Assembly: GCA_027596075.1 (NCBI GenBank)
Contig: JADGJC010000149.1
Span: 32,424-96,423 of the forward strand
Direction: 5' to 3'
Origin: Rhizophlyctis rosea
Taxonomy: Eukaryota; Chytridiomycota; Chytridiomycetes; Rhizophlyctidales; Rhizophlyctidaceae
Length of the DNA stretch: 64,000 nucleotides
This document shows, one piece after another, positions 1-64,000 of this stretch. Position 1 is the first letter of the stretch. Each line of letters starts with the position of its first letter. The notes below the pieces were generated by a model. That model was not told the origin of the DNA, ran no database searches, and saw only the letters and a program-made list of their open reading frames with translations. The translations under genes and the position numbers were made by a program.

Positions 1-2
1 GG

Positions 3-392
3 GGAGTGGAAGGATCTGATTCGATGTGTTGGAGTGGGATTATTGGTGTTTCGGCGGATGGGATGCCGTTGGTTGGCAGAATTTCTCGTGAACTGACTGG
101 ACGGAAAGTCGACAAAACCGGTGGGATGGATAATCTGAACGCTGGACGAGGAGCACCGGCTGGGGAGTGGATGTCAGCGATATATAATGGGGATGGAATG
201 TGTTGGGCGTGGCTTTGTGGGACGGCGGTTGGGATTATGATTGCTGGGACTGAGGATGATGTGAGGTTGCCGGCGCCGGGGAGGCCGGCTGGGAGGTTGG
301 GAGATTGGTTTCCGGAAGAGGAGTTGTGTCCGAGTGTCGAGAGGGTGAGGAAGATGGATGTTGGGGAGTTGGCGGAGGAATTGATGTCGTGA
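3..392 (+). CDS. FAD-dependent oxidoreductase, C-terminal end (5' cut by window)
   Basis: The frame is open from the window edge to a TGA at 390-392, so only the last ~130 residues are present. They match the C-terminal part of the D-amino-acid-oxidase-type FAD oxidoreductase fold: a W-x-G-I-I-G-V-S-x-D-G-M-P-L-V-G strand-turn followed by G-E-W-M-S-A-I-Y-N-G-D-G-M and a hydrophobic helix, which in this family closes the FAD site and carries the conserved Y/H-N-G-x-G-M turn. No in-frame ATG needs to be the start; the real start lies outside the window. Substrate cannot be told from this piece. The gene runs toward the minus-strand gene at 800-2082, so the two are tail to tail. Family call is from motif recognition; subfamily is unknown. 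Confidence 0.7.
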   Translation, partial: GVEGSDSMCWSGIIGVSADGMPLVGRISRELTGRKVDKTGGMDNLNAGRGAPAGEWMSAIYNGDGMCWAWLCGTAVGIMIAGTEDDVRLPAPGRPAGRLGDWFPEEELCPSVERVRKMDVGELAEELMS

Positions 393-799
393 TGTGGGAG
401 CACATCTCTGGCAACCATGCTTTGTATCCCTGCAGCCACGCACGCGGGACGATGTTGGATGGTGCCGAGACGAATCTGATGGGCTTGCTGTGCATATATT
501 TTTCTATTTGATGTATATAACGCAATTGGTACATGTCAACATCTGTGAGACAACATCCCTATCCAAGGTCTTTGCTCTACGGATTGGTGGTAAATCGAAT
601 CATTTGCTAAAAGAGGAGGTTGCGGGCAAATGTCGGGGCGCCCAATATCACATCTTCAAGAAGCATGTACTCAAATCACAGGGTTTTCTACTGCTGACTA
701 TATATTGATCTTACTTTCGAACATTGATGAAACTGTCTGACTAATACAACTAAACTCGGCACCTCGCCCATCCGAACACAACATAATATCTAAACTGAT
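393..799. other. Tail-to-tail intergenic spacer
   Basis: About 400 bp between two convergent gene ends. Only short frames without family resemblance are present; it probably holds the two 3' UTRs. Confidence 0.5.
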
Positions 800-2082
800 C
801 TACAATGTACCACGCTTTTCAAGTTGTGGAACGCGATTCTTCATCTCCTGTTCGAAGCGGGCCTTCTTGCTGGGTCGGACTTGGGGATCTACTTCATCGT
901 TCACTACAGGCGTGACGGTTAGCGCTACCTCATCCGCCATGTCGAAGTCCGTCGCTTGAGATGATTGTGAGAGGACTTGCTGTTCCTGGGAGTGCTGGTG
1001 GTATCAGTGGACAATCATGCAAGCTACAGTGTGACGACCATGAGCAGCCATACCTGGGGCTGGGAGTTGAGGTATTTGTCGAAGGCGCTCAACGTGCTTG
1101 GGGTTCTTTCGAACTGGGATGGGTTGATGTTAGAGCTGCTGCCTTGAGATGATGCAAGCTAACAAGTTTGTCACTTTTTTGCTGGGCCCGAGCTCAGCAT
1201 ACCTGGATCATTCCATCTGCCAAATAAGATCCCTCGAAATCTAAGAAGTTGGGCTGCGTGGGTTGGGACTGCGAAAGCCATCAATTGAGTGTCATTTTTT
1301 TCGCTACATGTTTACGGACCTCGGCTTGAGAACCACTGACAGAAGAATCCTCGGTGGGGGCATAGGAGGGTGCGAGTGTGAGCGCTGGTGCGGATGCAAG
1401 CGCCGAAGGAGGGGTGAGTGTAGGACTCTGGGGTGTGCCAGGCTGGATTGTTGTTAGCGGTCAATGGTCGTCTTGCGGAATGACCTCCATCAGCTCACCT
1501 CATTGTCTTCCATTTCCGAGTCACTGGAACTGGCAAAGTTGACGCTCTCCAGACTACCATATGCCGCCTCATTGTCTTCCATTTCCGAGTCACTGGAACT
1601 GAGGAAGTGGGCGCTCTCTAGACTACCGTATGTGGCCTGATCTGATATGTAGTCGACGTCCGTCATTTGCGAATCTTGAGAATCGGCTGAATTTTCAACG
1701 TTAGTCATTGAGACAGAACAAAACGCACATTGAACAGCCTTACCTGACCCGTTGACGCTATCTATGCACATGCAGAAAAAACCACACCAGCATGAGTTAA
1801 CAGGATCATGTACAACTAGCTAATAACATCAGAAATTGCGTATGATTTTCTACCAGGTACTACGCTTGAGGTCCTCTGCAGCTGTTGAGCCGGCGGCGAT
1901 GGTGCTCCTTCCCTGCAAGATGCATCACGCGTTTCGTCGTGAGTTCTCTTGCGGGGTTGGGGGTTCACCTCGATCTTACACTTGTTGCTGTCCTCAGTTG
2001 TGATTGAGACATTAGCACGTCTGTCATAAGCGACATACACAGACGAGCTTTGGAGATGAACGTTGCCTGCTGGATACTGCAT
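800..2082 (-). CDS. Seven-exon hypothetical protein with tandem 23-residue acidic repeat
   Basis: Not recognised. Reading the minus strand from ATG at 2082 gives seven exons joined by phase-compatible GT-AG introns: a ~76-residue first exon, a micro-exon (D-S-V-N-G-S), an acidic exon, then three short Ser/Pro/Gln-rich exons and a last exon ending K-R-G-T-L-stop at 800. About 300 residues. The third exon holds two near-identical copies of a 23-residue unit (Y-G-S-L-E-S ... S-S-S-D-S-E-M-E-D-N-E), which looks like a casein-kinase-2 type acidic cluster. The last exon has a basic patch (R-P-S-K-K-A-R-F) resembling the region before the tail of the neighbouring DUF7918-like paralogs, and short-exon architecture is also shared, so distant kinship is possible. 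Low-complexity sequence suggests a disordered nuclear protein; this is inference. The true start could lie further upstream. Confidence 0.5.
1498..1635 (-). repeat. 69-bp coding tandem repeat, two copies
   Basis: Copy one is 1498-1566 and copy two 1567-1635. They differ at a few positions and keep the reading frame (69 = 3 x 23), duplicating the acidic serine cluster of the hypothetical protein. A third, partial unit may follow at 1636. Confidence 0.85.
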
Positions 2083-3210
2083 GGCGAGATATACAGGGCG
2101 ACTGGATGTGACACTAAAGCGTGGGGAAGGTAGTTGAGAGATGATACGGTAAGTTCAACTCTTGAAGAAGACGCTTTCAAATGCCTACACACTGCCATTT
2201 TTACACAACTTACCCGAGGAAATACGGCAAAAGGTCCTGATATGGACTGATGTTGGAATTACCCAATGCGAATCGTTATGGGGGAGCCCAGAGACCATCC
2301 TACATATAGAAATCTTAGCCGCAGAGAAGGAAAAAGGGAATCGGATGGCATGACCTTGGCGTCCCTTGAGCTCCAAAAAGCGCAGCAACTCAACCTTAGA
2401 AAATTGGAGATTGTGGGCAAGGAAGGGGGTCACGTTGCAGGATTTTGACAGGTTTGACAGGTCGGGGCCAAATGGGAGGTGCCACACTGGCGCGGCCGGA
2501 CGCGAGGGTCCAATTGAAATTGCGCCACTTCAGAGGAAAGGCTGACCATCAGTGGCCAAATGTATAGCATTGATAAGCTTGTATGAAGGTATGCTTCACT
2601 GACTAAAACGTAGACATCCTCCCTTTGCCTTCTGTCCATATAGAATCATCACCGAAGTGGGAATTGCAGCCCCATCCAACACAGCCCCGCGGAGTGATGC
2701 GAACGCTCTCTTGTTTCCCGTCAGCCCCAACCTCTTCCTCTTCTTTCTTTGAAATTCGGCATTACTTCAGTTCTATGCTACTCTGATACTATGTGGGCCC
2801 AGCTTGGGTACCCCTGTCGTCCTGCCTGAGCTGAATACTTGGCAGTCTTTCCAGCCTGAAAGCAAAGGGAGGTCGAAAGTAGGAATTGAGATGTATACAC
2901 ATCTGTCAGACACCATGTCGACCGGATCATTTCCGCCAAAAAGGACCCAACATTAGTAAACAAAAGATGTAAACAAAGCATAGTAACATGTGTGCAGCTG
3001 ACATGGATGAAGATATGAACTAATACGAAAGTCTAGCAGGCTCCTCAGGAGATTTGGGTAACCAACATCAGACAGTCATTCCTCCAAGAATGGAACGGGC
3101 TCCAAGCTGACAGTTTGCTACATTGCGGCACTTGTTGATACAATACATGACATCTTGCAATTGCGACTGCAATCTGTTTTCCCACCCAAGGCTTCAGCAA
3201 ATCCAGGAGA
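2083..3210. other. Gene-poor stretch upstream of the hypothetical gene
   Basis: No convincing gene. It contains a pair of TGTAAACA-like sites at about 2956-2980, the same motif found upstream of the DUF7918-like paralogs, and a plus-strand frame (2162-2353) with an F-box-like start (L-P-E-E-I-R-Q-K-V) that does not continue. Confidence 0.4.
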
Positions 3211-4536
3211 TCAATCATCATCTATCACCACGACTCCATCAGGATCTTCTGTGTACCGCGCCTGGCTGCAGCTCGGGCCAGCTAGAGAAGCCTCTCCCTC
3301 ATGCTTATGTTTTCCCTCGGCCTTCACGATCGCGAAAAGCGCTTTGCGCTCTTCTTGTGTGAAGGACGACCAAGTGCCGGCGACGGATTGAATGACCTGG
3401 TTTGATAGATGATTTACTTAATTGCTTCGATATGGATGTCTTCATAACCAATCTGACTCAACGGACCTGTGCTTTGCGAGATTTCTGCGCGCCAAATGAT
3501 GAACTGGTGGATGGGTTGGCATTTGATGGTCCGGGATGCGAGATCTAATGTCGAAATCATTTAATGTGTATCAAAACATTCAAGTGTCCAATGTGGCCGC
3601 ACCTGCTCATGTTTCATTTCAATGACGAGGGCGTCCGTTGGACTGACGGTATCCTCACGAAGTGGTGTAGTTGTTGACGCTGTCATCAACGCCTGTCAGT
3701 AGTACCCATTTTCCGAAGGGTTGCCGAGTCGCCGATAATACCTTACCTTGCGGAGTCGTTAGCAGCGGTGATGATGTTCTCTGCTGCAAGGAGCGATATG
3801 TTTGTCCTTCAGATCAGGTATTCTCCCAGCAATGCGAAGGTTGCAGTCACCAGTCTGACTTTACCGGGGCTTGCATATTTGAAGACGAGGGTTGCGTGGC
3901 GTTGGATGCGCTCAACTTCGTAGGAACTGTAGGAAGCCTGGTCGTTGTTGCCGATGTACGTCGCTGGGGACAATCTACAAGATCTGTCAGGAATCTTCCA
4001 CAGCGCACCAAATATTGTCACCTCAAAATGCCCTACATTGTGATAGTATCACGCCTACGCCCGTCTTTGCTTGCAAGTCTCTCGTCAACGACGTTGGATG
4101 TCATAGCAACTTCTCGCTTCCCTTCTGCACAAAAGCCGTGCTCTCGAATCGTCCAGAACTCCACCTGAATGGTGGAGCATGCCATTGCTCCCTCATGGGT
4201 AGCTTCACCCTCGACGTGCTCTGGGATGAGTTAACAAAACATCGGCCGTTGAACGTGGGTGTTGTCAATCCATCTTCCGCGAATGACAGTTGACTCTCCA
4301 GAACGTAAAATTGTTTCAGTCAGTTTAGTCACCCCGTCAACTGTAGCCTCCACGATCACACTATCCGCATCTTCTTTGCAAAGGACATTACTAATCGTGT
4401 CCAACTCGTAGATGCCTCCTTTTCCTACCGAGATGTAGCAGCTGAGACTGGATTCCATTCGCTCCGCCCGATATTCCGGAAGAGCATGACCATTGACTGT
4501 GACTTGGCAGCCGACCTCTTTTTCTTCGAAGTACAT
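3211..4536 (-). pseudogene. DUF7918-like paralog 1, in-frame TAA in exon 1
   Basis: All six family exons can be traced on the minus strand. Exon 1 starts at ATG 4536 (M-Y-F-E-E-K) with the signature V-N-G-x-A-L-P-E-Y and a C-Y-I strand. A TAA at 4231-4233 (codon 102) interrupts it; the same frame then continues with the expected S-T-I-Q-V-E-F-W strand. Exon 2 has the L-V-F-K-Y-A-S-P-G strand, exon 3 the A-A-E-N-I-I-T version of the family's G-I-I-P turn, and exons 4-5 are Ser/Pro-rich linkers. Exon 6 ends in V-K-A-E followed by G-V-V-V-I-D-D-D, a SIM-like tail. I tested a cryptic intron over the TAA (GTTAAC...TTCAG, 71 nt) but it breaks the frame. Everything downstream is conserved, so the lesion is either recent, read through, or a sequence error. 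Confidence 0.65.
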
Positions 4537-5401
4537 CGTGATTGCAGGTGTCAGATGTGCAGGTGAAAAGTGATGGTAGTAATATGTGTTGCTGTGCAGG
4601 AGGCGAGGGAGGATGAGAGTTTTCTCTCGATGAACAAAGCCAGGCAAAACGAGTTGAATGGGTGGGAAACGTGTATCATCCTCAGACTCCTGAGAGCGTG
4701 CACCGTCCGCAAACTCCTGAAACCTTTACATCACTTGGGGTCAAGAAGTCACGTTATCATTGCATGATCACACAGGCAGGTTTCAGGACAACGCGACGCG
4801 ATGCAACCATGGCATGTGATGCTTCTTGGTTCCAAACACATGCCTTGAGCATCGCCAACCCGGATTCAAAGCAAACTGTTATTCTGAAAAAGCCATCTTA
4901 TGATGAAACCCACAAAAAAGAGGTAGAACTCGACACATACTGTGATTCAACAGCAATCTATTTACATGGATGGGTTCATGAGAACGTCCTATTGAACATG
5001 CCAATCAAAATTCCCTAAGGACGCCAGTGCATGGTACTCATATGTCATATGCGAAGCCTTATGCTCATATAGCGAATGCCAAGGCGTCGGGCTGCACTGG
5101 GATTGATCTGTCACACCTGTTGCATGGACGCTGTTTTCAGGCCATCCATGTCAACAACTTCAACGATTGAAACCACTTGGAACTTTTCAACATCATGCAG
5201 TCCGACGTCGGGCATCTGTTCGCTCAGAGCATATAAGTCAGTGTTGCCCACATCTATAACTGACCAATCATTCACATGAACATCCCCGTCCTCCCTCCCC
5301 CAATACATACACACTGCCAGTGCACGTGCAATGAATAGCAAACACCCGATTGAAATTGAGCTATTACATCATACACTGCATTGAACAACCACTGATGCCT
5401 T
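4537..5401. other. Spacer between DUF7918-like paralogs 1 and 2
   Basis: Should hold the promoter of paralog 1. I do not see the duplicated TGTAAAC block here, unlike upstream of the other full-length copies. Short frames have no family resemblance. Confidence 0.4.
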
Positions 5402-6020
5402 TCAATGATCGTACAGCACCATAACTCCATCCACATCTAGAGTGAATCTCACCTTCTTCCAGCTGGATCCCGCGGTCAATTTGTCATCCTTCTCTCATTT
5501 GGGAGCTTTTTCCGGCTTGATGATCAAGATTCTCGCGCGCTGGTCGGCCAAAAAGGAGTCCCAAGAATCCATGAAGGAGGTCACCAGCCAAGTACCAAAA
5601 GAAGTAGTCAAAAAGATGAACTTCCTGCGCCAGCTAACTTGAAGAGCCGGCGAGGGCATACCTGATCATTCTGTGAACATTGCGCAATGGGGGATGCATT
5701 AGAAGAGGGAGGGTATGAAGTGTCGGCTTGCGAGAACTACTGCCGAATATGGATCAGTCACGGGGAGCTTTCACTATCTTTGGCCGGGCAGCAAGGTTTC
5801 GTACCTCATCGCGAATACTTGTGAAAGACGCCCGCATTGGTTGAGCCAATGGTTGCATTCCGCTCATCTTGTGAAGCTGGTAATGCTTCGATGAGCTGCA
5901 TGCTAAACTTATTCCGTGTGCAAATTATGATACCTATGTCAATCGCGCTGGATGCTCTTCCACAACGCTTGATAAGGATGTGATACCTTGCGCTCTAAGG
6001 ACGTCCAAAGGGTTCATTGA
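5402..6020 (-). pseudogene. DUF7918-like paralog 2, 5'-truncated remnant with stop codons
   Basis: Only exons 3-6 of the family are recognisable: the L-R-A-Q-G-I-T-S version of the G-I-I-P turn near 5980-6000, a short linker exon, a Ser/Pro exon ending in N-D-Q at a splice donor, and the last exon. The last exon keeps one I-K-P-E motif and a D-G-V-M-V-L tail, but a TGA at 5495-5497 replaces the arginine of the conserved V-K-R-E motif, consistent with CGA to TGA. Exon 4 also appears to end in an in-frame TGA. The N-terminal beta domain (exons 1-2) is absent: the next gene's 3' end begins at 6371. This is a clear relic of the array. Confidence 0.75.
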
Positions 6021-6370
6021 TGACCGTCATGCCATCGATTGAACATATCATACACGGGATGCGCCTTCCAAACCTTTTAGGGTGAACGGGCCGTCATCGT
6101 AAGCAGCTAGGGAGATCTACTTCAGTAACGAGCGAGTTTGGGTTGTACGGCGACACACATGTGACATTTGTGACATTTCTGAGGTTATGTTCAATGGCCA
6201 CTTATGCCGTTGCTACGGTCGGGCGATTGCCAGGGGACGAGTGATATTCCCATTGTGTGGATCGGAAAGGGGTGATGGCCCTTGAATGGTATGCATTATC
6301 TACCTAACCCATTCACGATAGTAATATGCCTGATTGGCAGAAACACCTCGATATACAACCTAATGAGCAT

Positions 6371-7699
6371 CTAATCATCTTCCAAAACAATCACCCCATC
6401 ATCATCTTCCCTGAATCGCGCCTTCTTTCGACTTGGCCTAGCATCATCTTCCCTCTCCTCCCGCTTGACATTCCCCTCGAACTTGATCATTGATAACAGT
6501 TTTGCGCGTTCTTCCGGGGAGGCGGACGCTCAGGAGGTGGAGATGACGTTGATTGCCTTTTTGCCGCAAGAGGTGTGGGCGTGATGTTAGTGGGCTGGCA
6601 AGTAGCGGCCATGTGTGCCAAACACTTTACTTGGTCTAGCTCTGTACGCTCTTCTGCAGTACCGACATGGGGTTCCTGTTTTCCCGAAGGTCATTGAGGG
6701 ATATTGACTATTTGTAAGGGCGACCGTTGGTTTTACGTACCTGTTGGTGCTCAAATTTGATAGGCCCCAGAATCCTATCAGTGGTCGGACTGGCAGTAGC
6801 AGAGCGCTTGGTTCTGTTGGGTTCAGCTGGGTTTCGAGGTAGTATCAGCAGAAGTTGTGGGCAGAGATTTCTGATCAATGTGTACCTTCATCTGTCTGGT
6901 TTTGCGCGGGAGTCAAGCTGCTTGGGATGATATCTTGTGCTTCAAGGATGTCTGATAACGTTTCAAGGATGGGGACTCCACGTTAGTACGGCATCAGTTG
7001 GCTGAATCAACATAACGGCTTACGACGACTTGCATAAATAAACTTGAACGTTACATAGCATTCAATCCTATCGCACGTACGACTCCTTAGCCCCTTGTTC
7101 GCGACAGTTGCTGGTGGACTTGACCTTCAAGTGGGCATTTACATGACTCAGATACGCTCAACAACCAATTGGAACTCAACCTCTTACAGTGATAACGTAT
7201 CGAGCAATCGTCCGCCCTTCTTGACTGCTCGCTCATCTACTGTGGTCGCAAGCGTCTTTGCCTCTGCCGTCTTCTCGAACTCAGGTCCTTGAAGACGAGC
7301 TTTCCAGACTGACACGCAAATAGTGGACAAAGTTGAAGGTTCTCCGCTGGATTCGTAATTCTCCTCCCGTTGTGAAGCGAGTCGACCAAATTGTAGGCGT
7401 TGGAGAGTGGTGGCATTCAACCATCGGCCGCATATCATGGATGTTTGTCCCTGAGGTAAATGTTTTGCCGAAATGTTCGGGTGCCGACCATCAAGCTTCA
7501 AAAGTTTCAAAATGCCACCCAACATATGCTCGTCTGTAGTTGGGTATCCGTCATTCGTTATCGACACTTCATAATATGAGCCCGCTTCCACCGCAAGCCA
7601 GCAGGTCATAGTGTCGCCGTCAACTTCAACCTGGTACTCCGGTAAGGGTTGCCCGTCAACAAACACCTCACAGCGAATCTTCTTCTCTTCGTGATACAT
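6371..7699 (-). CDS. DUF7918-like paralog 3, lacks SUMO cassette through a TGA in last exon
   Basis: Start ATG at 7699 (M-Y-H-E-E-K-K-I-R-C), chosen because the same M-Y/F-x-E-E/G motif starts the other copies. Exon 1 holds V-D-G-Q-P-L-P-E-Y and the beta strands; exon 2 has T-F-K-F-I-Y-A-S; exon 3 has E-A-Q-D-I-I-P; exon 4 carries I-K-F-E before the donor. The last exon opens in the family phase but meets a TGA at 6530-6532 after eight codons, so the mature protein would miss the final ~60 residues. Those residues remain intact in frame downstream (I-K-F-E, V-K-R-E, then V-I-V-L-E-D-D), which argues for a recent lesion. A stop in the last exon would normally escape nonsense-mediated decay, so a truncated protein could still be made. 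Function of DUF7918 is unknown. Confidence 0.65.
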
Positions 7700-7844
7700 G
7701 ATGGTAACATGTGATGGTATGTAATGGCAAAGGAAGGTACAGTTTGAACGTGAGAGGAAACAGCCATTGCGGAGTGGAGGTTTGAAACGACGGGAAAGTG
7801 GCAAGGCTTTGAGTTTGGAGAATGTTTCATAGAATGGATATGTG

Positions 7845-7920
7845 ACCAGGGTTCAATTTCCGTATGGACCCTGGCGCCACATCAGCTACTTCAAAGCTGC
7901 TTGTAAACGTTCCCGCGTGA
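7845..7920 (-). promoter_or_regulatory. Duplicated promoter block upstream of paralog 3
   Basis: About 200 bp upstream of ATG 7699. Shares ATGGACCCTG-GCGCCA and TTGTAAACGT with the blocks at 10083-10160, 11860-11925 and 14160-14250. TGTAAAC is the core of the forkhead-factor consensus; binding is inference. Confidence 0.5.
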
Positions 7921-8569
7921 ACAATCAAAGTTCCTCCTCTCATCGTCCCATTTTCCATCCATATCTCCATCAAGCCCACTAATGTCCGTTTCGTCAAGCA
8001 CAACGAATGAACTTCGCTCTCTTACTCACCCATCCTTCCCCCTCTTCATTTCCAAACGACCCCTAGCCTCCTTTCCGCATTTTCCCCACTCCGTCGGATT
8101 ACATTCCGCATGGAAACACCTCGAAAGTTACACCACCAGTGAGAAGTATAGAAATGTATTGGTCGCTTTCAGACATACATGTATGGAGGGCTCGGGGAGG
8201 GCTGACCAAAATTTCCCGGCCCAATTTCCTAAGTGAGCGCGGGGGTTGAAAGGGCTAAAACGCGGATACATGTATATCTGAAGACGACCATTGGTAAAGA
8301 TCGCAAGAGCTAAGCCTTGTCTGCAGACACGTGTTGAAGGGACCGAAACTTCAAACTTGCCACCCGTCCCCCCGTGGGAATTGTGGTGTGATGATCTTCA
8401 TTCACCATGATGCACATTTCCAGATGGGCCCCATAGCGCACAGAGTAAGGAACCACACATCTAATGTACAACCTTAAATTTCTTATGTTTTCGAAGAAGG
8501 CCACCACATGAAACTGAAAGCCTCGCGATTCCTGCCACCATATTTATAACTAAACATCTGCAAAGCCAT

Positions 8570-9900
8570 TCAATCATCCTCCAATATCAGCGACCCGTCA
8601 GCATCCACCGTATACCTGACCCACTGTTGGCTACGGCCCGCCATCGATTCGTCCTCTCTCTCTGGCTTAACTTCATCCTCGGGCTTAACATTCGCCCACA
8701 CTCTTGCACGCACTGCTGGTGGGAGGTTCTGCAATTCTTTGGAAAGATTGCTTACCATCTAATGAAATACAGGGATTGTCAATGTTGTTTCGAGACATTC
8801 AACACCGAATCATTCCCTTACCTGATCTTCATCTTGGACTTGGCGTGGTGCAGATGAATTATTGGGAGGGCGCGGATTTGACGGTCCCGCTTGCGGCGTC
8901 TGTGCACAGATTTGCAATCAATCATGAAGAGTCTTTTTTTGAATACGAGAATGCTTTGTACCTCTTTACGTCGTCTTTTGAGGGGCCTCTCCTCAATCAA
9001 ACCAACCGTTGTTTCGCGGTATGAAGAAGTTTCCGCATCTGCCATGCCGGTATTTGGTTGCTATTTTCCATATTGAGCAGCGGCAGTCCGATGTTTGTTC
9101 TCACCGTCGCCATTTTCTTCCACTTCCGACAAAGAGGGTATGGTTCCTTGCGCTATAAGCAGGTCTGGTGGTTCCGCTTGTAAATCGTTTGACAATTGCA
9201 CCAGGTAGTAGCAAGACTCTTACCGCGGGTGGCGTACTTGAAAAGAAAAGTGAGGTACAGCTTTTGGTTCTCACAGTACCAATCCTCATTCTCTGAATCG
9301 ACAGCCGTGGGTGGATCCAATCTGCTTTTACATGTAAGTTCAATAACAGGAGAGAACAAATCAAAACTCATATGGTCGTCTTACGTACGTGATCAAGGTA
9401 TCAAGGGTGCGACCATCCTCCTTGGCCTCCCTTTCGTTGATGACAGGCGAAACTGTCACTTGATCATAGGCTTCTCTTTCTGATGCGCACTGGTACCAGC
9501 GAGCTGTCCATATTTCTACACGTACAGTAGACAGAGCACCGGCTTTCCCTTCCCCCCTCTCGCTGTCATCATCGTCCGAGATAGTGGTGAAACGATTGAA
9601 CCTCGCCAATTGGAGGCGTTTATCATCGAGCCACTTGCCCTTGAACGTGATTTTCTCGTTGTACTTTGGCTCTTGTCGGGAAAATTTGACGTTGCCATCA
9701 ATAATCGGTAAGGCGGCTAGGCTTTTGCTGGGGTTTGTGGTTGGATATCCCTTGTTGACTACCGTTATTTCGAAAGCCTCTCCATGTTCGGCTGGGATCC
9801 AGCAGGTGATAGTGGAGCGGCTGACTTTGGTCTGGTATTCCGGTAGGGCTTGCCCGTTGACTGTCACTTGACAGGCAATTTTCTTCCCCTCGTGGTACAT
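8570..9900 (-). CDS. DUF7918-like paralog 4, apparently intact
   Basis: Six exons in phase, about 345 residues. Exon 1 (9900 to 9389) starts M-Y-H-E-G-K-K and has V-N-G-Q-A-L-P-E-Y-Q, a T-C-W-I-P-A-E strand, and an S-T-V-R-V-E-I-W strand. Exon 2 begins at an AAAAGCAG acceptor, reads L-D-P-P and ends in F-L-F-K-Y-A-T-R-G; a 47-nt intron follows. Exon 3 has L-L-I-A-Q-G-T-I-P. Exons 4 and 5 are short, polar and Pro-rich. Exon 6 has two V-K-P-E motifs seven residues apart and ends S-L-I-L-E-D-D. The F-K-Y...A-Q-G-x-I-P order is the hallmark that I associate with fungal DUF7918. Two psi-K-x-E SUMO consensus sites plus a SIM-like tail suggest a nuclear SUMO-linked protein; that is inference. With paralog 5 it is the best reference copy in the array. 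Confidence 0.72.
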
Positions 9901-10082
9901 TATGTGCTGGGTTTTGACTTTTGAGAGAGGGTTGGCCGGCAACCACCGGGGGAAAACTGGAAAAGAGTAAGGGGAGAAAATAGAAACAAAAAAAGCGGCT
10001 TTGGGGTGTGTGCGACTTGAGCCGCATGGCGCTATGTCATATGTGCGGATCAGTGGGATCTTGTGCGGGATCAGAAGTGTCA

Positions 10083-10160
10083 AATGTGTCAAAAGTCCCA
10101 CATGGACCCTGACGCCAGCACTACCAAGCCACATGTAAACAACCTTGTAAACAATTTAAA
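10083..10160 (-). promoter_or_regulatory. Duplicated promoter block upstream of paralog 4
   Basis: Contains TGTCAAA repeats, CATGGACCCTGACGCCA, then CCACATGTAAACAAC and TTGTAAACAA, giving two forkhead-like TGTAAACAA sites 13 bp apart, about 235 bp upstream of ATG 9900. Confidence 0.55.
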
Positions 10161-10421
10161 TTCGAGTAACCTCTCGTCTTTTCTTCCTCCATCACAGGCT
10201 TCTGTTACTGTGGAGCACAATCATACGGCAATACCAATGCTCGTCGAGGTCACATTTGTACTTCAAGAAATTACGTACCAAGGCGGTTGTGTTGCTTGGT
10301 GAAAGCATGAAACTGCATTTGATCGACTCATATGTACAAGAATGTGCTCAAAAAAACGGCTTTCTAACCTTTGTTTGAGACCCAACTCATTCGAATACCC
10401 TACGTCATGGCTGCTAGCTAT

Positions 10422-11680
10422 CTAGTCATCCTCCAAAACCACTACTCCATCCGCATCCTCCACATATTTCACCTTCTTGCGGCTAGGTCCCGTGTTTGAC
10501 TCCTCATCTCCCTCCCGCTTGACACCATCCTCGCCTTTGACGATCGCCAACAGTCGCGCCCGCGCTGCTGCGGACATTGTCGACAACGCATCAGAAACGG
10601 TGTCGAAGAACTAGTTTCGGTGGGTGGAAGAGATTTATTAATGTTGTGCGCTTAAGATTGTATATTGATTTTGCGTTGTGCGGGGATGCCAGCCATTACC
10701 TGATCCTGATTTTGTGAGGACGGTCCACTCGAGGGATCGGGGTCGGATGGTCCGGCTTGGGATATCTAGATGCAATTCTGCGTTGGTATGATGCGATCAT
10801 TTGATGCACGCCGCATCTGCATGTACCTTCTTTTTCTGTCTGGCATTGCGCCCACCAAATTTCGGTCCGACTGTTGCGTCACGGATGGAAGCGTTTTGCG
10901 AAGCTATGGGTGGATGAGCTGATCATCATATGGGTGCCGGGACAAGTGGTAGAGTCTGTTCGGCTCTCTCACCGTCGGATCGATTCATCTCATCATCGGG
11001 TGAGACGGGTATAATGTCTTGTGCCGCAAGTATATCTGATGACCGAACATGTAAGATTTTTGCTCATCAACGCAGGTTTATTGACAGTGGCGATTATTTC
11101 AATTTACCTCGACTAGGGTATCTGAACACAAATGTCATGCAATGTCCAATGTCGTCGCATGGTTGTTGTCCACCATCCTTCTCTATGGCTGTGGCTGAAC
11201 CTAAGCTTTTCGGCCAAAGCAAGAGGATGAGCTAAGGCGACTTAGCCTTTTGATCGAAATTCCATACGTTGTCAAGGTAACGCGCATTGCGCCATTTTTC
11301 TTCACATCTCTTTCGTCAACGAGGGTAGATGTCGTGCTGGTTTGCTGAGATGACTGCTCCGTGATTTGCCCGATGCGACGCACTTTTGAGATATCGATGC
11401 GAATGGTGGACAAAGCGGATGCGTTTGTGTCAGGAAGGTGCTCTGCTTTACATTCTGTGGTAAGTCGCCCGAACGCTAAACGCTGTATAGTGGTAGGAGA
11501 GATCCATTTGCCCTGGATTGTTTCGAAACCTTCATTGAGTAACGCTATTTCGTAGGTCTTGCTTTCCTCTGCCGGAATATAGCAGCTGATAGTCGACCCA
11601 TCGACTTCAACCTGGTATTCAGGCAATGGTTGTCCATCGACGACTACTTCGCATCGGATCTTATGCTCTTCGTAGAACAT
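10422..11680 (-). CDS. DUF7918-like paralog 5, apparently intact
   Basis: Start ATG 11680 (M-F-Y-E-E-H-K-I-R-C). Exon 1 is shorter than in paralog 4 because a ~30-residue loop after the N-E-G-F turn is missing, but V-D-G-Q-P-L-P-E-Y-Q, S-C-Y-I-P-A-E and S-T-I-R-I-D-I strands are kept. Exon 2 ends T-F-V-F-R-Y-P-S-R-G; exon 3 reads I-L-A-A-Q-D-I-I-P; exon 5 is a G-P-S-D-P-D-P-S linker ending in a D-Q at its donor. Exon 6 encodes a predicted amphipathic helix (S-A-A-A-R-A-R-L-L), V-K-G-E and V-K-R-E, a basic R-K-K patch, and the C-terminus V-V-V-L-E-D-D followed by TAG. No stop or frame break seen. Same inferred role and regulation as its paralogs. Confidence 0.72.
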
Positions 11681-11859
11681 TATGAATTTATGGCGCGGCT
11701 GGAAACTGTGGAAGGAAGTTTCGCGGTGAAGGCAGCGGGAATATTGAGCTTAAAAAGTTGAAGAGACTCAGGCGCGGCAGCGGAGCATCTGCATGCTTAT
11801 CTGAAACGGTGGGAAGTGGATGACAGTGAGTGTGCGTGAGAAAAGGTTTCAGGAGCTGC

Positions 11860-11925
11860 CTTGCAAAGACCCTGGAACCCCACCAAAGCCACATGTAAAC
11901 AACTGTTGCATTGTAAACAACAAAA
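11860..11925 (-). promoter_or_regulatory. Duplicated promoter block upstream of paralog 5
   Basis: GACCCTGGAACCCCACC, CCACATGTAAACAAC and, 20 bp on, TTGTAAACAACA: again two forkhead-like sites, about 215 bp upstream of ATG 11680. Confidence 0.55.
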
Positions 11926-12396
11926 GCCCCAGAACATGCAATATTTGCCGGTCGGTGATCAGGCCACTGTCGACATTTCGTCCATCCCGCCCTCCCAATC
12001 CCAGTCAATCCCTCCAGCACCACTGAAGATACTCCCAACCAACCAATCATACATGGCCTCCTTTCCCAGATCCTCCACCTCATTGAAGCGATTCCGCAAG
12101 TAAAACTTCAAGAAAGTCAGGAATACGATTTTATATCCCAGTTATGCGCAAGCACTTGTTTTCGAACCACATGTGTGGTTAAAATTGAAACTTGGCTCAC
12201 ATTCGCTGCCGTGAAAGTGTTTTCGTGATAATCTACATTCGCCATATATGCACGTTTCCAGTGACAGAGTAAGGGACCATGGGTGAAAAAGTCTAATGCT
12301 CGAGTTCTTTTGTCTTCAAAAAGGAGGCAAACACAAGAACTGCAAACATTACAAGCGTCGGGCACCAGACTCTACGCTGCAAAACCGTTAAGGCCA

Positions 12397-13868
12397 TCAA
12401 TCCAAGATCACCACACCATTAGCATCCTCCGGATATTTACGCCTCTTTTGGCTGCCTCCTGCCGTGGATTCGTCGTCCGCCTCTCGTTTGACATTACCCT
12501 CGGGCTTGACCATCCCCAATCTCCTCAACAATCTTGCTTGCACTTCTGGTGTCAAATTTTTGTATAAGGCGGCCATGGATTCTATGACCTAATATGTGGT
12601 CAGAAGTGGTTGTCAGTGTGGAAGAGAGGGTTTCAAGTCATAAGGCGGCAGCAATAGGTCTCCCTTTACCTGGTCTGTGTCCTGTTGCAGTGCAAGTGAT
12701 GCATGGGGAGGATGCGGGTTTGAAGATGCATTTGGAGCACCCGCAATTGATGGCCCACCCATCTGCTGGAGGTGTTCAATGACTGACCGAACCATTCCTT
12801 ATTTAAACACAAAAGGATGGATACTGTACCTGTTCGGGATCTGTTTTGATGAGGTGCCTATCACTTGAATCGACTGTCGTCTCGGGGTCTGAGGCGCTCG
12901 GCGCATCTGCGATGTTGGTTACGGTTGGTCATTTCACATTTGGAAGGAACGGTCTTAAACGGTTCGCCCTCACCTGCAGGATGCTCTTCCGGAGCAGCGG
13001 GGTGCTCTTCTGCAAGAGGTGAGGAAGGTATGGCAACAGGGGAAGGGGGTATGATTCCTTGCGCCTCGAGCAGATCTGATGATTCTTTCTGTGAAGTTGG
13101 TGGGGATGCAACGAGGAGGTAGCAGGTTCTTACCAGGGGTGGCATATTTGAAAACGAACGTGGCGTACCGGCGTTTGGGCGTACAGAACCACTCCCCCTT
13201 GTGGTCGTCGTCATCGTCGTCGTCGTCGTGGTCAGTATTTGAGGAACTAGAGGATCCAGCCGCGGGTGGATCCAATCTGCTCATCATCAATAAGGACAAT
13301 GAAGACATGGCATCAATCTGGAAACCGACTTATGTTCTTACTTGATAAGAGTATCACGGGCGCGACCATTCTTGTTGGCAGCTTTCTCGCTCACAACATC
13401 AGTAACATTCAAGACCTGAACCCCTTTATGGATGTTCTTTTTGGACCTTTTGGACCGTGCCATCCGCCAACGAGCCGTCCACACTTCAATTCGTATGGTA
13501 CTAAGGTCACCAGCCCAATTTCCTCCTTCACTGTCATCATCCTCCTCAGTAGTAGTGAAACCACCGAACCTTGCCGCTTGATCGTTGGCATCATCGCGGC
13601 ACGTGCCCACAATCGTGATTCTGTGGTTGTGCCATAAAGTTACTCTGGAAGCAAACTCAATTCTGCCGTCGATAATGGCATGGCCGACTAGGCTGTCTGC
13701 GGTTGTTGTGACGTAGGCTTTGTTCAATGCCTCCACTTCGAAGATCTTCCCGTGTTCTGATGGAATATAGCAGCTGATGGTGGAGCCGTTGATCTGAGTT
13801 TGGTATTCTGGTAGGGCTTCGCCGTCGACTATGACTTCACAGCCAATCTTCTTCTTTTCCTAGTCCAT
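12397..13868 (-). pseudogene. DUF7918-like paralog 6, TAG at codon 3
   Basis: The position of the family start codon is ATG 13868-13866, but it is followed by GAC and then TAG (13860-13862), where the paralogs read M-Y-H-E-E. After the TAG the frame continues fully: V-D-G-E-A-L-P-E-Y-Q, S-C-Y-I-P-S-E, S-T-I-R-I-E-V-W, an Asp-run plus T-F-V-F-K-Y-A-T-P-G in exon 2, E-A-Q-G-I-I-P-P in exon 3, linker exons, and a last exon with V-K-P-E, V-K-R-E and a shortened tail V-V-I-L-D. There is no other ATG early in exon 1, so translation would need a non-AUG start, an unseen 5' exon, or readthrough. Otherwise the gene is dead despite an intact body. It is the outermost copy, head to head with the RNA methyltransferase at 14324. 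Confidence 0.6.
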
Positions 13869-14159
13869 TCTTTCTTTGTTGAGGTTTTGGGTGTCTATGG
13901 AAAAAACTCAACCGTTTCACCGGGTTACGGGATGGGGATGTGGGTAGAGGGAGTCCTGTCACCAGCAGTGGAGGAAAGGGGTTAAGAAAAGAGGCTTCGC
14001 ACTTTCGCGTCTTGTGTGCGGCATGGCGATAATATCTGGCCATAATATCCGCCGGATATTGCAACAATGTTAAAATCACGGAATCTTGTGCGGGCATCGA
14101 ATGTGCACTGTCCGGCGGTGATTAGTGAAGCGGCCGCAACAAGGCCATAGCGGTGCATC

Positions 14160-14250
14160 GTGTCAAACCGTCAAACCTTCCACATGGACCCTGACATCCA
14201 ACAACAGCGACCAGTAGTCCCATGGGTAGGCCAAGCCACACGTAAACAAC
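14160..14250. promoter_or_regulatory. Duplicated block between paralog 6 and the RNA methyltransferase
   Basis: GTGTCAAACCGTCAAACC, CCACATGGACCCTGACATCC and GCCACACGTAAACAACC: the same elements as upstream of paralogs 3-5, here 373 bp from the old paralog start and only ~75 bp from the plus-strand ATG at 14324, so it could also serve the divergent gene. Confidence 0.45.
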
Positions 14251-14323
14251 CTCGCAAACTGCTCCCAAACAAACAAATTTCACCAAATGTGTGTTCCCCC
14301 CTTACATTTCTTCCTCCACCGCC

Positions 14324-15442
14324 ATGTCCCTTCCCCCAACAACACCCAAAAAACTCGTTCCCCTCCTTACCCACCTCTCCACCCTCTACACCCCCAACCA
14401 ACTCCACGCCCTCCTATCTGCATACTCCACACACCGGAAAACAACATTCCGCATAAACACCCTAAAAGTCCCACCAGCAGAAATCAGTACCTTAATCACC
14501 AACCTTCAAACTCATCTCCGATCCCTGAAACTCTCGAAATCCCACCCGCCTGTGAAGATCACACGATGTCCGTGGTACTCTGGAGCGTTTCAAATCAGTC
14601 ATCCGAGTGTTGAAAGAAGACACCTCTTTGACCATCCTCTGCATAAAGAAGGCAAAATCCACTTTCAAGGATGGTCATCTATGATCCCCCCGCTGTGTTT
14701 AGCTCCGACGAAAGGATCACGGGTGCTTGATATGTGTTCTGCACCGGGAGGGAAGACGTTGATGATGGTGGAAATGATTGATGGACAGGGAACTGTTGTA
14801 GCGAATGAACTGGACAAAGACAGGATGAGGACATTGATTAAAGCCGCGCGGGCTCAAATTCCTCATGAGCTGGCCCACACGCTGGAACTACGGCTTGGAG
14901 ACGGTCGGAAGTTACATATCGATTCAAATTCAGATACCTCACCCTTACTACCTTGGTGGACACCAGAAGAATCTCACGAAACAACACCACCCAACACCTC
15001 CCGCGCCCTATCCACACCATTCACGCACATCCTTCTCGACGCCCCCTGCAGCGGCGAAGGAACAATAACCCTCTCATCTCCCAAATCTTATGCAAACTGG
15101 TCCCCACAATACGTCTCCCAACACGCCACACTCCAAAAACACCTTCTCCGTACCGCTTTATCCCTCCTTGCACCGAACGGGACATTGGTATATTCAACAT
15201 GCACGTTGTCGCCGTTGGAGAATGAGTGTATTGTTGATGAAGTTTTGAAGGGGACTCCGTATAGAGTGGAGATTGTACCGTTGCCGACGGTGTTTTGGGA
15301 GATGGAGATCGCTGGGTTTGAGAAGGGGTTGAGGGAGTGGGATGGGAGGGTGTTTGGGGAGGGGATGGACAGGTGTTTGAGGGTTTTTCCGGGGGCGGAG
15401 TATGAGGGGTTTTTTGTTTGCAAGATGAAGAAAGGTAGTTAG
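14324..15442 (+). CDS. RsmF/NSUN-type RNA cytosine-5 methyltransferase
   Basis: Intronless, 372 residues from ATG 14324; the frame extends upstream only through a GTG, so the ATG is preferred. It transfers a methyl group from SAM to C5 of cytosine in rRNA or tRNA. Visible motifs: an N-terminal F-R-I-N-T-L-K region of the NSUN pre-domain, SAM-binding motif I L-D-M-C-S-A-P-G-G-K-T near residue 140, motif IV D-A-P-C-S-G-E-G-T with one catalytic Cys, and motif VI Y-S-T-C-T-L-S with the second Cys. The C-terminus (R-V-F-P-G-A-E-Y-E-G-F-F-V) is closest in my reading to bacterial RsmF/YebU rather than Nop2 or Ncl1. This suggests an organellar or bacterial-type member. Exact rRNA position is not deducible. 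Confidence 0.88.
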   Translation: MSLPPTTPKKLVPLLTHLSTLYTPNQLHALLSAYSTHRKTTFRINTLKVPPAEISTLITNLQTHLRSLKLSKSHPPVKITRCPWYSGAFQISHPSVERRHLFDHPLHKEGKIHFQGWSSMIPPLCLAPTKGSRVLDMCSAPGGKTLMMVEMIDGQGTVVANELDKDRMRTLIKAARAQIPHELAHTLELRLGDGRKLHIDSNSDTSPLLPWWTPEESHETTPPNTSRALSTPFTHILLDAPCSGEGTITLSSPKSYANWSPQYVSQHATLQKHLLRTALSLLAPNGTLVYSTCTLSPLENECIVDEVLKGTPYRVEIVPLPTVFWEMEIAGFEKGLREWDGRVFGEGMDRCLRVFPGAEYEGFFVCKMKKGS

Positions 15443-17540
15443 GGGTGCCGGGGGATGGTGACATCTTTTCCTGCAATGTATATAGTTTGTCATTTGAGTG
15501 TTTTCCAAATCTCTGTAAATACAGTCATGCCACAAAGATGGATTTGTAAAGCCCTCTGGACGTATGCGGTTGTGAGACTTCACTGCATGGACGGAGCGGA
15601 CCGCCATCACTGGCTTTCGCTGCTGTGTGGCGTGCCCTTCGGTGCAGTTTGCATTTTTTTTTCTTTTTGGCCAGGGAATTGGTCAGATCAACCAACGTTT
15701 TGAGTCACACGGAGATTCTCTGACAACAGACGGATATCCTTGCGGAGGAAAGAATGATAATAATGATGCGCAGCTGATAAGTGCGGTGATAAGTGCGGTG
15801 ATCATGGGAGAAGGTAAAGGGTCGTCGAATCAAAAGTTCGCGAATATGCCTAGATGCCTAATCCACTCTGACTGGTGAGTCCATCTTTTTTTTGACTGTG
15901 ACCTGCACGATATAATGCAACAATGTCAAATCTGGAATGACTGCAAGTGGTAAGAGCGCTGAAGGAAGAATTGGCACTAAGGAAAGGAGTGGTTGATTAT
16001 CAGGCGCATCGCCCCATCATGATGCCCGAATCACAAGGCACAAAAGCAATGCACTGCTGCCACCTTACAAAACATTCTGTGGCTTCGCATGGGAATGGTC
16101 TTCCGAACAGAGTTTTCGCTACATCAGTAAGACACCTTTGCAAGCATGGGATGATTGACATTTAACTTAAATGTGAGGGTTTTTTCCGGCTCGGCATGTC
16201 AGCTGAACACCAGGGACCCCTGGAAACCTCACCTCAATCTGTTGCGGGATGTTTCTTAATATGTGGCTCGAGGAATGCGGGCTAGTCGATCAAACTCGAC
16301 ACCTTCCAGTGCTTTCCTGGTAACGGTCTCGAAAGGATGCTTTTTTGCTCGACGCATTTGAACAACGAGCCGGCGCGACCAACAATCAAAGCTTCGTTTG
16401 GGAAGATGATGACATGGTACATTCGGCAAGGACGTATTTGTCTGGTGATTTTGAATCTTACACATTTCGCCGATATGTTGGTTATGGATGCTGTTTCTTG
16501 TTTTTTTTTTTTACCTTGTTTGGCACGGATGAGATGGAAAAATGTCAAGAAAAAAGGAAATCAAGCGAAGGTGCATAACCGCATTCACTGGGCTAACTTT
16601 GTCATTCGGGTCAAAGGTTGCAGCTGGAGAAAATTATCCAGATGTCATGTGTTGCAATGAGGTTACTTCAGCATGATGTGTATTGCAACTGACATACCGA
16701 GGCGCCGCAAACAATGCAAAACGTGACACGCAATGAATAGGAAGGTGACGTCGGTGTTTACAATCTAAACGCGATAGTATAGTTCCGTTGTCAGTTCTGC
16801 CAACCGCCCACAAGATCATCAAATCTGTCTTTGGGTGTGATGAAGGTCAAAATCATACACGGGAGCAGGCGCCGTTCACTGCGGGAAAAGGGAGCCTTGT
16901 GCTGAAATGTACCAAACCAAAACAGGAGAGAATGGAATCCCAAGCCTTGGTGATTTGGAAAGGACAGACGCACGAAAGCTATTACGATAGGAATGATTTA
17001 TTGGATGAGTTGGTGGATCCACACTGATGGCATATCATTGGGACGGCAACTCAACTTTGTACAACGAAAAGAAAAAGAGATGCGAGAAGGGTTCACCTGA
17101 TATGATGGGATTGAAGAGCCGCCCCCTACACTCCATAAACTACTTGTTGCCTCACATTAGAAAGAACTTGGAGTCGATACCTTGATCCTATCTATGTGTC
17201 GCCATACAGCGCGAGAACTGAGCAGCAGTAAACATATCAACACTGAAAGTTCATTCAAGGACCGGCCCCCCGATTCGAGCGCCCATTCGGCGCACACTGG
17301 GCACCACCAGATCAGACCACTTTTGAGATGACGATCATCGCGGATCGTAACACGCAAAAAGCTGTGTTATGGTGTATCGACGCAGGTTTCGCATTTACTG
17401 CCAGTCCCACGTTCTCTCTCTTTTGTTCTGTACGGGCCACATGAGACCATAGTGTAGTGAGCAATCCAATCGGTGGACACGTTGCTAGGAAAAAAAAGGG
17501 AATGAGATCAAAGGGAAGCTCAGGGCAAACAAATTGCAGG
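15443..17540. other. Long gene-poor interval
   Basis: About 2.1 kb with only short, unrelated frames. A small duplicated word (ATAAGTGCGGTG twice at ~15778-15802) and poly-T runs are visible. I see no gene, RNA gene or transposon. Confidence 0.45.
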
Positions 17541-17945
17541 ACCCCTCACAAACTCTGGTATATGATCTTCCAAACCCCGAACCCAGCCTACTCAACCACC
17601 AAAACCATCTCCGACCCCACTTCCTGGTCCGAACCCAAAGTCATGATCGACTCCCTCGACCCGCTCGTCGACTCCGAAAAGGGCGTCAACCCATGGGAAA
17701 CCTGGATCGACTATTTCAACATCTGTGATAAGACTCATTGTCACTTGTTTTACTCCAACGACAATGGGGATTGGTTCCGGCATGAGACGCCGAAGGACAA
17801 GTTCCCCTTGGGATGGAGTAAGGCGTACCAGATGTGGAATGCTACGTTTAAGGGAGATTGGTATGAGGGTGGGGCTATTTATAAGATTAAGGGCGAGCAG
17901 ACGTATTTGGCTATCGTGGAGGCTGGGAATGACAACTTTGTTAGG
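17541..17945 (+). pseudogene. Isolated exon of a GH62 alpha-L-arabinofuranosidase
   Basis: The frame encodes the middle third of glycoside hydrolase family 62: H-K-L-W-Y-M-I-F-Q-T followed by P-A-Y-S-T-T, W-I-D-Y-F-N-I-C-D, H-L-F-Y-S-N-D-N-G and Y-K-I-K-G-E-Q-T-Y-L, all in family order. It is bounded by an acceptor-like TTGCAG before and a GTAAGG donor after. Neither the N-terminal strand block (first catalytic Asp) nor the C-terminal block could be found within 1.5 kb on either side. GH62 enzymes are secreted and remove arabinose from arabinoxylan. With two-thirds of the fold missing this is most likely a decayed or displaced fragment; distant exons across long introns are possible but would not fit the short introns here. 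Confidence 0.65.
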
Positions 17946-17948
17946 TAA

Positions 17949-19329
17949 GGCGTTTGTTGGTGATGGCACCGTGGGGGGAGGCAATCCCGGCGGCGAAAGC
18001 GAGGGTGTGATGATGGCTTTCATTTTTGGTATGACTTTGGACGGTGGTCGTGAGGTGAAGGGTAACTTGGACGTTTTTTGCTACAGGAGAAAAGTCAAAG
18101 AAGGGATCAGGAGTCCTCTAATGGATAGGAAACAATGCTTTTGCGGTTGGTATGGCGTGTGGGTCTGCTGCGGACAGCACATTTGCTACGCCCATTTGAT
18201 GTTCAGGTATAGCTAATAGTTTGGAAAAGCAAACAAAAAGAAGCTCATTAATGCACCCCGCAATTGCGTATCCGTAGCTGACCCATTCTACGCATGCCAC
18301 ATTAGTCTCTGATAGGCTCCGCCTTTTCAACCACTTGATCATGATAACAAACACAGACCATGAATTCGGCGCAAAAAAGACATAGAGTTCCCCTGGAGAA
18401 GGACTGCACAGGTGAGGTTCCCCACGTGTTCGTCAGTGTTGAACTTTATGCTGGCAGCTGGAAGTGTTATAGGGGATTACTGTGGAATATGTCGAATGGG
18501 ATGTCGATATGGAGAGAAGTAAGTACATTAGCTTTGGAGAGCTCTGGGACGGGGAAAATCTTCACTAGTCGGATCGAGCAGCGCTTCATTGGTAGCTGTA
18601 CTATGCAGGGCATGAGGAAAGGATATCTTTTGGGGACAAACATCGCATTGACGGACGTCGTATATCATTGCCAGACCACATCTTTGACAGCTGAAATGAA
18701 TAATGCCCGCATTGACAGGATATGATACTGAGAACGGCGTTTCAAGGTTGTCTGACCAAAAGTCCACACTAAATCTCATTTGTTTTCGTCGCCATAGGCA
18801 TCTCTCTTTTTTGTAGGGATGTACCCAGGGCTATGTACAACAAAACAACAGCCAGTTCCGGGGTAACGCTACTGAGAGAAGCGGCACAGGACTTTTTGAA
18901 GGGAAGGAGATGGTCATATGATTGGCGCATACTTGAAGTCTTATGGGGTAGTAGACTCTCATGATGATAGATCCAGCCCGGAAGCATCGACAAATCGTCC
19001 TGGTGTGGAAAAACCCAACACCGTTATGATGCAATCTGACGTTGTGCACCAATGATATTGAAAAGGGTTCACACTCCAAAAGCCGTATTTGGACGTGCAG
19101 GAAAAAAATCTCCTTTTTTTCCCCCCGTATGAGGGAAAGTGAAGCGGGAAGAGGGAGGAAAAAATAGATCACTATAAGACGAGCATGGTTTTTTTTGAAA
19201 TTGATGGACATTACTATGTGAATGTGCGCGATGGATAAATACAAATTGTACAATAAAACAAAATAAAGTTAGGTGCTCGTATTTATTTACTTTTCCCCAA
19301 CCGTCTCACCACAACCCCCAACCATCCCC
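17949..19329. other. Gene-poor interval after the GH62 exon
   Basis: 1.4 kb; no remaining GH62 exons and no other recognisable gene. Contains T- and A-rich tracts near 19100-19260. Confidence 0.45.
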
Positions 19330-20259
19330 TCAAAAGTAATACCCAACACCGCTCTCCAATTTCTGCTCCTCCGTCAGTTCCTTGCCGTCTTCCGGTTGGG
19401 GTAGGGGATCAGACTGGTCCTTTGGCACCAGCTTGATTTTCTGTGCGATGGCGATCTCGTCTGCGGGAGTGTAATGTACCATCCATCCGTTTTCTGTTAC
19501 TTGTCGTGCAGGAATTTCTTGAGGTGTTGTGGAAGTGCGGCGGCCGTGGAGGGTTTGGAGTCCGTGGATTGAGAGGGATTTTGTGTGGTCCTGTTGGAGT
19601 GTGGGGGGTGAGTGTGGGAAATTTGCGCGTTCATGTTGTTTTAGACTCGTTTGTCAAATGAAGCCTTGACTCTCGCGATCCCTCAGGATCGTCCGCCAAT
19701 GCCTCACAGCAATCCTCACTCCTCATCCACAAATTCCGAGTGATTCTCTCCAATCTCCTCTCACCGTCCTACCATTGACCAACAACCCAATCTCCTCCGA
19801 ACCCCTCCCTAACTCAAACTAGCTCCTTCCACATCATCAATGCCATCTCACATCCCACGCCCCCTTCATGATCTCCCCATTTCCCACGATTGGCTAACTT
19901 TCCTACACTCTGGAATGGAAAGTTGAATTGTAAGCCCCCCGCGGGGGGAACCAATCCGCCCTCTTCCCTAGGTACCCTCTCCCACCAGTCATCATTTATG
20001 CCCTACATCCCGCCGCGAAGCACCTGTGTTTGGCAGTTATTCAAAAGCCCAGAAAGACACCAACCTGCTCGTCGAGTTTCACGTCCGTGATATCCCAATA
20101 ACAGTCGTGCCAACCGCGTTCGTACCATTCTCTTCGCATTACACGGGTGCCCACACCAAAGTTCGGACGGTGGTGTAAGAGGAGGGGCAGTTTGCGGTGA
20201 GGTCCTATGTATTGGTTTGAGAAGAGGGTTGGGAATAGTTGGCGTGATATTGTTGCCAT
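19330..20259 (-). CDS. Possible mitochondrial ribosomal protein mS34-like
   Basis: First exon (ATG 20259) is a basic, hydrophobic ~65-residue segment without acidic residues at its start, typical of mitochondrial import, followed by N-F-G-V-G-T-R-V and W-x-x-x-x-W-H-D-C-Y-W-D-I-T-D-V, which resembles the G-x-G-R-x-V-T-R...C-Y-W-x-L-T-R-V core of MRPS34. A last exon (acceptor near 19580) runs to TGA 19330 with I-P-A-R-Q-V and W-M-V-H-Y-T-P. A middle exon around 19640-19770 (R-I-T-R-N-L-W-M-R) is plausible, but I could not locate the expected W-G-x-L-T strand, so the internal structure is uncertain. Divergent from the Erv2-type gene (starts 555 bp apart). Confidence 0.42.
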
Positions 20260-20813
20260 TTTAGTTGGGGAGGGGGAGGTGGAGGATGGGGAAAATGGGA
20301 AGCTCTGGAGTGGTGGTGGTTATAAGGATGGGTTTAATGGTGGTGGAGTGGGGGGTCAGTGAGGGAGTTGGTTGAGTGATCTATGGGTTTTGTTTGGTAC
20401 AGAAGTCGTTATGGAAGTGTCGGATGGGGAAAGGACTCGGAAGGGAGTGGAGGGGGTGAAAGACAAGATGAGACTTGAGTTTGCGATGGATGTGGCGCGT
20501 TGTCTGCAAGCCACACAGCTGCCACCCGCCACATTCTGTACCACGCGCGCGGGGGTGGCGCGAAGGAGGGCCAGATTCATCATGTTGCACCCATGTTGCA
20601 CGCCATTCGAGGTGGGTCAATTTTAGCACCCACCCTCAACACCCTTTCACTTATCAACTGGTTTGCAGTATTCTTCTGCATGTACTATTAGAATATATAC
20701 CATTCAGCATCGACGGTATCGCGATACATATAGACTCCATCCCGTAGTTGCTCTCACCTCTTCCCCCTCAAACCCCCCTCCTCCCTCCTACCCCCACCCC
20801 ACCCCATGCAAAA

Positions 20814-22517
20814 ATGCCCACCTCCCGCACCCGCTTCATAACAGTAGCCCTCCTGCTAATCTCAATATCCTCCCTATTCTACCTATACAACCCAACACAA
20901 TCCCAACAATGGATACAGGACACCCGCTCTTCCATATCCTCGTCTTCCCATTCCTTCTACGAACAGGCTGCCGCTCTGGCTCCCAACGGCAGAAATAGCA
21001 ATACTGATAAGCCAAAGGCGTATGGCTCGTTCAGGTTGAAGGACGAGGAAGGAGGTGCAAACGGTGGCGAGGAGAATGTTGCTGTATATGGTGGGGCTGA
21101 TGCGGGTGCTGGTGCAGTAAAGGACGGGGAAGTTCACGCGCCTCAGGCCCCCGTTATTCAGTCAAATAAGATGGCTAAGGGTGCTCAGGGTGAGGTCATC
21201 ATGGCCAAGATGATCAATGAGACTCAGAAGTGAGTATTTGTTCCCCTTTGTTCTTGCTGTTGTGAATTGGGTGAATGGGAAGGGTGGATGGAAGGATGGG
21301 TGTAGTGGTGGGTGTAGTGGTGGTTAGAGGGGTGGGCGGGTGAGTTGGTGGGTGGGCGGGTTGGTGGTTAGTGAGAGGGAAGTGTTGGGGCCGGGGGGAG
21401 GCTGAGGTCGCTCCGTTCTGCTGGTCGGACTGGGTTCCGTTGAGTTGTTGCGCTGGACTCGGCGTGGCGGGCGGATATCGCTGGAGCATGGGCGGAATGG
21501 GTTGGATTGGAATGGATTGACCTCGAGTAGGTGGGATAGCGTTAGGGTGCGAATGGGCAAGAGCGGTCGCGCACGTGATAGTGGTCCATTACGGCAAGCG
21601 ATTCTAATGAAAAAACCCGGTCAAATCCAACCCCACATACTAACACCTGTATTACCGTCAACAGAGCAGAACTAGGCCGCTCCTCCTGGCGCCTCCTCCA
21701 CACCATGGCCGCAAAGTTCCCCCCCTCCCCATCCCGCGACGAACAAGAAGCCTTCCTCGACTTCATCTACCTCTTCGCCCGCCTCTACCCCTGCGGCGAC
21801 TGCGCCTCGCACTTCCAACTAGTTTTGCAAAATCATCCACCGAACGTTACTTCGCGAGAAGGGGCGACGCAGTGGGCTTGTGAAGCGCATAATGTTGTTA
21901 ACGAGAGGTTGGGAAAGCCGATATTCGATTGTCGGGATGCGGCAAAGGCTTTTGGGTGTGGGTGTGGGGATGAGGGGAAGGGTGGGGAGGGTGCGGCGGG
22001 GAGTACGGGGCCAAGTGGGGATGTGGCTGCGGCGGCTGGGGGTGCGGTGGGGGATGAGGAGGAAGGCGAGGCGGGTGAGGAAGAAGAGAAAGGTGCCGCA
22101 CCCGATATAGGAATCAAAGCCGTCATCGGCACTCCACCCACCACACCCTCCTCCGCCCTCCCCGCAAACGTCGAACCCGCCCCCTCACCAATAGAAGAAC
22201 CCGTCGAAGGCGGCGCGCCCGTAGCTAAGATTGACGCTTCTTCTTCTTCTATTAAGAAGATCCAACAGTTGCGGTTGGAGGAAGAAGTTGCACGGCGGCC
22301 GCCGAAGGATGCGGCGGATGAGGCGCGGGAGAAGGGGTTGGTTAGGGATGTTGATGAGGGGGAGGAGGGGGAGGAAGGGGATGGAGGGGTGGTGGAGGGG
22401 GAGTTGGCACCCAAGGTGGGCAAGGATGAGGAGGAGGTTGGGAAGATGGGGGATGGGAAGGGGTTGGTGGTTGAGGATGTTGGTGTTGAGAGGGGGAGGG
22501 AGGAAGGGGATGAGTAA
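20814..22517 (+). CDS. Erv2-type FAD-linked sulfhydryl oxidase with long acidic tail
   Basis: Two exons, 20814-21229 and 21665-22517, joined in phase (GTGAGT donor, ACAG acceptor; 435-bp intron). Starts with an N-terminal signal anchor (F-I-T-V-A-L-L-L-I-S-I-S). The ERV/ALR domain opens exon 2: G-R-S-S-W-R-L-L-H-T, the redox C-G-D-C, H-F-Q-L, W-A-C-x-x-H-N-x-V-N for FAD binding, and F-D-C. A C-terminal C-G-C-G just after the domain is the shuttle pair seen in yeast Erv2. The enzyme oxidises dithiols to disulfides, passing electrons to oxygen, here in the ER or secretory lumen. Unusual: about 170 residues of Gly/Glu-rich, low-complexity tail follow the domain, much longer than Erv2. ATG at 20814 is preferred over an upstream TTG because it precedes the anchor. 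Confidence 0.85.
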
Positions 22518-23416
22518 TTTGGTGGGTCGGTAGGGGCACAAACGTTTTAGGGTTTTGGTTGGACGCAGGATATGTTTTGTGGTGGAATGGCTCTTTTCTG
22601 CCTTAGTTTTTAGGTGTTTTACTACTAGCCACAGAGCTCTTCCCATTCTTCTTTTCTATTTTTTTTTTTTTGTAGTGTTTTAGGAAGCTCGTTATGTAGA
22701 TTTTTTGCCTTTTTGATTAGGGTTTCGTTTTTCGTTTTGCTTAGCGGGAAGCCCATTCGGGTTTTTTGTAGTGCGATTTTTTCTGTTGTACTTTTAGGGA
22801 AATAGACTTGACTAGATTAGGGGCCGCAGTGTTGTCTTGAAAGTCCAGGGTATTTTTCTTGATTGAGGTGAAAATCTTGCGGTTGTTCATGGAGTGTACA
22901 TAATGTTGCTATTCATCACTCCGGCGTCTCCCTTTCGAAGGTTTTTACTTTATTTTTTCCTTTCAGTAGAACTTTTGGTGTTATGTTGCATCGCAATTGA
23001 TAGGTTAAGGGGGATCCCTTCATTCCATCCCGTTCATTGATCATTTCGTCCATTTCTTCCCCATTTATGAATCGCATCCGCACGTCTATGTCTCTGGCTT
23101 CATTCAACTTCATTTTTTGTCGCGTCCGCCACTTGCGAACCATTGCTCCAATTCCTGCAAATGGGATACTGCGCTGATTGGAAAAGAATCATTGGTGGCA
23201 CAACAGTGTCGGTCATGTATAGAAAGAAGTACACGACCTTCCAACCCACTTCGGCCAAAGTCATATCTTGGAAATATTCGTACTTAATTTACCGCAATAC
23301 AACAAGGAACCAAACATGCAAAAGAAAGAAATATAAGACAGGCATGCAAACGACGCACGGACCACCTATCCTACAACCCCCACCACCCCACAACACATCC
23401 TAAACCACCGTCCCTA
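22518..23416. other. Spacer between Erv2-type gene and Trm2
   Basis: Convergent 3' ends. T-rich on the plus strand near 22600-22800, consistent with 3' UTR; no gene seen. Confidence 0.5.
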
Positions 23417-26330
23417 CTACACATCCCCCTCTTTAACCTCCTTCACCTCCGGCGCAACAACTTCCCTCTCAAACTCCAACACCAACTCCGTATGCTCCGT
23501 ATGCGGGAACATATCCACCGGCTGCGCCCGGACAAGCCTGAACGGTCCCAACTTGAACTTGTTCGACGTCGGACGAAGAAGACTACACCCAAAAACAAAA
23601 GTCAGACACACCCACAAAAAAGAAGGGAAAAAAGCACTTGAACCAAAAAAACTCACTCAACGAAGTTCTGCAAACTCTTCTCCGCATCACACGCCACGAA
23701 AATCACGCGATGGATGCCAGGACATTCACGAATAGTCTGCACGACTTTCTTGTCGACGCCCATCCTGGGTGGATCCAACACCGCCACGACTTCTTCCTCG
23801 CCCCGAACATGGTCATGCAACACGTCCCAGATCCGGTCTTCGAGTTTGCCGACGTAGAAGGAGACGTTTTCGATGCCTGTGAAGAAAAAGATTGTATGAG
23901 CGGGGCAGGGGACAAAAGAGAAGGACAAGAGACACGAACCATTCAACTTAGCATTAGCTTTCGCATCCGTAACAGCAGCCTGAACCATCTCAATCCCAAC
24001 AACCTTCTTCACATTCCCGGCCATACTCAACCCAATGGTCCCCGTCCCACAACAAAGATCCAACAACACGACATTCGATTCCTTTTCCCTGATATCACCT
24101 TTCACATCCACCCCCACATCACCAGCACTACCCTTAGCATCAGCAACCGCCTGCTCCCTCTCAGCTTCAAACGCCCGCTTCCTCACAAGCATAGTCTCGA
24201 ACATCTCCTCCCACCGTGGGTCGCCACCTTCTTTCAGGGGAGCGTCGTCGCCGGTGATGTTGGTGAGGATGTCGATGATGGGACGGTCGGGTGGGTATGT
24301 GATGGTTGTGTCGTCTTCGGTTTCGGCGTCGAGAACGACGCCAGGTTCGATCTTAACTTCTTGCTTGATGCCTTGGAGCTTCTCGGCCAGAGCTCTCTCC
24401 TTGCCGGAGAGCCATTCCAAAGGCCAGTTGAGTAACCGCCATTGACGCTTCGTCGTTTTCTCGGGCTCTTGCGCCTTGTTGACGGAGTCCGTGTACCCGA
24501 CGGCGCACCAGTCGCGGATGAGGCTGTACAACGCTTCCGTGCCGGGCGTGTTGACTTGGAAGAACGCGCCTGGAGAGATACGGAACCTATTCACACACGA
24601 AAACCGATCGTTAACCCATTTTGCACCAAAAGACGACCACATCATCCGTAAAGGGGATGTTCACCACGTGGAATGGGTAATGGTCGTCAAAACTTACTTC
24701 AGCCCAAGCAACTCCTCGTGGATCCAAGGGAAGCCTTGGATAAGATGGGTCGGGGCTTGGTCCATCGACATGATGCCGTTGAAGTTCCCTTGGTGTTCCT
24801 GAATTAGGAAGCTCGTGATGGTTACTTCATGGTTCGCTCGCGCTTCGTTGTAGGCTGTTCGCATGCGTTCAAGGTCGTCGGCTACCTCCTTGCGGTCGAC
24901 GTCGAAGGGGGCGTATTGGACGAGGATACTGACTGAAATTTTTACGTTTTGCATTAGCACGAGTGACAGGTGGACATGGACCTCGAGACACACCTTCTCC
25001 GCTCCGGAGCGTGCGGACTTGCATCTGTCTCCAAAATCCGGTCTTGGCGACACGGTCGTACACCTCCAGCTTCGCCTTCTCGCGCAGGAATTTCTGACAC
25101 AAATAACAAAAGTCAGCCCCGCGGTATGCTTTATTGACGATTGAGAATGACAACCTACCTGCATGACTTGAGCAATCTTCAACGCCTCCGGCGACACATT
25201 CTTGCACGGCGTGGGCTCAAGAACATTGATTTTGCCTTCTTTGAAGAGACCCAAAAGGAATCCGACGGTAGCTTTTCCTTCAAAGTTCTTTCCGAAGGAG
25301 AATTCGCACTTGTTTCTGTAACCGTCTTGCTGGGGAGATGGGATGATCTTCTCCAGCGGGCACAAGAGGCCATTGTTGTCGCTGATCCTGTCGTGGGAAA
25401 ATTATAAACACGTATACAAGCAATTTACCATCACAATTGCGCTTACGCCTGCGGCACGTAGCCAAGATCATTCTTCTCGCGCTTGACCTTGTCGCTAGCC
25501 TCAGATGCATCAGCCTCTTGGGGAGCGGGAGAGGATTCGGCTGACTTTCCAGCTCCCCCATGACCTTTCCCGTTCCTTCGCTTGTCATTGGCGTTACCAA
25601 AGTTCTTCATGTTGTCTTTGAGTTTCTTCATCAGGCCGTACATCTTTTTCTGCTTCTTGACCAACTGTTCTTCGTATGACATCCTAAACGAAGTAGTGCG
25701 AATAATCAAGACTTGCCATGATGATTCTCACAGAATCAATACTTACTCCCAGAGTGGAGTGACTTGATTGCAGATGCGTTGCTCGGGAGTGAGGTTGTCC
25801 GCGTTCGCGACAACTTCCTTGGGAACCGGTGGCGGTCGGGGAGTGTGCACAGGATTGTGACGAACGAGTTCCACAGGGCCATGCTTCCATTCGCGACCGA
25901 GCAGGGTGTTCCAGACAAGGTCCCTGTGATCCTCATCCTGAGCAAATTTGCAGCGTTAGAATACTACACATGATCATCAACAAGAAAACTTCGTCAAACG
26001 CACCCTGCAAACAAGAATGCAGTGCCGCCACTTGGGACCCTTCTTGATCTTCGGGATATCGACCGGTTCCAAACCAGACCGTTTGCAGAACTTTTCGATT
26101 TCTTTCTTGCCGCAGAGAGGGATGTTGTTCAACATGATTTGAGGGCGTGGAGTGTCGGGAGAGTCTTCAGCGAGTGCAGCCTTTTTCTCCGGGGCTTCAT
26201 CCGGTAGGGGAACGGGCTCTGCCACGATATCTTCGTCGGCCCTCAATTTCTTTGCGGTGTGAAGGTCGTCCTCCGATGCATCCGACGACGGCGCGGGACG
26301 CTTTTGCGGAGACGGGGGTGAGGTGTCCAT
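23417..26330 (-). CDS. tRNA (uracil-5-)-methyltransferase, TRMT2A/Trm2 family
   Basis: Multi-exon gene, ATG 26330 (M-D-T-S-P-P). Makes m5U54 (T-loop) in tRNA from SAM. An N-terminal acidic region and an RRM-like segment (P-Q-I-M-L-N-N-I-P) resemble animal TRMT2A, then V-T-P-L-W-E and Y-E-E-Q-L in the usual linker. The methyltransferase part shows Y-R-N-K-C-E-F, F-R-I-S-P-x-A-F-F-Q-V-N-T, motif I L-D-L-C-C-G-T-G-T-I-G-L, V-G-I-E, L-D-P-P-R-x-G, and the nucleophile Cys in F-V-A-C-D-A, where most relatives have S-C-N-P. Odd feature: about 110 acidic residues are inserted between the F-Q-V-N-T strand and motif I, and V-K-I-E occurs inside it. At least six introns, including one right after F-R-I-S-P-side sequences near 24600-24690. 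Confidence 0.9.
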
Positions 26331-26981
26331 TGTCAGTTTGTATGCGCTGGAAGCAAGGTTTGCTTGAAGAATGATAGTGTAGGAAAGCAAAATTGCGATC
26401 ATCGAAAGTGAGAATGTAAAGAAAAGAATGGGCAGAACTTAGAAGGTGAAGACTTTCAAGTCACTTTCACGATGTGGCGCATTTGTTGCCGCACAAGCCA
26501 GTGCAGTGCCACACTGGAATGTGAATGGAGTTGCACGATGGCTGTGATATGTCTCACAAAAGTAGCACAGGCATCCACTGGAGGCGGGCTGTCATCTTGG
26601 CCTGCACATGATAGTCGTCCTTCTTTATTCCGCTTTGTAGAAGGAAGTTGGTATTGGGCACAATTGCCAAGGAGAACGGTCTCATTGCCAACGCAACATC
26701 GGTATTGAGGTGGGTGGATATGCTTGTGCCAAGGAAAGCACAACCATACAGTCCGTTTACTCAACTGCCTCCGGTCTCCACCTCCGGGCGACACCTGGTC
26801 ATATTTTTAACTCTCAACTCATACATCCTTCATTCACACCAACTGTCAATAGGGTTCTCTCATATAAGTCATCTTCTCCTTGAACTACCTTCCAAGTTGG
26901 TACGGGTTTGCAGAAGAGTTATTTTACCAAAATATCAAGACCTTTTATTTACTCAAAAGTTGACGTTTTATAAAGTAAATA
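26331..26981. promoter_or_regulatory. Divergent promoter region, Trm2 / penta-EF-hand gene
   Basis: 650 bp separating two outward-pointing genes. No distinct TATA box; no extra gene seen. Confidence 0.4.
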
Positions 26982-29148
26982 ATGAGCTACTTCAACCCAA
27001 ACGCACCAAATCTTCCGCCCCGGCGGCCTCCGCAGTACCCAAACGCAGGACCATACCCACCCGCTACCACTCAACCTGGCGGGTATGGATATCCTGCTCC
27101 CACAACAGGTGCCGGCACACCCACTTCCCCATACGCAGGGACATACAATCCATATGGTAAATACTCACATTAGGCATTTGGGGGGATGCACGGGAGAGGT
27201 GGGGGGCATGTCTGCACTTGGGTTCCACGGTATTGACCTTGGGCATTTTCCGCAGCTGCACGACCTACCGCATACACTCCTCCCACCTCACCGCCAACGA
27301 CCACCTACGCTGCTCCTTCACACCCCGTTACAACAACATCATCATCTTCATCCAACACAACGAACGCCACCATCCAAAGCCTCGAAACCGCACTACAAAA
27401 AGAAAGAAAGGAACGCGCAGCCTTAGAAGCCCGCGAAGTTGAACGCATCACATCCATCTCCCTCCTCGAAGAAAAACTACGCAATGCAACCCTCGAACGC
27501 TCCAAAGTAGAGGAACGCGCCAGCGCCCTCCTCCACTCCGAAGAACAGCTCCTCCAGGTATCAAGAGAAAAGACTCAACTCCAACAACGCGCCGCCCTCG
27601 TACCCCAGCTGGAAATCAGACTGCGCCAGGAGCAAGAGGAAAAGCAGACCTTGCAGCAGCGGCTGGCACAGTTCCCGGCACGAGTCGCAGAGCTGGAGCA
27701 CCGCCTGACATTGGAGCAGTCTGAGAAGGAAAGGTTGAACCAACGACTATCCTCCATGACGTCCTTGGAACTCCAAATCCAAACCGAACGCGAAAACAAA
27801 GCCGTCATCGAGCGCCGCCTAGGCGAACTAGACTCCGAACTCAAAGCCAGCCAACAAGCCCTCATCGACCTCGGCCGCACCAAAGCCGAACTCGAAGCCA
27901 GCATCCGCGCCAAAGACTCCGAAATCTCCTCCCTAAACGACCGCATCGCAAACTTCACTGCCGACGAATCGAGCGGGTTCTCTAAATTGAACGCGGAGAT
28001 TAGCGCCTTGCGCGCGACGTTGGAGGAGAGGGATAAGGAGCTTGCTGGGTTGGGAGAAAGGTTGATTACGGAGACTGCGGCGTTGAATGAACGGGTATTT
28101 ATTGAGGCGAGTGAGAAGGTGCAGATTGCGAATCAGTTGAGGGAGTTGCAGTTCAAGTATGAGCCGCCGCCGCCGCTTGTGGGGGATGAGAAGTTGTATT
28201 CGCAGCCGCCGCCGGATATGCCGCTTCCTATGCCGAAAGGTGAGGGGTGGGCGCATCGATGATTGCGTAGTGATCCTTTCAGATGGATTTTCTTTCGTGG
28301 CAAAACGCTTATGCTCCACCTTTCCCAAACCGCCAGGCGCCGACCCCGAACTCTGGGCCTTCTACCAATCCGTCGACCCCTACCACCTCAAATCCATCAA
28401 CGCCGCGCAGCTCCAGGGAGCCCTCAACAACGGGCCTTGGCCTCCCCTCTCATACGCTACCTCTCAAGCTCTCCACAACCTGGTCGACAAAACAGGCAAA
28501 TCCCTAACGTACGAAGACTTTGTCGTGGTGTTCCAGCTGGTGGAGAAATGGAAGGAGGTGTTCCATAAGTACGATGGGCATGAAGCGGAGACGGAATTCA
28601 AGTTTGTGCAGAGGGGGGATATGAAGAGTGCGTTGAAGAGTGGTGGGGTGGCGGTTAGTACGAAGTTTTTGGATGGGTTTTTGGTGAGGGTTCGGAAGCA
28701 GGGTAAGTTTTTTTTTTTTTTGCGTTCTTTTTGGTTGTGGTGGGGGGAGAGATGTGCGGGTTTTGGTATGTTGGGTGGATGGGGAGCAAAATTTTGCCAA
28801 CTCTTCTCTGTGGGATGGTACAATCGCTATTTTGTATATTCATTTCTTCTTAACCTTCGTCATGGCTTTTTTTCATCAGCATCACCGATCGGATGGGACG
28901 ACTTTGTGCAGTTCGCGGCGAAGATCAAGTTGATTGCGGATGCGTTCCGGGAGAAGGATATGGATAAGGATAATTGGGTTACGATTAGTTATGATCAGGT
29001 AATGTACTTTGTCCTTTCGGTATAGGTTTTTTTTGTCCTTCTGGTCGGATTTTTGTTTCATTGGGGGAACGGTCCCGTGTTCTTCATCGGACTAACGCTT
29101 ACTTCCTTCTTGTAGTTCTTCGAGCTGGTTTCTAACTGCAGCGTATGA
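26982..29148 (+). CDS. Coiled-coil protein with C-terminal peflin-like penta-EF-hand domain
   Basis: Five exons (26982-27156, 27256-28239, 28283-28702, 28880-28998, 29116-29148) with matching phases. The N-terminus is Pro/Gly/Tyr-rich (as in ALG-2 and peflin). Residues ~90-380 form a long coiled coil (repeated L-E-x-x-L, E-R-x-x-L heptads). The C-terminal ~170 residues follow the PEF fold: L-W-A-F-Y-Q-S-V-D, an EF helix ending F-V-V-V-F-Q-L-V-E-K-W-K, and L-I-A-D-A-F-R-E-K-D matching peflin. EF loops are degenerate (V-D-P-Y-H-L-K-S-I; D-K-T-G-K-S-L), lacking several oxygen ligands, so calcium binding is doubtful except perhaps the last (K-D-M-D-K-D-N-W). The combination of coiled coil and PEF is unusual; membrane or vesicle-coat recruitment is inference from PEF biology. 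Confidence 0.78.
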
Positions 29149-30907
29149 ACGGGGTCTTGTGTGGAGAGGTTGTTTGGGCATTGGTGTTGGGTTGGCAGCC
29201 ATAAGTCATGTTTCATGAGGGGGCAAGATATAGTGAGTTGGGGTGGTTTGTGATTCTTTTGCTACCTTATAATGGGATCGATTTTTCGGATGTGTGTGTA
29301 TAATGCAAATTGCTGGTTTCTCTCTATGGTTGGGAATCTATGCCGTTTTCGTATACGAATCTTGTCGGTTGTTTGTTGCCCTTGGTTATGAGAATTGATG
29401 GGTTTTGGGGTGATTGACAGGTCCTAGAGGTGAAGGGCTTGAAGGTGCATTGCACTTGTTGGCCGGTGCATATGTCCTTTTGGGAAGTACTTGCGTATTT
29501 GTTTGAGGTCAGCTTGCGGTGACATGCGTATCATCAAGTTGGTATGCTAGCTATGGAAAGAGGCACGTCTTCTTTTTCACTTTTCCCCCGTGCAACAGGG
29601 GCCTCTTCTTGTTGTCACCATAGTATAATGTGCTGCACTCGAAAAAAATTGAGAGCATCCGTGGGGTTGGAGGGAATGCATCTCGGGCAGACATGTGTCA
29701 TGCGGTTGCACCTGGGGCGTTGGCGACGGGTGGTGCATAAGGATTGCAACCCAATCAACATCGTCAATATTCAAGTTGCAACCTGACCTTGAGGGTTGTG
29801 TGGGGCCAAAGAGAGGCCGTATGGATAGGTGAAGCGCCAAGTTGCCAAAACAATCACAAGAATAGAACCGTCACGTCCTAATAGGGTCAGTCCGCGTTTG
29901 GATGAGGTACAAAAAAAGAAAACAAAAAGGCAAATTCACTGATTCTTCATAAACTGCTCATCAAGCCTCGATTTCCGCTGTCTTTCACCGAAGTTGGTGC
30001 TGTCGTCTCCTGCACTCCCCTTGGTTCGGGATATCATCACCAACATTTTCGTGTGGAGGCGACGGAGACTCAATGGATTTGCACATACCTTGCACGGGGA
30101 TTGAGCTACGCTGAGGTAGTGAATCTTGGAGTCGGCGCCGCGTGAGCCGATTATGTGCAAGCATATCGGTGAAATGCTCTTTATATCCCTCCCATGACAA
30201 TCATGTTTGTCACCACTGCACGTGAAATGCTTTCGTTCCATCTCGAGGATTCTCCTTTCCGGTGTTCAGATTGTGTGAAGGGTCGCAACTGTACTAACCC
30301 TCTGGCAGTTCTGTCACTTAGGTCATTCCGATCGCGGATAATATTTTTTCAACATGTTGTTTTGTTTGGTGGAGGTGGAGTTTACTTGTGTTATGCCTTT
30401 TTTATGGCAGGATACAGTCCGTCGGCACTGTACACCCAAGGACCCTTGAATGACTCACATGTCGCGCAGTCACCGCACCACCAAGCGATACCGATGTCCG
30501 TTTTCTCAGAGTTCAAAGGCGGTGACCAAGTGCCAATCCCACACCTGTCTGCTGCATGCTATATGTTACATCCTGGTTCCACCTCTGCAACAATATTGCC
30601 AGTCACATCTCCAAATTTTTGCTTTGAAGAAAAGAAAGGGCTAAGTGGAAGAAACGCCAATTGCACAGATGCGGAGCAGCTGCGCACGATGGGGAAGCGA
30701 CTTGGCCTCACGCTCTGTGCGCCACTCCAATGGCAAATAAAAAGGGGGTGCTTCGGGTCGAAACCCTCTCACAACCCACGCGTCGCAGAATCTGCAAGTG
30801 GTCAAATCCCCTCTCCCTCCATCGTTCACACAGTAGTTGTCGCATTGGAAGACACCTCACGAGTACTAACAGTCATATCTAAAACTTCTTACCCACTCCG
30901 GCCAACC
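29149..30907. other. Intergenic region upstream of the large acidic gene
   Basis: 1.75 kb. The downstream frame stays open through part of it (from ~30200), but composition and lack of conserved content suggest non-coding leader. No RNA gene or repeat recognised. Confidence 0.45.
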
Positions 30908-33900
30908 ATGCCCGACCATCCAGCCCTAGAGCCGACCGTCCCCACGATGGTCGGAATGGCCTACTGGGGCGCCCAACCAACTCAACGCCCTCGAAGTCAC
31001 GTTTCTGCCCTTCTCCACCGATTTGAAGCCGAGATATCCTCCAAAACAGGTCTAACACCCTGGTCAACACCGCTAACACACCACACCCTCCTCGACCGCT
31101 TCGCCCACTGCATCCGTGACCGTACCTTTCCCACCCCCATTCCAGGTTCATCCCTCCATGAGCAGTTCATGGGTAATTTGTCAGCGTGTACAAGGACGGA
31201 TGTTACCGCTGCGACGTTGAATGGGTATATTCGTGCGCAGAAGCGTGTGGATGTAGAGCAGGCTGTTGGGTTGGTGATGTCGTATATTGGGTGCAATGCG
31301 TGGCTGCTTGTAAAGGAGCTCGGAAACATTGTTGAGAAGAGTTGTATGTGGTTGGAAGAAAGGGATGGGACGGAGGGGTTGACGGAGGGGGAGAGGCGGT
31401 GGGTTTCGTTACGAGGGAAGATGGGAGCGTTTTTGAAGAGGATTGAGATGGGTGGTGCACTGCCTGAGGATTTTGGGCTGGAGGAGTTGATTGGTTTTGT
31501 GGGGAGGATTCGGCGGACGAGTGCTGCGAGGGCGGATCGGTGTATTCCTGTTGTGCCGTGGATGTATGAGCAAGGGGGACAACCTGTGCCGACGGTTATG
31601 ACGGATAATGTGCGGAGACCTATCGTGCCACCTGATGAAAGCTCCATCCACTTGTCCCGCAAGAGGTTCAACTACCTCAAGCGAACCCTGTGGCGAGCGA
31701 TGGGTGACCAGGATCCGGCTTCTATCCTACGCAGGAAGATCAAAGACCTGTCTGATAATTCCATGATCCAACTCGCAGATGAGACGTTAGATGCCTCCCT
31801 ACCCGACTTCTCCACCACAACAGACAAAGCAGCCCTAGCATTCACATTTATAGCCCACCAACGCCGTCTCCAACTCAAGATCGTCTCAGCGCCCTACGGA
31901 CACAGCTTCCTAGCCAAAGGTGAATCAGGAACATGGTCTCAGAACACCCCGAACATTCTATCGAGCTTCGAGGTCGCTCTAGCGGAAATGTCGGTTTCAT
32001 CGCCAAATCCGGATTACAGGACTCTTACGGCGATCATAACACCACCCAACATTCCGGCAACAGCGAGTATTGATGCGAAAACAACCACCATCCAAACTGA
32101 CCCACTAATCCGTGCACGGATCCTTGCCCACTCCGCCCTCAAAGGTCTCGACGCGACATGCGCCCTCCTCTCCTCCTGGGTTGACCTCCACTCCCGCGGG
32201 GACTTATCAAACCTTTCCTTCAAACCCGGCGTTAGTGGCGGGTCACGCGGACCAGTGGATGAATATAACCTCCTGATCGACGTATTGAGACGGTACCGGG
32301 ATCGGTATGGGGAGGCAAGGAAGGGAGATGGGGAGTTGAGGGAGTTGGAGTTAGGAAGCAGTGGGAAGTTCTTGGCGAAGGATATTATGGCTTGGAATGG
32401 GAGTTGGGGGGATGATGCTTTTGCGGGGGGGAAGGTGCCGGGGTGGATGAGGTGGTGGGAGGGGAGGAGTATAGGTGGGGTTGGGAGGGAGAGTGTTGGG
32501 AGGGGTGGTGTGAAGAGGGGGGAGAAGGAGAATCGGAAGGAGAGAGAAGAAGAGATTGAGGAGGAGTTGGGTACTGAGTATGATTTCGAGGGTGAGAGTG
32601 AGATTGGGGAAGAGATTGTTGCGGGGGGTAGTGTTGTTGAGAGTGTTGGGGAGGAGATTGTTGGTGAGGGCGATGGTGGGAATGACGGTGCTAGTGATAT
32701 CAGTTCGTTCCATGCCGATCGATACGGAGCATCCTTGTCTACACCACTCAACAACGGGAACAGCGTCCCAACGTCGAAACGGAGCAGTGTTGCGTACAGT
32801 ACACCTGAGGAAGACGTTCTCCCTTCCGAGGAGGAAGAAGACGATGAAGAAGACGCATCGGAAGCATCTACAGCCCACCGGGAGATGCAACGACGTATCG
32901 AGGAGTTGAAGCGGAAGGTTGCTGTTCAGCGGGAGAAGGCGGAAAGGTTGAAGAGGGAGAAGGATGAGAGGAGGAGGGGGGTTAAGGAAAGGGCTAGGAG
33001 GGTTGAGGAGGAGTTGAAGAGGGAGTTGGAGAGGTTGGGGAGGGTTGTTGGGAGGAGGGAGATGGAGTTGAGGGAGGGGTTGAGGGAGAGTGTGGAAGTT
33101 GAGACTGTGGCAGCGGAGAGGGGTGGTGGTGGGGAGGGGGAGGAGAAGGGAGTGGATTCTGTGTCGAGTTTTGGTGGGGCGAAGGAGGGGGTGCGGATGA
33201 ACGCGAGCGAGAGGGAGGTTGTGGATTCTGTGTCGAGCTTTGGGGGTGAGGGGAAGGAGGATATAATGGGTGAGAGTATTGGGGAGGATATTGTTATCGA
33301 AAAAGGGGAGGAGAGTGTGCGGGAGGATATTGCTGTTTTCTCGGAGGAGAAGGGAGAGGAGCCGGGTGGGAAGGCGGGTAGTGCTGAGGAGGCGGAGGGA
33401 GTTCGTGAGGAGGAGGATGGGTATGGGTATGATGAGGCTTCTTTTGCGGAGTATTCGGAGAGGGAGGAGGGGGGTAGGGAGAAGGAGAGTGGAGGGGTGG
33501 AGAGTGAGGGTGTTGGTGAGGTGGCGGAGGATTCGATTGCGGAGGAGATTGGAGAAGTCGAGAGTGTTAGTGATGAGTTTGAGGAGCGGGAGGAAGACAT
33601 TGGGATTGAGGGTGGGAAGGGAGCGGAGGAGAAGGATATGGAAGATGTTCAACCGGCTGCCGAGCCTGTGCAAGTTCTACGTGAAGATACTGGTTTGGAG
33701 GAGGTTACGACGACGCCACTTGGGGTGGACAGGTGGGAGGTTAAACCTTCCGGGAAAGAGGAGAAAGTTGTGGATGTGGAGGGTGGACGGAAGGAAGCGG
33801 GTGTCGAAGTGCCGAAAGGTGGTGGAGGTCAAGTTTCTGAAGAAGATATTGCGGAGGAGATTGAGGAGGGTGGGGTAGGGGAGGAGGAAGAAGAGAAGGA

Positions 33901-35699
33901 GGAGGAGAGTGGGGCGGTGCTGAAGGGTTGGAAAGGAGGTGACGGGGAGGAGAAGGGAGGAAAGGAGGAGGATGAGTATGGGTATGATGAGGCTTCTTTT
34001 GCGGAGTATGAGGAGGAGAAGATGGTGGCGGAGGAAACGAATGACGGGGGGAAAAATGTTGGAAAGGGTTCGGAAGGATTGGTCGAGGAAGGAGGGGAGG
34101 ATGTTGGTGTGGTTGGGAAGGCGGGAGAAGAGGACGTGCGTCGTAGCGTTGAGGAGGAGGTTGGGAGGGATGAGGAGAGCGTTGCGGTGGAGGAGACGAA
34201 GAAGGATGTTGAGGCCCATGAGGAGGGTTTACGAGAACATGTTGATGAGGAAGCGATTGAGGAAGCAATTGAGGAGGATATTGATGTTGGTGGTGATGGG
34301 GAAGGGGAGGAGGGGGCGGTGGGTAGTGGCTTAGTGGAGGGGGATGAGGACCATCGGTATGATGATGAAGAATTCGAGGATCTTTCGGAAAGGGTCGGGA
34401 CGGTTGATGAGGTTGGGGTTGTCGAGAAAGCAGGGGCGGTTAGTGAGGAGGTTGGGAAGGAGGTTGAGAGTGGTGATGAGGGGGACATTTCGCTCATGGG
34501 TATGGCTGGGGGTGTGAGGGCGGCGGATTTGAGAACGGAGGAAGTCGGTAGGGAGGTGGGAGAGCGGGAGGATGTTGAGGAAGAAATGATGGATGTGACG
34601 GATGGGATGGTTGATGATATGGTTAGGGATGCGATTGATGGTAAGTCTTTGATGGGCACGTCCTTTTTTGGTATCTTTGGTATCCCTTCTGATTCATATC
34701 TGTTGCTTAGCTATGGTGAATGCGCGGAACAAGAAGCTGGCCGTGGGAGAAATCACATCCGCGATCGTTCCTTCAGATGACATTGAAACAACAGCAGACG
34801 CGCATGAACGGGAGGAATTGATAAGAGCGGATGAGGGTCAGGCTGTTGAGGCCATCGAGGGCGAAGAAGAGAATGCAATGAGTTTAGCTGCCAAAGCAGA
34901 TGCCATTACGGAAATGATCATGGCGGAGTCATTTGCGGATGCGGTTGAAGGGGTTGGGCGAATGAAACGCATCACGCCAAAGCCCGGAGTCGTTCAAGCA
35001 CCCTCGCCTGACGCAGAAATCGAAGAAATCACCGAAACCCTTCCTGAACCCTCTCGCACACCTTCACCAGAACCCTCCATCCGCGCCCCAACACCCGAAC
35101 CCATCCAACCATCTCAAACCATCGCCCAATACGTCCGCGCCATCCTCGAAACCTACCTCCCCGCCGGCGACCTCCCCGACGGCCGCTACACCAAAGCCCC
35201 CATCATCCCCCGCACAAGACTCGACCTAATCCAACGCGCCCTCCCTATCCCCAACCTTTACAGCGACCCCACCTCCCCATTCCCCCTCCCTGCCGCCGCA
35301 GTCCGCTCGCAAACCCTCCTCCTCTTCAGCGCGACGAACGAAGCGTTAGGCAAACTTTTCGAAGGACATTGGAGGGAGATGCACGATCCTGCGCGGCATT
35401 TTCGGAGACGGAGGGGGATGGTGCCAAGAGCGTTGGGTAAGGGGGAAGTTGTTGAGAGGGTTGTTGGGATGGTGAGGGGGTGGAGTGGGTATACGGAGCG
35501 GAATGGGGAGAATTTGGATGAGCTTTTGATTGGGGAGGTTAAAGAGGAGGAGAGGAAGTGGAAGGGTGTTGGGGGTGGGGGTGGGGTGGGCGGTGGTGGG
35601 GGGGAATGGGAGGGGGTTGTTGCGGGGAGGGTTGTGGAAGGGCTGGTGGAGGAGTTGGTTGGGGATGCTGTTGGGGTGCGCGCGCCCCCTGGACGGTAG
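30908..35699 (+). CDS. Giant acidic, repeat-rich protein; weak CEP350-like C-terminus
   Basis: Two exons (30908-34640 and 34711-35699; GTAAGT donor, TTAG acceptor, phase 1) give 1573 residues. Start ATG 30908 is the first near the conserved-looking N-terminal part; an upstream start in the open frame is possible. Residues ~1-530 are mixed and probably folded. Then follow an E/G-rich stretch, a basic coiled coil (R-R-I-E-E-L-K-R-K-V...E-E-L-K-R-E-L-E-R-L), and ~500 very acidic residues with motif repeats: Y-G-Y-D-E-A-S-F-A-E-Y twice, D-S-V-S-S-F-G-G twice, and several I-x-E-E/D-I units. Exon 2 has a Pro-rich linker and a C-terminal segment with N-L-D-E-L-L-I-G-E-V followed by V-V-E-G-L-V-E-E-L-V. 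The coiled coil, S/E-E-x-I units and C-terminus recall centrosomal CEP350-type proteins, which would fit a flagellated fungus, but the link is weak. Confidence 0.6.
33410..34400 (+). repeat. Degenerate acidic peptide repeats in coding sequence
   Basis: Two copies of a unit coding E-D-x-Y-G-Y-D-E-A-S-F-A-E-Y (about 33413-33460 and 33968-34015) and a divergent third (Y-D-D-E-E-F-E-D-L, ~34355) lie in a GAG/GAA-rich purine tract. Confidence 0.65.
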
Positions 35700-37244
35700 T
35701 GTTTGTGTGTGGTTGTTTGTACATAGCTTGAGATAGAGGACTTCCTGTGTTGGTTGTTTGTTTATAGTCTGCTGGTGTAAATGCTAAGTTGTGTCGTTTG
35801 TCAGAGATCAAAAGGAAGTTTGGAGTTGATCTTCATCCCCGGAAACCGCAGGTTTCGCAGCACTCTTTCTTGTTTGATTCGGACTTGGACCATGAAAACC
35901 GTAATCTGAACATGGGTGGTTTTAACACGTGCTTCCCTCTAGCGTTCAAGCACGTCGGATTGAACGTTCGGTTTTCTAATGTGTTACAAAATGCCATCAA
36001 CATCTATATCTTCTTCCCCTTGACGTGCATGCTGGGCTTCCCGCGGGAAACAAAGCAAACAAAATGAGAAAAAAAAAAGGGTGGGGGGGGGGGTGTTGAT
36101 TTGTTACCATTTTCCAATCTCTTCCTAGTTTGTCGTCATTGTAAAGTCTCAATCTCTCCGTCGACCGTTTTTCAAGCTCTTCCGTTGGCGCACCTCCTAC
36201 GAGCTCACTGCGGACAGGTCTTGTTTGATCCAATGCCATCAGGATTCGTGAGTGAGCAGACTTAGCGGCACTCCCCTTTGAACTTCACTGCCGACCCCTG
36301 TCCGGATTTTCTAGAGCAAAACATGCTTTGCATTTACCGCGTTCATCGCTGTGTATTCGACAGGGAAGAATTTTTTCATGTAGGGTACATAAATGCTGGG
36401 GCTCTTGACACAGATTTAAGGTTTTGATTGTGAGGGGGAGCAAAATGAGTCAAATACAGAGTTCTTTGCCGCGGTTCAAGCTTTCGGCCAATCCAGCCAT
36501 GGAAATCACACATCCTTGAGAGAGTCCTAGTGCCTTAAGGTTATGTTATGTCTGGCTTCGTGCAAGTTGACCCCAGGATCTGGAACAGTTCTTTCAAACT
36601 CTAGCTAATTCTCCTCACAAACTGGCATGCCAGATTCCTGATATGGCTTGGACGACGCGTTCTTTGGTCAAGGGTCCTGACAACCAACACTTGAAACGCC
36701 CGCTTACACCAATGTATGACCCTTTTGGACTGCATCTTGATCATACATTGGGTGTTCAGTCTTGACTTGCAAAACTTTGCTACTCCAGGCCTTGACTGCC
36801 CGTGAGAGACCGCTCCGCGTTAAATAACCGCATAGTTTTGCATGCGCAACAGCAGGCTACCTTGTCATCGACCGAGCCCAATACGCCGGCTCAAGAGTTT
36901 CTGATTCGCCGATGAACAGTTACGTGTCATTCACCAACAGTTATGGGCGAGGCGAAGGGGTGTTGATATTATGACTTGATCCTGATGATTGTGAAAATGC
37001 CGATCAGGGATGGATATTTGACTTCAATAGCCGCAAAACACTTTAAAACCTTCGATTTTCTTTGAAACACTAATGTTTTGCATTCTCTATTATTTCTGTT
37101 CAGGCATTCTTTTTCACGTACCCGTAGGTTGCTCTCAAAACGCTATAGACAGCAATCCATTCGTACGTCCGATACGCCGCGCGATCAGCGAATTACAAAC
37201 AGGAATAGACGCACAAGCGTGGGAACATTACTGCCGCTCGAGTC
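35700..37244. other. Intergenic region
   Basis: 1.5 kb; contains an A-run/G-run tract at 36070-36095 and no recognisable gene. Confidence 0.5.
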
Positions 37245-38946
37245 ATGAACAGCTTACCGAAGGAGTTGCTTTTTCGATGCTTGGGTTTGGTGAGTGTCAG
37301 AAAGATGATGACGCAATGGGCCTCAATGCTAGGTCTTCAGACATGGCAAAACGGATACAAATGAAAGGGCACCGAGACCTGATGACTGTTGTGATGGTTG
37401 GCTCATCCACAATCAGACCCTAAATGACCAAATCCCTCCAATTCTTCCTTTCACCGATACAGGCCCATGCCGCAAACCCAGCACAGTACCAATACAACGA
37501 AGGAGCATCCTTGCTCTTCCTCATGAGTCAGGTGTCGCGTGCCTGGCGCATCACTACAATCGAACTCATGGACGGCGACACGCTCAATTTATCAATGTTT
37601 AAGAAAGATGTACAGAAAAAGGGAGATGCGTATTATCAGGCTTATCAGATGCCGGATGGGAGTAGACGGGAGATCGACAGTTGGGTGAGGATCGCTCATA
37701 TTTGTTGAGGATTCGCTTGGGATGCTGTTGCGGTGGAAGCTGATTTTTATAGATCGAAACTCCCTAGAATCGGGGCATCCTGACGTTCCTCCAAGATCCC
37801 CAGCGGCGCTCCCACCTTCGCGTTCTCCGCCCAAACCCCTCCGCCGAACACGCCATTCTCCATCCCAGGATGGCACCAGATACAATTCGAGCGGTTCTCG
37901 ACACCGTCAATCCTTCCCAAATCACCCACATATACCTCAACATCGGTCCTAGGGTCGCCAGCGTATTGGATTATGAGTGCATATCAGAATGGATGGAGGA
38001 ACGAGCAGCGAATCCGGAGAGTTCCAAGCTGCACACTTTATCGCTTTCGTTTAGCTCCGCCATGGTGCAATTGTCAGCCGTGAGGAACCGGTGCGAGGTT
38101 ATGATTGAGGAGAGCGATTATCAACCACTTGAACGACTTTGTTATGCAGCCGCACAAAGTGAGGTCGAAACCCTCCGGCTTGCGTTAAAGACAATGGGAC
38201 CATATCATCATGATACTATAGATAGAGTCAAAGGAGGGACGTATGTCAGGACTTGCTGGGCAGCCAAGCAATGGTGGCATTTGAAAACGTTGGAGATTCA
38301 GGGCAGAGGAGAGTTCCCTGCCCTTCACGCGGACACGGCGCGCGGGATTAGATGCCTCAAGCTCGATCGTATGAACGCAGACCTTTCCAAATTCCCTTCC
38401 TTGGTTGACGTCGAATACCACGGGGACGCCTTCAAAACTTTGGAAACGATCTCAGATGCAACTCTCACCCACCTTACCCGCCTATCCTTCCATCTGCTCG
38501 GTTCCCCCAACCCCATCACCGAACAATTACCAAAACCAATTGTCCCAACCGTCCACCGCGTCCTCAAGCAAATTGCCAACTTGCAATCTCTAGACCTTGA
38601 CTTTAACGAAATGACAAAAGAGGATGCACAGATGTACATCCAAAAGGCATCAAAGGGTGGCGGACTGCGTCACTTATCCTTAGCGCAACTCTTTCCTCTT
38701 GGGACTGTTGAGGGGTGGGTATCGTTTTTCCGGGATCTTGGGGGATTGTTGGGGCAGATTAGGAGTTTGAAAGTGGAGTTTAGGGACTATGCGGATGACC
38801 ATCCGGAGATGGTTGATGAGTATGGGGAGATCCCTGATGATTGGTGTTTCGGGTTTGTTTGTTGGTGGTGTTTTTTTGGTAGTTTTGTTTGGGGGGTGGG
38901 CCGGGGGGGTTTGGGTGGGGGTTGGTTGGACGGGTTTTGGGGTTGA
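37245..38946 (+). CDS. F-box/leucine-rich-repeat-like protein
   Basis: Three exons in phase: 37245-37289, 37463-37684, 37768 onward. Exon 1 is just M-N-S-L-P-K-E-L-L-F-R-C-L-G-L, the first half of an F-box; exon 2 supplies the second half (L-M-S-Q-V-S-R-A-W-R-I-T-T). Exon 3 is a long stretch of irregular leucine-rich segments (L-K-T-L-E-I, L-T-R-L-S-F, L-Q-S-L-D-L-D-F). F-box proteins recruit substrates to SCF ubiquitin ligases through Skp1. The gene resembles the intronless F-box gene at 58462 in order (F-box, W-R-I-T/A-T, then LRR) and is probably a diverged paralog. The 3' end is uncertain: a Gly/Trp-rich terminus to 38946 looks like read-through of an intron, and a splice to a tiny last exon ending about 38973 is possible. 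Confidence 0.65.
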
Positions 38947-38973
38947 TACCGGTAGATGGAACTTGAAGTGACG

Positions 38974-39830
38974 TAGTTTGTCGGATTCAAATTAATGCCC
39001 TTCCACTATCCCTTTTTCGGCGAATCCAATGTGATAGAATAAATCCCATTACATTTGGGAGCTGCGGGTACGATGTTTGAGGGGTTGGCACTTCTGTTTG
39101 TAAACAAACTGTGTTAATTCTTAGATTTCGTAGATTTGTTTTGGGGAAAGTGATGGTTGGTGGCAGTGCAGCGGGGTGGTCAAGGAGTTCAGAATTGGAA
39201 AGTTCTCTTGTGCACATTTGTGGCCAATTTTGTGCTACCGTTCCACAAGAGGCTCCGACAGCACCGCCAATGTGTGTTCCTGTGAGATCCACTTTTGGTT
39301 GGTCTGTCAATCCGCAGCTTTCGGGCGTCGACGACCGCTACGACCGCTGCCACTTTGGTCCTTCTCTTTGACATAGGTAGTGTGCTGTTGAGCGAGGAGC
39401 GTGTATGATGTTAGGGTGAGTATCATTCTGCGTCAAGGCGAAGAGACACACCCATACAGCTAGACAGCTACAAGGTTGTTGGGGCTGGACTGGGTGGAAA
39501 GTGTAGGTTTTGAGCAAGAAGGCCGTAGCGGAGTCTTTTGCCAATTCATGAAATGATAAATGGCTCGCCTTTTTGTTCGATGGATTGGACATCATCATTG
39601 AGCCAGCGCCAGCGATCAGTGCTGGACAGGCATCAAGAAAGTTTCGATTGCGGAGTTGTGTTGTCGTGAACGTAAGATTCTGGGCATTTGGTCAAGGCCC
39701 TGCCATTAGTTAGTCGACGGCAGGAATGGGCCTTGTTCACATCGACTTGATACTAACGGGGCTTTGGATGGCATCAAATATGAGCTTGCCTTTCTATTGA
39801 ACTGAACCGTATCCCATCCACTTCTCACAG
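38974..39830. other. Intergenic region with unresolved 5' end of the kinase gene
   Basis: No clear gene. It must contain the first exon and promoter of the following gene, whose first recognised exon opens in phase 2 at an acceptor (CTTCTCACAG, 39821-39830). A GTAAGA donor at ~39671 and a TACTAAC branch-point-like word at ~39747 are candidates, but I could not place an in-frame ATG. Confidence 0.4.
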
Positions 39831-42494
39831 CGCAAATACACCCATATCGCCCAGCGACTTCGCATCCGACGTCAAAGCGGCCATTCAATCCTCCGATATC
39901 GGGACCACAAGAGATGTTTTGAGTCGCATCCGGAACGTTCTTGACCATGACACGAATGTCCTATACCACGGCCGCTTTCGCTGTCTCCTCACCACATTGG
40001 AGGACATTGTCACGGAAGACGCAACAGCTGTTGACGTCGATGTAGCCGCGGGACTAGAACACCTTCTCCACAGTGCCAAGAACACCGGGTGGCTCTTTCG
40101 TCACATGAACATACATCTTGACCTCCACCAATTCGAAACGGAGCTCGACATCTCCACCGGCAATCACGACCAAAAAGCCGAAAACGCCGAGAAGGACTTT
40201 GCCTTCATGAAGAAGAACGTCCGTTTCCTTTCAGCTGTTGCTGGTGGAGGGTCGGCAGGGATGCATGCCGAGAACGCAGCAGCAACGTTGGAATTGGATC
40301 CCAACCACTTGATGATCAAACGAGACCAGCGGCTTGGTGGTGGGGGGTTTGCACATGTGTTTGCGGGGACGTATCAGGGACGATCTGTGGCAGTGAAACA
40401 CATTCTGAAATCACTTGATGCGGAATTCTATCAGGTGGATCTTCTAGAAGAAGAGCGGATGAAGATACTTGTCAGAGAAGCGCGGCGGGAGTCGCACATT
40501 TTGTATAAATTGCAGCCGTCCCCTCATACTATTGGGGTGCATGGTTGGTGTGTCAAGGAGAAGGCGGTGTGCGTGGTAATGGAGCCTGCCGTTACGTCCC
40601 TTGCGGGGAAGTTGGGAGCGGGCAATACAATGACATGGTGGGCCAAGATGGTTCTTTTGAGGGATATTGCATTGTGTTTGGTAAGGTACCATCCCGTGCT
40701 GTGGAAGGGCCATCACATTGACCGGTTTGTGTATCATAGGACTACATGCATTCGTGCCAGCTTATCCATCGGGACTTAAAGCCAGGCAACATTTTGATTG
40801 ACAAGGACGGGCGCGCTCGCATTGCAGATGCCGGAGGTATGCTTTGTTGTGCTCTCGTGTTCTAACGTCATGTCTCCATGGCTAATATGGTAAATCCCAT
40901 GTGACACTTTAGGTGCCGCATCCAGCTTCTCAGTAGCATACCAACCAACCGCCTACACACCTCATTATGCACCAACCACTCCAACATCTGCATTCAGCAA
41001 TGACATCTACGCCTTTGGCAGAATTTTGGAAGATGTGGCTCAAGGCCCCCTGCCTCCCGCTCTGCAGAAAGTGCGCGACGCCTGCTTGGAACAGAGAATC
41101 AATTCAGCTGCTTTGGTAGCTGGGCTGTTGAGCATTCATACTGATTTTGGGAAATGGGATGCGGAGAGTGTTGGAAAGGGAATGGAAGGAGATGAATTGT
41201 CGAGTAAGATTTCTGTTTTCAGTAACATCAATTTCAAGAAGTCCAAGGTATTTTTCTGGATTGTCGAACTAATTGCCGCGATCTTTGGACTGACGGTGCA
41301 TTCCATTCATCAAAAGATTCGCTACAGGGAACGTCTCTCACAAGCGTCCGAGCAATCGCCAATGACGGAGCCAGTCGACGACAGTAGTGTGTTCATCCAG
41401 CCAACGCGAGTTCGTACCTATTATTGAAGGAGTTTGTGTTGATTTTGGCGAATCAGAAGTGACGTATTTTGCAGATCCGTTATGGCGCCAAGGTGTCGCT
41501 TCCGTTGGACGAGTCCGCGGCCGGTGACAGTTATTCGACAACTGAGACTCGACGCACATCATCCACCACATCGAGCAATGTGCAGCAAGCATTTAGACCA
41601 GTTGAACCGACCAGAGTGGACTCGGGATATCTTTCATCTTCGACTGCAGCAGAACCCAGGATCGTCACATCGGACGCCACCTTGAAAGAAACCTCAAAAG
41701 AAGCAGCGACGAAAACGGGCAAAATCGCAATTGTTCTCTACGATTATAATGCTAGTAAGCCATAGTGGTGCAAACGGCAAACTCATGAGCTTTTGAACTC
41801 ATAAGCATTGCGGCTTTCAGCGGAACCCAATGAAATCTCTTTGCGAGAAAATGACATGGTGACAGGTATTGATCAAGTTGAGGACGATTGGTGGCAAGGG
41901 ACCAATATCAACGGCGAGACTGGGTTGTTCCCTTCCAAGTGAGTTGGATACTGCAATTCAAATCTGTCCTGTTTGGTTCGAGTTCTACTGCTTATTATCA
42001 TAACTTATGAATGATACCATCCCGTCTTCAGCTATGTCAAACTCAGAATAATTTCAAAAGCGCCTCCTCCTGTACCTATGAAAAAGAAGCAGGCATCAGT
42101 GAATGATGGGAAGGGAGCGCAGACTGTCCCTTTGGTAAGCAACTGCCTCATACGTCAACCTCCGGAAATGATGTGACCATGCAGTTAGTTAACACATTTT
42201 TTGCAGCATAATTACGACACAGCAGAAAAGAATGAAGCCAGCTTCCAGGAACGAAACATCAACACAGATGCCACCATGCCATTGGAACATGATGAGCAGA
42301 CGCAAAGCAAAGATGGGCTCAACAATGCCAGCGACAACAATCCCTCTGCAAACGGTGGAAAGGACGAAGTGGTAATACGTGGATACATATCGAACATGCC
42401 TTGTGACCCCACTCGTTCGTCATACTACCCTATCAATAATGGATACACACGGGCTTTGGGATTGGCTTATAATACCACGGTCAGCCCGTATTAA
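39831..42494 (+). CDS. Helical domain - protein kinase - TM - SH3 protein (5' end unresolved)
   Basis: Exons 39831-40680, 40740-40836, 40913-41409, 41475-41754, 41821-41938, 42032-42134, 42207-42494; every junction is in phase. A ~130-residue helical N-terminus could be an MLKL_NTD/four-helix-bundle type domain. The kinase has G-G-G-G-F-A-H-V-F-A-G, the Lys in V-A-V-K-H-I, an alpha-C Glu, complete H-R-D-L-K-P-G-N-I-L, and D-A-G in place of D-F-G; N-D-I-Y-A-F-G keeps the conserved D-x-x-x-x-G. Next is a hydrophobic segment (F-F-W-I-V-E-L-I-A-A-I-F-G-L-T-V, ~41252-41300), a Ser/Thr linker, and an SH3 domain (A-I-V-L-Y-D-Y-N-A ... D-D-W-W-Q-G ... G-L-F-P-S-N-Y-V) followed by a polar tail. The Asp of D-A-G is present, so catalysis is possible. 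An alternative donor at 41249 that would remove the TM breaks phase. Confidence 0.75.
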
Positions 42495-43171
42495 GAGAGG
42501 GTTTGCACAAGCTACTTTGAAAGCTGATTCAATCGACACTGCTTCAATTGTACTTAGTGAACACAGTTAGGGGCCATGGCGGTGGCGGCATGCCGAACGG
42601 TCTAAGTTTAGATAAAATATAGGGTTTCAATGAAAACAAATATGCAAACAACCGGGAGTTTCATATCATGTTTAGTATATTTGTTCATGAGGTGCTCGAA
42701 GACGATGACTTGATTGCGTCTATACTTGCACTAAGACTTACTGGTTTGAAGGAATCACCGTCGAACACTATTCAGCAAGTCAAAACATTCGGCAGGTAAC
42801 TATGCCGTTGCCAACTGATGGCTGCACACCAAAACATCCTCGTGAATGGTCGTATTGACCACTTTGACCAGCCGTTATGATGGATTTTGAATCATATGAC
42901 GACTTCACAGAGAAGAATGAAAGCGCAATGAACTACAATGTGTAGGAACACGCTCTCATAAACCCATCTGCCCATCACAATAGGACCCTCGGGTCTGCCT
43001 GCAAGAGGTTAAATGAAGCGATGACAACATCGAGTCGACGCGTCGCGGGAAACAGAAGGCTATAAATATCCGGCCTCCATCAAACTCCCCTTCACCTCAC
43101 CAGCAAAACAACCACGACTTCAGAGACCCAACAATATCACGCAACCCAATTCACCAATTTTCCATACGAAA
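42495..43171. other. Intergenic region and promoter of the Ser-rich gene
   Basis: No gene. Ends in a well-formed promoter (see the TATA element at 43061). Confidence 0.5.
43061..43070 (+). promoter_or_regulatory. TATA box
   Basis: GCTATAAATATCC lies 111 bp upstream of ATG 43172, followed by a CA-rich leader; the clearest core promoter in the window. Confidence 0.6.
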
Positions 43172-43972
43172 ATGTCTGTGATCCTAAGACCCGCCCTCCG
43201 TCGCGCTGCCACCCACATCTTGACAATCCCCGTCGCTCCTGTCATCCAACTGACACCCTCCCATTCCATCATTGCTTCCGATGTCGTTGAATTTATGAGT
43301 GGTCAAAGTGTCCAAGAATTTCCTCCTGAGTGCATTGCCTCCATCCAGCCCATCTCCTCCATTTATCCTGAGTGTGTCCAGCCATTGCCTCAAGTTCCTG
43401 CGCTAGCAAGAATTCCTTCATGTGTCCCTTCTTTAGTTTCCGCACCTTCCCTGATCTCTGCATCCCGGCCCGCGTTCCAACGGCCTTCCTTACAACGGCA
43501 CCAATCGTTCTTCGATCACAGTCTTCATGACCACAGCCTGCATGCTCAATATCAGGTCTCGCTTCCTGCTCCCCAGACTCAAGTAGCCCCTATTATGCAA
43601 ATCACCGAATTGGATACCTCAGAGCCCATGGACCATACTTACACCCCTCCCTCCCCATTCGCCCCTCCCTCCTGTCACCTACCCGCCTTCAAATTTCCCA
43701 CTTCAGTAAACACAAGTGCAAGGCGGCGCTCCTCCACATCATCTTCCTGCTCATCATTAGCCTTTGGTCGCCCCTACAACCGCAAACAGTCTCTCTCCTC
43801 CACCATTGGAAACAAATCACACTGGCTTCTTCCATCTCGCATCTGCAGCACTCGGCACTCCATCCGCTCCGCCCATGTAACGACATTTGCAAGGTTGCCA
43901 GTCCGTCCTCGCGCCGATCAACTATTAAGAAAAGTCCGGAGCTCTGGTGTCAAGATCACCAAGCGTCGATGA
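43172..43972 (+). CDS. Ser/Pro-rich basic hypothetical protein
   Basis: Intronless, 266 residues, not recognised. Start supported by the TATA box 111 bp upstream and an A-rich Kozak context. The N-terminus (M-S-V-I-L-R-P-A-L-R-R-A-A-T-H) could be an amphipathic mitochondrial presequence. The middle is Pro/Ser-rich with a short H-S-L-H-D duplication; the C-terminal 90 residues are Ser/Arg-rich and end R-R-stop. No domain seen. The strong promoter suggests regulated, possibly stage-specific expression. Confidence 0.6.
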   Translation: MSVILRPALRRAATHILTIPVAPVIQLTPSHSIIASDVVEFMSGQSVQEFPPECIASIQPISSIYPECVQPLPQVPALARIPSCVPSLVSAPSLISASRPAFQRPSLQRHQSFFDHSLHDHSLHAQYQVSLPAPQTQVAPIMQITELDTSEPMDHTYTPPSPFAPPSCHLPAFKFPTSVNTSARRRSSTSSSCSSLAFGRPYNRKQSLSSTIGNKSHWLLPSRICSTRHSIRSAHVTTFARLPVRPRADQLLRKVRSSGVKITKRR

Positions 43973-44161
43973 AGGAAGGGACACCTTGGTTGATTAGGAT
44001 AGAATATTTTGACAGTTATTATCAACACTGGCTTGCTCCGTCTTTGGTAGTTGATTCCCATATGACAGATACCCATTTGTGCTGTACATATTCAGACATA
44101 ATACATATAATTCATGACACAGAGCCTGCTGTTGATCGCTCTCTGTGAGATGCAAAAGATA

Positions 44162-44246
44162 TTCGCCTTCCTCCCGAAATGCTCGCATATGCGTCCATGT
44201 GTTTTCGCCTTCCTCCCGAAATGCTCGCATATGCGTACATGTGTTA
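44162..44246. repeat. 42-bp direct tandem repeat, two copies
   Basis: TTCGCCTTCCTCCCGAAATG... begins at 44162 and again at 44204, differing at one or two positions. It lies ~50 bp from the 3' side of the tRNA-Asp gene; no coding role is apparent. Confidence 0.8.
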
Positions 44247-44296
44247 TAGGACCCAAAGGGAATCAAAGTGAAGCCAACAAAAGTAAAATTTTCAAG

Positions 44297-44369
44297 CTCT
44301 CAGTCCGGGAATTGAACCCGGGTCTCCCGCGTGACAGGCGGGGATACTAGCCACTATACTAACTGAGAA
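44297..44369 (-). tRNA. tRNA-Asp(GTC)
   Basis: On the minus strand the 73-nt sequence folds as a cloverleaf: acceptor TTCTCAG/CTGAGAG, anticodon stem CCCGC/GCGGG with loop CTGTCAC (anticodon GTC), and T arm with GGTTCAATTCC. No intron. A standard nuclear tRNA gene with internal A and B boxes. Confidence 0.93.
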
Positions 44370-44893
44370 TGGTGATGACGGCAGGAATTTGGAAATATAG
44401 TGTATTAAATAGGGCAAGATTGATGGATGTTCTTCTCCCCTATAATATACTTAACTACAGCGCCACGAAACACTACAAGAAGACTGCATTTGAATAGTCT
44501 TGTAAGACACTTGAGGCTCCGGGGGCAAAGCAAATGCCGGAAATCCCATGTTCTTTTGATATGGTTTGTTGTATCGAAGACGGGCTCAGTGTTGGAAGCA
44601 GGTTACAGGGCCTGGTATTATTGCTTACATCCCGCAAGCAGAGGGAGCGCACGGATGAGGACCATGAGGCCAAGTTGCGCCAGCATGTTTTGCATTTGCT
44701 ATCACTGGCATTCAACTCACCCAAAAAAACTTGCCTGCAGTGATTGTTCTGTCCTTGCCAACAACGCCATTCTTTCGATTGAAGTTTTCCTCACTATGAT
44801 AGCATGCACATGGGGACCAGAAGTGATAGCATTTATGACAGCTATGATGATAAGAAGCATTGACCTGGACGCACTTTCTTGGCTCTGCCTACC
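44370..44893. other. Spacer between tRNA-Asp and ubiquitin-like gene
   Basis: No gene recognised; contains the 3' flank of the minus-strand gene ending at 44894. Confidence 0.5.
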
Positions 44894-46164
44894 CTACTCC
44901 TTCCAACAGAATGGGCACCCCATCCCCGGTTGACGTTCCGTCCAATCCTTCATACATGCGAAACATACATGGTGCTCGCACTCAAACCTTCCAAGATTAC
45001 CAACACCCCGTAGCCTCTTGAAACACATGCCGCAGCACTCATCAAAGCTCCATTTTGGCTTGCCCCTCTTTTCCACTTCGATTATCAACCGATCCCAGTT
45101 AGCAACACCCGCACGATCAGCGGCAAAGCGTTGGTAGTTCTGGTCGAGCGTTAGGACGGTCCAGGCAGATTCAAGGTAGGTCGGGTGGGTGGTGGTGGGG
45201 TCGGGTTTGACGCCATAGAATTTGTATTGGCAGTCGGTGAAGCCGCATTGGGAGGGTGTGAAGGGGGTCTTGCATTCGGGGCATTTGCAGAATTGGGCAT
45301 CGGTGAGGAGGTTGAAGGCTGGACGGGGCCAGGGGTGGATGACCTATTGTTTGTTGTGGTCCGGATATTAGTCATGACTGTCTTGTAAAAAATTCAAGGA
45401 AGAGAAACTTCCGCCAATAGGTCTTCATCTACAGATCCCTGCCACGAACTGTTCTGTGAACCATGAAAACTCACCAGCTGCTTCCGCCGCCCAGCCCTGC
45501 ACTCACGATTCTTACAATGCCCTTCAATGTTCAGTCCCGGCTCCACAATCCTCCACCGCGGTGCCGACGCATCCCAATCAACAGTAACGCTCCCCTGAGT
45601 GAGGTCCACAAAGGGTGCACCACCACCCCTCAACCGCAAGACCAGATGGAGAGTTGACTCTTTCTGAATGTTGTAGTCGCTCAGACCCCGACCCTGCTCC
45701 AACTGCTTTCCCGCAAATATCAGACGCTGTTGGTCAATCGGAATGCCAGTATCGTGGTATATGAGTGCCATCACGTCCTCGATGTTGTCTGTGAAGTTGA
45801 AGGGAAGGGTGATATTTTCGCCCGTCAAGGTTTTCACATAGATATCTTGTGCGTTTGGATCCCGCAGGGTGATATGGCCAATCCAGAGAGTGTGAAAGGC
45901 TTCGAGGTAATCCCAGGAGCCGAGAGCATCCTTGGCTCTGGTCCTTTTAGCTGCCGAGCGGGTGGGGATGGCGATGTTGATGTTGTGAAGGGCGGTCTGA
46001 AGGACTTTCTGGGAGTATTCTTCCGGCGCTGACTCAGCGAGAGCACTGCGTACGAAGGTTTTGACGTCCCCGATTGTTTTGGTATCGGCGGGGTACTTGA
46101 CCTTCAAGTGGAGAGGCTGGTTGGTCCAGGGAAGGATAGGGAATACGACGGTAACGTTGGGCAT
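44894..46164 (-). CDS. Ubiquitin-like domain fused to zinc-finger/RING-like module
   Basis: Two exons (46164-45475 and 45343-44894, phase 0), 379 residues. Residues ~1-105 are an alpha/beta N-terminal region not recognised. Residues ~106-181 are a very close ubiquitin homolog ending L-R-L-R-G-G-G. Compared with ubiquitin it keeps the Lys6, Lys48 and Lys63 positions and the L8-I44-V70 patch, but Lys11, Lys27, Lys29 and Lys33 are replaced. Then C-K-N-R-E-C, C-K-C-P-E-C, C-G-F-T-D-C, and a RING-like set D-E-C-C-G-M-C ... C-E-H-H-V-C-F-A-C ... G-C-P-F-C. The G-G-G junction could be cut by deubiquitinases, releasing an N-extended ubiquitin-like product, or the intact protein may be a self-targeting E3. 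I recall similar ubiquitin plus C-G-F-x-x-C zinc proteins in protists and other fungi. Start is the first ATG. Confidence 0.85.
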
Positions 46165-46857
46165 TGTACGTATCAAGTTGAGATGAAAACGGTGTATATG
46201 CTTAAGCTGACTATATGGTTGACAGCTGATTGGGTTAAATGAAAGGGTATATAAAATCAGACGTTATATATCAACAACTGAAGTCAGCTCCTCTAGTGTA
46301 GGTAATCATGGCCTCATGAGAAGGCCGTCCAAATCGGGGTTTGAGACAATGTGAAAAGTCCGGGTGGGGGAAGTGAGTGGCTAGGTTTCACTTTTTATAG
46401 CCCTGGCACTTGATGGGCAGCAGAAGAAGAAACCAGGTGGCGTGCTTTTTGAAGGGTGTTCCCCCAGATATGTGGGACGTTTTGTGCACGGCGCCGTCAA
46501 CTCCGCCACGAGCCCATCACGTCAAACCTGTCAAAATCATGACTAACCGGCAAAAGACATCGACACATACTACAAATACTAGACAGAACAAACTTGCACA
46601 GCTATCCACAATGCACGGGGAAAGGTGTCCACTCATATCCAGTCTACAGGTTGTTTGCCCACCATCCATGTATTCCTCAGCTGCAACAGCCGTCCAGGAC
46701 CCACTCGAAATTGATGATTTTGTGAGATCCATATGATTTACTCATGAACATTACTAACTATACTTTTACTAACCACTGCTTTGCAAGATCCGTGCCAAGT
46801 CTTGTTTAGTTTGGATGATCAGCCTCTATAGTGAAACTATCAGGATATCTACAACAA
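46165..46857. other. Spacer between ubiquitin-like gene and surface-protein gene
   Basis: Promoter side of the ubiquitin-like gene and 3' side of the next; no gene seen. Confidence 0.5.
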
Positions 46858-48263
46858 CTACGCGGAAGCCAACAACAATGGTCCGAGAAGCAACATGCCC
46901 GCAGCAACGGCTACTCTTCCTCCGGCGCTCTTCCCACTTCCAGTGGCAGTGCTTTCCGCCGTTGGACTTGCTCCATTCCCTGTAAAAGTCCCAGAACTGG
47001 TGGCATTCCCAACCCTGGAACCCACGAACTTCGTCAACCCATTCACTACAGTAGCGTCCTTCCAGACCGAGTCTGCCTGCGTGCCAGTAGAGTTAAATTT
47101 CCATCCATAATCAATGAAGCGCAATGCGCCGGTGTCGGGTGTGAATTGGACTAAGTAGCGGGTGGAGGCGATGTAGCGTGTGAGGGGAGAGGTGGAATCT
47201 TTTGGTGGGGCGGGACCGGTGCTTGTGGTGTTACGCTGTTTGTGCAAGAGACGTCAGGGATCATGTCATCAACACTGGAAAGGAACACAAAACTCACGAA
47301 GCCGTCAATGATATACAATGCGGAGTAGTCAGCAGGAATGAACGCGATATTGTTGGGTGCACCGCCAGTACTTTGATCAATAGCAGGGTCCTTGTACTGG
47401 AAAGTGGTAGCTTGCCCACTCGTAGCAGGGAAGTTGTTGCCCACCGAGAAGGGCGTAGGTGCCCATTCACCATAGTGAATCCTCCAGCCCCAAATCTCAC
47501 CCGCCTTCGTGCCGGGAAGCCCAAAGAAGTAGATATTGATCCACGTGCCGGAGAAGGTGGAAGCGTAGTCAGTGGGAACGGAGAAGGGTTGCTTGTTGAT
47601 GCTTGCTTCGAGCCAGTCTAGATGTGTAGGGTTCTGAGAGACGTTTTGCTTGTCGGCGTCACCGAGGCGGATCATCTGTCATGGTTGAGAAGTAATGTAA
47701 ATAAACAAATGAAGTAAATAATCAAAGCCACATGTAGACCTACCCTCCCATCGGTGAAAGCATAGATGACCAACGTATCATAATCCATCAATGCTCGCAC
47801 ATTGGAGTAGTTGGGTAGGGTCCCGCCAGTGGTGATCTTCTTCCAGGTTTGTTTGCCGAAGTCGAACCAATGCAAATCTGAGGGACTTGCCGGGTCGGCG
47901 TTGAGGAAGAAGATTGAGTTTGTGGGTATGTTACGCATGCAGACTACATTGGCGGAGGTGAAGGGAGGGCGGCCAGCGAGGGCGGTGATGTTGGTGGGCT
48001 TATTGGTGGACGTCCATGCAGTGGGCGAGTCGCCGAGGTTGAGGTCGCCGTACGGCGAACCGAAGAGGTATAGGGCTCCATTGGCGTCTGATGGAATTGT
48101 TCAGTATCAAAATTCGAATTTGTCAAAGCACGAATCGTAAGGATAGATGGGATCGAAGTACCCATCAGAACCTACCAAAGGAGGCACATCCGTTAGAGGC
48201 AGAGCGGACGGGCTTCCCACCCAACAGAACGGCCAACGTCAGGGAAATCAGACTGAACTTCAT
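46858..48263 (-). CDS. Secreted, probably GPI-anchored surface protein
   Basis: Four exons (48263-48176, 48087-47744, 47675-47298, 47235-46858). Starts with a clear signal peptide (M-K-F-S-L-I-S-L-T-L-A-V-L-L). The body has repeated aromatic/glycine strands (A-L-Y-L-F-G-S, L-H-W-F-D-F-G, T-L-V-I-Y-A-F-T-D-G-R, A-L-Y-I-I-D-G-F) that suggest a beta-propeller, Kelch-like fold, several N-x-S/T sites, then a Ser/Thr/Gly-rich stretch and a C-terminal hydrophobic segment (A-A-G-M-L-L-L-G-P-L-L-L-A) reaching the stop, the pattern of a GPI-attachment signal. Probably on the outer plasma membrane or wall. Specific function unknown. Confidence 0.72.
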
Positions 48264-49197
48264 GGTGGCAGTGCGAGTTTGTGCAGTTCCTTGGTTAGGC
48301 GCGTATGAGGTTCTCGCGCATGTATGCACAGACAGAGGACAAACAGGGAGAGAAGAGGACGGGTGACGTTTTTGTGGGGAATTTTGAAACCCAACTTTGG
48401 CCACAACAAGAAGGAGCTCCCATGGGAGGCGGGATTTGGCCATTCGGACGCACAAACGCGTTTGTGTGTGGCACGTTGTGGAGCCGCCCTCCGAGTCTTT
48501 GCACCGGTCGAAGGGAATATGGGAACGCGGGAATGTTCTTTCTTCGAGAAATGGGCGACGATGGTCGTGGACAGTGGCACCATGTTCATGAGCACTCCTC
48601 ATTGGGAAGTATGTAAATGACATTTAGTTCGATTGTATGTATTCTCCGAGCGTATTCTGGTTTAGCATGCGATGGGCTGAATGGTTGGGTGGCTTCTGAT
48701 TCCCGCAGACTGTGTGTTGGCGTCTCTGCTGCTTCTGCTCAGAGCTGATTTGGATACATCGTATTCGCCAAAGAACGAAACCCTTATGATAGGATTGATG
48801 AGTACCATACCGTATGTGGCAAGGACAGTCCACAAACCCGGTGAGTGCTTAAACCCTCATAGCGAGGAGGTCAACGCATTTGAGCGTCACATTCGTTATC
48901 TGCTAGCTCAGTGACAGCGTCTTTACCCCATGTGATACCCGGTCTGCGTGTCACTTCCGCCAGAGAATATTTGAACAAACCAGCAAAACCGTGATGACTG
49001 TGATGTGGAAGATGCTGTTGCCGCAGAGTTCTTTTCAGGGTCCTACTGGTATCTAAGCTACAAGTGATTGGGTTCTTGATGAGCCACGTTGCTGCGGCAC
49101 AGATCTGGGCTGGATCTGGGCTGCACGCGCACACTCTCACCAAAACTACTTTCCCCAGGCACATCTTTTTTGGAGATTGACGGAATTCACACATACC
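48264..49197. promoter_or_regulatory. Divergent region between surface-protein gene and XLF, with MCB-like palindrome
   Basis: A perfect 16-bp palindrome, CACAAACGCGTTTGTG (48451-48466), lies 190 bp upstream of the surface-protein ATG. Its core ACGCGT is the MCB element bound by Mbp1/Swi6-type G1/S factors in fungi; XLF on the other side starts 730 bp away. No gene in the interval. Confidence 0.45.
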
Positions 49198-50665
49198 ATG
49201 GCCGAAGCGCTGACAGAAACGCTAGCACCTTTGCTACCGCTTGCGACCCTACCCTGGGTCCCACTTCTCATAACGTCTGCGGAATCCCAAATAAACCTCT
49301 TCTGCAAATCCCACTTCACGGAAGACTCCTACTTGATAGTCATCACCGATCTACGACGAGTATGGATGGAAGACGCGCCAGAGTTTAAGGTCAAGCGAGG
49401 CGTGAAGGTATGTCACATGGGTTGTGACACCCATATTTTCGCGACTGGCGATGTTCTGGGCACGGGCTAAGTTTGACATTTCGACAGGAATACGCACCAG
49501 CATACACAAGCACACCTCTCCCAAGACTCCTATCCTATCTAAAACAATTTGTAGAAGCCCAAAAGCCAGACGTAAAATATAGCGCATTCTGCGTACCCGA
49601 TGAAGCAGGACAGGTACACCGTCTGGCCTTTTCCCGTCAAACTCGTGTCGACCCAACCTGAACTCCCCAAACCACACAAGCTGCAACTGAAAATCACCGG
49701 CCGGATAGGAGCCCAATCAATCAAATGGATATTCGAACTAGACCAATTGGATACATCTGCAACGGCACCCCGATTGGCTCCCGGAGACGTAACATATGGA
49801 TTCATTTCCCTTCCTGCCTTTTTGATGGCTGGAGAGTATGCACGAAGATGTGAAGATCTTTTGGCTGTGTTGGAGAAGAAGGAGAGAGAGATTGAGCAAT
49901 GTCATGTTGCGATCAGGGAGGCGGGGCTGAAGCATAAGCCTGGTGAGAACAGCTGGTCATTAATGGGACTGGTTTGGAGCCTGAACGGGGTCGTTGGGTC
50001 CAACACAGAGCGGCCATATCTGATTCTGTTCTGCATATGCAGCACGATCGGAGACGTTTGATAAGGAGAAGTTCAGAAGACGAAGTGATAGGGTGAGCAT
50101 ATCTATATCAGGTGCATGCAGGTCAGACGCGCGTTGACCTTCTCCTAAAGACCTTCCGGGATATGCCAATCAATTTTGACGCAGCGGCCCAATCCATCTT
50201 CATGGATCATTCCCGAATGTTCCAACTAGCAATGAGTAAGGTATCGCCAGAGAGTAATGTGAGCGGTTTGCTAAGTTCTGATGGTAAGCAGCTACCTTCC
50301 GAGTGTCTCTATTTCCACCAGCCCAATGTCTTCATCATCCTAATCTGACCGAAATCATCATAGGCATCACATCAAGCGATGCCTACCCAGGACACGGCTA
50401 CGGCCCCAGCCTCGCCACCGACTTCCTCCCCTCCGAAGCCCTCACCCTCCCCACCGGTCCCCTCAACTCCACGGGCTTCTTCCAAACATACGAGCACTCC
50501 CAGTCCACACAACCGGCCCACCATGTATCGCAACCCACAACTTCTCAAAGTCTGCGAGAGCGGGATCCGACGACGGAAGAAGAGAGACGGCATGAGAGGG
50601 AGGAGCGGTTGAAGAAGTTGAAGGCTGAGGAGGCGAATAAGAAGAAGAAGAGGAAGATTATCTGA
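49198..50665 (+). CDS. XLF/NHEJ1 (Cernunnos, Nej1-type) non-homologous end-joining factor
   Basis: Exons 49198-49407, 49488-49613, 49681-49942, 50043-50092, then one near 50110-50284 and a last to 50665. XLF bridges DNA ends with XRCC4-Lig4 and Ku in the nucleus. The head domain shows L-P-W near residue 18, Y-L-I-V-I-T-D-L-R-R-V-W-M-E matching human Y-A-L-L-V-S-D-L-Q-Q-V-W, L-K-I-T-G then I-K-W-I-F-E-L, L-P-A-F-L-M-A-G, a coiled coil (E-K-K-E-R-E-I-E), and E-T-F-D-K-E-K-F-R. The C-terminus N-K-K-K-K-R-K-I-I is the expected basic Ku-binding tail. I placed a 67-nt intron at 49614 because it restores the head-domain frame. The intron after 50092 would be only ~19-28 nt in the obvious readings, so that junction is not settled. 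Opposite strand to the following gene. Confidence 0.82.
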
Positions 50666-50727
50666 TTCTGAGAATTGTCCAGTTTTGGTATGGCTGAATG
50701 CACAAGAGCATGGTGGATGGCTTTGCT

Positions 50728-51874
50728 CTAGTGCTTTTTGTATACAGTTTCTTCGCGCCCTTCGTGTTTTGCTGCTGCACGGGCAGCCGTGAAAAGGAAG
50801 TCACTCAATCTGTAAAGGGCGTCAGCAACGCAATTGTACATACTAGAAGCAACTGTCATACCTATTGACGTATTTTGCTACACTTGCGTCTGTGTATTGC
50901 GCTTGCACTAGAGGTACAATGCGCCTTTCCGCTCGTCGACAAACGGCCCGAGCGACGTGTAGTGTGGACGCGGCTTTCCCTCCCGACTAATGACAGATAT
51001 GGATGATTAGTTGGATACGCTGAAGTGTCATGAATGAGTTGTCTTACAGGCAGAATGAACTGTGTCAGAGGTGGCAGGTTCTCGTCCAATTCGTCTATCC
51101 ATCCTTCAAGTTCAGATGTCAAAGAACCGGTTGTGTCAAATTCTGTGCGAGCTTATGGGTGGCATCCAATGGTGAGCGATTGAAGGAACTTCAAAGTTGT
51201 GGGAAGCCATACCTAAGCGCGCTTCGTTTGCGTTCAAGCGTGGAGTCGCGATGTTGGAGTTGACGTCTTGCAAAAGGCATTGGATCTGGAAATTGATGAG
51301 CTTACTTCGTGATTCCGATATTGCTCTGTCAGTACCTTCTCCAGTTTCAGTGTCAAACCGTTCCCAGCCTCTTGGCAGTATTCCCGTGCTAGTCTGAAGT
51401 AAACCCAAGGCGTCAGGATTGGGCCGGTGGGCAACTCATGAACAAGAATCGCCGGCGGGCAATCTCCTCACCCTATTAAGCTGGTCAACTCGTCCACGGA
51501 TCCAAGAGCTTCGAAAATCGCGTCGTCCTTTGCACGGCGCTCGCCGGTGAAGAGGGAGGAGGTTCCTACGTGCGGATAAGATGAGTGACTGAAAAGTGAA
51601 AGATTTAAGTGACCGGCGCGCATACCAACCTTTATCCCCCGTTCGCGTGTACACTTTTATCCGACGAGGGGCGTCGGAGCTAAAATCCATATGAGGGTCA
51701 ATATGCAACCTTCGTTGGAAAAGCACGGCAAACTGACCCAATATCCTCAGTTGTGTCCACCATTTCCGAAAGATTTTTAGTGGAGGTGGAAGCAAGAGCT
51801 CTGTAAGTTTGTAATGTGGGATTGCGACGTGTAACAAGGCAGAATGTCGACCGTAAGGTACGTCGGAACAGCAT
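50728..51874 (-). CDS. Mitochondrial ATP:cob(I)alamin adenosyltransferase (MMAB/PduO)
   Basis: Start ATG 51874 begins a presequence rich in Arg with no acidic residues ([10 protein letters not shown]). Further exons carry the PduO-type signature: Y-T-R-T-G-D-K-G for ATP binding, L-F-T-G-E-R-R-x-[46 protein letters not shown], and L-S-D-F-L-F-T. It attaches adenosyl to cobalamin to form AdoCbl for methylmalonyl-CoA mutase in the matrix. About five introns, all short. Divergent from CFAP53 (starts 308 bp apart). An upstream in-frame ATG exists but would hide the presequence. Confidence 0.9.
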
Positions 51875-52181
51875 GAGTTTGGTGCGAGCAGATCTACGTG
51901 TTGGATGATGGAGGGGAGGGAGGAGAAAGGAGCGATATTTATGGGGTTCGGACAGGGGCCCAAGGCCACGAATTTTGGGGTCGTTTCGATCGTCAGCTGT
52001 GGCTTGATTCCCAACTTTTGAGGTTTTCGCCTTCGCTTTTCCCATCTTGACTTTCCATCTCCAATCGACGAACCTAAAACCTTCAGAATACATCTTTACA
52101 ACACACTAATCAGCTAGTCGGTGGTGACTTGATACTCTTGTAGCAAATAACGCGTGAGAACCGGGTATTGTCCATACAGCC
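51875..52181. promoter_or_regulatory. Divergent promoter, MMAB / CFAP53
   Basis: 308 bp serve two opposite genes. Contains an ACGCGT-like word (AACGCGTGAG, ~52149). No TATA box. Confidence 0.4.
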
Positions 52182-54414
52182 ATGGCGATGTTGTTCCAGG
52201 TCAGTGCTCCACTTTTACTATTGTCCTGCCCACGCAACCCACTTCAGTGCATGTATCCAAAAGAGTAAAGCGTATTGACTAAATCGCGCCATATTTCGCT
52301 TCCATCATAGCAGTCTCCGCACCGCCATGGCCATGGCCACGGCGCTATGCGTTCATCAGATTTTCTGATACAAAAGCGCAGATGGGAGGAAGAAAATCGC
52401 AATAGGATGATAGAAACTACCCAGTACTATGCAAAAACCGCTGCCAAGGTTAGTTCTCGATGGTTCGTATATCAATCATTGCAACCGATGCCGTCATCTC
52501 CCTCATCATTCGCGCATAATCACATATCTGCATATCCAGTCACATTTCGAAGAATCAACCACAGCAACCATCAGGCGCAACCATATTCTACGCCGGTTTG
52601 AAGAGCTGAAAGGGAAACAGAGACTTGGACTGGAAGAAAGACGGGAGCGGTTCGTCGTGAGGCGGATATTTGATTGGCACATATATACTGACATTTGTCT
52701 GACAATGATACAGATTACGGCAACTGTATGCCGAAGACGAAGCCCGTCAACGTGCAGAACTTGTGCAAAAGGAGGAGACGCGCGAGTCCCGGGTGGACCA
52801 GATGAGGGCGCGAATGAAAGAATTGAAGGAAAGGCGAGAAGGGGAGCGGAAGCAGATTGTTGAGGAGAAGATGTTGCAGAAGTGGAGGTGGGTGGAAAAG
52901 GCACAGAAGATGATGCATAGTTATCATCATGGCTAGCGGGTGGGATATACGTAGCAAGTTGCTAATCAGCAACGATGCATCAGGAATGAATGCGATGAAT
53001 TGCGTGCCATTGAATCGCGAATCCTTGAAAAGGAAGTTGCAGAAGCCCGGGCGGAACAGCTGGTGGAGCGAGCAGAGAAGTTGGCAATAGCTGCTGTTGG
53101 TATGTGCCTCTTTCGGTCACCTTCTTCTTGTCGTCATGCACCTAGTCATGAGCAAGTATTGAACATTTTATAACAGAAAAGCAATACTACGATGATTTGT
53201 GGGAACAGGACCGGCAAAAGAAGATACACCGTGAGGAAGAGGACAAGGCGCGACAAAAGGCGTTGAATGAAGCTACTATGGCGACCTTGGATGAACAATT
53301 GCGAATGTTGAAGGTGCAAGCAATGGAGGAGGAGAGGCTGAAGCAGGAGGAGAAGGAACTGATGGTATTGTTTGAACACAAATCATATTTTACTATATGC
53401 CGGCTAAGAGAAACCCTGCTCACAACCTCAAATTCTCCTTCTTACAGCGTCAAGATCATGCCCTCCGCCAACTCGAAGAAGAGCGCGCCCACATGCGCAA
53501 ACTGCAGGAACAACGCCAAATCCGTGCAGACCTGGACGCGTTCAACAAAGCCAAGCTGTTACAACGACAGCGGGAGGTCCGGGAGTCGTTGGAGATGGAT
53601 ATGAGGATTGTGAATGAGTTCTTTGCGATGGATGAGAAGGAGCGGGAGGATCGGGGGAGGAGGAAGGAGGAGTTGAGGAAGGAGATGGTTGCATATAGAG
53701 ATCATTTGGAGGAGCAGAGGAGGGTGGAGAGGGAGAGGGAGAGAGAAGTTGAGAGGTTGTATAGGGAGGAGGAGGACAAGGTGGGTTTTGGTGCTGGACG
53801 TGCTGAGCGTTTTCGCTACGTGAATGACCGATATTGACATCACACAGCTATGGAGGATGCGGGCAGAGAAGTGGAAGAAAGAGCAGCAAGCACGGGACCG
53901 TCTCATGAAGGAAGTCATCGATGGACGGGCCGAACAACTCCAATATGCTCGTAAGTAGCTTACCCTTTCTCATGAACTTCTTGACACAACTCTTTTTCCC
54001 TTCTAAAAGGCCATCAAAACCACATTCGCCTTGAACAAACCCGCCGGGAGCGTGCGGTGCTCGAGGACCAAATCCGGCGAGCACAGGAGGAAGAACGGGC
54101 TGAGAGAGCAAAGCATGACAGGGTGGCGAGAGAGTATCAACAGTCGCTTTTGCAGCAGATGGACATGGGGAGGGAGAGGGTTGAGAAGGAACGGAGAGCT
54201 AGGGAGGAGGAAGCGAAGAAGGAAAAGGAGGCTGAGGAGGCGTATAGGAAGTTGTTGAAGAGGGAGATTGAGAGGGCGAGTAATTTGCCTAGGTATGGGG
54301 ACGAGACAGTATGATTGCCTTATCAGGTTGATGACCATTCTTTGTTGTAGGGTCGGTGCCTTCCGAGCCGCAAATCGGAATGCGAAGTCGGCGGCTGTTC
54401 CGGCAACTTTGTAA
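52182..54414 (+). CDS. CFAP53: CFAP53 (CCDC11) cilia and flagella associated protein
   Basis: About ten exons, starting with a small M-A-M-L-F-Q exon (52182-52199) and ending with exon ...A-V-P-A-T-L (TAA 54412-54414). Nearly the whole protein is the charged trichoplein-type coiled coil. Specific matches to CFAP53 in order: L-R-Q-L-Y-A-E-D-E-A, R-M-K-E-L-K-E-R-R-E, Y-Y-D-D-L-W-E-Q-D-R-Q-K-K (human: F-S-K-L-W-E-E-D-R-L-A-K), N-E-A-T-M-A-T-L-D-E-Q, and L-L-Q-Q-M-D-M at the end. In animals it is a microtubule inner protein and centriolar-satellite protein needed for axoneme assembly. Its presence implies a motile flagellum. Several exon borders inside 52440-52740 and 53100-53450 are inferred from the coiled-coil frame. 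Divergent from MMAB. Confidence 0.83.
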
Positions 54415-54904
54415 CACGCTCATTATAGCTCAACAGGAGAGGGGTTTCGTAAAGGTCATTTTGATGTTGAACGTAGATGTAGGCAAACCTCCTGAACCAG
54501 TAGATGTGAACGGGGTTCTGACCTTCGCCGGTCATTGTTGTAAAGAAGAAAATGGTATACCCAGACTTGCTCTCACAACTCATGGATAGTTGAGGTTCTT
54601 TGATGTGGGAGGAAATGCTTTGGATGCTGTCGTTGATTGGCAAATGATCGCCATTCGGAGAGCAACTGTTCAATCTTGGTGGGAATCAGGTCTTGAACAG
54701 AACCTGGAATCTGTCATGCTGTCATATAAGTCATTACCAGATTTAAATCAGCAGGTCCAGCTCCTCTATTCTATTTTACATAGTCTAGTTGCACGCATCT
54801 ATACGCATGTGTGTGCATTTACAGACGGGTATCCAGCTGCCGATAGATGGTCCGCCTTCCCGCACGCCAAAATCTGCCGCTCTGGCACCGCAGATTGCAT
54901 CCTC
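54415..54904. other. Intergenic spacer
   Basis: Convergent 3' ends of CFAP53 and the NAD glycohydrolase; no gene seen. Confidence 0.5.
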
Positions 54905-55644
54905 TCAAGCTAGCAACGCCCTCGGGTCAACAGCCTCCAAGACGGTCGTGTTGATCAATGACAACACATTGCTGTACAACATGTACTGCACGCCCTGACC
55001 GGGTTGGCCGAACCAAGGCGTGATGGGTCCCGCCAGGACGGTGAGGGGTTTCTTGACGCGGTAGACGTGGTAGTTGTACGGGAATCTGAATAATGACACG
55101 ACGGAATGAGCATTGGAAAACCCGATTTTTCGGGTTGCCGTACGCCTACTTACTGGGGATCATCTTGCGGCGTGTCCAAGTTACTAGGCGGCAAGGCACG
55201 TTGCATGTATGGTGCCGCAGCAGGACTGACATATGTCCCATACTCCGACCCGAAGCGGTCAATCAAGGTCCCAACAGGAAGCGTCAAGTTGCCTTGGATG
55301 GGTCTACCAGATGTATCAAGCGAGAACCCGGCCTGCACGGGATAATTCCACCACCCGGACGTGGTGTTGAACCAAGCCTTCAGGAACTCCCCAGGACAGA
55401 GCCCACCGAAGCGGTCGTAGATTTCGAGCACGGAGTCGAGGGGGAGACGCTTGGGGAGTTTGACGGGACCGAGACGGGAGTCACCGCAGACGTAGGTGTG
55501 GGCGAGGGTTTTGTTGTAGTTTGTGCCGGTGCAGTAGTCTGATCTTGTGGAGGCGCACTTTTCGAAGATTTTGGAGTGCGTTGGGAGGGGTGCGATGGCC
55601 GCGAGGGCCGTAAGGAGGAGGGTGGATAGCGATGTGAACTTCAT
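54905..55644 (-). CDS. Secreted TNT-fold NAD(+) glycohydrolase
   Basis: Two exons (55644-55154 and 55085-54905; phase 2, 68-nt intron), about 220 residues. Signal peptide at the start ([13 protein letters not shown]). Cys-rich spacer, then the TNT domain: [29 protein letters not shown]-x-x-[20 protein letters not shown] and Q-P-G-Q-G-V-Q-Y with the conserved Gln. The fold is shared by the tuberculosis necrotizing toxin and by conidial surface NADases of ascomycetes, which hydrolyse NAD to ADP-ribose and nicotinamide. Export suggests an outward-acting NADase; role in competition or host interaction is inference. Shows no stop or frame break. Confidence 0.85.
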
Positions 55645-56266
55645 TTTGACGTTCAGGTTGGAGCAACAAGCGGGCAGGTGCGATGGTAGATGTGGACGCG
55701 ATGGGGACGTGGGGCATACACCACCTTTTATCTTCGAACAAACTGGAACACCTTTTTCCACCTCCGACACAAAAGACATATAATCGTTGCACAAGTTTTC
55801 AGCCATACAACCCCCTTTCGTTACGCGTGTGCGCAGCATGTGCACTGAATGGACCCATTTAGGAATTTTTGTGGTTCCCTTCCATCCTTTTTTCAATCGA
55901 CCTCCGAATTGCCGCAGTTGACGCGTGTCGGAGTTTAAGATGAAGTCCGAGCCAGCTGGACATCATATGTCCCAATAATCTTTGGGCGCTTCGGACGGTC
56001 CAGCGTTTCTGAGCTGCAATGGTTATAGAATCTACTGTACATACAAACGACATCCGTAAGTATGAGCATTTGTAAGCGTTGACGCACCTCACTAACACTG
56101 AACGGGCATTTCACATTGCTGTCGAGGTTTTGTTTCCGCAAGAAGTAGCCATCCACATTATAGACTGCTGAATCTCCTCAGCCGTGCATTGTCCGTCCTT
56201 CACAAAGCACGGCCCCTCGGGTCACCATCCCCGTGGCGATCAAAGACGAAGCAATCACATCAATGA
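55645..56266. other. Promoter side of the NADase gene
   Basis: 620 bp, no gene seen. Confidence 0.5.
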
Positions 56267-56938
56267 TCAGACAGACCACTGATACCAAGACTCTAAAAGC
56301 GGAATGCCCTTAAGCACAATACCCAGCACTATCAAAGCAAAGACATTGTCCCAAGAAAACAGTCCCACGCCCGCAATCATCCGCACTTTGACTGAGGTGT
56401 ACGCGTACCAATGCAAGGCCCGAATCTTGCCCTTGTACGTAATGGCCAATAATCCTCCAACACCCGCAAACTTGACGACAAAAGGTTCCACAACGCTCTT
56501 CTAGCCAACAAAAGTATCCACCTGCAACCAACGTTCAACTACAATCGTGATGCGCGGCGTGCGTGTAATAGTCCTTTGCAACACTGCTACCCAAGTCTAT
56601 GTAGCAAAAAACAGTACCCAATTGTCGATGATTGGTGCCGCCCCATCCTTGCTGAACCGAACGAGAGCATAGAACGCAATGATGGTTTGTGCGATAGCCA
56701 CAACGTCAGCGAGCTCAAGGCCAAGTGAGGTCGCGAGCCAGAGTTCACGAAGTTTGGTGCCTGGGTAGGTGGACCAGTCTGGGGGAAGTAAAGCAGGGAT
56801 TGGACTTTGGCGTGGATTGTGGGAACAAAGATGGGCATTTTGGCAAATTTCGAATTTGTATTGACGGAGAACGCGAGCGTCTTCGCTGAGGTTGAAAATG
56901 GATAAGCTGATCTGGAATCGAGGAGGTCGCCGTCCCAT
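56267..56938 (-). CDS. Small multi-pass membrane protein, hypothetical
   Basis: Two exons; the first from an ATG at 56938 (M-G-R-R-P-P-R-F) to a donor near 56620, the second from an acceptor near 56503 (TTGGCTAG) to TGA 56267. Two hydrophobic blocks are clear: A-D-V-V-A-I-A-Q-T-I-I-A-F-Y-A-L in exon 1 and F-A-L-I-V-L-G-I-V-L-K-G-I in exon 2, with a weaker one (V-G-G-L-L-A-I-T-Y). About 190 residues. Not recognised; the start is uncertain because another ATG lies 19 bp upstream in a different frame. Confidence 0.45.
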
Positions 56939-57206
56939 TATCTTGGTGGTCCATCATCGTTGGACTGTTGTGGTTATTTGTGGTTATTTCCTCACTCTAC
57001 ATCACCTATAGTTGATTATCGAGCCAACTTCAACAGAGACTTTGACCAGCACTCATGTGCGGTGTCACAGTTGGACCTGCGGTTCACTCTCGACTTGTAG
57101 CCACCTCGGTATAAATCTTTTGCAACCGCCATATGATAAGGTGTACTTACCACTTTCCGGAATGCTATATGTATCAGTAATCCATATACAGTAAATTATA
57201 CATATC
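56939..57206. other. Spacer before tRNA-Ala
   Basis: No gene seen. Confidence 0.4.
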
Positions 57207-57280
57207 AGGGGGTGTAGCTCAGATGGTAGAGCGCTCGCTTAGCATGCGAGAGGCACGGGGATCGATACCCCGCACCTCCA
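57207..57280 (+). tRNA. tRNA-Ala(AGC)
   Basis: 74 nt: acceptor GGGGGTG/CACCTCC plus discriminator A, D arm GCTCAGATGGTAGAGC, anticodon arm CTCGC-TTAGCAT-GCGAG (anticodon AGC), T arm with GGATCGATACCC. No intron. Close to the eukaryotic tRNA-Ala consensus. Confidence 0.95.
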
Positions 57281-57688
57281 TTGTGAAACCGAATTTCACT
57301 ATTTTATTTTGCTACTTCCGTCAGTTTGCGTTCTTGTGTTGTTCGGGGGCTTTACCAGGTTCACCATCACCCGGGGGTTTTCAATCAGCAGCAGGACCCT
57401 ATCCGCCAACATTCTCAAGCAGGGATGGCACTTCGCACAAACGACTTGGACTGATTAACTTGCAAAACAACTATTGCAATTTTGACTTTTGTCCTTTTCC
57501 AGCGCAGAATCCGCCAAATGTTGTCCGACAGACGGGGACGGGATGCGCACCGCTGATAGACAATGCAATTCACTGAGGGAGTTGCGCCTACCCAATTGAA
57601 GGGAGAATTTACAAAGTCTCTTCCCTTGAAAGGCCATTCCTGAGTCCTGACATGGGTTTGGACGGGACATTGATAACTCCATGCAGTG
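57281..57688. other. Spacer between tRNA-Ala and RapZ-like gene
   Basis: No gene; a few overlapping short frames only. Confidence 0.5.
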
Positions 57689-58252
57689 CTAATCGTCTTC
57701 TTGAAACACCTTTCCCCTCTTTGACCGTCCGTCTCTCTTTCCCCGTGCAATATCTCTATGCACAGTCTCGACAACAAACCCCATGTCCCTCCACACCTTC
57801 TCTTCGACCAACCTCTCCACAATGGCGACACTCCGATGTCGACCCATCTCACACCCGACACCAATGGTAATATCGTGACTCCCCGTGTCCATTCGAAGGA
57901 ATTCTCGCACTCTCTCAACAGCACGCTCATAAAGCTCCTGCGCGCTAAGATCTTGAAAGATCGATTGTTGCAGCGCCTTCGAGAGACCAGTCTGGGCGTC
58001 GCGAATGTGTTTTGGGGGGTTGGCAAGGGTGCGAACATCTATGAGGAGACTGACGGGGGTTTTGGAAGTGGTGCTGGGGGTCGGCGGTATTTGGACCTCG
58101 GTTTGCAGAGGGGGTTGTCCATATCTGTATCCAAAGGAGGTGAAGGTCAGGGTTGGACTGTCCGTGGTGTGATTCAGGCTGTGGTTGAGATTCGGCGGTA
58201 TTGAATCTGACTCTGAGTCTGAAGAGGAGGTGTAATCGGTTGAGAGACCCAT
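57689..58252 (-). CDS. Stand-alone RapZ C-terminal domain protein
   Basis: Intronless, 187 residues. After a Ser-rich N-terminus it shows the RapZ_C block in order: T-F-T-S-F-G-Y-R-Y-G, I-D-V-R-T-L-A-N-P, T-G-L-S, V-G-C-E-M-G-R-H-R-S-V-A-I, and V-H-R-D-I. In bacteria RapZ joins a P-loop kinase-like domain to this C-terminal domain, which binds small RNA GlmZ and GlcN6P. Here the P-loop half is missing. Function in fungi is not known to me. The G-R-H-R-S loop may bind a sugar phosphate or nucleotide. Divergent from the F-box gene (210 bp apart). Confidence 0.82.
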   Translation of the reverse strand: MGLSTDYTSSSDSESDSIPPNLNHSLNHTTDSPTLTFTSFGYRYGQPPLQTEVQIPPTPSTTSKTPVSLLIDVRTLANPPKHIRDAQTGLSKALQQSIFQDLSAQELYERAVERVREFLRMDTGSHDITIGVGCEMGRHRSVAIVERLVEEKVWRDMGFVVETVHRDIARGKRDGRSKRGKVFQEDD

Positions 58253-58461
58253 CGTTCAGAAAATATGGATGAATAGCAGAGAAGGTGGAAATTGGCAGGG
58301 TTTTATAGGTTTTTGGAGCTGTGAGGGTTGCTGCAGCCAAGCCACACCCCTGGCCACCCGCCCACTCAAGCTCAACGATCGTGCTCGAGTCAAAAGTCAT
58401 CTTCCCCTCCCAATTTTCCTCTTGAAACCCCGATCTTCCCACGCGTATACAGACCGTCGCT
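58253..58461. promoter_or_regulatory. Short divergent promoter, RapZ-like / F-box gene
   Basis: 210 bp; no TATA box recognised. Confidence 0.4.
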
Positions 58462-59799
58462 ATGGCTACAATCTATTCTCTACCATTGCCCCTGTTGATG
58501 AATATCCTCGACCTCGTCAAACTCGCAGCACCTGCCCGCCGTCGCCGCAACATCGGTGTCGACTTCTACCTCGCACAAGTCTGCAAAACCTGGCGCATCG
58601 CTACATTCAAACTGAACCCTGGCGACGCCCTCAACCCCTTCCTTTACCACGGGGAGTACAAACTTGGTCTCGACCCGCTACGCGTTCAGCTCTTGCGTAG
58701 TATATGCATATCGGCAGGCGCTTGCCAGCGCGTTTTCCCAAAAATCGACATCACCAACCTGCAGGAAGTCCACTTGAGCGGTACCGGGTCGTGGCACCGT
58801 TACAGCGGCGGGGGAAAAACCCTTGAATATATCACTACCGCCTTTGCCAACGCCGAGAAGCCATTGCGTCTCAAAACTTTCTCCTTTGACGTTGGCAATC
58901 TTGGTGATGCAACTTCACGTCGTGCTCTCCAAGCTCTCTTGGATACCTTTCAAGGCGCACCACTGGAAGATCTCACCCTTGAAGGTGGTAGAGACGACGA
59001 CATTCACAAACAAGACTTGAACACTCGCCACCATTTTTGTCTGAACGCCACCTACAACGCACTTACTTCCCTTCACCTGTCCGAATCCATCGCATTCGAC
59101 GACCTATCCTCCGCCGCACCCAACCTTGAAAGCCTGTCCCTTCATGGGTCCGCATGGGGCGACCAATCCGCAGTATGCTACCCCATGCAAAGCCTCATCC
59201 TCCCCAAGCTCCGCAAAATTAACTACGACGGTGACGCTTGGGGCAACGGCATCCTCACTCTTCCCCTCTCAACAATTTCCGTCATCAAAGAGCTCGAACT
59301 CAACATGCACAACACAGAAAACCTCGTCTCGTACATCACCATCATCCTAGCCCGCGCTCAATCCCTCGAACGATTCACCCTCACCTTCTACCAAATGTAC
59401 AAAGAAGGTTACGGCGACCTTCCCACAATCCAAACTTTGAGCCAGATTCTCCAGACCACATCCCCTACGCTCCGTCGCCTCACCATCCCGGTCGAAGATT
59501 ACGACCCAGACACGGTCATCGCCATGTTGCTCAACAAACCCAGTCTGCAGGAAGTGGAGCTTTTCACTCGCGCCAAGATGGCGAGATATGAGGTGGCGAA
59601 AGTTTGTGAGCTTACGGGGGTTGATTTTGTGCTTAGCGATATGATGGAGGAGGAGGTTGTGGATGAGGTGGATAGTGAGGAGCCTGGGCAGTGGGAGGAG
59701 AGCGATGATGATGGTTTGGATGGAATGGAGGATGGTGGTGATGACGAAATCGAAGATAGCGATAGCGACTTGGAGGATAGTGATGGCGACGAAGATTGA
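58462..59799 (+). CDS. F-box/LRR-like protein with acidic C-terminus
   Basis: Intronless, 445 residues, ATG 58462. N-terminal F-box-like start (M-A-T-I-Y-S-L-P-L-P-L-L-M-N-I-L-D-L-V) with Q-V-C-K-T-W-R-I-A-T at the second half. About 350 residues of irregular leucine-rich segments follow (L-E-D-L-T-L, L-T-S-L-H-L, L-E-S-L-S-L-H, L-R-R-L-T-I). The last ~55 residues are a Glu/Asp run. Likely SCF substrate adaptor. Related in plan to the gene at 37245; the single-exon form here and three-exon form there suggest retroposition or intron loss, not proven. Confidence 0.68.
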   Translation: MATIYSLPLPLLMNILDLVKLAAPARRRRNIGVDFYLAQVCKTWRIATFKLNPGDALNPFLYHGEYKLGLDPLRVQLLRSICISAGACQRVFPKIDITNLQEVHLSGTGSWHRYSGGGKTLEYITTAFANAEKPLRLKTFSFDVGNLGDATSRRALQALLDTFQGAPLEDLTLEGGRDDDIHKQDLNTRHHFCLNATYNALTSLHLSESIAFDDLSSAAPNLESLSLHGSAWGDQSAVCYPMQSLILPKLRKINYDGDAWGNGILTLPLSTISVIKELELNMHNTENLVSYITIILARAQSLERFTLTFYQMYKEGYGDLPTIQTLSQILQTTSPTLRRLTIPVEDYDPDTVIAMLLNKPSLQEVELFTRAKMARYEVAKVCELTGVDFVLSDMMEEEVVDEVDSEEPGQWEESDDDGLDGMEDGGDDEIEDSDSDLEDSDGDED

Positions 59800-60106
59800 G
59801 ATCACCGTTGTGCTTATGATTGCGTGATGTAACACCTTGCTGTAAAGAAGTTGAGCCAACAAAAAAGTCGAGCGAACCCATCTCCCCACTCCACGACGTC
59901 CATTCTACAGCCCAATTCACACAGATAAGGGCGTCACGTGACACATTTTGGTGGTACCAACTGCAAATGGTCAGATCTGTCAGCTGACGCCCAGATATGA
60001 GTGGATTTGGCTGTAACTACTACGAGGCCACATATCAAATCATATTCTACAGAACATCTCCATAAACTAATCTACCTATATTACAACCCCCCAAACCCGA
60101 ACCACT

Positions 60107-63100
60107 CTACACATCCTTCCTCAAATGCCTCCCCCTCCTCCAAACATCCTTCTCCCTCTTCCCCTTCTCAACCTCCTCATCCTCCCTCGCAACCCTCCAA
60201 TGCTCATCCAACTCCCCATCCCCGTCCCCCTCCTTCCCCCTATAAAAGTCCCTAACCTCACTCCTAACCCCAACATGCGGCCATAAATCCCCCCAATGAC
60301 ACTTCCTCCCATCCCTCCAAACCCCCTTCCCATAAGCCCGCTGCGTAACCACCGCCCTCTCCATATTCCCCCGCGGCGTGCATGCGTCGATGACAACGTG
60401 GCCTTTGCGTTTAAGTGGGGGGACGTTGATGCGGGGCCAGGTGTAGGAGGTGGTGACGAGGTCCGAGGAGAGGGAGGTGGGGACGGGACGTTTACCCCGC
60501 CGGAGGACGACGTAAGAGTATTTGTGGTCTTCGTCGCCGGCTTTGGATTGTTTGACTTCGCGCATGCGTTTGGTGGTTTGGACTCGTTGGTTGAAGTGGC
60601 ACCAGGAGGAGCCGCGGGAGCGGGTCATGGGGCAGGTTGCTTCGTGTGGGCACTGAGATATCGAAACAACAATATCAGTTCGACTTTGATTCAGGTGATC
60701 GTTTATGCAGCCATCCAAAGAAGGAAACCGCAATGTGACACCAGCAGCCGAAAGCAAAAACTCGTCTTCCTCAATGCTTTGGAACACTTACCGGCGCAAC
60801 AATATGAACGCCCTTCCCCTGCTCCCCTTGCTGCTGCGACTTCTCAAACTCCTCCGCCAAAATGAGCTGCCGCGCCGCCGCAATCTGTCCAAATCCTATC
60901 GGCGTTCCGCGTTCGATCAAGATCTACCAAAATACCGAGTTCAACCACATGCTGCCGGGGGAACACATACAGGACCAATCCCGTAAAACCACACCACAAA
61001 CCCCCAAAACACAGCCACGAAAAAAAAAAAAACATAGCAATTCAGAACTCACCAACATATCCCCCGTCAACCCCCACAACTTCCTCACAACCTCCTCTCT
61101 AACCGCATCACTAGCCAACTCACTCAACGCATACGCAGCAACAACCAACCCCGGCTTCTCCTCCCCCTCCATCGTCCCCCCCGGCAAAACCCTCCACAAC
61201 TCAACCCCCCGCCTCTCATCCTCTCCAACCGGACTCCTCTCAAACCCAAGCATCCGCTCCGCAATATCCAACATACTCTCCGAAATATCCACTCCAACGC
61301 TCTTCTCCAACGACGGGAACGTCTCGTTAGCAGCCCAGATGGCTGTTCCCGGCCCCGTGCCGTAGTCGAGCATACGGGTGGGTGCGAAATCGGGTGCGCG
61401 TTTGCGGAGTTCGGTGAGGATGGTGTGGAGGGCGGCGTAGGTTACGGGGAGGCGGGTGGTGAGGTAGGCGAGGGATTCGGCCGGGCCGTAGGTTATGTTG
61501 TGAGGTTCTAGGTGGTTTTGGCGGGATTGGGTGGGTGTGAGGGTGGAGGTAGCTGTTTGGACAAGAAGTGAGAAATCGAGGAGTGTTTTAGTCCCGGTCA
61601 ATAAACGTATCCATAATCTGCAAAAAGCATTCCCGCACCTGGATTCTTTTTCAAATGCTCCGAATGCTTGCTCAAAAATCCCTGACTCTTCAAACTCTTA
61701 AAAATCCGGTCCTTACCAGGACGCATCCATTTGGCCTTTTGGCCCGCAGCGACTGTGTGAGTGGCGTGCTGCAGTGCATCAGGTATGATCACCATGCCGA
61801 TGCGGTTGGTCCCAAATCGTGCTTCAGGAGTCAAGCGGCGAAGACGTCCGGAGAGACCTTTTTCTTCTCCTTCTTCCTCTGCTTCTTCTTCTTCCTTTTC
61901 AGCTTCATCGTTGGCGGCGTTGCGAGACTCGGTGGGAGTTGGGGGCATAGGTGTTTTCGTTAGCATGGCTTCTGTGACTCCATCGCGATTATGTTCAGTC
62001 AGTGAATTGCAAACCTCCCACGACCAAATTACCAAAAAACTCACCAGCCTCACCCAACCTCCTCACACTCGTCGAAAACGCCCTAACCTGACTCACCCCT
62101 CCCACACTCGTCCCAAACCCCAACCCCCCCACACGCCCACCCCCACTACTCAAAACCCCACTCGCAGCCTCCATAACCCGCCTCCCACGCTCCACCTCCC
62201 CTCTCAACTTCTCATAAACCCCTTCATCAAACCGATACTTCCTAACCAACCGGCCCCTAAACAAATTCCGCACATGCGTTCCCAGATTCGTAAAACTGGG
62301 CTCGCGCCGGATCCAGACATAGATCGATGATGCCGTAAGAGTCGTTCCGAGGGTTAGGAGGTATGCGACGGGTTCCATTAGGTCCCAGCCGAGCTGTTTG
62401 GAGTCGATCAAATTTCAGTGTGTCAGCTAATCCATTCTACACTTATATACCCTATCCTGAAAGCTCGCCAAACGCCGTCCTGAAAAAACTCACCTGCGGC
62501 ACCAAATAAGCCATAACAGCAAACTGCCCCACCAAAAAGACCCCAACACCCCTCTTAAACCATCTCACGCTCCTCTCAATCCGCCCCTCAATCTTCCCCT
62601 TATCCGATTCCAATTTCGCAAGACTCGTCTCATTTGCCGCCAGAACAGAAGAGACGGACGAGAGGTGTGAAGATAGATCGGTGCTGTCGATTGTCAGACC
62701 TTGTGCCTGGGGCGGGTGTGAATGAGAGTGGCGGTGAACACCTGTATAGAGCAGCTGAACTTGTCCGCTTAAAAATGCGGAAATAGGCGTATTGGCGAGC
62801 GTTTGCGGTGCATGTATAGATGATGGTGACGATGTATTAGATGTAGAAACGACTCGAACTCTTCCCAAAGTAGGGTACTCCTCCCGCAAGTTTTGTACGA
62901 GATCTGCCAAAGAGTCTTTTGGTGATATTTTGAGGATACATAGTTCCAGGCTGGTCGGTGTGGATGGCAGAGGCGGGTCGGCGTGGAGGGGTTTTGATGG
63001 GTCTTTGGGGAGAGTTGTGGGGTTGGCGTGGAGACGGGGGTGAGCGGGTGGGAGACGGATGGGGATGTGGAGGAAGAGGGATGGGGATGAGGATGGTGTT

Positions 63101-63340
63101 GGGGAGAGACGGACTGCTACTTTATCATATGTTGCTTTGGGGGGTGGTGTGTGAAGGTTGGTAAGCATTTACAGACCGAACGTCCCCAAACAGAATCTGA
63201 TACGTACTATGACTGTGCGACGATGTCGTTGCGTGCCTACGGGTACCAACTGACGCATGGACACAGGGTACCCAGGGTGAGGATGTTGCGCCCCGGACGG
63301 GCCTTAACTGCAATTGAAGACAGCGGAGACACAGATGCAT
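60107..63340 (-). CDS. Mitochondrial calcium uniporter (MCU) joined in frame to Rsm22/METTL17
   Basis: Seven in-phase exons: 63340-63208, 63134-62494, 62393-62045, 61971-61639, 61552-61053, 60923-60792, 60652-60107; 877 residues if spliced as one. Exon 1 is an Arg-rich, acid-free presequence (M-H-L-C-L-R-C-L-Q-L). Exons 2-3 are MCU: N-terminal domain, coiled coil, TM1 (G-Q-F-A-V-M-A-Y-L-V-P), the selectivity motif W-D-L-M-E-P, and TM2, then Y-R-F-D. Exon 3 ends R-A-F-S-T-S-V-R-R-L, a presequence-like stretch, at a perfect GTGAGT donor. Exons 4-7 are Rsm22: F-G-T-N-R-I-G-M-V, L-D-Y-G-T-G-P-G, A-Y-A-L-S-E-L, L-I-E-R-G-T-P-I-G-F, Cys cluster C-P-H-E-A-T-C-P and W-C-H-F, S-Y-V-V-L-R-R-G. MCU imports calcium; Rsm22 assembles the mitoribosomal small subunit. 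Without the intron the MCU frame stops at 61995. Two overlapping genes remain the alternative. Confidence 0.72.
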
Positions 63341-64000
63341 TAGCGTATGGACAATTACACAACTTACAGCCCCGGCCCTTCCCACGGACTTCCCCACGCC
63401 AGTGGGCGCAAACCCATACCTTCGATAACGACATGAGGTGCACGGAACAAACACAGCACACGCAACACGGGAAGCAGTCTTTATATGCCTGTAAGTTGCT
63501 ACCTCCTCGCCTGCAGTCGCCGTCGTGCCAGATTCGGCCGCAGAATGTTCTAAATGTTTACATGTGGGCAAGAGCACGAAACGGAAGAAGCGAAGAGCGA
63601 AGGAGGGGAGAGAGACTGTGAGAGAGTCACGAACTTTCACAGCCTGTGATGTGATCAATGATGATGAAGTGGCGCAGTAGTAAACTCAAAAAACATTGGC
63701 AAACCACTGGTCTTCATCACGTAAGCATTGGTATACAGCCCTGTCCCTGCCTGCGTCTAATTTCTGTGATACCTTCCACCTCCACTACCTGCGAGGCTAC
63801 TACAAAAAGAAAAATTGGAATGCCGCACGAAGTACCTAATTCAGGCATTTATTTACTCATATTTGATTACACATACTACAGAGAGGAAATAGGTAATGAA
63901 TCCTCATTCATCAATACGGACCAAACCCCATAACGGGCCAGGCACTCACGGAAAAAAGCATGAACTATACTACAAAACAAAAAACGCATATCAAAAGAAA
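63341..64000. other. Right edge, upstream of MCU-Rsm22
   Basis: 660 bp holding the MCU promoter; only short unsupported frames. Confidence 0.45.

Follow-up and report, generated by a model that had tools for sequence, protein, structure and literature searches.

A Candidate MCU-Rsm22 Fusion Gene in Rhizophlyctis rosea and Its Possible Product, a Tandem Mitochondrial Precursor

Introduction

Rsm22/METTL17 is a mitochondrial protein that works in mitochondria. In S. pombe it is part of the tandem protein Rsm22-Cox11, in which Cox11 comes after Rsm22, the primary paper on this protein being that of Khalimonchuk (2006). Rsm22/METTL17 is described as an iron-sulphur dependent mitoribosome assembly factor, its four conserved cysteines are reported to bind a [4Fe-4S] cluster, and the S. 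pombe tandem protein is reported to be cut apart after import (PMC12375894). The R. rosea locus analyzed here resembles this system in that Rsm22 appears to share its reading frame with a mitochondrial protein of the inner membrane; it differs in the identity and order of the partner, which is an MCU-family protein located before Rsm22.

Both halves of S. cerevisiae Arg5,6 are enzymes of one pathway, a point in which it differs from the R. rosea locus. Arg5,6 is reported to be made as a tandem precursor cut internally by MPP, and internal targeting-like segments have been sought in such proteins (PMC8847149). R. rosea would share with Arg5,6 the tandem mitochondrial precursor and the internal MPP cleavage, the latter being a proposal in the present case. 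In grasses, SDH2 and RPS14 share a primary transcript and a targeting peptide, and the precursor is reported to be processed between the two parts (PMC1543663). Here an inner-membrane complex subunit is combined with a small-subunit mitoribosomal protein, much as R. rosea pairs an MCU-family protein with Rsm22; however, RPS14 derives from the mitochondrial genome, lies in an SDH2 intron and is produced by alternative splicing, whereas the R. rosea parts are arranged in tandem and the simplest reading requires no alternative splicing.

Neither tandem mitochondrial precursors nor fusions that involve Rsm22 are new in themselves. The literature searched, with most subscription journals outside its scope, contained no report of an MCU-Rsm22/METTL17 fusion. 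If true, a second and unrelated fusion to an inner-membrane protein, in a fungus only distantly related to S. pombe, would point to some benefit for Rsm22 of being produced together with membrane partners.

Locus and Gene Model

The window, meaning the whole stretch of 64,000 nucleotides analyzed, belongs to an R. rosea assembly of 44.1 Mb in 634 contigs, and a database lookup assigns the species to the order Rhizophlyctidales. In the gene model, eight exons on the minus strand, to which the positions of the gene given below refer, join into one frame of 871 codons without internal stop, and the deposited R. rosea Rsm22 (P0001) matches the C-terminal 501 residues of the joined protein without a difference.

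The MCU end of the model comprises (i) exon 1 (63420..63434), 15 nt coding for M-S-L-S-K, the proposed start of the MCU presequence; (ii) exon 2 (63208..63307), the remainder of this presequence-like segment; (iii) exon 3 (62494..63134), which covers MCU before the pore motif, ends at residue 252 and holds the opening part of the Pfam MCU match; and (iv) exon 4 (62045..62393), which completes this match and carries the pore motif L-G-W-D-L-M-E-P, followed by a linker in which a motif scan located R-A-F↓S-T (the arrow marks the putative cut). Exons 1 and 2 were placed by eye, exon 1 being the least certain part of the model, and an ATG at 63168 that shares the frame of exon 3 could serve as the MCU start instead. 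Joined-protein residues 1-41 contain no D/E and five R/K. About 50 bp 5' of the proposed MCU start, a pattern scan disclosed TATAAA (63480..63485), a possible promoter element by consensus match, which is not functional evidence. The first-pass annotation of this DNA had located W-D-L-M-E-P in an exon at 62393-62045 and counted it as the third; the location stands, whereas the exon becomes the fourth in the present model, which adds the 15-nt first exon and the second exon (63434-63420 and 63307-63208).

The fusion intron (61972..62044; 73 nt, GTGAGT...CTGAC...TCACAG), assessed by gene model, intron comparison and a shuffle control, leads into the Rsm22 end, which rests on the gene model and alignment, with Pfam in addition for exon 6. 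It comprises (i) exon 5 (61639..61971), coding for an acidic Rsm22 N-terminal segment and the conserved F-G-T-N-R-I-G block; (ii) exon 6 (61053..61552), with the methyltransferase-like core; (iii) exon 7 (60792..60923); and (iv) exon 8 (60107..60652), with the C-terminal part, the four conserved cysteines and the stop TAG. The span 62393-61639, singled out earlier as the join, corresponds exactly to exons 4 and 5 and the intron between them.

A fusion gene coding for a tandem mitochondrial precursor with internal cleavage is the most likely reading of the locus, and we give it about an even chance; for a fusion at the gene level, irrespective of whether the product is cut or uncut, the chance appears somewhat better than even. 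One eight-exon transcription unit would yield 871 residues comprising a presequence, an MCU-family membrane protein, a targeting-like linker and Rsm22/METTL17. The product would be imported via the MCU presequence and the processing peptidase would cut it a second time near V-R-A-F↓S-T-S-V-R-R-L, so that the MCU part would stay in the inner membrane and Rsm22 would be freed into the matrix for small-subunit mitoribosome assembly. This reading supposes that most transcripts lose the intron by splicing, that a single polypeptide is made and that this polypeptide is cut. The facts at the sequence level are the presence of both domains, their common frame, a good intron, the sole Rsm22 locus found, an unsuitable annotated start and a cleavage-like motif. 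Given splicing of 62044-61972, two mitochondrial proteins lie in one open frame, and R-A-F↓S-T provides an internal MPP-type site, the targeting character of which is weak by charge.

The MCU Part

The MCU part matches Pfam MCU (PF04678) with 55.1 bits against a cut-off of 30.8 over joined-protein residues 201-315. Its D-x-x-E motif, L-G-W-D-L-M-E-P, aligns with the W-D-I-M-E-P or W-D-V-M-E-P of solved channels, the flanking membrane segments having been judged as hydrophobic stretches only. The pore segment reads L-G-W-D-x-M-E-P-V as in 6dnf, a fungal channel, and the 42-residue segment scores best against this structure (24.3 bits) versus 22.8 bits for 6xqn, an animal channel; longer queries from the window MCU, in contrast, score clearly higher to 6xqn (37.1 vs 23.8 bits for 6dnf, and 34.1 vs 25.7).

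R. rosea has a second MCU gene (L004 973-2101, contig C159), coding for 351 residues by a two-exon model. The C159 protein displays an animal-like pore motif, W-W-E-Y-S-W-D-V-M-E-P, in which W-W-E-Y-S-W-D is as in 6xqn, and scores 111.8 bits to 6xqn versus 93.2 to 6dnf. The genome also contains an EMRE-family match (L007, G000:C366:14301-14486; E 3.5e-7), which is over the Pfam cut-off; the EMRE match and the animal-like MCU on C159 suggest that R. rosea may have a working uniporter.

EMRE is reported from only three zoosporic fungi in the dataset of PMC7423614, which keep an animal-like MCU together with a paralogue, MCUP, for which Ca2+ uptake was not detected in yeast assays (PMC7423614). 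Because the C159 copy is the animal-like one (W-W-E-Y-S-W-D), the window copy may, by elimination, be a candidate for the fungal paralogue MCUP. The L-G-W-D pore shared with 6dnf, and an R. rosea pattern of MCU plus EMRE like that of the three zoosporic fungi, are consistent with this assignment, whereas the preference of the longer queries for 6xqn over 6dnf departs from it. To our knowledge, there is no MCUP with an Rsm22 tail; if the window MCU is MCUP, the fusion would be a first hint of the context of this paralogue.

The Rsm22 Part and Its Annotated Start

The Rsm22 part scores 229.2 bits in Pfam Rsm22 against a cut-off of 23, over profile positions 2-275 of 275 and joined-protein residues 504-815, and is matched by the solved METTL17 8csp with E 7.4e-44. 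Four cysteines (C321, C327, C338 and C411 in P0001 numbering), shared by all 10 sequences of the alignment, fit the putative [4Fe-4S] cluster set. A search of the R. rosea genome returned no other Rsm22 match, nor did it bring up another allele or a duplicate of the locus with which substitution patterns could be compared.

The database record begins Rsm22 with M-L-T-K-T at the ATG at 61964..61966, which is joined-protein residue 371. The first 30 residues from this start include nine acidic and three basic ones, giving a net charge of -6, below that of all 18 relatives in a hand-picked panel, where the same N-terminal stretch ranges from -3 to +6 and is positive in 16; the two non-positive values belong to Gaertneriomyces (-1) and to an apparently truncated Mortierella record (-3). 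The charge panel (n = 18) and the cleavage-site panel used below (n = 17) were both chosen by hand from 167 proteins, the latter without P0007, a record starting inside the region common to the relatives; Polychytrium and a second Globomyces record are absent from both. The earlier view that Rsm22 on its own has no presequence and an acidic start is in line with these values: the N-terminus opened by the annotated start is not presequence-like, and the MCU part would supply a presequence if the intron is spliced.

Since this is the sole Rsm22 match found and the protein is mitochondrial, yet the annotated N-terminus is acidic, the public R. rosea METTL17 record (P0001), which starts just after the fusion intron, probably starts too late. 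The frame entered upstream through the fusion intron is the MCU frame. In Fimicolochytrium, Rsm22 displays a basic, acid-free start followed by an acidic stretch, a layout suggesting that the acidic part in R. rosea is the start of mature Rsm22 and that the targeting part lies upstream.

Nested genes would account equally well for the missing Rsm22 presequence. An Rsm22 promoter would then lie inside the MCU gene, with the mRNA starting in intron 3 or exon 4, translation from the ATG at 62174 (R-R-V-M-E-A-A), the same intron spliced and the MCU tail acting as the Rsm22 presequence. This ATG in exon 4 is in frame and is followed by 33 residues to R-A-F↓S-T, but the N-terminus that it opens has E at position 2 and a net charge of 0 in 30 residues. 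Intron 3 contains a TATA-like element, TATATAAG (62442..62449), a candidate internal promoter element that is the only match to TATAWAWR on the minus strand within 63900-59900; the pattern scan gave 10 matches in the whole window on both strands, so that the element may be due to chance, and six other ATGs lie between it and the ATG at 62174. Furthermore, only an early end would keep transcripts begun at the MCU promoter from being spliced into the fusion. No A(A/T)TAAA signal was detected inside the gene by pattern scan, an absence that carries no weight because none follows the Rsm22 stop either. We consider nested genes unlikely.

A presequence could also reach Rsm22 through alternative splicing, with exons 1-2 joined either to exons 3-4 (MCU) or straight to exon 5 (Rsm22), the two products having a common presequence. 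The end of exon 2 and the start of exon 5 have the same phase and join in frame, as would happen about 1 time in 3 by chance, and the product would begin with 52 D/E-free residues. Such an arrangement has a precedent in the common targeting peptide of grass SDH2-RPS14 (PMC1543663), but demands that two exons be skipped and that the MCU message have a separate end, and it leaves the cleavage-like motif of exon 4 unexplained; its probability appears very small.

The Joining Intron

The donor GTGAGT, beginning at 62044, and the acceptor TCACAG, ending at 61972, are both present on the minus strand as first proposed, and the resulting G/AA join indeed stays in frame and enters Rsm22. The same donor occurs in two of the six other modeled introns of the gene. 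A branch-like CTRAY site is found in the fusion intron and in three of the six others, a feature that is not decisive because three of the seven modeled introns have no match; in the fusion intron, which ends in CACAG, CTGAC lies 27 nt from the 3' end, compared with 29 nt in intron 3.

Preservation of the frame was rejected as evidence of fusion in its own right: a total of 41 GT..AG joins of 50-160 nt are open and in frame, and therefore frame alone proves little and the quality of the splice sites counts. In dinucleotide shuffles of 214 bases, an in-frame joining intron without stop that combines GTRAGT, CTRAY and YAG appeared in 5 of 4000, rising to 18 of 4000 with the donor relaxed to GTRAG and to 26 of 1000 with any GT; these figures are rough, the shuffles keeping the overall composition of the 214 bases, which is itself uneven (G-rich, then mixed).

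The quality of this intron, matched in only those 5 of 4000 shuffles, argues against two ordinary genes 28 bp apart, an arrangement in which the apparent intron would remain unspliced, MCU would end at 61995 and a cryptic or internal signal would target an Rsm22 that starts at 61966. By reading of the open frame, retention of the intron would end a 384-residue MCU at the TGA at 61995..61997, and the gap of 28 bp noted in the first-pass annotation is that between this stop (61997-61995) and the annotated Rsm22 ATG (61966-61964). A terminator and a promoter would have to share very little space in such a gap. The database model P0001 does place the Rsm22 start at 61966, but this start is acidic, unlike those of relatives, and we judge the two-gene arrangement improbable.

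The Linker and Its Cleavage-Like Site

At the end of exon 4, residues 328-366 form a stretch of 39 residues without D/E that contains V-R-A-F-S-T-S-V-R-R-L. This linker is glycine-rich and has only four R/K in its 39 residues, which makes it a weak presequence by charge; it ranks only fourth in length among the acid-free stretches of the joined protein (after those of 63, 41 and 40 residues) and did not stand out in a sliding charge profile along the fusion.

R-A-F↓S-T at residue 356 is the only strict match to R-x-[FYIL]-[SA]-[ST] in the 871 residues. The motif RX(F/Y/I/L)↓(S/A)(S/T) is given as that cleaved by ICP55 after MPP (PMC8847149), and the residues before the intron, previously described as resembling a cleavage site, fit the strict MPP/Icp55-type motif in V-R-A-F↓S-T-S-V-R-R-L. 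The motif alone is not rare: shuffling of the 92-residue linker produced it in 470 of 20000 cases (2.4%), and the Rsm22 bodies of 17 relatives contain four in 7707 residues. From R-A-F↓S-T to the conserved Rsm22 block there are 62 residues, a distance within the range of 42-152 residues at which 12 of the 17 relatives have loose sites ahead of the block; the other five, in which no loose site precedes the block, all belong to the panel's seven chytrids, so that the geometry rests mainly on non-chytrids and the comparison is weakened.

The same sequence facts would also fit a stable fusion, an uncut 871-residue protein through which each MCU assembly would bear a matrix-side Rsm22 and mitoribosome assembly would be tied to the inner membrane. 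Both MCU termini face the matrix, and the MCU match stops (at residue 315) about 105 residues short of the conserved Rsm22 block (421). If true, such a chimera would anchor small-subunit assembly at an inner-membrane MCU assembly and lock the level of MCU to that of Rsm22. The linker, however, contains a good cleavage-like motif, and the comparable Rsm22-Cox11 is reported to be cleaved (PMC12375894). By analogy, the S. pombe Rsm22-Cox11 and grass SDH2-RPS14 precedents favor cleavage over a tether, and a stable fusion seems a rather slim prospect next to the tandem precursor with internal cleavage.

Distribution Among Relatives

The MCU-Rsm22 fusion has so far been seen in one genome only. According to Pfam annotation, an MCU domain was present in 0 of 72 Rsm22 relatives retrieved with the 871-residue query and in none among the 120 listed of 156 in a second search; the two lists together hold the 167 distinct proteins, 294-1121 residues long, and the searches scored only the 7985 and 7991 candidates that had the most words in common with the query. 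Among the names of the Rsm22 relatives listed, R. rosea is the sole member of the Rhizophlyctidales, and for this reason the counts do not cover its closest relatives. With relatives that have Rsm22 without MCU and mostly a basic start of their own, the arrangement looks lineage-specific and is not refuted. The MCU half, used as a query by itself, found nothing among 7996 scored candidates; this search had little power, because no MCU of any species was retrieved.

Other extended or joined Rsm22 records were encountered in the database. The Polychytrium Rsm22 (P0002), of 847 residues, displays by eye a long N-terminal extension that is secreted-looking, unrelated and without MCU; it was not counted as a fusion, being probably an annotation merge whose actual start appears to be an inner M-S-L-R-M-L-Q. 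Rsm22 is also joined to PF02548 in a Vanrija record (P0059), to PF00226 (DnaJ) in eukprot records (P0070, P0072 and P0108) and to PF00202 in P0066, and some of these joins may be annotation merges.

Compositional Features of the Window

The skew between G and C at third codon positions runs from C-rich to G-rich within exons of the MCU-Rsm22 gene and resets at the next, in 7 of 7 exons tested (60107-63307, minus strand, the 15-nt exon being left out). The same sawtooth appears in 14 of the 19 long open frames of the window, three of the 19 coming from this gene. Elsewhere in the window, the skew of G over C reaches 0.81 in 500-base steps between 32500 and 35000, mostly in a 1535-codon open frame (30173-34777), and three short tandem-repeat rows lie within 30000-38000.
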